In this document: positions 1 through 30,323 of the stretch, one piece after another
Numbering within the stretch: position 1 is the first letter of the stretch
Layout of the letters: each line of letters starts with the position of its first letter
Source of the DNA: a virus
Reading direction: 5' to 3' (one strand)
Length of the DNA: 30,323 bases
Virus record (IMG/VR): IMGVR_UViG_3300017779_000089
Span: 1-30,323 of that record
Position numbers and translations under genes: made by a program
The notes under the pieces: model-generated
Told to the model about the DNA's origin: nothing
The model's database searches: none
The model's input: only the letters and a program-made list of their open reading frames with translations

Positions 1-1785
1 CAAAGATGTAGATGCAGCATTTTTAAATATAATATTTGCATTAGTACCATTGTTATTATCTTCAACACTAATAGTCATATTATCTTCATTAGTAAATAAT
101 TTAGCTGTTGAATCTAATCTTAAATCACCACCAGCTATATTTACATCACCTGCAAAAGTTGCATTGTTACCGCTTATAGCTATTGGCGCATCTGTTAATG
201 TGTCAGAATCTTGCCACATTACTACATCATTGGCAGTACCTGAACCATCTATTAAACCACTAACTTGATTATCTACATATGCTTTATTTGCAGCATCTGT
301 ACTTGCTGAAACTGTATCTATGCCTTGAATCCTACCAGTACCACCTAAAACAATATCACCACCACTAACTGTTATATCTTGGTTAAATGTTACATTTCTA
401 GAACTATCAACACTAAAAACAATATTACCAGTGAATTCACCATTTCTTAAAGAGAATGCATTATGTGTATATCCTAAAACACTTTCGGAATCACCAGAAT
501 ATAATCTTGTGTATGTTTCGTTAGTGATATCTTGAATTTGTAAATAAGGGTTTGTGTTACCATCAATAAATATATAATCATCAGCACTTATAGTACCATT
601 GACTATTAATTTTTCCTGTAAACTTATTTGGGAATTTGCAATGATTATTTTATTTGAACCAGCATGTGTTAAAATTAATTGTGTGCCACTATTATAAATA
701 CCACTATCAGTGTCATTTGTAAATGTAAAAGATGGTGCTGCTGCACTACCATTTGGTACTAATATTTTACTAGTATAAGTTGCATTTTGTGTTGAACCAT
801 CAAGTGTTAATGTCAATGTATTACCAGCATTTAGTTTTAAAGTACCTGATGCTGTTATTTGACTATCTGTGTCTGTGATTAATCTTAAATCATAATCATC
901 ACTAAATGGTTTTTTCAAATCAATATGACCACCACTAGGACCACCAATTTCCATATGACCATAACCACTTGCGGATTGTACTTCAATATGACTATCAACT
1001 TTTAAACTACCTATTATATCTACATTACCAGTTAGTGTTGGATTAGTAACAATTCCAATCTCTAATCCTTGACCACTTGCTGTTGTAACTATCTCATTTG
1101 TAGAACCTGTAACCGCAAATGTTTGACTATCTAAATCAACCGAACCTGCGCCAGATGTGCCACTAAAATCTAAATCTTGTGCTGTTATTTGCGAATCGAC
1201 ATAACCTTTACTAGCCGCATCTGTATTAGCACTAGGTGTAATTGGTATTGTTACTTGACCGCTAAAAACACCTGTGGTTGCATCTAATGCACCAATAACT
1301 AATTTGCCTTTTGTAGTTATTGTCATTGTCGAACCTGGCTCAGATGTGCCTAATCCAATTCTAAATGTTGGTACTGTAATGCCATCTGATGCATCATAAA
1401 ACATTCCAACATATTTTTCACCACTTGAATTAATTGTGCCATACCATCCAATATCTTTTACATTAGCAACATTATCTTTTGCTAATTCAATCATGTTGTC
1501 ACCAATAGCAACAACTGTCGAATCAACAATTGTAGTTGTACCATCAACTGTTAGATTACCACCAACAGTTAGATTTGATCCTATTTTTGCAGCTCCACTT
1601 GTTTGAAATTGAAATGTTGGTGTCACACCTATACCTAAACTTGTAGTGCTTAGAAATAAAGCTGTATCGTTACCAAAGCCATCACTCAATAACTTTGCAG
1701 TACCAGTTAGATTTGTATTATTACCGACTTTTATTATTGATTGATAAGTATCTTGAACTCTTTGCCCAGTATATGTAGTACCCAT
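1..1785 (-). CDS. Tail fibre protein, N-terminal part (3' end cut by window edge)
   Basis: The frame is open from an ATG at 1785 to the left edge, giving 595 codons with no stop. The product is rich in Gly, Thr, Ser, Asn and Asp and has a repetitive beta-type character. It contains two copies of the fibre-type motif T-D-A-A-x-K-x-Y-V-D (Tyr near residues 195 and 503) and a G-D-N-M-I-E-L segment near residue 95, a pattern common in marine phage fibres. It has no enzymatic motifs. Its role is probably host recognition as a trimeric tail or side fibre. A TAnnTTTG box lies 12 nt before the ATG. The C-terminus is missing here. The S74-containing fragment at the right edge is a plausible continuation if the genome is circular. 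Confidence 0.85.
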   Translation of the reverse strand, partial: MGTTYTGQRVQDTYQSIIKVGNNTNLTGTAKLLSDGFGNDTALFLSTTSLGIGVTPTFQFQTSGAAKIGSNLTVGGNLTVDGTTTIVDSTVVAIGDNMIELAKDNVANVKDIGWYGTINSSGEKYVGMFYDASDGITVPTFRIGLGTSEPGSTMTITTKGKLVIGALDATTGVFSGQVTIPITPSANTDAASKGYVDSQITAQDLDFSGTSGAGSVDLDSQTFAVTGSTNEIVTTASGQGLEIGIVTNPTLTGNVDIIGSLKVDSHIEVQSASGYGHMEIGGPSGGHIDLKKPFSDDYDLRLITDTDSQITASGTLKLNAGNTLTLTLDGSTQNATYTSKILVPNGSAAAPSFTFTNDTDSGIYNSGTQLILTHAGSNKIIIANSQISLQEKLIVNGTISADDYIFIDGNTNPYLQIQDITNETYTRLYSGDSESVLGYTHNAFSLRNGEFTGNIVFSVDSSRNVTFNQDITVSGGDIVLGGTGRIQGIDTVSASTDAANKAYVDNQVSGLIDGSGTANDVVMWQDSDTLTDAPIAISGNNATFAGDVNIAGGDLRLDSTAKLFTNEDNMTISVEDNNNGTNANIIFKNAASTSL

Positions 1786-1797
1786 AGATTTTTTTTA

Positions 1798-1805
1798 CAA
1801 ATTTA
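1798..1805 (-). promoter_or_regulatory. Candidate Bacteroidota -7 box (TAAATTTG) for the tail fibre
   Basis: The minus strand reads TAAATTTG, an exact match to the Bacteroidota -7 consensus TAnnTTTG, ending 12 nt before the fibre ATG. No clear -33 TTTG box was found at the expected distance. The same arrangement recurs before other genes in the window. Confidence 0.4.
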
Positions 1806-1816
1806 AGGAATTTGCA

Positions 1817-1948
1817 TTATCTATTTTTTCCCTGACCTACTGATTTTTTTTTCCAACCTGTTTGATTTCTACTGGCATTTTTAGAATGAACACCTGGTCT
1901 TTTCTTTTTTGTTTTAAACTGATGTGTATAACCTGCTCTTTTAGCCAT
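1817..1948 (-). CDS. Small very basic phage protein (43 aa)
   Basis: This 43-residue product is about one third Lys and Arg, and contains the segment KKRPGVHSKNAS and ends in GQGKNR. Short proteins with an R-P-G-V-H-[AS]-K core and a GQG-[KR] end are, from memory, frequent near lysis or fibre genes of environmental phages. Their function is unknown to me, though nucleic-acid binding is possible from the charge. The ATG shares one base with the stop of the holin-like gene upstream (TAATG), which points to translational coupling and supports this being a real gene. The fibre gene follows after a short gap containing its candidate promoter. Confidence 0.7.
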   Translation of the reverse strand: MAKRAGYTHQFKTKKKRPGVHSKNASRNQTGWKKKSVGQGKNR

Positions 1949-2406
1949 TATTTTTTAAACATTGATGTTGCTTTTTCTGTTGTACGACCACCAAAATATG
2001 CTAATACAACAGCCATCATTACTTTCTCAAATGTATCATTCCATAATTCACCAATATGAAAAGGCACATTTTCGATACTATCTAAAAGACCAGCAAAAGA
2101 AAAAACCACTATACACCAAACTAAAACTAGCGGCCTGACATTTTTAGAAAGCCATGAATCGCTGTTAGCATCAGCAACCCATCTGTTTGATATTTCTTCC
2201 ATTTCTTTATTTTGTTGCTCATAAATTAGCTGCTGTAATTTAATTTTATCTTCATTAGGAATTTTTGATTTAGTTATTTCAGCAATTGCATCTTTTGGGC
2301 TTGTAACACCATTCAAAACAGCACCCAATTGTGGTGAAACTATACTAGCAGCACCAAATAATAATTTACCTACTGTTGATTCTTTAAAAGGTTTCTTTTT
2401 ACTCAT
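1948..2406 (-). CDS. Holin-like membrane protein (3TM phage holin family)
   Basis: The product has 152 residues. It has a Lys-rich start, a weakly hydrophobic amphipathic stretch (about 12-34), a charged helical middle (40-80), a strong transmembrane segment after D-S-W-L-S-K-N-V-R-P (about 90-110), and a second one (about 128-140) ending in A-Y-F-G-G-R-T-x-E-K. The SWLSKxxRP and YFGGRTxEK signatures are typical of the 3TM phage holin family first described in gene transfer agents. It would make inner-membrane lesions or control lysis timing together with the M15 endolysin two genes upstream. Its start overlaps the stop of the 47-aa gene (ATGA) and its stop overlaps the next start (TAATG). 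The exact topology is an inference. Confidence 0.8.
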   Translation of the reverse strand: MSKKKPFKESTVGKLLFGAASIVSPQLGAVLNGVTSPKDAIAEITKSKIPNEDKIKLQQLIYEQQNKEMEEISNRWVADANSDSWLSKNVRPLVLVWCIVVFSFAGLLDSIENVPFHIGELWNDTFEKVMMAVVLAYFGGRTTEKATSMFKK

Positions 2407-2546
2407 TTGTTATAAACTTTAATATGTAACACTATAAAAATTAAATATAAATTTAGCTCACTGTATTCAGTAGTTTCATCTAATGGAAAATAAGTAAAAC
2501 CTATTAATGGCCCATCAGAAACTCTATTTATTATAGCGAACTCCAT
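2403..2546 (-). CDS. Small hypothetical protein (47 aa) in the lysis operon
   Basis: The reading frame starts MEFAIINRVSDGPLIGFTYF and ends with a hydrophobic segment of about 14 residues (L-Y-L-I-F-I-V-L-H-I-K). It may be a small membrane-associated protein. Its ATG overlaps the endolysin stop by one base (TAATG) and its TGA overlaps the holin ATG (ATGA). This gap-free tiling between two confident genes is the main support. I do not recognise a function, but the position between endolysin and holin suggests a lysis accessory role. Confidence 0.65.
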   Translation of the reverse strand: MEFAIINRVSDGPLIGFTYFPLDETTEYSELNLYLIFIVLHIKVYNK

Positions 2547-3010
2547 TATGCATTTGTAATATTTATATATTTAGTTTTACCATCATCTCTTACAGCTTTT
2601 AAAATCCTATTACGATTTTTATCTTCACTTACATAACTTACATGCACCCAGTCAGGATTTGTTTCCGAACCAAATTCATATATAAGCTGATCAAATGATA
2701 AATTATTCTTTATCCAATCAAACATCTCTTTGTTTGTTTTATATCCATATATATCATCTAAATCAATTGCTCTACCTTGACAATGCTGTGATTTTGAAGA
2801 ACCACCAATCGCTTCATTTAGAGCTACTGATCTATAGAATGAATTCACCTTAATAGGGCCATTTACCCACTCTCTAAGCGGCTCAAATATTTTTTCGGCA
2901 AGTAACTTCATGTTACTTATAGAATCGCCATTAGGAGTGTTGTCAATGCCTAATCTTAAAGCAGTAACCGATTTGGTTGCTTCTTTTTCAGAAATATGTT
3001 TACTAATCAT
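2546..3010 (-). CDS. Endolysin, M15-family peptidase
   Basis: The 154-residue product has the zinc-ligand signature of D-Ala-D-Ala carboxypeptidase-like M15 peptidases (Peptidase_M15_3 type). This is S-x-H-x-x-G-x-A-x-D, with His76 and Asp83, and a downstream W-V-H-V-S motif giving His123. A preceding F-Y-R-S (58-61) is also typical. It would cleave peptide bonds in peptidoglycan at the end of infection. It has no signal peptide, so access to the cell wall presumably depends on the holin encoded just downstream. It lies in a tightly packed lysis block and its stop overlaps the next gene by one base. Confidence 0.9.
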   Translation of the reverse strand: MISKHISEKEATKSVTALRLGIDNTPNGDSISNMKLLAEKIFEPLREWVNGPIKVNSFYRSVALNEAIGGSSKSQHCQGRAIDLDDIYGYKTNKEMFDWIKNNLSFDQLIYEFGSETNPDWVHVSYVSEDKNRNRILKAVRDDGKTKYINITNA

Positions 3011-3016
3011 AGTTTA

Positions 3017-3370
3017 TTAATTTGTGCTTGACCTTCTTGTGACTTGCATCTTAGATCTATTAATCCACTCTTGTATTTTTTCAGGTTTAACTTCTAGTTT
3101 AAATGATAAGTCAGCAGCCCATTGACCTTTTGGTTTCTGGGTTTTATTATCATATAAAATAATTGTTGGAACTGATTTAACTTGACTTTTAAGTGCTGGT
3201 GACTGGTCCTCTAGTTTGACTTTTATTATTTCTACTCCTTTTATTTGTCTTAGATATGGATAGTCATTATCAGAGTTCCAATCTGAATTTATGTGTAACA
3301 AAGTCATGTCTTGAGCATTAGTAATCGCTGATACAAATAACACAAATATTACAAAAATTAAATGTTTCAT
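3017..3370 (-). CDS. Secreted thioredoxin-like protein lacking CxxC
   Basis: Residues 1-19 form a clear signal peptide (MKHLIFVIFVLFVSAITNA, predicted cleavage before QD). The mature part reads like a minimal thioredoxin fold: an early strand and W-N-S segment, a middle V-E-I-I-K-V strand, and the conserved S-V-P-T-I-I-L-Y cis-proline strand near residues 66-73. It ends with a charged C-terminal helix. No cysteine is present at all, so it cannot act as a dithiol oxidoreductase. The fold call rests on the cis-Pro motif and spacing and is moderately sure. Export to the periplasm next to endolysin and membrane genes suggests a role in lysis or superinfection control. It overlaps the upstream gene by 4 nt (ATGA). 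Confidence 0.65.
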   Translation of the reverse strand: MKHLIFVIFVLFVSAITNAQDMTLLHINSDWNSDNDYPYLRQIKGVEIIKVKLEDQSPALKSQVKSVPTIILYDNKTQKPKGQWAADLSFKLEVKPEKIQEWINRSKMQVTRRSSTN

Positions 3371-3675
3371 CTTCTATAAACTTTATCTTCTAATTCTTTT
3401 ATTGATTCTTTATTTTCTTCTATATCTTCTTTTAGAACCTCAGTTGATTTCTCTATTTGAATAACATTTGCTCTAATAAGTTCATCTTTTAATTTAAACT
3501 CCATTTTTTCTACAAACTCATCACCACTGAAATTTACAATCTTATTGTTTAAATCTTGGATGTCACCTTGTAATGTAAACCACATACTTGCAAGTGATAT
3601 TGTACCTGCTATGATAATACCTATGGTTTTTAAATCCAATTTTACTTCTGTTTCTTCACTAATTTTTTTTGCCAT
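3367..3675 (-). CDS. Single-pass membrane protein with coiled coil
   Basis: The 102-residue product has a charged N-terminus, one transmembrane segment (about residues 17-34, L-K-T-I-G-I-I-I-A-G...), and then a long Lys/Glu-rich region predicted as coiled coil to the end. This layout (short cytoplasmic tail, one membrane span, external helix) resembles spanin-like or holin-accessory proteins of phage lysis regions, but no diagnostic motif is present. It overlaps the 52-aa membrane gene upstream by 17 nt and the thioredoxin-like gene downstream by 4 nt, so it belongs to the lysis operon. Confidence 0.7.
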   Translation of the reverse strand: MAKKISEETEVKLDLKTIGIIIAGTISLASMWFTLQGDIQDLNNKIVNFSGDEFVEKMEFKLKDELIRANVIQIEKSTEVLKEDIEENKESIKELEDKVYRR

Positions 3676-3817
3676 TTATTTTTCTAATTTTTAAAATTGT
3701 ATATATTATTGTTAACACTAATAACCCAATCCTTAGTATATCGACAATATGATCAGTCATTGAAACTGCAATTGCTGTAGTATTCATTATATATATTTTA
3801 AAATCATTCATTTCCAT
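3659..3817 (-). CDS. Small membrane protein (52 aa), lysis region
   Basis: This short frame encodes one hydrophobic helix (I-V-D-I-L-R-I-G-L-L-V-L-T-I-I-Y-T-I-L) followed by a basic tail, KIRKINGKKN. An alternative start is the second Met at 3811. It fills the gap between the tail-completion gene (stop at 3822) and the coiled-coil membrane protein, overlapping the latter by 17 nt. The size, single span and positive tail would suit a small holin or antiholin, but this is an inference from position and hydrophobicity only. Confidence 0.6.
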   Translation of the reverse strand: MEMNDFKIYIMNTTAIAVSMTDHIVDILRIGLLVLTIIYTILKIRKINGKKN

Positions 3818-3821
3818 ATGA

Positions 3822-4259
3822 TCAAATTTCTGCTACTTTATTACTTAATTCAAGAATAGCCCTGAAATAAGTGTGATCTATACTATCTTCTTGCAAATAT
3901 CGTAAACTTTCATTAGTAGTAGAATACACCTTAAAATTATTAGCACTTAGATTAAATGCACTTGAATTTTTAGAAACAAGTAATTGCAAACAATCATCCA
4001 TAATATCATTCATAGATAGATCACCACCACTGTCACCGGCAAATCTAGTTACTACCTCAACTCTTGTAATGATGTCAGCATTATATTTTGTTTGTGTATT
4101 ATCTATTTGTGATGTTGAAACACTATAAACCCTAATATATGGAAATGTAGCATCTGATGGCACTCTGTTATATACAGGCACATTTGAACCACCAAAGGAA
4201 ACATTACCATTTAATGCACTTAATATTTTTAATCTAATGAACCTGGTTGCATCTTTCAT
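3822..4259 (-). CDS. Tail completion / head-tail joining protein (DUF3168-like)
   Basis: The 145-residue product begins with a helix, followed by S-G-G-S-N-V-P-V-Y-N-R-V-P and T-F-P-Y-I-R-V-Y. It ends with an H-T-Y-F-R-A-I-L-E-L strand. This pattern matches the DUF3168 / tail terminator class found directly after gp10-like proteins in siphoviruses. It would cap the tail tube and join it to the head. It overlaps the gp10-like gene by 4 nt. The family call is from motif pattern and gene order. Confidence 0.7.
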   Translation of the reverse strand: MKDATRFIRLKILSALNGNVSFGGSNVPVYNRVPSDATFPYIRVYSVSTSQIDNTQTKYNADIITRVEVVTRFAGDSGGDLSMNDIMDDCLQLLVSKNSSAFNLSANNFKVYSTTNESLRYLQEDSIDHTYFRAILELSNKVAEI

Positions 4260-4702
4260 AATAAGTTTTTAATATCTCTTTCTATACCATCCAATAACTT
4301 TTTAAAACCTTTTCTCACTGCTGGGAAAAAAAATGGTTGTGGTGGTATGTTAATTTTTCGTTTACCCTGTCCTTTATATAACCTTTTTATAGTTGCTTTT
4401 GATATACCTAATGATTCTGCTTCTGATGCATCTACAAGTTTACCTGTTCCAAATTCTTGATAAGCTGCATACTTTACATTTGCAAATATTTCAGCTGATT
4501 TGCCAACAACTTCTGAACCAATAGATTTTCTTAAATCACCTTTGTCTTTTGGTGCATTTTTTACTGCATCATTTTCAATAAACTTAGCAGCATGAGCAAT
4601 GTTTTTAGATAATTCTCTAGGTGCTTTGGATTTAAGATGTTTGATTTTTGTACTCAATCTAGTCAAATCTCCTGGATCTATTTTAACATTAACACTACTC
4701 AT
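4256..4702 (-). CDS. HK97 gp10-like tail component
   Basis: The 148-residue product carries the hallmark pattern of the HK97 gp10-like family. This is a helical N-terminus, N-A-P-K-D-K-G-D-L-R-K-S-I (about 54-66), then V-K-Y-A-A-Y-Q-E-F-G-T-G, and near the end P-P-Q-P-F-F-F-P-A. This family participates in head-tail joining or tail completion. It sits between the head-closure and DUF3168-like genes with 4-nt overlaps on both sides, the usual order in siphoviruses. Confidence 0.85.
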   Translation of the reverse strand: MSSVNVKIDPGDLTRLSTKIKHLKSKAPRELSKNIAHAAKFIENDAVKNAPKDKGDLRKSIGSEVVGKSAEIFANVKYAAYQEFGTGKLVDASEAESLGISKATIKRLYKGQGKRKINIPPQPFFFPAVRKGFKKLLDGIERDIKNLL

Positions 4703-5028
4703 ATTATTCTAGTGGCTATTATTTTAGTAAAGTATTTAAAATCTTCATTATAAACTTGATTAATTCTATAATTAGTTACATTACCAACAACCTGTAAAAT
4801 ACTTGTTCTGTTATTTATACTTTCAAATGCTTTTTTTCTACATATAATTTCAATCTGGCTTACCCAACTTCTTTTCCCATCATCAGATTTAATTTCACCA
4901 CTTTTTTCTTGAACATTTGCCCAAATTGTTTTGTTTGTGCTTACAGAATCAGTAAAACCACCAAATCCATCATCAGATTTGTTTACAGTTTTAATTATTA
5001 ATCTTTTATCTAACTTACCTGCATCCAT
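4699..5028 (-). CDS. Head closure protein (head-tail joining, SPP1 gp16-like)
   Basis: The 109-residue product starts M-D-A-G-K-L-D-K-R-L-I-I and continues with D-G-F-G-G-F-T-D and T-I-W-A-N-V-Q-E-K-S-G. It ends with Y-F-T-K-I-I-A-T. This is the typical architecture of the phage head-tail joining family (PF05521) that plugs the connector after packaging. It is adjacent to the gp6-like connector and the gp10-like gene, overlapping each by 1-4 nt. Confidence 0.8.
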   Translation of the reverse strand: MDAGKLDKRLIIKTVNKSDDGFGGFTDSVSTNKTIWANVQEKSGEIKSDDGKRSWVSQIEIICRKKAFESINNRTSILQVVGNVTNYRINQVYNEDFKYFTKIIATRII

Positions 5029-5537
5029 TATACAAACATACTTTTATATGAGCTTAAAATATCTCTTGTACTTGTTGGTATGTCACTCACAGCTGCACCA
5101 ACTTTAAAATCAGCTCTATTGTCATAATATGTGGAACATAATTGTAAAATTGCTTGTTTTAAAAGAGAATCATCTAAACCAGCTGTAATATAAACAACTG
5201 TTACTTTTTCAGCAGCACCATTATTTAATTCAATGCTTTCATTATCTAAACCAATTACAGTGTGTCCAACACTTGAACCATCAGCTGTAATACTTGAAAT
5301 TGATGCTACAGGGTTAAATGGTAAATCAAATATGCCATTTGTATTGTCCATGTAATATGATCTGTTCTTAGCAACTATATCTCTTGATATATAATTTTCA
5401 CACCATATTCTTGCCTGTTTGATTATATCAGCTATCAATGTATCATCACTAGATGTATCAATCCTAGCATAGTCCTTGAATTCTTGTAATGTTACTATTT
5501 CTGATCCTGTAGTTGAATTTATTTTAATCTGTCGCAT
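5028..5537 (-). CDS. Head-tail connector protein (gp6-like adaptor)
   Basis: The product is about 169 residues from the ATG at 5537. A TTG 21 nt upstream could also open this frame but would extend the overlap with the preceding gene. The motif order is V-T-L-Q-E-F-K-D-Y-A-R-I-D, then D-D-T-L-I-A-D-I-I-K-Q-A-R, then L-P-F-N-P-V-A-S-I, then a helical segment K-Q-A-I-L-Q-L-C-S-T-Y-Y-D-N-R. It matches the HK97 gp6 / phage QLRG connector family that forms a ring below the portal. It is the first of a chain of overlapping connector and completion genes. Confidence 0.85.
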   Translation of the reverse strand: MRQIKINSTTGSEIVTLQEFKDYARIDTSSDDTLIADIIKQARIWCENYISRDIVAKNRSYYMDNTNGIFDLPFNPVASISSITADGSSVGHTVIGLDNESIELNNGAAEKVTVVYITAGLDDSLLKQAILQLCSTYYDNRADFKVGAAVSDIPTSTRDILSSYKSMFV

Positions 5538-5727
5538 TTTTTGTCTCTTTAGAATCAATTTTCATTTCTTTTGTTACCTTCTTCACCTTTGCTTCTTTGT
5601 TTTTTATTGGTTCAACCCAATTCTTTTTAATCATATTTTGAGCTTGTTCATCATTCATGTGTACTTCTTCACCAGCATTTATTATATGATTACCATCTTT
5701 TAATTGAATTTTAGCTTTTACTTTCAT
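5524..5727 (-). CDS. Small conserved head-region protein (67 aa)
   Basis: The ATG at 5727 (MKVKAKIQLKDG) is preferred. A longer frame from 5781 would run through the terminator hairpin. The N-terminal half resembles the small beta-rich phage proteins with pattern K-V-[KR]-x(5)-G-x(5)-G-E-E-V-x-[MV]-x(4)-A-x-x-[LM]-I found between capsid and connector genes. The C-terminal half is a Lys/Glu-rich tail. The function is unknown. It opens the connector operon just after a terminator and a candidate promoter, and overlaps the connector gene by 14 nt. Confidence 0.7.
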   Translation of the reverse strand: MKVKAKIQLKDGNHIINAGEEVHMNDEQAQNMIKKNWVEPIKNKEAKVKKVTKEMKIDSKETKNATD

Positions 5728-5742
5728 AATAAAAATTTTATG

Positions 5743-5750
5743 TAAAGATA
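5743..5750 (-). promoter_or_regulatory. Candidate -7 box (TATCTTTA, 7 of 8) for connector operon
   Basis: The minus strand reads TATCTTTA, one mismatch from TAnnTTTG, ending 15 nt before the ATG at 5727. This is the same distance as the exact boxes elsewhere in the window. It lies directly after the terminator T-run, where a restart of transcription would be needed for the connector and lysis genes. Confidence 0.3.
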
Positions 5751-5786
5751 AAAAAAAAGCAGCACTCGAATAAACCAGCACTGCTT
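5750..5786 (-). terminator. Rho-independent terminator after the nuclease gene
   Basis: On the minus strand a 10-bp stem (5777-5786 with 5757-5766, including two G-U pairs) with a 10-nt loop is followed by a run of nine Ts. It lies 12 nt after the stop of the PD-(D/E)XK gene and before the connector operon. Confidence 0.8.
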
Positions 5787-5797
5787 CTTATAGCTAT

Positions 5798-6172
5798 TTA
5801 TGAAATCAGTGCAAAGTTATTAAAATTATCTTTATACTTATTATATAATGACAATCTTAATGTTTTTTGACCTTCATTTTTTAAAATAAAAAACCCTTTA
5901 TATTCTTCACTCCATAAAGCAAAGTAATCTACATAGTTAGGATCATATGAAGGATTACCAGTTCTTTTCAAAGTTACCTGTGTAGATCTTCCATGTTTAT
6001 ATCTGTTTGCACCTAGATATTTAACTTGGAATTTAAATAACTTGCCATTTTTTTCTAATATGCAATCATACATACTTGAATCAAGCAAGGGCATTGAAAC
6101 ATTAAAACCCCTTTTTATAGCTGTCGTTGCAAAGTGATATTCAGCAAAGCATCCTTTCTGATTACCATTCAT
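5798..6172 (-). CDS. PD-(D/E)XK endonuclease (PF11645-like, homing-type)
   Basis: The 124-residue product begins N-Q-K-G-C-F-A-E (Glu11), then has a helix, then R-G-F-N-V-S-M-P-L-L-D-S-S-M-Y-D (Asp36), then K-L-F-K-F-Q-V-K-Y (Gln49, Lys51). Order and spacing match the PD-(D/E)XK endonuclease group that includes the intron-encoded I-Ssp6803I. The catalytic core is intact. It would cut double-stranded DNA, perhaps as a free-standing homing or mobility nuclease or a moron. It stands alone between two strong terminators inside the head region and has no tight overlap with structural genes, unlike its neighbours. A 15-nt palindrome abuts its start. Confidence 0.75.
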   Translation of the reverse strand: MNGNQKGCFAEYHFATTAIKRGFNVSMPLLDSSMYDCILEKNGKLFKFQVKYLGANRYKHGRSTQVTLKRTGNPSYDPNYVDYFALWSEEYKGFFILKNEGQKTLRLSLYNKYKDNFNNFALIS

Positions 6173-6187
6173 GTTATATAATATAAC
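6173..6187. promoter_or_regulatory. 15-nt palindrome abutting the nuclease start
   Basis: GTTATATAATATAAC is a perfect inverted repeat of 7-bp arms around one central base, immediately upstream of the nuclease ATG. It could be an operator for autoregulation or an mRNA hairpin masking the start. In such AT-rich DNA a chance palindrome is possible. Confidence 0.35.
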
Positions 6188-6218
6188 AAAAAAAACCAGA
6201 TAAATACTATCTGGTTTT
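6187..6218 (-). terminator. Rho-independent terminator after the four-gene mini-operon
   Basis: There is a perfect 10-bp stem (6209-6218 with 6192-6201) with a 7-nt loop, followed on the minus strand by a T-run. It lies about 30 nt downstream of the last small gene of the mini-operon and 15 nt before the nuclease start. Confidence 0.85.
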
Positions 6219-6247
6219 AATAGTCAGTACAAAAACAAACAACAAAC

Positions 6248-6394
6248 TTACACATGAGATGAAAATTCAGACCTGACCAAATCTGTAATTTCACCTAATT
6301 TTTTTAGTATTATAATTTTTTTAACTATTGGTAGTTTTTCCCAAACCTCATGCCCAATACTACTGTTTATTATTTCATCTTCCTTGAGTATCAT
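6248..6394 (-). CDS. Small hypothetical protein (48 aa), island operon
   Basis: The 48-residue product is charged and probably helical, with a core I-V-K-K-I-I-I-L-K-K-L-G-E. It has no recognised domain. It overlaps the upstream membrane-protein gene by 20 nt and is followed by a strong terminator, as expected for the last gene of a short operon. Confidence 0.5.
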   Translation of the reverse strand: MILKEDEIINSSIGHEVWEKLPIVKKIIILKKLGEITDLVRSEFSSHV

Positions 6395-6545
6395 AATCAG
6401 TATTATTTAAGACAGCTATTGCTAAAATTATTAAAACAAAAGAAGTAAAGAAATCCACATAAACCAGTGTGCATCTTACCGCCATAATAAGTAGTAAAAA
6501 ACCTAGGCCTAATCGAATATATTTTCTATTTATTTCGCTGTTCAT
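6375..6545 (-). CDS. Small two-span membrane protein (56 aa), island operon
   Basis: The product has a polar N-terminus, then two hydrophobic segments (L-G-L-G-F-L-L-L-I-M-A-V and F-T-S-F-V-L-I-I-L-A-I-A-V-L) and a short polar tail, NNTDYDTQGR. It is probably an inner-membrane hairpin protein. It overlaps the genes on both sides by about 20 nt in different frames. The function is unknown; exclusion or envelope modulation is possible from size and topology only. Confidence 0.55.
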   Translation of the reverse strand: MNSEINRKYIRLGLGFLLLIMAVRCTLVYVDFFTSFVLIILAIAVLNNTDYDTQGR

Positions 6546-6624
6546 CTTTAATTTTTTTTAACCTTCTAATCTCTTTTTGTTTTTTAACAAAATGTTTTAA
6601 TTGTATTGATCTTCTATGTATCAT
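6526..6624 (-). CDS. Very small basic protein (32 aa), island operon
   Basis: The product is almost entirely Lys, Arg, Gln and Glu with a helical pattern (Q-L-K-H-F-V-K-K-Q-K-E-I-R-R-L-K-K-I-K). It starts 1 nt after the stop of the 28-aa frame and overlaps the 56-aa gene by 20 nt. Coding status rests on the tiling, so it is uncertain. Confidence 0.4.
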   Translation of the reverse strand: MIHRRSIQLKHFVKKQKEIRRLKKIKDEQRNK

Positions 6625-6625
6625 A

Positions 6626-6712
6626 TTATAAATACATTAACTGTACCCATACTCCTAACCAAAAGAAAAAGGAGAGTAGTAATGCTTTAATAAAAAATTT
6701 AATGTCTTTCAT
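6626..6712 (-). CDS. Tiny membrane peptide (28 aa), first of the island operon
   Basis: This frame encodes a single hydrophobic helix (A-L-L-L-S-F-F-F-W-L-G-V-W-V) after MKDIKFFIK. It begins just after the A-rich leader AAAACAAAACAAA, which is repeated before the 46-aa gene, and just downstream of a terminator. It may be a real membrane peptide or a leader peptide for the genes that follow. Confidence 0.45.
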   Translation of the reverse strand: MKDIKFFIKALLLSFFFWLGVWVQLMYL

Positions 6713-6728
6713 TTTGTTTTGTTTTTAA
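6711..6728 (-). repeat. 18-nt direct repeat, copy 1 (translation leader)
   Basis: The minus strand reads TTAAAAACAAAACAAAAT, identical to 6902-6919. It runs into the ATG of the 28-aa peptide. The A-rich sequence probably serves as the ribosome entry region in a Bacteroidota host. Confidence 0.6.
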
Positions 6729-6749
6729 AAAGGGAGCTGTTACACTCCC
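6727..6749 (-). terminator. Rho-independent terminator after the 46-aa gene
   Basis: There is a GGGAG/CTCCC stem (6745-6749 with 6732-6736) with an 8-nt loop, followed by five Ts on the minus strand, 11 nt after the stop of the 46-aa gene. Confidence 0.7.
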
Positions 6750-6759
6750 ATTGTTATTA

Positions 6760-6900
6760 TTATTTTAAAGTTACCTTCCAGATGTTACATATTTTTTTCA
6801 CGTCATCAATTATTAAATCGTTATTGATAAGATATGGAGTCATATCGTTAGTGTTTTTAAATGTTGGATGTTTTACACCATTTTGAGCTAAATATATCAT
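6760..6900 (-). CDS. Small hypothetical protein (46 aa) after the capsid gene
   Basis: The product begins M-I-Y-L-A-Q-N-G-V-K-H-P-T-F and contains a hydrophilic middle with one Cys near the end. No family is recognised. It is a complete unit: the A-rich leader TTAAAAACAAAACAAAAT before the ATG, a TACATTTG box further upstream, and a terminator 11 nt after the stop. Confidence 0.5.
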   Translation of the reverse strand: MIYLAQNGVKHPTFKNTNDMTPYLINNDLIIDDVKKICNIWKVTLK

Positions 6901-6901
6901 A

Positions 6902-6919
6902 ATTTTGTTTTGTTTTTAA
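6902..6919 (-). repeat. 18-nt direct repeat, copy 2 (translation leader)
   Basis: Identical to 6711-6728. Here it ends 1 nt before the ATG of the 46-aa gene. Confidence 0.6.
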
Positions 6920-6926
6920 TTATACT

Positions 6927-6934
6927 CAAATGTA
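6927..6934 (-). promoter_or_regulatory. Candidate -7 box (TACATTTG) for the 46-aa gene
   Basis: Exact TAnnTTTG match on the minus strand, 26 nt before the ATG and downstream of the capsid-gene terminator. The spacing is longer than for the 12-15 nt group. No -33 TTTG box was seen. Confidence 0.3.
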
Positions 6935-6999
6935 AAGAATTCTTTTAAAATAAAAAAATATTTTATATATAAATATTTATCTACCTCATATGAGCGCAT

Positions 7000-7027
7000 A
7001 AAAAAAGGGGATGATAACACCCCCTTT
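7000..7027 (-). terminator. Rho-independent terminator after the capsid gene
   Basis: There is a 7-bp stem AAAGGGG/CCCCTTT (7021-7027 with 7004-7010) with a 10-nt loop, followed by a T-run on the minus strand. It lies about 30 nt after the capsid stop. Such a terminator often follows the highly expressed capsid gene. Confidence 0.85.
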
Positions 7028-7058
7028 AAATATAAAAACAAATTAAAACTAAACCATA

Positions 7059-8252
7059 TTACGGTGTCTCTAATGCTGTTTTTGCTGTGCTGAACACACC
7101 ATCTATTATACCTAATGGTAAATAAGTAGCAAGTGCAATTCTTTCCGCACATTTCACTGTAACAAATCCATCTCTGATGTTTGTTCCATCTTCTCTGTGG
7201 AATGATACAGCAAGGTTTTCTCTAATCCATAACTGACATGAGTTAAAATCTCCAACTAAAAATGAACCGGAATTCACTTCGTTATTGATAATAACAGGTA
7301 CACCCATAAATGATGGTTGCATACCAGCATATACTTGATCTTTTAGATATCTTGACTGACTATCCTTAAGTAATAAAATCTTATGGAAATCAGTTGGATT
7401 TAAAAGAATGTAGTTTGGCTTATAGTTAGACAATGCTAACTGATTGATTGCAGCAACTAGTACATCAAATTCATTTGCACTATCAACTGATTGATAGAAT
7501 GCACCATTTGCTGATACATCAAAGTTAGTACCTGAGTTGTATAAACCTAGTAGGTTTGGAGCAACTCCATTACCACCTAGAATTTGATCATCTTCAACTT
7601 CTAATAGTTTTGCTGGTACTCTGTTTGAGATATAGCTAGTTAATTGCTGAGTGTCATTTAACATTTCATCAGAAATTCTTAGATATGTTCCAATCTTCTC
7701 AACATTAACAGATGTAGCTGTCATATCAAAGTCAGTTTGACCTAGTGTAGCACCTTCATTAGCCGCAGCTGCACCATTAGAATATCCTGATTCTTTTACA
7801 AATCTAACAACATCAGAACCAGTCGAACCATTAGGAATGATTTGTCTCATGTTCTGTGGTCTGTTAGGATCGAATTTAAATCCTGGAACTCTATCTGCTG
7901 CAATTACTTCTCCTGTGTAATCTGCACCTGTAGTCATATCCGCTTTGATTTCAAATGCTGCTGCACTTGAATTACCTTTGACTAAGTTATCAATAGCACC
8001 TTCTGAGATTGCTTTTGTTAAGTTAGTTCTGAAATTTTTTGATTCATTTTTTTTCTCAAACATTTTTTTGTTTTCAACTTCAAATGCATCAAATCTTTCG
8101 TTAAATTGTTTGGTTAGGTTGTCGATTTCGCCTTTAAGAGCTTCATCTGCCTTACCATTAGCACTATCTAGTGCTTGGCCTGTAGCTTTTTCAATCTTCT
8201 CATCAATGATGTTTCCTAATTGATCTAGCTGTTTTTTTACATTTTCTTCCAT
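7059..8252 (-). CDS. Major capsid protein, HK97 fold
   Basis: The product has 397 residues. Residues 1-75 are a charged coiled-coil delta domain, followed by a linker to about 105. The mature part begins in the A-D-M-T-T-G-A-D-Y-T-G-E-V-I region. Typical HK97-type segments follow: R-Q-I-I-P-N-G-S, the glycine-rich E-loop area, V-N-V-E-K-I-G-T-Y-L-R-I-S-D-E-M-L, and the P-domain helix with E-D-D-Q-I-L-G-G-N-G. The C-terminal part has G-V-P-V-I-I-N-N and the final R-I-A-L-A-T-Y-L-P-L-G-I. It forms the icosahedral shell, and the prohead protease encoded 4 nt upstream would remove the delta domain. Confidence 0.95.
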   Translation of the reverse strand: MEENVKKQLDQLGNIIDEKIEKATGQALDSANGKADEALKGEIDNLTKQFNERFDAFEVENKKMFEKKNESKNFRTNLTKAISEGAIDNLVKGNSSAAAFEIKADMTTGADYTGEVIAADRVPGFKFDPNRPQNMRQIIPNGSTGSDVVRFVKESGYSNGAAAANEGATLGQTDFDMTATSVNVEKIGTYLRISDEMLNDTQQLTSYISNRVPAKLLEVEDDQILGGNGVAPNLLGLYNSGTNFDVSANGAFYQSVDSANEFDVLVAAINQLALSNYKPNYILLNPTDFHKILLLKDSQSRYLKDQVYAGMQPSFMGVPVIINNEVNSGSFLVGDFNSCQLWIRENLAVSFHREDGTNIRDGFVTVKCAERIALATYLPLGIIDGVFSTAKTALETP

Positions 8253-8256
8253 TATT

Positions 8257-8943
8257 TTAGAAAGTTTTTAAATTATTCAACAAATATTTATAAACATCAA
8301 ACTCAGATTTTTCTTCTACTGGCTCAGTGAAAATATCAATCGGCTGAGTAGCATTAATGAACAAAGATTTTAGTTTGTATATTTCTCCCTCTATAGCATA
8401 TCCCATATCATCTGAGATATTACCTTTTCTGATTAGCTTAGATAATTGATCATATCTTTTATAGACATCTTCTAAATTGTTAGTGCCTTTTACATCCATT
8501 ATTTTAGCTTGATCATTAGCTGCTAGAGTAACAGCTGATATTTCATATAGTTTAACTTCTTTAATTTCTCTATAATCACCTTTATCTTCTTTGACTATAG
8601 GTAGTATTCCAACAGAGTTTTCTGTTATAACACCACTTTTCATAAGCTCTATTATATCTTTTCCTAGTGTAGTTTTGGGAATCATGGCAGTAAAAACTAA
8701 CCCCTTATCATCCTCATATAATTCATTCATTTTACCAATAGGTTGCATCATATTGTGTTGGTAGAGATATTTAACTCTATGACCATTTTCTTGTATAGTT
8801 TTTTGATAAGCACCCTTTCTTATAACATCTTTATCTGAATCCATATTATCAAAGTATGATCCATACCCTTTAACAATATTTTTTTCTTCATCTATGTCTG
8901 TGACAATTTCACCTAATGGCGCAGTTTTGTAAATAAAATCCAT
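8257..8943 (-). CDS. Prohead maturation protease (HK97 family)
   Basis: The 228-residue product has the herpesvirus-assemblin-like S78 protease pattern. This is V-K-G-Y-G-S-Y-F-D near residue 24, then L-Y-Q-H-N (His63), then E-N-S-V-G (Ser110), then L-Y-E-I-S-A-V-T. It processes the capsid delta domain during head maturation. The C-terminal 70 residues are a charged helical extension, possibly a scaffold-like region. It is preceded by an exact TAnnTTTG box 15 nt before the ATG and followed by the capsid gene. Confidence 0.9.
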   Translation of the reverse strand: MDFIYKTAPLGEIVTDIDEEKNIVKGYGSYFDNMDSDKDVIRKGAYQKTIQENGHRVKYLYQHNMMQPIGKMNELYEDDKGLVFTAMIPKTTLGKDIIELMKSGVITENSVGILPIVKEDKGDYREIKEVKLYEISAVTLAANDQAKIMDVKGTNNLEDVYKRYDQLSKLIRKGNISDDMGYAIEGEIYKLKSLFINATQPIDIFTEPVEEKSEFDVYKYLLNNLKTF

Positions 8944-8958
8944 AATTCTAATTTTCTA

Positions 8959-8966
8959 CAAAATTA
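8959..8966 (-). promoter_or_regulatory. Candidate -7 box (TAATTTTG) for protease and capsid genes
   Basis: Exact TAnnTTTG on the minus strand, 15 nt before the protease ATG, in the gap after the zinc-ribbon gene. It would give a capsid-level transcript ending at the 7000-7027 terminator. Confidence 0.4.
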
Positions 8967-8978
8967 GTAAATTTTAAT

Positions 8979-9182
8979 TTACTGATTTCTTAATAATATT
9001 TCTTCTAATCTTTCACCTTTTTCAAATACAATATTGTTATCCTGTTCAGGTAAAGGTTTATTATGTTTGTTATCTAATAATATTTTTTCTGGTATGCCAT
9101 CTGGAAATGCATTACATCCACCATAAAATAATCTTCTATGTTTACACTTCGCACAAATAAAATTATTTTCTTTATTTTCCAT
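8979..9182 (-). CDS. Small zinc-ribbon-like phage protein (67 aa)
   Basis: The product has C-A-K-C-K-H near residue 10 and a further Cys in G-G-C-N-A-F-P-D-G-I-P, then H-N-K-P-L-P-x-Q-D-x-x-I-x-F. The C-x-x-C...C-x-A-F-P-D-G-I-P pattern recurs, from memory, in small proteins near head genes of many phages and prophages. Zinc binding is likely, but the function is unknown. It overlaps the head morphogenesis gene by 11 nt. Confidence 0.75.
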   Translation of the reverse strand: MENKENNFICAKCKHRRLFYGGCNAFPDGIPEKILLDNKHNKPLPEQDNNIVFEKGERLEEILLRNQ

Positions 9183-10782
9183 AATATTTATTTACTATTT
9201 CTATTACTTTTACTGAATATTTACTAGGTGATGAATTCAAGTGAAACTCTGTCCATGCTTCTGCAAGAAATTCATCAATATTAGTAGATGCATAATTACC
9301 TAAATACACATTGTTAAAAGCAACTGTATTTTTATTTTTTAAATATCCTCGAATTTCCTCTAAATATTTTAATCTCAATTCTTTTAGTTCAGTAAACATT
9401 TGCTGACCTTTATTTGAAATGTTTTTTGCCATTTCCTGTCTAGCAGTTCGTGATGTTATCAAAACATGAGCCATTTCGTGTACAGGTGTAGCCAGATGAA
9501 ATTTGTCTGGGTCAATAGCACTTTTACCTCTTAAATCAAAACCATCTCTGTTAATATTTATTGGGTTCATTTTATCTCTTGATATTTTACTGTATTTATC
9601 ACCTAAATTTATTACTGCTGATCTACCTGATAAAAATGGTTGATAAAATCCCCAATTACTTCGTGTTGACTTAAATCTTAATTTTATTACTGAAAGATTA
9701 TGCCAAGTCGAAAAATTGTATTTTTTAAATAATTTTTTTATTTCTGATTGAATTTGATTATAATCATTTAATGTTCTGTTTCTTGATAATTGTAATTTTT
9801 CTATTGTCAATCCAACATCTTCAAATGTTTCTTTTATCTGTGTTCTAAATTGATTTAATGTAGTAGCAACTCCCTCTACTAGTTCATCACCAGCAGAAAC
9901 AATAGTTTGTACTACAGTATTAGTGATTGTTTCTAAACTAAAATTAGGTATTCTTGATTCACCAATACCTACACCAATATCAGATATTTCTGTAATAGGT
10001 ATTGCACCCTCATCAGGTATAGTAATCATCCTACATCTACAATTTACAGTATTTTTAGCTGAACCCTCTCCAGGCCGCATAATCTCCTCGCCAAAAACAT
10101 TAAAAGGTTCACCCATTCTTCTTTTTTGTCCATTTACCGATTGATGCCAATTTCTAACTCTTGAATCGCCCATAGTAACCCACTGCTTAGACAATTGATC
10201 TTCTGAAAACATTGTCTTACTTGATTCTTCTATGGCAAAGTTAGATGCCCTTGTGCTTTCTGTTCTTACTAATCTTCTTGCTTGATAATCTGAATATTGA
10301 TTAAATTTTTTTCTAAGTATTCTCCCTTTTTCTCTTTCACCTAATCTCATAAAGTCAGGATCTTGCATTAATCTCTGTGTTAAATTAATTAGAGCTGTCT
10401 TTGCTGTACCGGAAACTAAGGGCGCATTATATGCAGCTATTAAGGATCCATAAGTAGAAAATGCATTAGTCCATTTTGGAGTAAAGGGTTTTGGATCAGC
10501 TTTTTTATGATATTTTTCAAAAGATCTAAAATACCAATTAGCTATGTGCAAACCAATATCGGTATATAAGTCCTGGTATTTTTTTACAAAATCCTCTACT
10601 TTAAATAAATTATTAGCACCTGTAGAACCTGTGTCTAAAAAGTTTTCTATTCCTTTATAATAGTTTTTTTTATAAAACTTTCTGATTGATGGTGTTATTC
10701 GCCTTTCTATTGTATCAACTTTGGAATCAAACTCTCTAACATATTTGTTAGATGTGAAATCTTTTATTTGTGTTGATATCAT
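9172..10782 (-). CDS. Head morphogenesis protein (Mu gpF-like) fused to HExxH metallopeptidase
   Basis: The product has 536 residues. Residues 1-255 are a Mu gpF / SPP1 gp7-like minor head protein, with R-R-L-V-R-T-E-S-T-R (169-178), K-Q-W-V-T-M-G-D-S-R-V-R-x-W-H (199-213), and N-C-R-C-R (247-251). Residues 260-340 are a low-complexity helical linker. Residues 345-536 contain a zincin motif H-E-M-A-H (435-439) and a downstream N-I-D-E-F-L-A-E-A-W (501-510) that can supply the third zinc ligand (Glu504 or Glu508). The gpF part associates with the portal inside the head. The peptidase could be packaged and injected, or act in assembly. It overlaps the portal stop by one base. Confidence 0.85.
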   Translation of the reverse strand: MISTQIKDFTSNKYVREFDSKVDTIERRITPSIRKFYKKNYYKGIENFLDTGSTGANNLFKVEDFVKKYQDLYTDIGLHIANWYFRSFEKYHKKADPKPFTPKWTNAFSTYGSLIAAYNAPLVSGTAKTALINLTQRLMQDPDFMRLGEREKGRILRKKFNQYSDYQARRLVRTESTRASNFAIEESSKTMFSEDQLSKQWVTMGDSRVRNWHQSVNGQKRRMGEPFNVFGEEIMRPGEGSAKNTVNCRCRMITIPDEGAIPITEISDIGVGIGESRIPNFSLETITNTVVQTIVSAGDELVEGVATTLNQFRTQIKETFEDVGLTIEKLQLSRNRTLNDYNQIQSEIKKLFKKYNFSTWHNLSVIKLRFKSTRSNWGFYQPFLSGRSAVINLGDKYSKISRDKMNPININRDGFDLRGKSAIDPDKFHLATPVHEMAHVLITSRTARQEMAKNISNKGQQMFTELKELRLKYLEEIRGYLKNKNTVAFNNVYLGNYASTNIDEFLAEAWTEFHLNSSPSKYSVKVIEIVNKYYGK

Positions 10783-13061
10783 TATTCATCGTTTTCTAAT
10801 TGACCTAATTTTCTTTGGGAATAAGATAGCATACTTTGACCACCCCAACCTAAGAATGCAACATAACCTTTATCCTTCCATGGTGTATCTCTAAAATCAG
10901 GATTTATTTTATTATAACCACCACCTTTAGTCCTAGATAAAAAGCTAAAAGTTCTTTTTAAAACAGACAAGCTTAATTTTTCCCTTGATATTAATTGGTT
11001 CATTCTTGCAAGTCCTATAGATGTCATTCCATCTACCTCAGCTCTACCATATTTATCAATCCAGTTCTTTACTCTTTTTGCATTGTTAGTTGCTGATTGT
11101 GGATAATCATCATATCCCTCAGCTTTAGCTTCTTTCTTGCTACTTAATGGATGGCCTTTTGGTAATAGATCTGTATCATGTTTACCACTTCTAAATCTAC
11201 CATTTCTCAGACAGTAAAGGAAAGAATTGCACCTGGCATATGCCCACTGGTCAGCACTTGATACACTTGGCCTGACACTACTAGGGTTGGTATTATATGC
11301 GCCAACACCCCTTCTAAAAACAGCTTTTAATGTTCTTAGATTTGTTTTTTGCCATGACTTTGTGACTTTTTCATTGTGATCAGATACTTTTTTTTTTAGC
11401 CCTTTTTCAACTGTAGCTGATATCTTTGCTTTTTCTTCATCCTCATCTTCTTTATGTGGTTTACCATAATGATATTTATTATCCTCTAATGCAGCTGCAT
11501 ATTCTTCATGTGTTTCAAAAGGCATATATATTTCCCTGCCATCATAAGTGTGTGTATGATATCCAGTACCATTACCATCCCAACCCATTTCTCTAGCTCT
11601 GTCCTCTGCTTCTTCTTCTGTTGTATAAGCATCTACAAATGCTTCTATTCTTTCTTTATATACAGTGTTGTATTTATATGATTTATCCATCTCTGGATTG
11701 TCTATATTTATATCAACAACTGGTGCATCAATATCTTGATTATCTATAGGTAAAAGGTTTGCTGGAAAATAATAATCATTCATTGATGGTGTATCATTAT
11801 CATTATCATAATTCATAGCTGATCTCTTTTCATTTGGTGTTAGCCACCATGCTTTTGACATTTGATCAACTACCTTATCAGTTTCTTCTTGTAATTCTGG
11901 TATAACAGAAAAATCATATTCTATACATATATCTTCTCCATACTTAGGAGATAACCATCTATTTAATTCATCTTGTATTTTCTGTAGTTCTGGTATAACA
12001 CAGTTTTGATATAGAGCTTTTTTAGCTTCTTTCATGTTATTATAGGTAGAACTTTCTGTGTTGTTTAAAAGCTGTACAGGTACGTTAAATATGTTACATA
12101 AATCTTTTATAGATGCATTATACTGTTCTATTAATGATAGATCAGCAGTTGATAATCCAAAATTTACCCAGGATAATTTTTTAGGTGTTATAATTACATC
12201 ACCAGCATTATCAGATCCTTGATGTTGCCTTCTAAACTTATCTTTTAGTTGTTGAGCTTGTACTTCATTTAGATCACCTTCTTCTGACATCAATATCCCT
12301 CTGCTAGTTTGGTTTTGTAAAAACTTGACACCTGTTTCAACAGCTTCATTGTTAGTTGTCATAGATCGCATACCAGCTTTTAATGGTGATTGTCCATACA
12401 TATGTGAACCAGAACCATCATAATAAGGATTAAAATCTTTAACATGCAGCATATCTTCTGCTGGTATTCTATATGTACCATTGTACTCTATTGTATAATA
12501 ATCAATAGGTTTCATTAGACCAGCTGTATTAATCTCTACTACATGAGATGGCATAACATATAGCTCTGTGTATTTACCTACATTTTGTCCTGTATCTGGG
12601 CCTAAACCATACACATATCTATTACCGGTTAGTTTACCAAATGCAACCAGCTCAGATATAAATGATGCATATGATTGTGCTGGATTTGGCCTATCCAATA
12701 ATTTATGTAAATCAGTGTGTTGTAATTCTTCTAATGCATGTTTCTTTAGCATGTTAGCTTTTAATATTACAGAAGAATCAACTGTTCCTGAGGATAATGC
12801 TTTATAGCTTTTATATTTATTATCATCAACTTTTCTATATATATGATAGGGTATGGTTGATGCAGCTTTTGTAATAATGTTTATTATGGAGTAAACTGTG
12901 GCATTTTTTCTGTAACCTTCATTAATATAAGTATTATCATTATCTGGATTCCACAGAATACTGTTGCCTAAATAATTATAGATAGCCCTGTTATACTGTT
13001 CATTAGTTTGCTGTGATTTATTAGTTATTAGATATCTTAACCTATCGAAGAATGATGCCAT
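10782..13061 (-). CDS. Portal protein with long C-terminal extension
   Basis: The product has 759 residues. Residues 1-440 are a standard siphovirus portal (Phage_portal, PF04860 type). Visible landmarks are Y-S-I-I-N-I-I-T-K-A (57-66), L-L-D-R-P-N-P (121-127), G-N-R-Y-V-Y-G (146-152), D-M-L-H-V-K-D-F-N-P (203-212), and F-N-V-P-V-Q-L-L-N (325-333). Residues 470-530 hold a short H-T-H-T-Y-D-G-R-E-I-Y-M-P motif. Residues 545-759 form an extra domain with G-A-Y-x-T-N-P-S-S-V-R-P, D-Q-W-A-Y-A-R, G-K-H-D-T-D-L-L-P and G-Y-V-A-F-L-G-W-G-G. Typical portals of this class are about 400-500 residues, so roughly 250 residues are added. The portal ring forms the packaging channel. The role of the extension is unknown. 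Confidence 0.9.
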   Translation of the reverse strand: MASFFDRLRYLITNKSQQTNEQYNRAIYNYLGNSILWNPDNDNTYINEGYRKNATVYSIINIITKAASTIPYHIYRKVDDNKYKSYKALSSGTVDSSVILKANMLKKHALEELQHTDLHKLLDRPNPAQSYASFISELVAFGKLTGNRYVYGLGPDTGQNVGKYTELYVMPSHVVEINTAGLMKPIDYYTIEYNGTYRIPAEDMLHVKDFNPYYDGSGSHMYGQSPLKAGMRSMTTNNEAVETGVKFLQNQTSRGILMSEEGDLNEVQAQQLKDKFRRQHQGSDNAGDVIITPKKLSWVNFGLSTADLSLIEQYNASIKDLCNIFNVPVQLLNNTESSTYNNMKEAKKALYQNCVIPELQKIQDELNRWLSPKYGEDICIEYDFSVIPELQEETDKVVDQMSKAWWLTPNEKRSAMNYDNDNDTPSMNDYYFPANLLPIDNQDIDAPVVDINIDNPEMDKSYKYNTVYKERIEAFVDAYTTEEEAEDRAREMGWDGNGTGYHTHTYDGREIYMPFETHEEYAAALEDNKYHYGKPHKEDEDEEKAKISATVEKGLKKKVSDHNEKVTKSWQKTNLRTLKAVFRRGVGAYNTNPSSVRPSVSSADQWAYARCNSFLYCLRNGRFRSGKHDTDLLPKGHPLSSKKEAKAEGYDDYPQSATNNAKRVKNWIDKYGRAEVDGMTSIGLARMNQLISREKLSLSVLKRTFSFLSRTKGGGYNKINPDFRDTPWKDKGYVAFLGWGGQSMLSYSQRKLGQLENDE

Positions 13062-13106
13062 TAATATAAAATTTTCTGTAAAAATACAAAATATTAAATT
13101 CTTATT

Positions 13107-14291
13107 TTATACAACATAAAAATTGTATCTATTTTTCCATCTACTGTAAACAGCATATCTCAAGGCATCAGAAGTGTGGTCATTTCCGGAAACTGGTTTA
13201 TTAATAATTGTACCATCTTTTAATTGATCCCAAAAGTATGTTCTTTGCTCTCTTTCAATGTTTTTTGATTCACTAGATACAAACACCTCAAACTCTTTAA
13301 TTAAGCTAATACCAGCATTTATACTGCCCTGCCCCTTAATAGCTCCTTTTGCTAAACAACCCATTTGTCTTAGTTCTTCAATACTCTTTGGCTCTGCACT
13401 ATCACAATAGGTTAGGATGTCATTAAGATTGTTTTCTTTAAGAAACATTGCAAGATCTCTATTAGTCATACCTGTTTTATATAGCCATTCATGTACATAT
13501 AGTTTATCACCAACCTTACCTACCTCTAACACCACTGCTGGATCATTTGTGTAGCCAAAATCAACACCAAGAACTTTGTTATCTATGTCTGGAAAATCTG
13601 AGTGTGGAATATATTTCCAACCTTTAAATATTTGTCTGTCTGAAAACACAGCTCTTTTACCTTCACCAAATACTCTCCAGTAATCAGGGTCTTTATGCTT
13701 TAATCGTTCAATCTCATCAACAGTTTCTTTTGGCAAAAACTTATTATCTAAGTATGTAGATAAAAATAAATCAGCATCATCTCTGTCTGCTAAATCATAA
13801 AGGTAGTGTATGGGATCTGATGGGTTAAAGTCAATTAATATATACTTTCTGGTACGAAGGGCCAACTGTCTAAAATCTTCTTCAAAACACTCATTACCCT
13901 CATTCATCCAAAGAATATCCCTAGCCGAACCTCTTATTTTTTGAGGATCATCAGTAGAAAAGAACTCTAATGTATGGCCATTGTATTCAAATGTATTATC
14001 TGTCTTATTATGAACTCCTAAAAAGTAAATACCTAAACCCTTAGCTATATGTTGGAAATCCCTTAAAACCGATCTTTTAAGAGCTGGTAGTGTCTTTCTA
14101 ACCACACTTATTGTTATAGGTTCTGTTTCTGTTGTCATTAAATACAAACAATATTGCATCAAGCTCCAGCTTTTACCAGACCTAGTACCGCCTTGGAATA
14201 TTCTTAATCTTTTGTCTGAATTCGCTGCTTGATAAAATTGTTTATTACAGAACTCTTTTATTCTTCTTCTTTTTCGTGAGCTGGTGTCCAT
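13107..14291 (-). CDS. terL: Terminase large subunit
   Basis: The 394-residue product has an N-terminal ATPase with Walker A G-G-T-R-S-G-K-S (34-41) and Walker B D-I-L-W-M-N-E (125-131, Glu131). The C-terminal RNase H-like nuclease has Asp244 in G-V-D-F-G-Y, Asp297 in Y-C-D-S-A-E, and D-H-T-S-D-A-L-R-Y (371-379). This is the SPP1 gp2-like (Terminase_3) type, which cuts concatemers and drives DNA into the prohead. The start overlaps the TerS gene by 34 nt. A 45-nt gap separates it from the portal. Confidence 0.95.
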   Translation of the reverse strand: MDTSSRKRRRIKEFCNKQFYQAANSDKRLRIFQGGTRSGKSWSLMQYCLYLMTTETEPITISVVRKTLPALKRSVLRDFQHIAKGLGIYFLGVHNKTDNTFEYNGHTLEFFSTDDPQKIRGSARDILWMNEGNECFEEDFRQLALRTRKYILIDFNPSDPIHYLYDLADRDDADLFLSTYLDNKFLPKETVDEIERLKHKDPDYWRVFGEGKRAVFSDRQIFKGWKYIPHSDFPDIDNKVLGVDFGYTNDPAVVLEVGKVGDKLYVHEWLYKTGMTNRDLAMFLKENNLNDILTYCDSAEPKSIEELRQMGCLAKGAIKGQGSINAGISLIKEFEVFVSSESKNIEREQRTYFWDQLKDGTIINKPVSGNDHTSDALRYAVYSRWKNRYNFYVV

Positions 14292-14620
14292 TCAATCATT
14301 CTTGATTTAATATCTCCTTGCACTTCTGTAATGTTCTTTTCAATGTAGCCCCTTCGTTTACCCTTTGTTTTAAGAAGAAATATTGTTGCTGTGGTGTTCC
14401 CATCTTTTATTTGTCTATGTAATTCGCTTTCTGCAAAATCTAATGTTACATTTTCTAGATCTATAACATCTTTTTTATACTTACTATCCTTAATCATCCA
14501 GTTGTAATGTGTCTTTCTATTTATACCAACTTCCCTTGCAGCTGTTGATACCACACACAGGTTTTGCTCTAATGCTGCTAACATTTGCCTTTTTTTATGT
14601 GTTACATTTTGTGTACTCAT
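14258..14620 (-). CDS. terS: Terminase small subunit
   Basis: The 120-residue product has an N-terminal helix-turn-helix (about 11-45: ...V-S-T-A-A-R-E-V-G-I-N-R-K-T-H-Y-N-W...) typical of phage small terminases, then a helical oligomerisation part and an acidic tail, HEKEEE. It recognises the packaging start site on phage DNA and recruits TerL, with which it overlaps by 34 nt. Confidence 0.85.
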   Translation of the reverse strand: MSTQNVTHKKRQMLAALEQNLCVVSTAAREVGINRKTHYNWMIKDSKYKKDVIDLENVTLDFAESELHRQIKDGNTTATIFLLKTKGKRRGYIEKNITEVQGDIKSRMIEWTPAHEKEEE

Positions 14621-14633
14621 AATGCAAAAATAA

Positions 14634-14846
14634 TCATTTTAAATTATGTTTATTATAGATGTGTAGATATAAATCCCATATCTTATCACTAGCAATTTTT
14701 TGGTTTTTATAAATATTAGGTGATCTTATAATAGTATTATTATTATCTATTTCAACATAACAACTTTTACGATTCCTTATAGGTACAATATATATTTTAA
14801 TATTGTTTTTTAAACACCAGGATTGTGCTTTAAAATACTTATTCAT
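14634..14846 (-). CDS. Small hypothetical protein (70 aa)
   Basis: The product starts M-N-K-Y-F-K-A-Q-S-W-C-L-K-N-N and has alternating basic and hydrophobic residues suggesting an alpha/beta fold. I recognise no domain. It overlaps the methyltransferase stop by 8 nt and precedes TerS by 13 nt, so it is co-transcribed with both. Confidence 0.6.
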   Translation of the reverse strand: MNKYFKAQSWCLKNNIKIYIVPIRNRKSCYVEIDNNNTIIRSPNIYKNQKIASDKIWDLYLHIYNKHNLK

Positions 14847-15471
14847 AACAACTTTTTAGTATTTCTTTACAAAGCTCTTTAGGTACTTTACTTCTTAAAT
14901 AATTTCCCTTTAAACCTTGAGTTCCAGTTTGTGAACCTCTTGGTGCTGGTTGGTGATGACAATTTTTATTACCATTAAAACATTCTGGTCTTGGTTGCCA
15001 TCCTAAAGGATTAAATATACTTTTTATATGGTTAGTCCAAATATCAGTTGGTTTTGCTCTATTATCTCCATAAGTGCAATACCAAACAGTTGTTCTTGGT
15101 AACCCTTTCATAAAACTTTGTTTTCTTAACATACCTCTTGGATTTTCTATAAACCAAAATTTTGGTTGCATTTTTTTAATAATATCTAAAGTTTTTTTAA
15201 CCATCATATCGCTTTTTATTGCAAATTCTGATAGTGGTTTGTTATGTGGTCTATGATGGTAGATTGCTGCTATACTATATGTAGTGCATGGCGGACTAGC
15301 CCAAATCATATCTGGTTCAAAAGGAACTTTATTAATATCAAATTCTAATATATCTACTGCATAATCTATTTTTTCAAAAGAATTAAGATCAGAACTAAAA
15401 ACATTATATCCTAATTTTTCAGCTTCTTTGCCAATACTTCTGCTTCCTGCAAATAATTCTAAAATATTCAT
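14839..15471 (-). CDS. DNA (cytosine-5) methyltransferase, compact phage form
   Basis: The 210-residue product begins directly with motif I, L-E-L-F-A-G-S-R-S-I-G (4-14, AdoMet binding). It has motif IV S-P-P-C-T (59-63, catalytic Cys62) and motif VI W-F-I-E-N-P-R-G (106-113). No clear motif VIII (Q-x-R-x-R) is seen and the target-recognition region is short, so it is smaller than bacterial C5 methyltransferases. It probably methylates cytosines in phage DNA to evade host restriction. No partner restriction enzyme is evident next to it. Its ATG overlaps the upstream stop (TAATG). Confidence 0.8.
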   Translation of the reverse strand: MNILELFAGSRSIGKEAEKLGYNVFSSDLNSFEKIDYAVDILEFDINKVPFEPDMIWASPPCTTYSIAAIYHHRPHNKPLSEFAIKSDMMVKKTLDIIKKMQPKFWFIENPRGMLRKQSFMKGLPRTTVWYCTYGDNRAKPTDIWTNHIKSIFNPLGWQPRPECFNGNKNCHHQPAPRGSQTGTQGLKGNYLRSKVPKELCKEILKSCYE

Positions 15472-15821
15472 TATATATCTTTGTATTCGATTAATAATTC
15501 ATCGTGTTCTTTTTTATTTTTATCAGCTAATAAAGCCAAACCTAAAACTAAATAATTAAGAGCATCTGCAAATCTGGTTTCAATAGGTTCAGCAGGTATT
15601 ATATCATCATTACTTGTATTAGACAATATTGATTGAACATGCTTATCAAAGAATGTGGCCCATACTTGTAAAGGTTTTATGCCTATTCTTTCAGCTGTAG
15701 ATTTAAAGTTGTGCAAAACATCTTCATTGTTGTTAGTGTATTCAGGTTGTTTTTCATCCATTATCTTTTTTGAAAGAGATAATATTTCTAATCTTATTTT
15801 TGTATATTCTTTTTTATTCAT
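15471..15821 (-). CDS. MazG/DUF1599-like nucleotide-metabolism protein
   Basis: The 116-residue all-helical product has E-Y-T-N-N-N-E-D-V-L-H-N-F-K-S-T-A-E-R-I-G, Q-V-W-A-T-F-F-D-K-H-V and E-P-I-E-T-R-F-A-D-A-L-N-Y-L-V-L. The last motif resembles the metal-binding E-x-x-x-D-x-x-N helix of MazG/dUTPase-like proteins. Similar small proteins occur widely in phage replication modules. A nucleotide hydrolase or modification role is inferred. It lies 9 nt after the primase-helicase gene. Confidence 0.6.
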   Translation of the reverse strand: MNKKEYTKIRLEILSLSKKIMDEKQPEYTNNNEDVLHNFKSTAERIGIKPLQVWATFFDKHVQSILSNTSNDDIIPAEPIETRFADALNYLVLGLALLADKNKKEHDELLIEYKDI

Positions 15822-15830
15822 AATTATTAT

Positions 15831-17510
15831 TTAAAATGGTACGATATCTTTATGTATTTCTATTATTTTTTCATTTTGATCAACTGGTAAATAAACACCA
15901 CCAGAATTAAAATCTGGACATATTTCTATCTCACCTAATTGACCATTTTCTTTTCTTTTAATTTTTTGAAATGATACTTTAACCACATCTGAGCCATATT
16001 TGGTTTTTTTACCAATAACCCTGTGACATATTGCACCATTAAAACTTTTGTTAAAAAAATCAGCTGATCCTGAAATTTGATAAAGGTTTGGTATTTTATA
16101 TATACCATTTTCTGATTCTATTTTTCTAGGATGTGCTACCAAAAACAAATGTGTATTTGTTTGCTGACAAAACTGTGTGATATAACTAAGCTGTTTACCA
16201 ATATATGAGTGATCTCTTTGTGCTGAATGATCTAACATATTCCATGGATCTATCACACAAACATTTACTCCCTTTTGAAAAACAAGCTCTCTAAATGCAT
16301 CTAATATACCCTTAAGTGTTAGATTTTCAAGATTAATTTTTATCCAATAAAAATGTTCTTCTATAAAATCTTTTGTGTTGTTAAGATCATCAGTATTACA
16401 ATTTTTATTATTTAATTTATTTGCAATTCTTTTTATATGACCTTCATATGGATAAGATTCAGGAGAAAACATTGCACATCTAAAGCTGTATTTAGATGCT
16501 AAATTGCATAGTATTTGATCTAAGATATCAGATTTACCACTGTTAGGTATGCCAGACACCACTGTCCATTCACCAAATGCCATTTTGAAATAAGTATCTG
16601 ATCCTGGTAAACCCACTGAATAATTGACAATTCCATTTTCATTAAAGTTAATTACATCTTGCCATATATTATCCACATTCAAAACTCCTTCTAATGGAAA
16701 GTTCTTAGCTTCTTTTATTATGTTTCTTAGTGTTTCTGCACCTTTTTCGATTAAAACCTCATTAGCATCTTTATAATCATCAAAATCTACATATTTACAT
16801 CTATAATTACCAAATCTTCTGGCTAATTCATTTCTCAGCTGCAAACCAGCATCATCATTATCAGTGCATAAGATAATCTCTTTTTTATCTTTAAAATATT
16901 TCCAGCAATTATCTAGATATTCTAATTTTTGAGACCCCTTACTTGCACCATTTGGCACACTACATACACTGTACAAACCAGCTTCATGTAATGATAGCGC
17001 ATCCATTTCACCTTCAACTATATAACATTTTTTAGTGTCATTTAGATTATCAATACCATAAAACACCAATTCTGCACCTGAAACCAATTTAAAGTTTTTT
17101 TGACCATCTCTAAATTTTACATTTACAACTTTATTATTTCTATAATAATTAAAGTTTATACATTTTCTTTTGGCCCTTACCTGTGGCATATATTCCAAAG
17201 ATTCACCAATTTTCCAATGTACTAATGTTGATTCTGTTATTTTCCTTTCAGAAAACCATTTTATTACTCTATCGGTTAAGTTGACTTTTATTTTTTCTGG
17301 CAGCACATACTCTTTCTTTTTTTGGAATCGTACATTACCTTGCCAACCACAATGATGACAATTATAAAGGCCATCATTAATGTTAACAGAAAGTGATTTA
17401 TCGTTTTTATTTTTTCTTTTGTGACTGCATTGTGGACACAAAGTTTTGGTATTACCTGTTTGTTTTTTTAAAACAATACCAAGATCTAATAATAGTTTAT
17501 AGTGATTCAT
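15831..17510 (-). CDS. Bifunctional DNA primase-helicase (T7 gp4-like)
   Basis: The 559-residue product has three parts. There is an N-terminal zinc ribbon (Cys25, Cys28, Cys51, Cys54: C-P-Q-C...C-H-H-C). There is a TOPRIM primase core with V-E-G-E-M-D (165-170) and T-D-N-D-D-A-G (216-222). There is a C-terminal RecA-like DnaB/gp4 helicase with Walker A G-I-P-N-S-G-K-S (320-327), Walker B V-C-V-I-D-P (417-422) and a motif at L-F-L-V-A-H-P-R-K (455-463). It synthesises primers and unwinds DNA at the fork. No phage DNA polymerase is visible, so it probably works with the host replisome. Confidence 0.93.
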   Translation of the reverse strand: MNHYKLLLDLGIVLKKQTGNTKTLCPQCSHKRKNKNDKSLSVNINDGLYNCHHCGWQGNVRFQKKKEYVLPEKIKVNLTDRVIKWFSERKITESTLVHWKIGESLEYMPQVRAKRKCINFNYYRNNKVVNVKFRDGQKNFKLVSGAELVFYGIDNLNDTKKCYIVEGEMDALSLHEAGLYSVCSVPNGASKGSQKLEYLDNCWKYFKDKKEIILCTDNDDAGLQLRNELARRFGNYRCKYVDFDDYKDANEVLIEKGAETLRNIIKEAKNFPLEGVLNVDNIWQDVINFNENGIVNYSVGLPGSDTYFKMAFGEWTVVSGIPNSGKSDILDQILCNLASKYSFRCAMFSPESYPYEGHIKRIANKLNNKNCNTDDLNNTKDFIEEHFYWIKINLENLTLKGILDAFRELVFQKGVNVCVIDPWNMLDHSAQRDHSYIGKQLSYITQFCQQTNTHLFLVAHPRKIESENGIYKIPNLYQISGSADFFNKSFNGAICHRVIGKKTKYGSDVVKVSFQKIKRKENGQLGEIEICPDFNSGGVYLPVDQNEKIIEIHKDIVPF

Positions 17511-17515
17511 ATAGC

Positions 17516-18016
17516 TTAAATTTTTAATTGATCTAGTGAAATTAACTTTCTTTTTTCTAATACATATGCCATAACCCTAGTCATTCTAAGATTTGACTTT
17601 TTAAATATCATTTTGTTTGTTGCAAATCCTTCAAATCTAAATCTAGGATAGATACAACTAAATAAAGCAAACAACTGGCATTCGCTTTTTGCATATTCAG
17701 GAATCATTAGTGGATTATCAGGGTTTCTATTTACCTTAACATCTACAGTCATATTTACCCAATATGCATCATAATAATCAGTACCAATTTTTTTGCTTGT
17801 ATTTTGAACTCTAAAATCTGGATATAAATTTAATTCTCTACAGAAAATAAATTCAGCACCAAAGCCAACAATATTCAATTCTAACATTGATTTTTTATTG
17901 ACTGTCCCATATCCATCCCATCCAGTTTTTTTCTTATTTATATGCCTTTGTTGAGCCGCTAATTCAACTATTTTTTGTTCATATTTATCTAACTTATATA
18001 CCTTACCTACTTTCAT
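17516..18016 (-). CDS. Probable PD-(D/E)XK nuclease-like protein (166 aa)
   Basis: The core pattern is G-F-G-A-E-F (Glu55), then G-T-D-Y-Y-D-A (Asp80/Asp83), then N-M-T-V-D-V-K-V (Asp92, Lys94), followed by an F-E-G-F-A-T strand. The E...D...D-x-K order fits a PD-(D/E)XK nuclease fold. An N-terminal helix (K-Y-E-Q-K-I-V-E-L-A-A-Q-Q-R) is added. A resolvase or processing role in replication is plausible from its place between the initiator (4-nt overlap) and the primase-helicase (5-nt gap). The family is not named with certainty. Confidence 0.6.
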   Translation of the reverse strand: MKVGKVYKLDKYEQKIVELAAQQRHINKKKTGWDGYGTVNKKSMLELNIVGFGAEFIFCRELNLYPDFRVQNTSKKIGTDYYDAYWVNMTVDVKVNRNPDNPLMIPEYAKSECQLFALFSCIYPRFRFEGFATNKMIFKKSNLRMTRVMAYVLEKRKLISLDQLKI

Positions 18017-18867
18017 TTTATATAATCTTTTATAATATCTATTTCAGATTTGTCTAATATTTGTGAAATATTATATTCATTTAACTTTTCTTTTTTTGTA
18101 ATAGCACCTAATCTTTCAATGCCATCTGGATCTTTATATAAGACATACTCGACTATGTTTTTAATTTTATAAAAGCATTTAGGTTTACTATATTGTTTAT
18201 AGTTTTCAAAAAACCTGTCAATAAACTTTATACCATTTTGATCCTGGTTTCTAAGTTTTAATATTGAAAGAAAATTATTTGACCAAAACTCATTATCCCT
18301 AGTAAACTTTACAACTAAGTATAATTGCTTTAAATCATACTTATCTATTCTAACACATTTATCTATGCAACAAATCCAATTACATATTTGGGCATCTGTT
18401 TTTGGTTGATATTTTAAAGGAAATAATCCTACAAAATGAGGATAAGATTCTATGATCTTATCATTTTGTATGTTAATATTTCTTTTATATAGTATATTAT
18501 ATATGTTATTAATATTACTTTGTGAAGGTTTTTCCGGCTCTGGTTTTTCCGTATACGGTTTTTTCCTATACGGTTTGTCATTTAGATAATAGTTTATGCC
18601 TTTAAATTTACCCTTATCTTTTATGTTTTCTCTAATTAAAAAACCATGTTCAATAAGCTCATTTAATTTATTTCTAACTGTGTCTTTACCTTCTTTAAAA
18701 TGATTTGCTATATACTCTACTGTTATTTTTTGATCAGATTTATGCGAAAACATCCAGGAGTATAAACCTGTAGCACCAATACTAATACCTTTATGCCTAA
18801 ATATATAAGAAGGCACAATTGTATAATTATCAAACTTTTTAGGTTTGTAAATTCTATTGTATTTCAT
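18013..18867 (-). CDS. Replication initiator with winged helix-turn-helix
   Basis: The 284-residue product begins with a phage replisome-organiser-type wHTH (about 16-90): T-I-V-P-S-Y-I-F-R-H-K-G-I-S-I-G-A-T-G-L-Y-S-W, then I-T-V-E-Y-I-A-N-H-F-K-E-G-K-D-T-V-R-N-K-L-N-E-L and G-F-L-I-R. A Lys-Pro-Glu pentapeptide linker follows (KPYRK, KPYTE, KPEPE, KPSQS; about 97-116), then a helical C-terminal domain that may recruit the helicase loader or primase. The DNA encoding the linker is a tandem repeat next to very AT-rich sequence, as in phages whose origin lies within the initiator gene. Confidence 0.75.
   Translation of the reverse strand: MKYNRIYKPKKFDNYTIVPSYIFRHKGISIGATGLYSWMFSHKSDQKITVEYIANHFKEGKDTVRNKLNELIEHGFLIRENIKDKGKFKGINYYLNDKPYRKKPYTEKPEPEKPSQSNINNIYNILYKRNINIQNDKIIESYPHFVGLFPLKYQPKTDAQICNWICCIDKCVRIDKYDLKQLYLVVKFTRDNEFWSNNFLSILKLRNQDQNGIKFIDRFFENYKQYSKPKCFYKIKNIVEYVLYKDPDGIERLGAITKKEKLNEYNISQILDKSEIDIIKDYIK
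18527..18576. repeat. Tandem 15-nt iteron-like repeats; candidate replication origin
   Basis: Three adjacent 15-nt units begin at 18527, 18542 and 18557 (GGTTTTTCCGGCTCT, GGTTTTTCCGTATAC, GGTTTTTTCCTATAC), plus a 5-nt start of a fourth. A perfect palindrome CCGTATACGG spans units 2 and 3 (18549-18558). About 50-80 bases of nearly pure A/T follow on one side (from about 18460 to 18520), suitable for strand opening. The location inside the initiator gene resembles lambda O-type origins. Function is inferred. Confidence 0.5.
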
Positions 18868-18876
18868 TAATAGCTT

Positions 18877-19131
18877 TTATTGGCTTTTATCTACAAGCCC
18901 TTTTAATTCATCACAGAAATTCCTAAGATTATCATAAGTTTCCTTAAACTCATCAAAAGTAATATTTCGATCATCAAATATATGCCACAACAATTCCATA
19001 AGTAAATCAAACTCTGCTTCACTTGCATGACCAATATATTTATAATCATAAATAAATGTATCACTGCTGTTTTGTGTCCACTTAACTCTTTGTTTTAATG
19101 GTTCGAAATATATATCTCTTGTTTTAGGCAT
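18877..19131 (-). CDS. Hypothetical protein (84 aa) in the replication operon
   Basis: The acidic product has T-F-I-Y-D-Y-K-Y-I-G-H-A-S-E-A-E-F-D-L-L-M-E-L-L-W-H-I and a helical C-terminus. I recognise no family. It sits between the VRR-NUC gene (8-nt overlap) and the initiator (9-nt gap), so a replication accessory role is possible. Confidence 0.6.
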   Translation of the reverse strand: MPKTRDIYFEPLKQRVKWTQNSSDTFIYDYKYIGHASEAEFDLLMELLWHIFDDRNITFDEFKETYDNLRNFCDELKGLVDKSQ

Positions 19132-19495
19132 TTTTTTTAAAATAATTATCTATAATTTCTATACACTCATCTAGTTTATTGGACCAAATGGCCTTCCATT
19201 TCGCATTTTCAAGCCATTTAAGCCACTTTTTTTGATTTTCAGTAGGTTTATTATATCCAGCTTTTAATTCTATCGCTAATCCATTGTATTTATTATTTGG
19301 AGTGAAAATCATAACATCTGGCACACCAGCTTTAGTGCCTAGATATTTCATTTTATATTGTTCAAATGGTGATCTTTTACCTTCATTTGATACATGAGTG
19401 AATAAAGCATCTGGATAGTTATCCTCTAAATATCTCATAACTCTATTTTGCATAATATCTTCTTTACCTAAATATTTAGAATATGGGTTTCCCAT
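19124..19495 (-). CDS. VRR-NUC domain nuclease
   Basis: From the ATG at 19495 the product has 123 residues; a TTG at 19528 would add 11 and is less likely. It shows the VRR-NUC form of the PD-(D/E)XK fold: an N-terminal E-D-I-M-Q-N-R-V helix, N-E-G-K-R-S, G-V-P-D-V-M-I-F with the catalytic Asp, and L-A-I-E-L-K-A-G with the E-x-K pair, followed by P-T-E-N-Q-K-K-W-L. Phage VRR-NUC proteins act as structure-specific endonucleases. It lies between the exonuclease and replication genes. Confidence 0.88.
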   Translation of the reverse strand: MGNPYSKYLGKEDIMQNRVMRYLEDNYPDALFTHVSNEGKRSPFEQYKMKYLGTKAGVPDVMIFTPNNKYNGLAIELKAGYNKPTENQKKWLKWLENAKWKAIWSNKLDECIEIIDNYFKKNA

Positions 19496-19534
19496 GCTAT
19501 AATATAAAAAATTAATATTGATTTCCAATTTTTT

Positions 19535-20314
19535 TTATATAATTAAACATCCATCATCTGTTGTTTGATTCCAAGATGGACCAGGAATTATGCCTGTTAA
19601 AAGATAAGCTGTCCAATCTTTAAAAGCTCTTTTCCACAATTCTCTACCCATTTCTATTTTTTCTTCATCTAGTTTTACTACCTCAATTCTATAAGGTGGA
19701 TTAGTAGGACATAGAATAAATCTAAACTCGTCAATACCAAGCATATCCATATAAAATGCAGCTTGAATATGATAACCTCTTTTAAATACATCATATTTAA
19801 ATTTTTTAGGGTTAGAACTTTGGCATGTTTTTATATCAGCAATGAATTCATTATTATGTCCTATGATATCTGGCCTGACCCTAACATCTACACCATCTAC
19901 TTTTAAATAATGTGATAATTCAATCTTACCTTGACAATATTTTATTGCTGTTTTATTTTTTTCAAACCTATTATATAATCCTACAACTTTTTCAGAATCA
20001 TCAAAACTAAGCGGTATTCTGCCATTTGCATTTTCTAATTCTTTTTTCTTTAATGCTATGCCCTCTTTTGTTCTTCCATTCTCTATGTGATTCATATGAT
20101 AATAAATATCATTATATGTTTCAGGTTCTATCAATCTAGCATGTACAGCTGTGCCTAATCTCATTGCAGCTGTTTCTTTAATCTGAGGTCCATTTACAAA
20201 ATGATCTAAACATTCATTAGCAATTACTTTTAAACCACTTGCGCTTATACTATCATGTGAATGATAATGGTCGTTACTATCTTTTATTATATCAATTATT
20301 TCTATTTTATGCAT
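19535..20314 (-). CDS. RecE-type exonuclease (exodeoxyribonuclease VIII-like)
   Basis: The 259-residue product contains S-A-S-G-L-K, M-R-L-G-T-A-V-H-A-R (His58), K-I-E-L-S (Glu132), R-V-R-P-D-I-I (Asp149), I-A-D-I-K-T (Asp160, Lys162) and Y-H-I-Q-A-A-F-Y (Gln184). This is the PDDEXK family of RecE/exo VIII-like phage recombination exonucleases (PF12684 type). It resects double-stranded ends to give 3' tails for the annealing protein encoded at 21061-21588. It overlaps the 44-aa gene upstream by 8 nt. Confidence 0.88.
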   Translation of the reverse strand: MHKIEIIDIIKDSNDHYHSHDSISASGLKVIANECLDHFVNGPQIKETAAMRLGTAVHARLIEPETYNDIYYHMNHIENGRTKEGIALKKKELENANGRIPLSFDDSEKVVGLYNRFEKNKTAIKYCQGKIELSHYLKVDGVDVRVRPDIIGHNNEFIADIKTCQSSNPKKFKYDVFKRGYHIQAAFYMDMLGIDEFRFILCPTNPPYRIEVVKLDEEKIEMGRELWKRAFKDWTAYLLTGIIPGPSWNQTTDDGCLII

Positions 20315-20441
20315 CTTGAAATATTTTATAGATTATATATGGAAAAATTAATATCTTACTAATAAAAGCAAATAGTTTAAATATTTCTTCTTCTTTTTTT
20401 GGTGACCTACCTTGATTAGATCTATATTGTCTGTATTTCAT
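20307..20441 (-). CDS. Small hypothetical membrane-type protein (44 aa)
   Basis: A basic N-terminus (MKYRQYRSNQGRSPKKEEE) is followed by one hydrophobic helix (L-F-A-F-I-S-K-I-L-I-F-P-Y-I-I-Y). It begins after the terminator at 20493-20523 and overlaps the exonuclease start by 8 nt, suggesting coupling. A weak promoter-like TAAATTG lies 16 nt before the ATG. The function is unknown. Confidence 0.5.
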   Translation of the reverse strand: MKYRQYRSNQGRSPKKEEEIFKLFAFISKILIFPYIIYKIFQDA

Positions 20442-20492
20442 AATTAAAATTTTCTTTCAATTTAAAAATTATTTTTAATAAAAACAAATAAC

Positions 20493-20523
20493 AAAAAAAA
20501 AGCAGCCAATAAATAGCTGCCTT
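20493..20523 (-). terminator. Rho-independent terminator after the SSB-like gene
   Basis: There is an 8-bp stem with one G-U pair (20516-20523 with 20499-20506) and a 9-nt loop, followed by nine Ts on the minus strand, about 24 nt after the stop of the SSB-like gene. Confidence 0.85.
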
Positions 20524-20546
20524 TCTCCCCTTAGTTGTTTGCAAAA

Positions 20547-20897
20547 CTAAAATGGTAGGTCATCATTATTTTTAGGTGGAGGTGGATTACCTGTAATCTG
20601 TGTATCATTATCAGAAACACCATTAACTTTTTCAATAAACCAACCTTGGATTGAATTGAAATATTTAACCTGATTGTCTTTATTACTCCATTCTCTACCC
20701 TTAATATTGATACCTATTTTAACTTCCTCACCAACATTATATGTATTTAAAACATCACATTTGTCTTGTACAAATTCAACTAATATGTTTTGAGGATATT
20801 GCTCATCAGTAGTCAATACCAGATCTCTTTTTGTGAAACCATTAGATCCATATTCTTTAGTTTCATCAATTGATTTAATTTTACCTTTTATTTCCAT
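20547..20897 (-). CDS. SSB-like DUF3127 protein
   Basis: The 116-residue product matches the DUF3127 pattern well: M-E-I-K-G-K-I near the start, K-R-D-L-V-L-T-T-D-E-Q-Y-P-Q, V-E-F-V-Q-D-K-C-D-x-L, N-I-K-G-R-E-W-S-N and K-Y-F-N-S-I-Q-G-W. It ends in a Pro-rich linker and acidic D-D-L-P-F tip like bacterial SSB tails that bind partner proteins. This family is characteristic of Bacteroidota and their phages. It likely coats single-stranded DNA during replication and recombination. It is followed by a strong terminator and overlaps the 54-aa gene by 10 nt. Confidence 0.9.
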   Translation of the reverse strand: MEIKGKIKSIDETKEYGSNGFTKRDLVLTTDEQYPQNILVEFVQDKCDVLNTYNVGEEVKIGINIKGREWSNKDNQVKYFNSIQGWFIEKVNGVSDNDTQITGNPPPPKNNDDLPF

Positions 20898-21052
20898 AAT
20901 TTATTTTTATTATTACTGTTTTTATTTATTATTTTACCTTCAACATCTACAATAATATAATTCAATTCTTTTAAAATTTCAATTGAAAATACTACTGCAT
21001 TTGCTTTTTCTTTTAAACTTAATGTATCAAATACCTTTTTAGATACACACAT
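20888..21052 (-). CDS. Small hypothetical protein (54 aa)
   Basis: The frame starts MCVSKKVFDTLSLKEKANAV and contains an amphipathic helix, a short strand Y-I-I-V-D-V-E-G and a polar Asn/Lys-rich tail. It starts 8 nt after the annealing-protein stop and overlaps the SSB-like start by 10 nt, filling the gap between two confident genes. The function is unknown. Confidence 0.5.
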   Translation of the reverse strand: MCVSKKVFDTLSLKEKANAVVFSIEILKELNYIIVDVEGKIINKNSNNKNKLWK

Positions 21053-21060
21053 AAGTTTGT

Positions 21061-21588
21061 TTAAATTTTAAATTGTTTATTTATCTTATCTTTATAGATT
21101 TTCTTCATTCTAAATGATTCTAAAACTTTAAGTGCTTGAGCTTTACTACCTTTTAAAGTTGCCTGATATTGATTTTCATCTAACCAAGGCCTAACATCTT
21201 TAGATTGATTTAGAGTAGCATTTTGCACTTCTTCTGCTGATGCAACACTAGTATCTATACCAATACCTAAATTACCTAAAGCTCTACCTACAGCACTTGT
21301 TTCACAGTTTTCTATATGTGATGTTGCATTTATATATGATGAACTTTTAAGCTCTCTTGCTGTACCAGTCGATATAATATCGCCAGATTTATTATATATA
21401 ACACATCTAAACTCAACCCTATTATCTTGTTTGATTTCACCTGTTTTTTTATCAGCATGTTCAAACCATTCATCTACTGTTTTTGTAGTTTCTAAACCAA
21501 AACCTTTATATTCTGGATTGGTTCTAAATTCTATTATTCTAGAATTAACTAGAACATATTCTTTGCCTTTTATTTTAATTGATTCCAT
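21061..21588 (-). CDS. Single-strand annealing protein (ERF/Rad52-like)
   Basis: The 175-residue product has Y-V-L-V-N-S-R-I-I-E-F-R, V-E-F-R-C-V-I-Y, and H-I-E-N-C-E-T-S-A-V-G-R-A-L-G-N-L-G-I-G-I (about 92-112). The E-T-S-A-V-G-R-A-L-G segment is the usual signature of ERF/Sak-type phage annealing proteins. A Lys-rich C-terminus follows. It would anneal complementary strands exposed by the RecE-type exonuclease. The family call is strong; the exact subfamily is uncertain. Confidence 0.75.
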   Translation of the reverse strand: MESIKIKGKEYVLVNSRIIEFRTNPEYKGFGLETTKTVDEWFEHADKKTGEIKQDNRVEFRCVIYNKSGDIISTGTARELKSSSYINATSHIENCETSAVGRALGNLGIGIDTSVASAEEVQNATLNQSKDVRPWLDENQYQATLKGSKAQALKVLESFRMKKIYKDKINKQFKI

Positions 21589-21598
21589 AAATATTATA

Positions 21599-21808
21599 TT
21601 AGATTAATCTTTTCTTAATATCAAAGCCATTGTTTTCCAGCTTTTTAATTTCATTGATTGTAAATTTACCAGGATTATCTATCCTGTCTTTTAAGGTTGG
21701 AGCTGTGCAACCTAATATTGCACTAACTTGATTTCTTTTTAACCCTAATCTTTTTAATTCATTTTCAAAATAACCTCTAAAAATGTACTTTTCTTCTACT
21801 TGATCCAT
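21599..21808 (-). CDS. Small helix-turn-helix regulator (XRE/Cro-like)
   Basis: The 69-residue product has a HTH core, E-L-K-R-L-G-L-K-R-N-Q-V-S-A-I-L-G-C-T-A-P-T-L-K-D-R-I (about 17-43), and little else. It opens the early operon after the tail-module terminator and is the only obvious transcriptional regulator in the window. With no integrase seen, a Cro-like control role is more likely than lysogeny maintenance. Confidence 0.7.
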   Translation of the reverse strand: MDQVEEKYIFRGYFENELKRLGLKRNQVSAILGCTAPTLKDRIDNPGKFTINEIKKLENNGFDIKKRLI

Positions 21809-21835
21809 AAATTAAATTTGTTGCAATGTATAAAA

Positions 21836-21851
21836 TTATTTTTAAAAATAA
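21836..21851. promoter_or_regulatory. 16-nt palindrome upstream of the HTH regulator
   Basis: TTATTTTTAAAAATAA is a perfect inverted repeat 27 nt before the regulator ATG, in the promoter region of the early operon. It could be an operator for the HTH protein. Pure A/T palindromes are frequent by chance in this genome. Confidence 0.25.
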
Positions 21852-21869
21852 AAAAATATTTATAATAAA

Positions 21870-21904
21870 GAACCCCCTAAAAATAAAAAACAATTAGAGG
21901 GTTC
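21870..21904 (-). terminator. Hairpin between tail and early modules
   Basis: GAACCC (21870-21875) pairs with GGGTTC (21899-21904), extended by CTAA/TTAG around an internal mismatch, with an A/T-rich loop. It is followed by a short T-rich stretch on the minus strand. It sits 26 nt after the distal tail gene stop and probably ends the tail transcript. Confidence 0.6.
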
Positions 21905-21929
21905 AAGCAAACAAAGGAAAGGGAAAATC

Positions 21930-23894
21930 TTAAAATTTTGTTATAAAATCATTGGTAATATCATCATTTTGATTAGGCAAATGCATAACCACTTTGAAAC
22001 AATTTCTTTTAACATCATAGTCCATTGAATCAATAATACAACTCACTGGTTCTTGTAAAACAGATGTTGTAAAATTAACCCACAATTTATTATGTGGCCC
22101 AATAGGGTCATTAGAATTGTTGTATAAACTACCCTCATATCTTACTACAAAATCTCTAAAATCATTCATTACTTGTTGAGTTAGTATTTCTTCTACACTT
22201 TTTAAAAAATTAGTTTTATCTCTTGATCTAAAAAAACTACCAACTACATTACTGTATAATTTATTTGTTAAATAAATATCTTTTTCAACCTTAACACCTG
22301 ATATATCTGCTGTTCGTTTCCTTTGATTAGTCAATAGATCAAACTTTTCAAATATTGGAGTTCTATTGTTATTGTCATCAATATATTCACTTTCAAATAT
22401 TATTGAATCATAATATATAGCTATAAACCCTGATGTAGTAGTTGTCTGAAAAGCACCATAAATGTTTATAAATACAAGCCATGAACCACTAGGTAATGTT
22501 TTTATTGGAAAAGAATAACTTTTCCATCTTTTATTGGTGATTACATCTACATTATTTTTAGTGTCAGCACCAACCCAATTATCAGAATTATCAGACCAAA
22601 ATTGATCTGCACCAGCTCCAGGGCCTTGTCCAACTAATTTAATTTGATATCTAAAACCCCTGTCATTACCAGATGTTGAATCGAAAAAAACATTAAATTT
22701 TAAATTATAAGCTATATGTGATGATGATGTTTGATCAGATCCATTTGTGTTTACTGCAACTACAGTAGTAGCATTTGCAGTTGATTGTACAGTTGTTGAT
22801 TTAAGTGATCTATCACCCTGGAACATAAAATCTGTAACTATTGTGCTGTTTGTTAAAGTCCAATTAGTCGATCCATGTTCAAAACCTGGATTACTAATCT
22901 GGTTAGTTGAAAATCTACCATCCATAACATGTTCAATACTAAATTCTTTTAATGGTCGCAAAAACTCTCTTTGCAAATCTGCATTTATTGGTTGTAAATT
23001 AGTTGGCACTGATTGTAACACATCTACTGTACTTGTTGATTGATAAACACCACTTGAATTATAAATAAAATATTTAATTGATTCAGTGCCATTATTTTGT
23101 AAAGATGTAGTTTCAGCAGCTCTTATACCTGTTGGAACAGTACCAGAATTTGCTGTTGTTGCCGAGCTATCTTTAACAGATTGCTCACTGTAACTGGAAT
23201 TATTTATAATGTACCATCTGCCAAAACTTTGGAATATTCTTGCATTACTAAATTTTAGTATTTGCTCTAATACATTTTTTGCTGTTCTTAAATCGACACC
23301 GGATTTTAAAAACACACCTGGACTAACACTAACTTGATCATAAAAAGTGAAATCAGAACCAGCTGCTCCTGACAATTGTATGTCGTTAGATATGTAAATA
23401 TCTAAACCTAAATTAATGTTGTTTAAGATGTTTGTTATATAAAACATAAGATCTTTACTTCCAACACTTGTTAAGTCAATTGGAGCTGTAAATCCATTTA
23501 AACTACCTAAACCATCGTAACCTTTTAGAGTTATTGGAAATGGTTTTGATATAACAGATTCGCTAAACTGATCAACTAACAGCCAACCTTCCCAATATGT
23601 TTGATAATTATTACTTGCATCTTTATAAGATATTTTAATTTTATACTCTCTTTCATCAGCTGTATAAAAATCATCATATGTAACTGTATCTGTACAATAT
23701 AAATTTATAGCGCATGTAGATCCAATTATTGGGTTATAAAAATCATCATTATTATTCCAGGAAATTGTAACTGGTGTGCCTGTTGAAATAATAGGCAAAA
23801 CACTACCAGTGTAGCTATCTTTTGAAATCTCTATCTTTTTACCCTTAGAATTATCATCATCAAATTCTAATCTATATTTAACACCATAAGCCAT
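21930..23894 (-). CDS. Distal tail / baseplate protein with carbohydrate-binding-like insert
   Basis: The product has 654 residues. The N-terminal part (1-330) has K-D-L-M-F-Y-I-T-N-I-L, L-D-I-Y-I-S-N-D-I and N-V-L-E-Q-I-L-K-F-S-N-A-R-I-F-Q-S-F-G-R-W-Y-I-I-N-N. This is a pattern I associate with baseplate or distal tail proteins of Bacteroidota phages. Residues 331-505 start with N-Q-I-S-N-P-G-F-E-H-G-S-T-N-W and look like a CBM4/9-type jelly-roll carbohydrate-binding module. The C-terminal 150 residues resume the tail fold. It follows the tape measure (1-nt overlap), the normal position for a Dit/hub protein that contacts the cell surface. Confidence 0.75.
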   Translation of the reverse strand: MAYGVKYRLEFDDDNSKGKKIEISKDSYTGSVLPIISTGTPVTISWNNNDDFYNPIIGSTCAINLYCTDTVTYDDFYTADEREYKIKISYKDASNNYQTYWEGWLLVDQFSESVISKPFPITLKGYDGLGSLNGFTAPIDLTSVGSKDLMFYITNILNNINLGLDIYISNDIQLSGAAGSDFTFYDQVSVSPGVFLKSGVDLRTAKNVLEQILKFSNARIFQSFGRWYIINNSSYSEQSVKDSSATTANSGTVPTGIRAAETTSLQNNGTESIKYFIYNSSGVYQSTSTVDVLQSVPTNLQPINADLQREFLRPLKEFSIEHVMDGRFSTNQISNPGFEHGSTNWTLTNSTIVTDFMFQGDRSLKSTTVQSTANATTVVAVNTNGSDQTSSSHIAYNLKFNVFFDSTSGNDRGFRYQIKLVGQGPGAGADQFWSDNSDNWVGADTKNNVDVITNKRWKSYSFPIKTLPSGSWLVFINIYGAFQTTTTSGFIAIYYDSIIFESEYIDDNNNRTPIFEKFDLLTNQRKRTADISGVKVEKDIYLTNKLYSNVVGSFFRSRDKTNFLKSVEEILTQQVMNDFRDFVVRYEGSLYNNSNDPIGPHNKLWVNFTTSVLQEPVSCIIDSMDYDVKRNCFKVVMHLPNQNDDITNDFITKF

Positions 23895-25957
23895 TATATA
23901 ATTCTATCTCTGTTTCTATTTGCTCTTTGTAAAGCAACCACTAAATCTTGACCTTTTAACTCAAATTCACCAGAAACATTTACAGATTGTCCTCTATCAC
24001 CAATCATTGATTTTAATTTATCTAAAGGAGCTATTACCTCAGGGTTAGCTCTTGCTCCACTGTACTCTCCGACTAGGCCAAGAGTTGGTGTAGAAACAAT
24101 ACCGCCTTTTGCAAATGCTACTGCGCCACCTTTAGCTTTACCTATTTCAGCTGATTTGTTCTTAAAAAACTTTCCTAAAGCGATTAAAGCAACACCAGCA
24201 GCAATAGCACCCAATCCACCTAATTTTTCAAATGCTTCTTTAATAGCTATCAAACCCACACCAATTTTAATCGCTAATTGACCTAGTTGAATTGCCATTG
24301 TTCCAATACCACCAAGTAAAACTTGACCTAAACCACCAACACCTTTACCAGCTCCAGAAATTGCATCTCCTAATGCCTGTCCTATACCCATAGCCATATT
24401 AGCTAATCCAGATTTGACTATGTTTGACAAACCCTCATTCATTTGTTGTGCATTTAACTGCATTTGCAATGCCTTAACTTTTTGTATTTGTTCTGTTTCA
24501 GATAATTTTTCTTCTAATAATATATTACCATCTGCAACACTATTTGCTAACAAAGTAGCTGGGTCTTTGCCAGTAAATTCTAAATCACCCGTTCCTAAAC
24601 TAGAAACACCTGTTACTTTACTTCGTGCAGTTTTTGGTGGCTCTGTGTTTATAAGAGTTTTTTCTTCTTTTTTTAGTGCAATAAAATCTTCAAGTAATTT
24701 TATTTGTGATGCAGCTTCATCGTTTTCTTTTTGCATTGCACCAGTTTTTCTTTGAACACCATCAGCATCTTCTAAGATTATTTTTTTTCTTGCAAAACCA
24801 AGTTTATTATTTTCATCAAGTATTTTTTTATTAGCTTCAAATGTTTCGTTAAGTTTTGCCAACTTAGCTTCCGCTTCATCAATTTTTAAGTTTTTAAGGT
24901 TTTCACCAAATGCATCAAGTTTTGCAGCATCACTTGCTTTTTTTAAACTCTGTAATTTTATAACAAGACCAGCTATTGCTGATGCAACAAGTATAAAGGG
25001 GTTTGCCTTCATTGCTGTAGTTAATGCGATAAATGCTATTCTCACTTTTGGTAAAATACTCAACACAGCACCAAAACCTATTGATAATTTACCAATTATA
25101 ATAAGTAATGGCCCAATAGCAGCTGCTATACCAGCAACAAACAGTGTAAACTTTTTCATAGCTGGAGACATATCTTCTAATTTCTTAGCAAAATTTCTAA
25201 AAACTATAACTAAATCTTTTGCTATAGGTAATAATATTTTTCCAAACTCTACAGCAACATCAGATACATCACCTTTTAATTGTCGCATTTGGTTTGCAAA
25301 ACTATCCTGTGTTCTTGAAAAATCACCTATTGCTTTACTTGATTGTTTTGCAGCTAATTGAAATGTTAATTGTGCTTTTGCTACCCTATCTAATTCTTTA
25401 AAAACTAAACCTTGATCAGCAGCAAACTCTTTAAGATCTGTTTCAGTAATAGCTATACCCAATGATTTAATGCTTTCTCTTTCACCTAACAATGCTTTTG
25501 TTAATGCCTGTGATGCACCCTCAGCTCCACCAGAAAAGTTTGTGAATGATGCTAAATCAACAGCTAATTCGTTTACCTGTGTAGATAACTTAAGAGCTTC
25601 TGATTCAGCAAAACCAAAACCAACTAAAAGATCACCTGTATTACTAAGTAAATCCTTAGCAGCTAGAGATGACAACCCAAATGATTCCTTAAATGTTTTA
25701 GCTGTAGCATTCGCCTTTTCTTGCATTGAGCTAAATACTGTGTTAAACTTAGCATCAGTTTCTTCAAAATCAGATGCCATTTTAATAGCAGCTCCACCAG
25801 CTAATGTTAAAGGTAAAGTGAACTTCAATGATAAATCAGCACCTATCTTACTTGCTCTTTCACCAAATGCTTTTAGATTTTTGGATGATTTGTTTAAAGA
25901 TGAATTAAGAGATGTAGCATCACCTAATAACCTTACTAATAATCTTTCTTGCGCCAT
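23894..25957 (-). CDS. Tape measure protein
   Basis: The product has 687 residues. The N-terminal helical part (1-260) has the phage tail tape measure (PhageMin_Tail) character, with A-S-D-F-E-E-T-D-A-K-F-N and alternating Ala/Leu-rich helices. Two long hydrophobic regions follow (about 265-330 and 510-595), separated by a charged coiled coil (330-440). It sets tail length, and at about 0.15 nm per residue a tail near 100 nm is expected. An exact TAnnTTTG box lies 14 nt before the ATG. It lies directly after the tail assembly chaperone pair, as in other siphoviruses. Confidence 0.9.
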   Translation of the reverse strand: MAQERLLVRLLGDATSLNSSLNKSSKNLKAFGERASKIGADLSLKFTLPLTLAGGAAIKMASDFEETDAKFNTVFSSMQEKANATAKTFKESFGLSSLAAKDLLSNTGDLLVGFGFAESEALKLSTQVNELAVDLASFTNFSGGAEGASQALTKALLGERESIKSLGIAITETDLKEFAADQGLVFKELDRVAKAQLTFQLAAKQSSKAIGDFSRTQDSFANQMRQLKGDVSDVAVEFGKILLPIAKDLVIVFRNFAKKLEDMSPAMKKFTLFVAGIAAAIGPLLIIIGKLSIGFGAVLSILPKVRIAFIALTTAMKANPFILVASAIAGLVIKLQSLKKASDAAKLDAFGENLKNLKIDEAEAKLAKLNETFEANKKILDENNKLGFARKKIILEDADGVQRKTGAMQKENDEAASQIKLLEDFIALKKEEKTLINTEPPKTARSKVTGVSSLGTGDLEFTGKDPATLLANSVADGNILLEEKLSETEQIQKVKALQMQLNAQQMNEGLSNIVKSGLANMAMGIGQALGDAISGAGKGVGGLGQVLLGGIGTMAIQLGQLAIKIGVGLIAIKEAFEKLGGLGAIAAGVALIALGKFFKNKSAEIGKAKGGAVAFAKGGIVSTPTLGLVGEYSGARANPEVIAPLDKLKSMIGDRGQSVNVSGEFELKGQDLVVALQRANRNRDRII

Positions 25958-25971
25958 AAATAAAGTTTTTA

Positions 25972-25979
25972 CAAAAATA
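25972..25979 (-). promoter_or_regulatory. Candidate -7 box (TATTTTTG) for the tape measure
   Basis: Exact TAnnTTTG match on the minus strand, 14 nt before the tape measure ATG. It is followed by TAAAAA as in the boxes before the fibre and 27988-28317 genes. Confidence 0.35.
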
Positions 25980-25993
25980 CTAATTATTATCCA

Positions 25994-26341
25994 TTACAAT
26001 TCTTCTTTATTTTTATAGGTTTTTGCTTTTTTTATTTTCTTTTTAAAATCCATAAAACTCTCAATATCTGATTTTGGCTTACCTCTATCTAAATAGGTAT
26101 CTTGGGGTAAAGGAAATAATTTATCAGGTAATATCATTTGTGATTTTTTTGTACAATTTACATTATAAACCATTGCACTTAGATATCTAATCTGTTCCCA
26201 TTGTAGATTGGAACGAATCATGTATGATTCACCAAGTAGTTGATTCTCTTTCCAGGTGTTTATCCAGAACACATCTGGATTTAAGCCAACCTGACCTATA
26301 TAATAATCAAGTAAAGTTTCCCAATCAAGTTGGCTATTTAC
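25994..26341 (-). CDS. Tail assembly chaperone extension (T part, made by -1 frameshift)
   Basis: This frame has no good start of its own; the first in-frame candidate is a GTG at 26272. It is open back to the slippery GGGAAAG at the end of the preceding gene. Slipping -1 there adds V-N-S-Q-L-D-W-E-T-L-L-D-Y-Y and about 100 further residues, giving a 239-residue fusion (124 plus 115). The segment includes S-N-L-Q-W-E-Q-I-R-Y-L-S-A-M and a Lys-rich C-terminus. This is the lambda gpG/gpGT arrangement, where the T domain binds the tube protein and tape measure during assembly. The tape measure gene follows 36 nt downstream. Confidence 0.85.
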   Translation of the reverse strand, partial: VNSQLDWETLLDYYIGQVGLNPDVFWINTWKENQLLGESYMIRSNLQWEQIRYLSAMVYNVNCTKKSQMILPDKLFPLPQDTYLDRGKPKSDIESFMDFKKKIKKAKTYKNKEEL

Positions 26342-26712
26342 TTTCCCTTAGTAGATCTTTTGATGTTTCTATCAATGCCCATATTAAGATCATTACCTAA
26401 GATCCTAGATTGTGTCATTGATTCAATAATGTCTTGTAATTGTTCTGCTGTAAAATCTTCTAACCACAAACCAACAGTGAATTCATTATAATCTATTTCA
26501 TTTGATTGTTCTTGGTCATTAGCCAATAAAGCTGAATAAACTAAAGCTCTTATTGTACTCATATTAAAACCATTAGTGAATATATCTGCTAGATCATTAA
26601 GTTCAATGTTTAGTAAATCAGTAAAATTACACCAGAAATTCATGCTGAAATGCATGGTTCTTTTTTTACCACCTAACTTAATAGTGTAGTAACCTCTCTT
26701 TTTGTTTGCCAT
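26338..26712 (-). CDS. Tail assembly chaperone (gpG-like)
   Basis: The 124-residue product is placed between the tail tube and tape measure genes. It has a helical character with N-F-W-C-N-F-T-D-L-L-N-I, a helix I-R-A-L-V-Y-S-A-L-L-A, and F-T-A-E-Q-L-Q-D-I-I-E-S-M. Size, position and the frameshift signal at its 3' end identify it as the short form of a gpG/gpGT-type chaperone. A hairpin lies 17 nt before its start. Confidence 0.8.
   Translation of the reverse strand: MANKKRGYYTIKLGGKKRTMHFSMNFWCNFTDLLNIELNDLADIFTNGFNMSTIRALVYSALLANDQEQSNEIDYNEFTVGLWLEDFTAEQLQDIIESMTQSRILGNDLNMGIDRNIKRSTKGK
26341..26347 (-). other. -1 ribosomal frameshift site G GGA AAG
   Basis: The minus strand reads GGGAAAG immediately before the TAA stop (26338-26340) of the chaperone gene, with GGA and AAG as zero-frame codons. 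This is the X XXY YYZ form and the same heptamer as in lambda G-T. The -1 frame is open from here to 25994. Confidence 0.85.
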
Positions 26713-26728
26713 ATTTATAAAGTTAAAG

Positions 26729-26746
26729 GGTATAGTTCCCTATACC
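26729..26746 (-). other. Hairpin in the leader of the tail chaperone gene
   Basis: GGTATAG (26729-26735) and CTATACC (26740-26746) form a 7-bp stem with a 4-nt loop. An alternative pairing of GGGTAT (26728-26733) with ATACCC (26747-26752) excludes it. On the minus strand it is followed by only a short T stretch, so it may attenuate rather than fully terminate transcription between the abundant tube protein and the chaperone. Confidence 0.45.
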
Positions 26747-26766
26747 ATACCCTATATTAAAATTTA

Positions 26767-27198
26767 TTAGTTAGTTGCTTTAGTAATAGCTCCTGTAGTT
26801 GTAATTGATCCACTAAATGACACTGGTGATTCCATTTCACCTGTCATTGTAACATTAGATAAAAAACCTTTTCCAGAATATACTGCATCACCTGCTTCAG
26901 CTGTACCGAAACTCCAATCAACTTTAGTACCAGCGATAATAAAATCAGCTGATTCAATTGCATTATTAGCATGATCATAAGCTACTAAACCTTCAAATGA
27001 TATCTCACCTGATTTTAACCCAGCAATTACTTCTTGAAATCCAGCACTGTTTTTTGTAGTAGCTTCTGGTAAATCAGAAGAAATAGACAATTCACATGAT
27101 GTAGTATGTCCTACTGTTACTGTAGATCCAGGAGTTCCATCTGCTGTATCAAATTTTAATAATAGGTTAGTTCCATTAAATGGGCCGATTGTTGCCAT
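26767..27198 (-). CDS. Major tail tube protein (copy 2)
   Basis: The 143-residue product is beta-rich and Ser/Thr/Gly-rich, with L-P-E-A-T-T-K-N-S-A-G-F-Q-E, A-G-L-K-S-G-E-I-S-F-E-G and K-G-F-L-S-N-V-T. It resembles the TP901-1-type major tail protein family that stacks into the tail tube. It is clearly paralogous to the gene just upstream (shared L-P-E-x-T-T-K-x-S-x-G-F-x-E and G-L-K-S-G). A TATATTTG box lies in the gap before it. Confidence 0.8.
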   Translation of the reverse strand: MATIGPFNGTNLLLKFDTADGTPGSTVTVGHTTSCELSISSDLPEATTKNSAGFQEVIAGLKSGEISFEGLVAYDHANNAIESADFIIAGTKVDWSFGTAEAGDAVYSGKGFLSNVTMTGEMESPVSFSGSITTTGAITKATN

Positions 27199-27229
27199 AT
27201 CTTATATATTTTTTAAATTATTGATAGCA

Positions 27230-27237
27230 CAAATATA
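27230..27237 (-). promoter_or_regulatory. Candidate -7 box (TATATTTG) for the tail tube gene
   Basis: Exact TAnnTTTG on the minus strand in the 51-nt gap between the two tube paralogues, 31 nt before the ATG. It could boost expression of the second copy. Confidence 0.3.
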
Positions 27238-27249
27238 CAAATAAAAAAA

Positions 27250-27708
27250 TTATAGAGTTTGCCAGTTTTCAGATATAGTTTGCCATTGTCTAAATATGTT
27301 TTCCCATGTTTGTCCATCACTTACAGTAAAAATACCAGTCAAATCTATTTCTAAATTAAATGTTGTAGCATTTTCAAACTCTGCTGTTTCAGTAACAGAT
27401 TTGATAAAACCTTCACCTCTTAGTACAAGATCTGGATCAAGTAATTCTTTAACATAGAACACTGCTTTTTCTTTCGTAATGATCATATCTAAAAGAGTGT
27501 TGTATTGTAGTGTTTCAGAATAATCTGTAACACATTCGCATGTTATATTACCAGATTTTAAACCAACTATAAATTCTTTAAAACCATTACTTTGTTTTGT
27601 GGTAATTTCTGGGAGATTTGCATTTATATCAAATGAAACACTTTTAGAATGCCCTATGACTGTGGTATCTTTTACTAAAAGAAAATTAGAGCCATTTATT
27701 ACTGGCAT
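27250..27708 (-). CDS. Tail tube-like protein (copy 1)
   Basis: The 152-residue product is paralogous to the next gene: V-I-G-H-S-K-S-V-S-F-D-I, L-P-E-I-T-T-K-Q-S-N-G-F-K-E, V-G-L-K-S-G-N-I-T-C-E and G-E-G-F-I-K-S-V-T. It differs by a C-terminal extension rich in Trp and Gln (F-R-Q-W-Q-T-I-S-E-N-W-Q-T-L). One copy may be the main tube subunit and the other a minor tube or tip variant. Which is which cannot be told from sequence. Confidence 0.75.
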   Translation of the reverse strand: MPVINGSNFLLVKDTTVIGHSKSVSFDINANLPEITTKQSNGFKEFIVGLKSGNITCECVTDYSETLQYNTLLDMIITKEKAVFYVKELLDPDLVLRGEGFIKSVTETAEFENATTFNLEIDLTGIFTVSDGQTWENIFRQWQTISENWQTL

Positions 27709-27730
27709 AACAAACTATTTTAAATAATCA

Positions 27731-27970
27731 TTACTCATCTTCTATTTTTTTCATTTCTCCAGTAGTGATGTCTAAGCTTACTTTGCCATGCTCATCTTCA
27801 ATGTCTTTCATTTTAGATTGCTTATCGGCTTCTGCTGTATGCCAATCATCAACTAATTTGTCAATGCCTTTGTGTGCAATAACTCGCATACCTATTTCAC
27901 TAGCTATTTGATTTGGTTTTGCAACTGCTTGTTGCAATTCTTGTAGTTTTTTTTCCTCTAATTTTGCCAT
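27731..27970 (-). CDS. Small helical phage protein (79 aa)
   Basis: The product is highly charged and helical: M-A-K-L-E-E-K-K-L-Q-E-L-Q-Q. It ends with E-D-E-H-G-K-V-S-L-D-I-T-T-G-E-M-K-K-I-E. Small phage proteins with this coiled-coil plus G-x-V-S-[IL]-[ND]-[IL]-x-T-G-E ending occur near tail or fibre genes, from memory. A chaperone or structural role is possible but unproven. Confidence 0.65.
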   Translation of the reverse strand: MAKLEEKKLQELQQAVAKPNQIASEIGMRVIAHKGIDKLVDDWHTAEADKQSKMKDIEDEHGKVSLDITTGEMKKIEDE

Positions 27971-27987
27971 AATATATTAATTAAATT

Positions 27988-28317
27988 TTAAGACCAATCT
28001 GGATGTAAATACTCATCCACTGGGTTTTTTTGTAAAGCTATTTGATTATCTAAGTTTGTTTTCATTGAATCAACATCAATACCAGCTTCTAGCCATCCAA
28101 CAACATCAGATTTTTTAAGATCAGCATATTCAATAAAATCTTCACCTTCTTTATATTCAACACCAAATGTACCTATTGATGATGCCATATATTTATCAGG
28201 TTCAGAATCATCCTTCGCTATATAAGACCAATGCACTGTATATATAACATTGTCTTTATCATCTTGCTTAATTTTTGCATCTAATTGATTGATATGCCAA
28301 TCGTATTGGTTAGCCAT
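27988..28317 (-). CDS. Conserved phage protein (109 aa, DUF7936-like)
   Basis: The pattern is Y-D-W-H-I-N-Q-L-D-A-K-I, D-N-V-I-Y-T-V-H-W-S-Y, I-G-T-F-G-V and L-D-N-Q-I-A-L-Q-K-N-P, ending near a Trp. Proteins of this shape are common in marine phages next to fibre genes. The function is unknown. An exact TAnnTTTG box lies 14 nt before the ATG and the 79-aa gene follows 17 nt later. Confidence 0.7.
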   Translation of the reverse strand: MANQYDWHINQLDAKIKQDDKDNVIYTVHWSYIAKDDSEPDKYMASSIGTFGVEYKEGEDFIEYADLKKSDVVGWLEAGIDVDSMKTNLDNQIALQKNPVDEYLHPDWS

Positions 28318-28331
28318 AATATTATTTTTTA

Positions 28332-28339
28332 CAAATTTA
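28332..28339 (-). promoter_or_regulatory. Candidate -7 box (TAAATTTG) for the tail operon
   Basis: Exact TAnnTTTG on the minus strand, 14 nt before the ATG at 28317. The box and the following TGTAAAAAA are nearly identical to the sequence before the fibre gene (1798-1805). Confidence 0.4.
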
Positions 28340-28349
28340 ATAAATTAAA

Positions 28350-28874
28350 TTAACAATTACCCCCACCAATTATTGCACCACTAGAATTTGTTTGTATGAA
28401 TTTATTTGTGCTAAAACCACTAGTGTCAAATACTTGATAAAATCCAGCGCTAACTGGTGTAAATCCTGTTGCTGTTGTGTAGGCAAAAAATGTCCCATCT
28501 AATGCACTAGGGTATTGATTGTTGCCATCGGTGTGATAATATTCTACGCCTGATGGTAAACCAGCTACACATGAACTTGAAGAACTTGATGCACTAAAAA
28601 TAAATTGAAAAGCTGCCCTTGCTAAATTCTGTTCATAACCCCTAAATTCACCCATTGATTGAGGGTCAGAACCATCTGGTCTACTTGTCGATGGATTTAA
28701 TAAATTTACAGCTGGGTAACTAGTACCAGAACCACTTGAATTACCACCACTTAATCTTGATAAATCTGATAAATGTATAGGGCTTGTTATTGTTCCGCTT
28801 GATGTATAACCAAAACCTTTTCTTTCCCTAGCTAGTTTTAACATCTCTATACTACCACTTGTAGGTACTGCCAT
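28350..28874 (-). CDS. Virion-associated protein, fibre-linked (174 aa)
   Basis: The N-terminal motif is V-P-T-S-G-S-I-E-M-L-K-L-A-R-E-R-K-G-F-G-Y-T-S-S-G-T-I-T-S-P-I, with L-S-D-L-S-R-L-S-G-G following. It recurs, from memory, in small structural proteins of marine phages. The rest is Ser/Gly-rich with a beta-type domain (about 90-170). Overlap with the fibre stop by one base (TAATG) suggests a fibre or baseplate partner, perhaps a receptor-binding tip. The function is inferred. Confidence 0.6.
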   Translation of the reverse strand: MAVPTSGSIEMLKLARERKGFGYTSSGTITSPIHLSDLSRLSGGNSSGSGTSYPAVNLLNPSTSRPDGSDPQSMGEFRGYEQNLARAAFQFIFSASSSSSSCVAGLPSGVEYYHTDGNNQYPSALDGTFFAYTTATGFTPVSAGFYQVFDTSGFSTNKFIQTNSSGAIIGGGNC

Positions 28875-30323
28875 TACTTAATTTGTTTTTTAAGTTCTTC
28901 TATCTCTGCTTTTAATTCTTTTATTGCTTCAAGTAGTATTGGTGTTAAACCTTGATGTCTCATAGAAAGCATACCATCTTCATTTTTTCTTACAAGTTCT
29001 GGCACAACTTTTTGTACATCCTGCGCTATAAAACCTACATCTTCTTTTAAATTTGTAATCCCTTTTTCTTTCCAATCAAATGTTACACCTTGTAATTTAC
29101 TAACCTTATCTAAAGCTGATTCAATTGGTTTTATATTTTTTTTTAATCTTTTATCCGATGGTGAACCAAAAGCAACTACATCTCCCGTTACAGTCAAAGT
29201 ACCAGTAGATGATATGCGCATCCTTTCGTTTGAACCATCACCTGTTGAATTTGCATGAAATGACAAACCACTACTTTGACCTGTCCAAATCTGCATTAAA
29301 TTACTATTTATAGTTATACCAGAATTGACATGCATCAACAACCCATTACCACTGCCTGTTTCTCTTATTTTTACACTACCATCAACATCTAATTTTTCAC
29401 CAGGCGATGTAGTTCCGATTCCTATGTTTGTAGTATCTCCTGTTCCAACACGCATAACAAAGTTATTGTTAGTGTAGAAACTGTGTTGTGAATTTGTTGA
29501 GTGACCTGAAGCGTGATATTGTAAATCATAATTAGGACCAGTTGTAAACCCTTGTCTTGTAGTACCACTATTAAATAAATATAATTTTAAACTTGCATCT
29601 GTATATCCATTAGAATAATCATTATTGAATAACATTCTTGTAGGACTTGCAGTTGAGGTTAGTGTACCACTTCCTCCTACAGTTGTTATAGTTGTTCCAA
29701 TTCCTATATTTCCTGAACTGTCTATACGCATTTGTTCTGATTCACCTGAAGTTCCAGTAAAGAAACTCATATTACCAGCATTATCAGTTCTTATAGTACC
29801 ATTTCCTACTTGAGTTCCAGAATTAAACACTCTAAAAAATACACCTGCAGTATTATTGTCTATAGAATTGATAGCAGCTCTTACTGTTCCAGTATCTTCT
29901 ACTTCTAACTGCCAAGATGGGCTAATAAGTCCAATTCCTACATTTCCTGTTGAACCTTGTAAAAACATTTGAGCAGCGGTTGTGTCGCCATCAGCTGTAA
30001 ATCTTATATTACCAACAGAACCATATCCTGTTTTTAAATTTAAATCTGCATCACTTCCATGCCCTGTCGCATTAAAATGACCAACCCAACTTCTAAAAGT
30101 TCCACTACTATTTTTAAATCCTACATGAGCATTTGCGCCTTGTACACTTATTGTACCGCTAGCACCAACACCTGTTCCAACAACCACTAAAGGTGAAGTA
30201 GGCGAAGCTGTACCGATTCCTACTTTACCATTCAAATCTAAAGTAAACTGTGGATTTGTTCTTGCATTTATACCATTGGTAGCTATATTTAAATTGCCCG
30301 TAGAAGAACGATAATCAAATGTA
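28874..30323 (-). CDS. Tail fibre, C-terminal part with S74 chaperone domain (5' end cut by window edge)
   Basis: The frame is open from the right edge to 28874 (482 codons seen). An internal TTG at 30235 is not needed as a start. Shaft repeats of the form [NK]-[VI]-G-I-G-x-x-[ST] with following L-x-V occur at least four times about every 80-100 residues. The last 94 residues are a Peptidase_S74 intramolecular chaperone: S-D-K-R-L-K-K-N-I with the catalytic Ser (codon at 29156-29158) and Lys five residues later, then V-G-F-I-A-Q-D-V and a terminal coiled coil. The domain trimerises the fibre and then cuts itself off. It overlaps the next gene by one base. Confidence 0.88.
   Translation of the reverse strand, partial: TFDYRSSTGNLNIATNGINARTNPQFTLDLNGKVGIGTASPTSPLVVVGTGVGASGTISVQGANAHVGFKNSSGTFRSWVGHFNATGHGSDADLNLKTGYGSVGNIRFTADGDTTAAQMFLQGSTGNVGIGLISPSWQLEVEDTGTVRAAINSIDNNTAGVFFRVFNSGTQVGNGTIRTDNAGNMSFFTGTSGESEQMRIDSSGNIGIGTTITTVGGSGTLTSTASPTRMLFNNDYSNGYTDASLKLYLFNSGTTRQGFTTGPNYDLQYHASGHSTNSQHSFYTNNNFVMRVGTGDTTNIGIGTTSPGEKLDVDGSVKIRETGSGNGLLMHVNSGITINSNLMQIWTGQSSGLSFHANSTGDGSNERMRISSTGTLTVTGDVVAFGSPSDKRLKKNIKPIESALDKVSKLQGVTFDWKEKGITNLKEDVGFIAQDVQKVVPELVRKNEDGMLSMRHQGLTPILLEAIKELKAEIEELKKQIK

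Follow-up and report, generated by a model that had tools for sequence, protein, structure and literature searches.

A terminator-bounded island with a replaceable leading cassette and a fixed nuclease may form an early-type expression slot within the late head operon of marine phages

The window analysed here is a whole 30.3-kb virus record (30,323 nucleotides) in which all main genes, and all features described below, lie on the minus strand. Profile matches identified an HK97-type capsid, a Terminase_3 and a gp6-like connector, and further frames were read from their translations as portal, tape measure and primase/helicase. The island studied begins behind the HK97-type major capsid gene (7059–8252; Phage_capsid PF05065, E 4e-34), which is its upstream flank here and its left flank in all relatives, and ends at the connector operon, which is opened by a DUF7210-like gene (5524–5727; DUF7210 at E 8e-4, under the curated cut-off, and phrog_2616 at E 1e-7) ahead of the gp6-like head-tail connector (5028–5537; PF05135, E 7.6e-11; phrog_40) that forms the downstream flank. 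Elsewhere in the window, a portal-like gene of 759 codons (10782–13061) carries a C-terminal extension of ~300 residues past the usual portal, and the C-terminal part of a MuF-like head protein (9172–10782) contains a metallopeptidase-like HExxH motif (HEMAH).

A search with the capsid gave 80 relatives with capsid identities of 68–94%, and 52 distinct islands were compared. They share one order: behind the capsid stop come terminator T1 and an A/T-rich stretch with TAnnTTTG at its end, next the variable leading part and the core small genes, and then T3, the nuclease gene, T4, a TATCTTTR box, the DUF7210-like gene and the connector. In the window, a standard scan for a hairpin with a T run found T1 (7004–7027, ~32 nt past the capsid stop), a weaker internal T2 with a short T run (6732–6749) and T3 ahead of the nuclease gene (6192–6218), and a wider detector caught T4 behind the nuclease gene (5754–5789), which has a 10-nt loop and was missed by the standard scan. 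T1 and T3 were present in 52/52 distinct islands, T4 in 51/52 and the internal T2 in 11/52; the total is three in 39 of the islands and four in 12. Against the four terminators of the window island, 200 dinucleotide shuffles gave 0.1 on average and never more than 2, and the 52 islands together held 167 terminators against 7 in shuffled islands; their density in the islands, 1.68/kb, is ~10 times the 0.175/kb of the flanks. T1 and the other stems vary in sequence between lineages with pairing kept, and in T4 the T run and 3′ arm are more conserved than the 5′ arm. The same leader, AAAAACAAAACAAAA, stands after T2 and ahead of the 46-aa ORF. According to one detector, the sense strand of the window is almost without further strong terminators, and the sole other one (20493–20529), with a 16-bp stem, lies directly after the gene at 20547–20897.

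Between T1 and T2 lies a 46-aa ORF (6760–6900), the leading, exchangeable cassette of the window and a singleton among the 73 clusters into which the island ORFs fall. Behind T2 follows a chain of four genes with 20-nt overlaps. The chain starts with a 28-aa predicted single-span membrane peptide (6626–6712), which has position-equivalent hydrophobic ORFs of 28–43 aa in relatives, and continues with three core genes: B, a 32-aa basic protein (6526–6624; homologues in 43/52 islands), M, a 56-aa predicted two-span membrane protein (6375–6545; 45/52) in whose alignment A4, R24 and D31 are invariant, and A, a 48-aa charged protein (6248–6394; 37/52). Besides B, M and A, nearly all clusters are found in few islands and belong to the leading part, and across the 52 islands turnover was limited to the leading cassette. 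The small island proteins matched no known family in Pfam, PHROGs or PADLOC beyond isolated weak matches. The initial annotation had described four minus-strand terminators between capsid and connector that part a 46-aa gene, a chain of four overlapping genes for 28–56-aa products and a PD-(D/E)XK nuclease; every terminator was recovered at its claimed place, and the frames between them are as described.

The gene between T3 and T4 encodes a 124-aa PD-(D/E)XK nuclease of the I-Ssp6803I type (5798–6172; phrog_5018), which matches PF11645 with E 1.5e-13 and 51 bits, against a cut-off of 26. Its profile matched the I-Ssp6803I structure (PDB 2ost) with E 1.6e-5, and 2ost was also the best PDB fold match of an AlphaFold2 model with pLDDT 86 (Foldseek E 5.7e-8, TM 0.72–0.76). 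The catalytic residues E11, D36, Q49 and K51 (I-Ssp6803I numbering) are invariant in 32 aligned members; the D, Q and K align with 2ost, and the 2ost chain has Gln at the Glu site. The nuclease occupies the same site in 163/163 relatives with both flanks and in 74/74 distant ones. No empty site was found among the 163 relatives, and no nuclease was found elsewhere down to 43% nuclease identity (43–99% range) or 53% capsid identity. The spacing between nuclease and connector is 251–298 nt, and that between capsid and nuclease is 645–2226 nt.

The boxes after T1, T3 and T4 are conserved and placed like a Bacteroidota-type -7 box, and a -33 TTG is clear only at the first of them, P1. The -7 box of P1, TACATTTG (6927–6934), lies past the conserved A/T-rich spacer, about 100–150 nt downstream of the capsid stop, and reads TAnnTTTR in 49/52 islands. 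A candidate promoter with a TAnnTTTG box of the Bacteroidota type, P1 resembles the promoter of the early/replication operon upstream of 21808. When P1 was set against the early promoter within each genome, p was 0.002 in the window, L027, L054 and L058 and <0.01 in three more, and the similarity was not significant in the L044/L042/L048 group. At the tail-to-early junction (21809–21929), a hairpin terminator is followed by a TAnnTTTG-type promoter and then by an HTH gene, and this terminator-then-promoter layout was also present in the 17 relatives examined (L097–L113).

Behind T3, a TATATT box (P3, 6180–6185) stands 7 nt upstream of the nuclease ATG as a candidate promoter for a leaderless mRNA. 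A TAnnTT box ending 5–8 nt before the nuclease ATG or GTG is present in 52/52 islands, with a spacing of 6 in 33 of them, compared with a background of 18% for such a box before other ORFs. In Flavobacterium psychrophilum the promoter box is placed at -12 to -5, and leaderless mRNAs are a minority class of 5.5% (PMC9723704). By that placement, the spacing of P3 would put the start at or next to the start codon, and the nuclease mRNA is therefore probably leaderless. P4 (5743–5750) is a TATCTTTA box fused to the T run of T4, and TATCTTT[AG] sits directly on this T run in 52/52 islands. Its extended motif, TAnnTTTRYAnAAA, occurs in the window in 7 sense and 0 antisense copies. Late-promoter-like copies 20–25 nt ahead of structural gene starts lie at 28339, 25979, 13086, 8966, 5750 and 1805, and five copies stand 22–25 nt before structural genes, including those for tape measure, portal and protease. 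Relatives have 125 sense and 5 antisense copies, of which 102 lie 20–30 nt before an ORF. Because of this strand bias and the position before structural genes, we assign P4 to a late-promoter family. That P1, P3 and P4 serve as promoters, and at what time each acts, is what we infer from these signals; a scan for the sigma-70 consensus gave no information, with 119 matches against 126.5 expected.

One more conserved box, TAACTTTG (5812–5819), lies inside the 3′ end of the nuclease gene, 62–98 nt upstream of the P4 box. It is invariant and its codon choice is frozen: its Asn codon is AAC in 52/52 islands, although AAC makes up 25% of the Asn codons in these genes, and the neighbouring codons vary. 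This suggests some DNA or RNA element overlapping the end of the nuclease gene, and the box could be a further promoter, giving an RNA of ~60 nt ended by T4.

The promoter boxes, the lack of a Shine-Dalgarno-like 4-mer at all 41 gene starts of the window (0/41), the terminases nearest to that of the window, which belong to Bacteroides phages (about 40%), and the Cellulophaga and Flavobacterium phages among the matches of its primase/helicase together suggest that the host is probably a marine member of the Bacteroidota. The sole match in a genome collection was L191 (PBPJ01000031.1), a phage contig of the group placed in a metagenome-assembled genome labelled Woesearchaeota archaeon RS366, and this label is probably the result of mis-binning.

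Replacement of the leading segment was examined in 98 distinct capsid-to-connector regions, among which 53 pairs reach an identity of 94% or more on each flank. In 42 of these 53 near-identical pairs, which are not independent of each other, the leading segment of one member has been replaced relative to the other, as in L001/L002, L029/L030/L031 and L043/L045. In 23/42 pairs, no more than 6 nt separated the left edge of the replaced segment from the end of a -7 box, and the -7 box of P1 is the usual left edge. The right edge often coincides with a start codon or lies close to one, commonly that of the 28-aa membrane-peptide gene, and in some pairs it falls at a different core gene. These edges are the limits of homology rather than the sites of strand exchange. 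A cassette can also move without the nuclease: L002 and L005 have one cassette at 97% identity with nuclease genes only about 74–84% identical, and the nuclease genes of L001/L002 and of L003/L005 are 98–100% identical, yet the cassettes differ. In L020 and L021 a terminator-promoter unit is repeated inside the island. The simplest mechanism for the replacement would be homologous recombination in the conserved flanks, that is, capsid-T1-P1 on one side and the core genes and nuclease on the other.

Several leading cassettes of 270–700 nt have no long ORF (L002:7322-7669, L005:4054-4401, L015:6656-7175, L020:1212-1721, L021:1183-1757, L023:7335-7929, L040:2171-2534 and L080:7315-7625). Apart from GTTCATTRAAATA, which stands a short way past the P1 -7 box, they are mostly unrelated to each other, and two types have a common core, AACAGGCGTAAATGGGGACATTTAC...AGTAATCAACTCTA...GTAAGGTTT. 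GTTCATTRAAATA is reminiscent of boxA, an antitermination element in rRNA leaders, and a search of the literature found no paper supporting a boxA-like reading. Against Rfam, none of these cassettes matched at the gathering threshold and nothing was convincing at E values up to 10; their fold energies could not be separated from those of coding cassettes, and a scan of the collection with the core motif of one cassette returned chance matches only. New non-coding RNAs with a boxA-like head are possible, and because of the missing Rfam match and the undistinctive fold energies we treat an RNA function as a lead only.

These comparisons also bear on how the island was first interpreted. Comparing its blocks across relatives, as had been proposed as a check, gave conserved fixed terminators (51–52/52) and a variable leading cassette. 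The initial annotation had read the blocks as separately acquired expression cassettes, and this holds in part: the terminators do separate expression units and one of these is exchangeable, but the four-gene chain was not recently acquired. Its recent joint acquisition is ruled out by three of the four genes, which are conserved in 37–45 of the 52 islands. The products had further been suggested as possible early or membrane-active factors, which is consistent with the resemblance of P1 to an early promoter and with two products predicted to be membrane-embedded. Because the small proteins match no known family, an anti-host role is something we infer. The invariant Arg and Asp of M and the early-type promoter of the island point to envelope- or defence-directed early factors; the most likely function of the small products is to act on the envelope or the defences of the host early after infection, and we hold the anti-host role at slightly below even odds.

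The terminators, the conserved boxes, the fixed nuclease and the cassette swaps can be seen directly in the compared genomes, and because each fixed terminator adjoins a conserved start signal the island appears early-type and insulated. We therefore propose, with a probability of about 0.72, that it is an insulated early-type expression slot within the late head operon of a large marine phage group. Late transcription would be halted by T1 behind the capsid gene, and a separate transcript would be launched from P1, a promoter of host type that is similar to the one at the replication operon. The first part of this transcript would be a plug-in cassette, swapped by homologous recombination in the flanks, and the second part would contain the conserved tiny genes for the membrane peptide and the basic, two-span membrane and charged proteins. 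T3 would terminate the transcript, P3 would start a probably leaderless mRNA for the fixed I-Ssp6803I-type nuclease with its intact active site, T4 would end this mRNA, and late transcription would resume at the connector operon from P4, the late promoter joined to T4.

Alternatively, the terminators could only tune gene dosage in one late operon, and the small genes could be minor late or virion genes that are not controlled separately. T1 lies directly behind the capsid gene, a common place for transcript attenuation (T-phi after gene 10 of T7 is an attenuator behind the abundant capsid message), and the T run of T2 is weak. However, every fixed terminator precedes a conserved -7-type box, P1 resembles the early-operon promoter and not the late motif, and attenuation by itself gives no reason for cassettes to have an edge at the -7 box, which makes dosage tuning quite unlikely compared with an early-type slot. 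The initial annotation had also suggested a mobile nuclease element. A homing-nuclease element that brought passenger genes in between capsid and connector, and that still moves together with them, would agree with the sequence and predicted fold of the I-Ssp6803I family and with the absence of the insert from phi18:1, in which capsid and connector are 70 nt apart with nothing between. Because the nuclease was never absent and never found elsewhere, it is not mobile in this group: a mobile homing endonuclease was rejected since neither a mixture of occupied and empty sites nor several sites were seen. The constant distance to the connector and the cassette that L002 and L005 have in common in spite of their diverged nuclease genes also argue against movement as a unit, and the element is largely refuted at this evolutionary scale and, in our view, highly improbable.

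The fixed nuclease might have a role of its own. Head-module HNH proteins of other phages are virion or packaging helpers, and a similar function, with the position beside the slot accidental, would fit a gene that is always in the head module, keeps its distance from the connector and is never lost; but the nuclease is parted from the head genes by T3 and T4, has its own start signal and is lacking in phi18:1, so that we consider this role unlikely, while giving it some weight. A domesticated homing nuclease that cuts co-infecting relatives near the slot, and in this way drives cassette replacement, would account for the permanent linkage of a nuclease with an intact active site to the fastest-replaced segment. 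Near-identical nucleases are nevertheless found with different cassettes, a cassette has moved without its nuclease, and plain homologous recombination in the conserved flanks suffices, leaving nuclease-driven exchange quite unlikely. The slot might also be an actively maintained exchange site, with the resident domesticated nuclease or the inverted repeats of the flanking fused terminator-promoter junctions promoting replacement of the neighbouring cassette in mixed infections, and with a payload that would include, besides tiny proteins, 300–700-nt non-coding RNAs with a GTTCATTRAAATA head; we rate this wider reading as similarly unlikely.

We file the island as a moron-type accessory locus, organised like PeSL promoter-terminator cassettes. 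It is inserted between genes that are adjacent in phi18:1 and, judged by sequence only, has its own promoter (P1, 49/52) and terminator (T3, 52/52). Its base composition differs from that of its neighbours: T1–T3 is A/T-rich, with a G+C content of 0.247 compared with 0.348 for the capsid gene and 0.308 for the connector, although A/T-rich intergenic parts lower the T1–T3 value anyway. In the Bacillus phage SPP1, the moron ORF 14 lies between the capsid module and the head-completion genes (PMC6316719), and here too small, dispensable-looking genes with transcription signals at their borders break the head gene order at the same place. Unlike the SPP1 morons, the slot, promoter, terminators, small-gene core and nuclease are conserved group-wide, and turnover is confined to the leading cassette with edges at the promoter and a start codon. 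As described in PMC4503421, the PeSL cassettes of T4-type phages (Arbiol 2010; Comeau 2014) likewise place a composite terminator and early promoter, as in T1-P1, beside small variable ORFs, and use conserved regulatory DNA as a common flank for shuffling, of which the swap outcomes are what is seen here. They belong to T4-type myoviruses with sigma-70 early promoters, whereas the present phages are unrelated HK97-type siphophages with TAnnTTTG boxes, in which a single fixed locus lies within the late head module and the terminator-promoter junctions further downstream are of two other types. The nuclease is like I-Ssp6803I in fold, Pfam family and catalytic residues, but it is free-standing and fixed in head modules, with no intron and no sign of mobility. 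In archaeal viruses, anti-defence genes were found by means of regulatory sequence (PMC11065993), and there too one conserved early regulatory sequence precedes accessory genes that vary; the islands described here, in contrast, are from bacterial phages, and any anti-defence activity of theirs is hypothetical.

What is new here is a group-wide fixed address with three kinds of terminator-promoter junction, a permanent homing-type nuclease and sharp cassette edges. The island also offers a case in which an early unit would be insulated in a late operon by terminators fused to three promoter types, and it poses the question of why a homing-type nuclease stays fixed beside a replacement hot spot. 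It also provides a positional rule, by which the segment from the P1 -7 box to the first core gene would be the most recently exchanged early-type payload, and therefore hundreds of unannotated small proteins and RNA-like segments may be collected in an abundant marine phage group. Such fast-evolving and probably host-targeting genes could then be screened for anti-defence, superinfection-exclusion and host-takeover activity.

Follow-up and report, generated by a model that had tools for sequence, protein, structure and literature searches.

A probable programmed −1 ribosomal frameshift with a covarying downstream hairpin at the tail chaperone locus of uncultured marine phages

IMG/VR virus record IMGVR_UViG_3300017779_000089 was analysed over a stretch of 30,323 nt (positions 1 to 30,323, hereafter the window), in which two overlapping reading frames lie on the minus strand between genes for tail proteins, the second of them without an early start codon. 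The question raised by this locus is how the second frame is translated. A sequence-only reading had proposed a lambda-like −1 frameshift for the tail assembly chaperone, a proposal that is supported by the heptamer, its phase, the gene order and a comparison of 161 loci. On this comparative evidence, a programmed −1 ribosomal frameshift very probably lets a single start codon serve for two tail assembly chaperones.

The overlapping frames and their neighbours in the window

The zero-frame gene (26338-26712, minus strand) has 124 codons and ends in ACT AAG GGA AAG TAA, with the heptamer GGGAAAG (26347-26341), which is in X_XXY_YYZ phase, immediately followed by the TAA codon (26340-26338). The −1 frame begins just past a −1-frame stop, reads GGG AAA GTA AAT AGC CAA CTT GAT TGG ... 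and stays open for 115 codons after AAA, up to a TAA at 25996-25994, its earliest ATG, GTG or TTG being a GTG at 26272, 23 codons beyond the slip. The extension thus covers 25994-26341 (minus strand), and a fusion of 239 aa with the junction ...STKGK-VNSQLDW... is predicted. These coordinates bear out what had been read from the sequence about the heptamer, in zero-frame phase immediately before the stop of the 124-aa gene, and about a −1 frame open for 115 codons without an early start. It had also been stated that the ribosome would meet the stop right after slipping, and this has to be reversed, as slipped ribosomes would escape the TAA and unslipped ones would meet it. The 26 main coding sequences of the window (7423 codons) contain a single GGGAAAG in slip phase, that of the chaperone gene, and about 90 X_XXY_YYZ strings of all types. 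The AAG of the heptamer is a rare choice for lysine in the window (538 AAA to 94 AAG codons).

The frame pair is placed between the gene for the tail tube (major tail) protein upstream (26767-27198, minus strand; Phage_tail_2, 9e-14; phrog_1407, 6.5e-24) and that for the 687-aa tape measure protein downstream (23894-25957, minus strand), which matches several PHROG tape measure profiles (best 9.9e-18). In the direction of transcription, the order tail tube, frame pair, tape measure is that of V-G-T-H in lambda.

Like all 35 family members compared (35/35), the 124-aa protein has a match to phrog_2115 'tail protein' (E 9e-8), and its AlphaFold model (pLDDT 77) matches the fold of phage proteins named 'Tail assembly chaperone' (E 2.5e-4 to 1e-2). 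Profile, predicted fold and gene position support its identification as a tail assembly chaperone in the role of lambda gpG. The extension may be a T-like chaperone domain. Its model reached a pLDDT of 84 with few fold matches, its family members matched Phage_TAC_6 (0.0015) and Phage_tail_T (0.006) weakly, under the curated cut-offs, and its family consensus weakly reached Cellulophaga and Bacteroides phages, with hhalign probabilities of 95.5% for gp55 of Cellulophaga phage phi18:2 and 92.3% for Bacteroides phage F4. A 247-aa viral protein, A0A0K1LMC7, was matched by the zero-frame model (E 9e-4) and weakly by the extension model (E 0.09), a pattern to be expected if it is a natural fusion. 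No meaningful match was found in the PDB by sequence for both proteins or by fold for the zero-frame protein, nothing was found in a direct comparison of the extension with lambda T, and the window proteins had no tblastn match among isolate phages. NCBIfam matches to D-Ala--D-Ser ligases were taken as spurious.

Other features of the window were also recorded. Two tail tube paralogues lie in tandem (26767-27708), both matching phrog_1407 (6.5e-24 and 3.9e-17), and between the tail tube and chaperone genes there is a separate 10-pair hairpin (26727-26753, minus strand; AGGGTATGGTATAGGGAACTATACCCT) with a weak T-tract, which could be an attenuator or terminator. The portal protein (10782-13061, minus strand) is extended at its C-terminus by about 300 residues, some of which weakly match DUF5824. 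Two ORFs that are open-ended at opposite window ends (1-1785 and 28874-30322, minus strand) resemble halves of one tail fibre with a terminal Peptidase_S74 chaperone domain; a direct junction of the two shifts the reading frame by one base. Such a split tail fibre suggests a circularly permuted genome.

Heptamer, stop codon and hairpin in related loci

Four viral-contig scans and one genome scan gave 161 distinct loci, the window included. The scan of the genome collection yielded two contigs only, filed as Woesearchaeota and as a Gammaproteobacteria MAG, which were not used as evidence of the host; one relative (L125) has an extension whose translation ends in ...IGRASCRERV..., as if the contig ran into a sequencing adapter. 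A canonical heptamer was found in phase within the overlap in all 161 loci (GGGAAAG in 119, AAAAAAA in 41 and GGGAAAC in one), and in 160 of them the −1 frame holds the extension, the exception (L229) being a contig that ends too early. At the level of sequence comparison, this degree of conservation excludes chance. Relatives without the heptamer but with both frames, a finding that would speak against a frameshift, were looked for and are absent among the 161 loci, as the 41 loci without GGG carry A_AAA_AAA. According to a tree built from 133 fusion proteins, GGGAAAG gave way to AAAAAAA on two occasions, and therefore slipperiness appears to have been kept rather than the letters themselves.

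The zero-frame stop is TAA in 157 of the 161 loci, and its distance past the heptamer is 0 nt in 94, 3 nt in one, 9 nt in 41, 12 nt in 12, 15 nt in 12 and 27 nt in one, with several shifts of position on the same tree. In two loci (L158 and L139) TCA is found where their neighbours have TAA, with heptamer and hairpin retained. The idea that an immediate stop is required was rejected on these two grounds, the TCA codons and the displacement by 3-27 nt in relatives. Thus, the immediate stop pointed out in the sequence-only reading is present in the window and in 94 of the 161 loci, but it is not a conserved requirement, given a range of 0-27 nt in relatives. Judging from this comparison, slipperiness and phase are kept throughout, the stop position is free and the immediate stop is lineage-specific.

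Alignment with related phages, which had been put forward as a check along with the frameshift itself, supports the frameshift and also reveals a stem on which the sequence-only reading was silent. In the window, this RNA hairpin covers 26284-26335 (minus strand), with arms at 26335-26323 and 26296-26284 and a conserved 7-bp core pairing 26334-26328 with 26291-26285. The downstream fold of the window has a z-score of −4.2 and a 13-bp stem beginning 5 nt past the heptamer, and the mean folding z-score for the 80-nt downstream stretches of 88 GGGAAAG loci was −3.2. Among 39 representatives, the core shows 98.2% standard pairs, with double changes at four of its seven pairs (31 double-changed cells); its covariation score was reached by none of 500 shuffles, and it is the top covarying helix among all those possible in the alignment, with no other 6-bp helix equal to it. 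In the 79 scored GGGAAAG loci, from which L083, L130 and the GGGAAAC locus L084 were left out, the own arms of a locus pair 7/7 in 78 cases, compared to 42% for arms mixed between loci, and the spacer from heptamer to core is always 6 nt, or 5 nt in the +15 clade.

A rather improbable alternative is that the stem only reflects conserved codons and protein sequence, without selection on the RNA, and that the shift runs on the heptamer alone. Both arms do lie within conserved codons (SQL and GQVG), and covariation may be inflated by the relatedness of the sequences: the swaps at columns 14 and 63 number seven on the best tree of the upstream protein, only two of them on strongly supported (starred) branches. 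However, this pair occurs as G-C (22 rows) or C-G (16 rows), with column 63 in step with column 14 in 38 of 39 rows, also where serine is encoded by AGC vs. TCC. Because GGC and GGG both encode the invariant glycine whose third codon position is column 63, protein constraint cannot explain these swaps. The V/A/T residue also tracks its partner (L238), and control stems slid along the alignment drop to about 50% paired or less. The arrangement of heptamer, 5-6 nt spacer and stem, as read from the aligned loci, is that of a textbook bipartite −1 signal, in which the usual distance from heptamer to structure is 5-9 nt (PMC7618472), and the hairpin would stimulate slippage.

The hairpin is not universal in the family. 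By arm pairing locus by locus, the conserved stem is absent from the AAAAAAA clades, L083, L130 and L084. In L083, L130 and one AAAAAAA clade, the 5′ arm can pair about 20 nt further downstream, at most a hint that the 3′ arm has shifted behind an unchanged spacer. Stimulators seemingly are lacking at some tailed-phage frameshift sites, according to a review.

Other candidate signals were considered. A pseudoknot between a TTGG loop and a downstream CCAA was unsupported, being broken in rows with TTT for TGG, and a dnaX-type internal Shine-Dalgarno was rejected, with SD-like 4-mers upstream of the heptamer in 2 of 153 loci. A second hairpin (columns 69-85) showed weak covariation, and a search of Rfam gave no match.

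Selection on the −1 frame upstream of any start codon

If ribosomes terminated at the TAA and restarted at a nearby weak start in the −1 frame, the extension would be made without any fusion. Termination at the TAA does take place just upstream of the downstream frame, some relatives have a TTG or ATG 9-14 codons beyond the slip, and the extension gene of the distant relative Cellulophaga phage phi18:2 has an annotated ATG. Nevertheless, this reading is highly unlikely. ATG, GTG and TTG are absent from the last −1 stop through 14 codons past the slip in 105 of the 161 loci, and the position of the first start codon in relatives is scattered from codon 4 to codon 68. The 23 codons that follow the slip, a stretch devoid of any consistent start codon, had a mean entropy of 0.40, 0.38 and 0.95 bits at codon positions 1, 2 and 3 in 86 distinct ungapped loci, and the residues D, Y, G, Q, G and P are invariant in the −1 frame between the slip and the first possible start. 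Independent initiation cannot yield these invariant residues, because they precede any consistent start codon, and it also leaves unexplained the invariant phase of the heptamer and its double replacement by AAAAAAA. The pattern indicates, at sequence level, that purifying selection acts on the −1 frame upstream of any possible start.

Slippage of RNA polymerase on A9, giving the −1 frame in the mRNA at least in the AAAAAAA clades, is hardly credible as an explanation: these clades have an uninterrupted A9 run, and phi18:2 also has an A-run, though with its extension in the +1/−2 frame, but the GGGAAAG site of the window has runs of only three, to which such slippage is inapplicable.

Known systems, proposed mechanism and significance

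The programmed ribosomal frameshift favoured here is close in kind to that of lambda G/GT. As claimed in the sequence-only reading, the heptamer is identical, with GGGAAAG at the end of G in J02459, and the G_GGA_AAG slip, its −1 direction and its place between tail tube and tape measure genes are shared. The zero-frame stop of lambda lies 15 nt past the heptamer, compared to 0 nt in the window, and the window family has a covarying hairpin whereas the fold in lambda is known from a single sequence only. Downstream of the lambda GGGAAAG (L082, 517-597), a z-score of −3.1 was obtained, with a stem starting about 7 nt past the heptamer. A scan with lambda T returned only loci 99-100% identical, useless for covariation, and no stimulator for the lambda site was found named in the open-access literature, within its incomplete coverage. 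The g-t frameshifts of HCTV-1, -2 and -5 belong to viruses of archaeal hosts, and the passage describing them (PMC5009743) does not mention a hairpin. With bipartite viral −1 signals (PMC7618472), the window family shares the heptamer, the 5-6 nt spacer and the downstream stem, whereas the window differs in coming from a tailed DNA phage, in its large loop (about 26-36 nt) and in the zero-frame stop inside the spacer. The covarying hairpin and the stop within the spacer are the distinctive points of this probable frameshift of the lambda G/GT kind.

Cellulophaga phage phi18:2 (gp54/gp55) and Bacteroides phage F4 (BacuniF4_00039/00038) have the same gene order, with an overlap at an A-run, and both pairs are annotated as separate hypothetical genes. 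In phi18:2 (L357, 1474-1514), the extension is in the +1/−2 frame across the A-run and has its own ATG, so that −2 shifting, transcriptional slippage or separate initiation are possible. In F4 (L358, 1420-1480), it is in the −1 frame at A_AAA_AAA within a long A-run, and the two hypothetical genes are probably one frameshifted chaperone.

In the proposed mechanism, most ribosomes would complete the 124-aa protein and terminate at the TAA right behind the heptamer, and a minority would be paused with their decoding sites over GGA and AAG, owing to the hairpin that starts 5-6 nt past the heptamer. Both tRNAs would then slip back to GGG and AAA, the TAA would be missed and 115 more codons would be read to give the 239-aa fusion. 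If lambda gpG/gpGT is a guide, coating of the tape measure protein would fall to the short form and recruitment of tail tube subunits to the extension; in lambda, G binds the tape measure and T the tube protein, with a ratio of short form to fusion of about 30:1 (PMC5009743). The corresponding ratio here would be set by the slip, and frameshifting at HK97-like sites has been measured at 6-7% (PMC3711429). We infer the occurrence and frequency of slippage, as well as the binding partners of both forms.

A more elaborate design, unlike that of the lambda site, in which the spacer stop and the hairpin act jointly and a clade has moved its 3′ arm, seems to us unlikely. If it were true, slippage of a ribosome paused by the hairpin would be in competition with termination at the TAA, and the chaperone ratio would depend on the speed of termination in addition to slipperiness.

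The terminase is nearest to those of Bacteroides phages (about 40% identity). As both the terminase and the extension homologues in Cellulophaga and Bacteroides phages point to it, a Bacteroidota host, and with it the very different host group named in the sequence-only reading, is likely from these sequence relationships. The lambda-type tail chaperone frameshift would therefore be extended to a large family of uncultured marine phages, probably infecting Bacteroidota, whose loci annotation pipelines would split into two genes or of which they would miss the second. Within the family, the heptamer has been replaced twice and the stop displaced several times, which amounts to a set of natural experiments.
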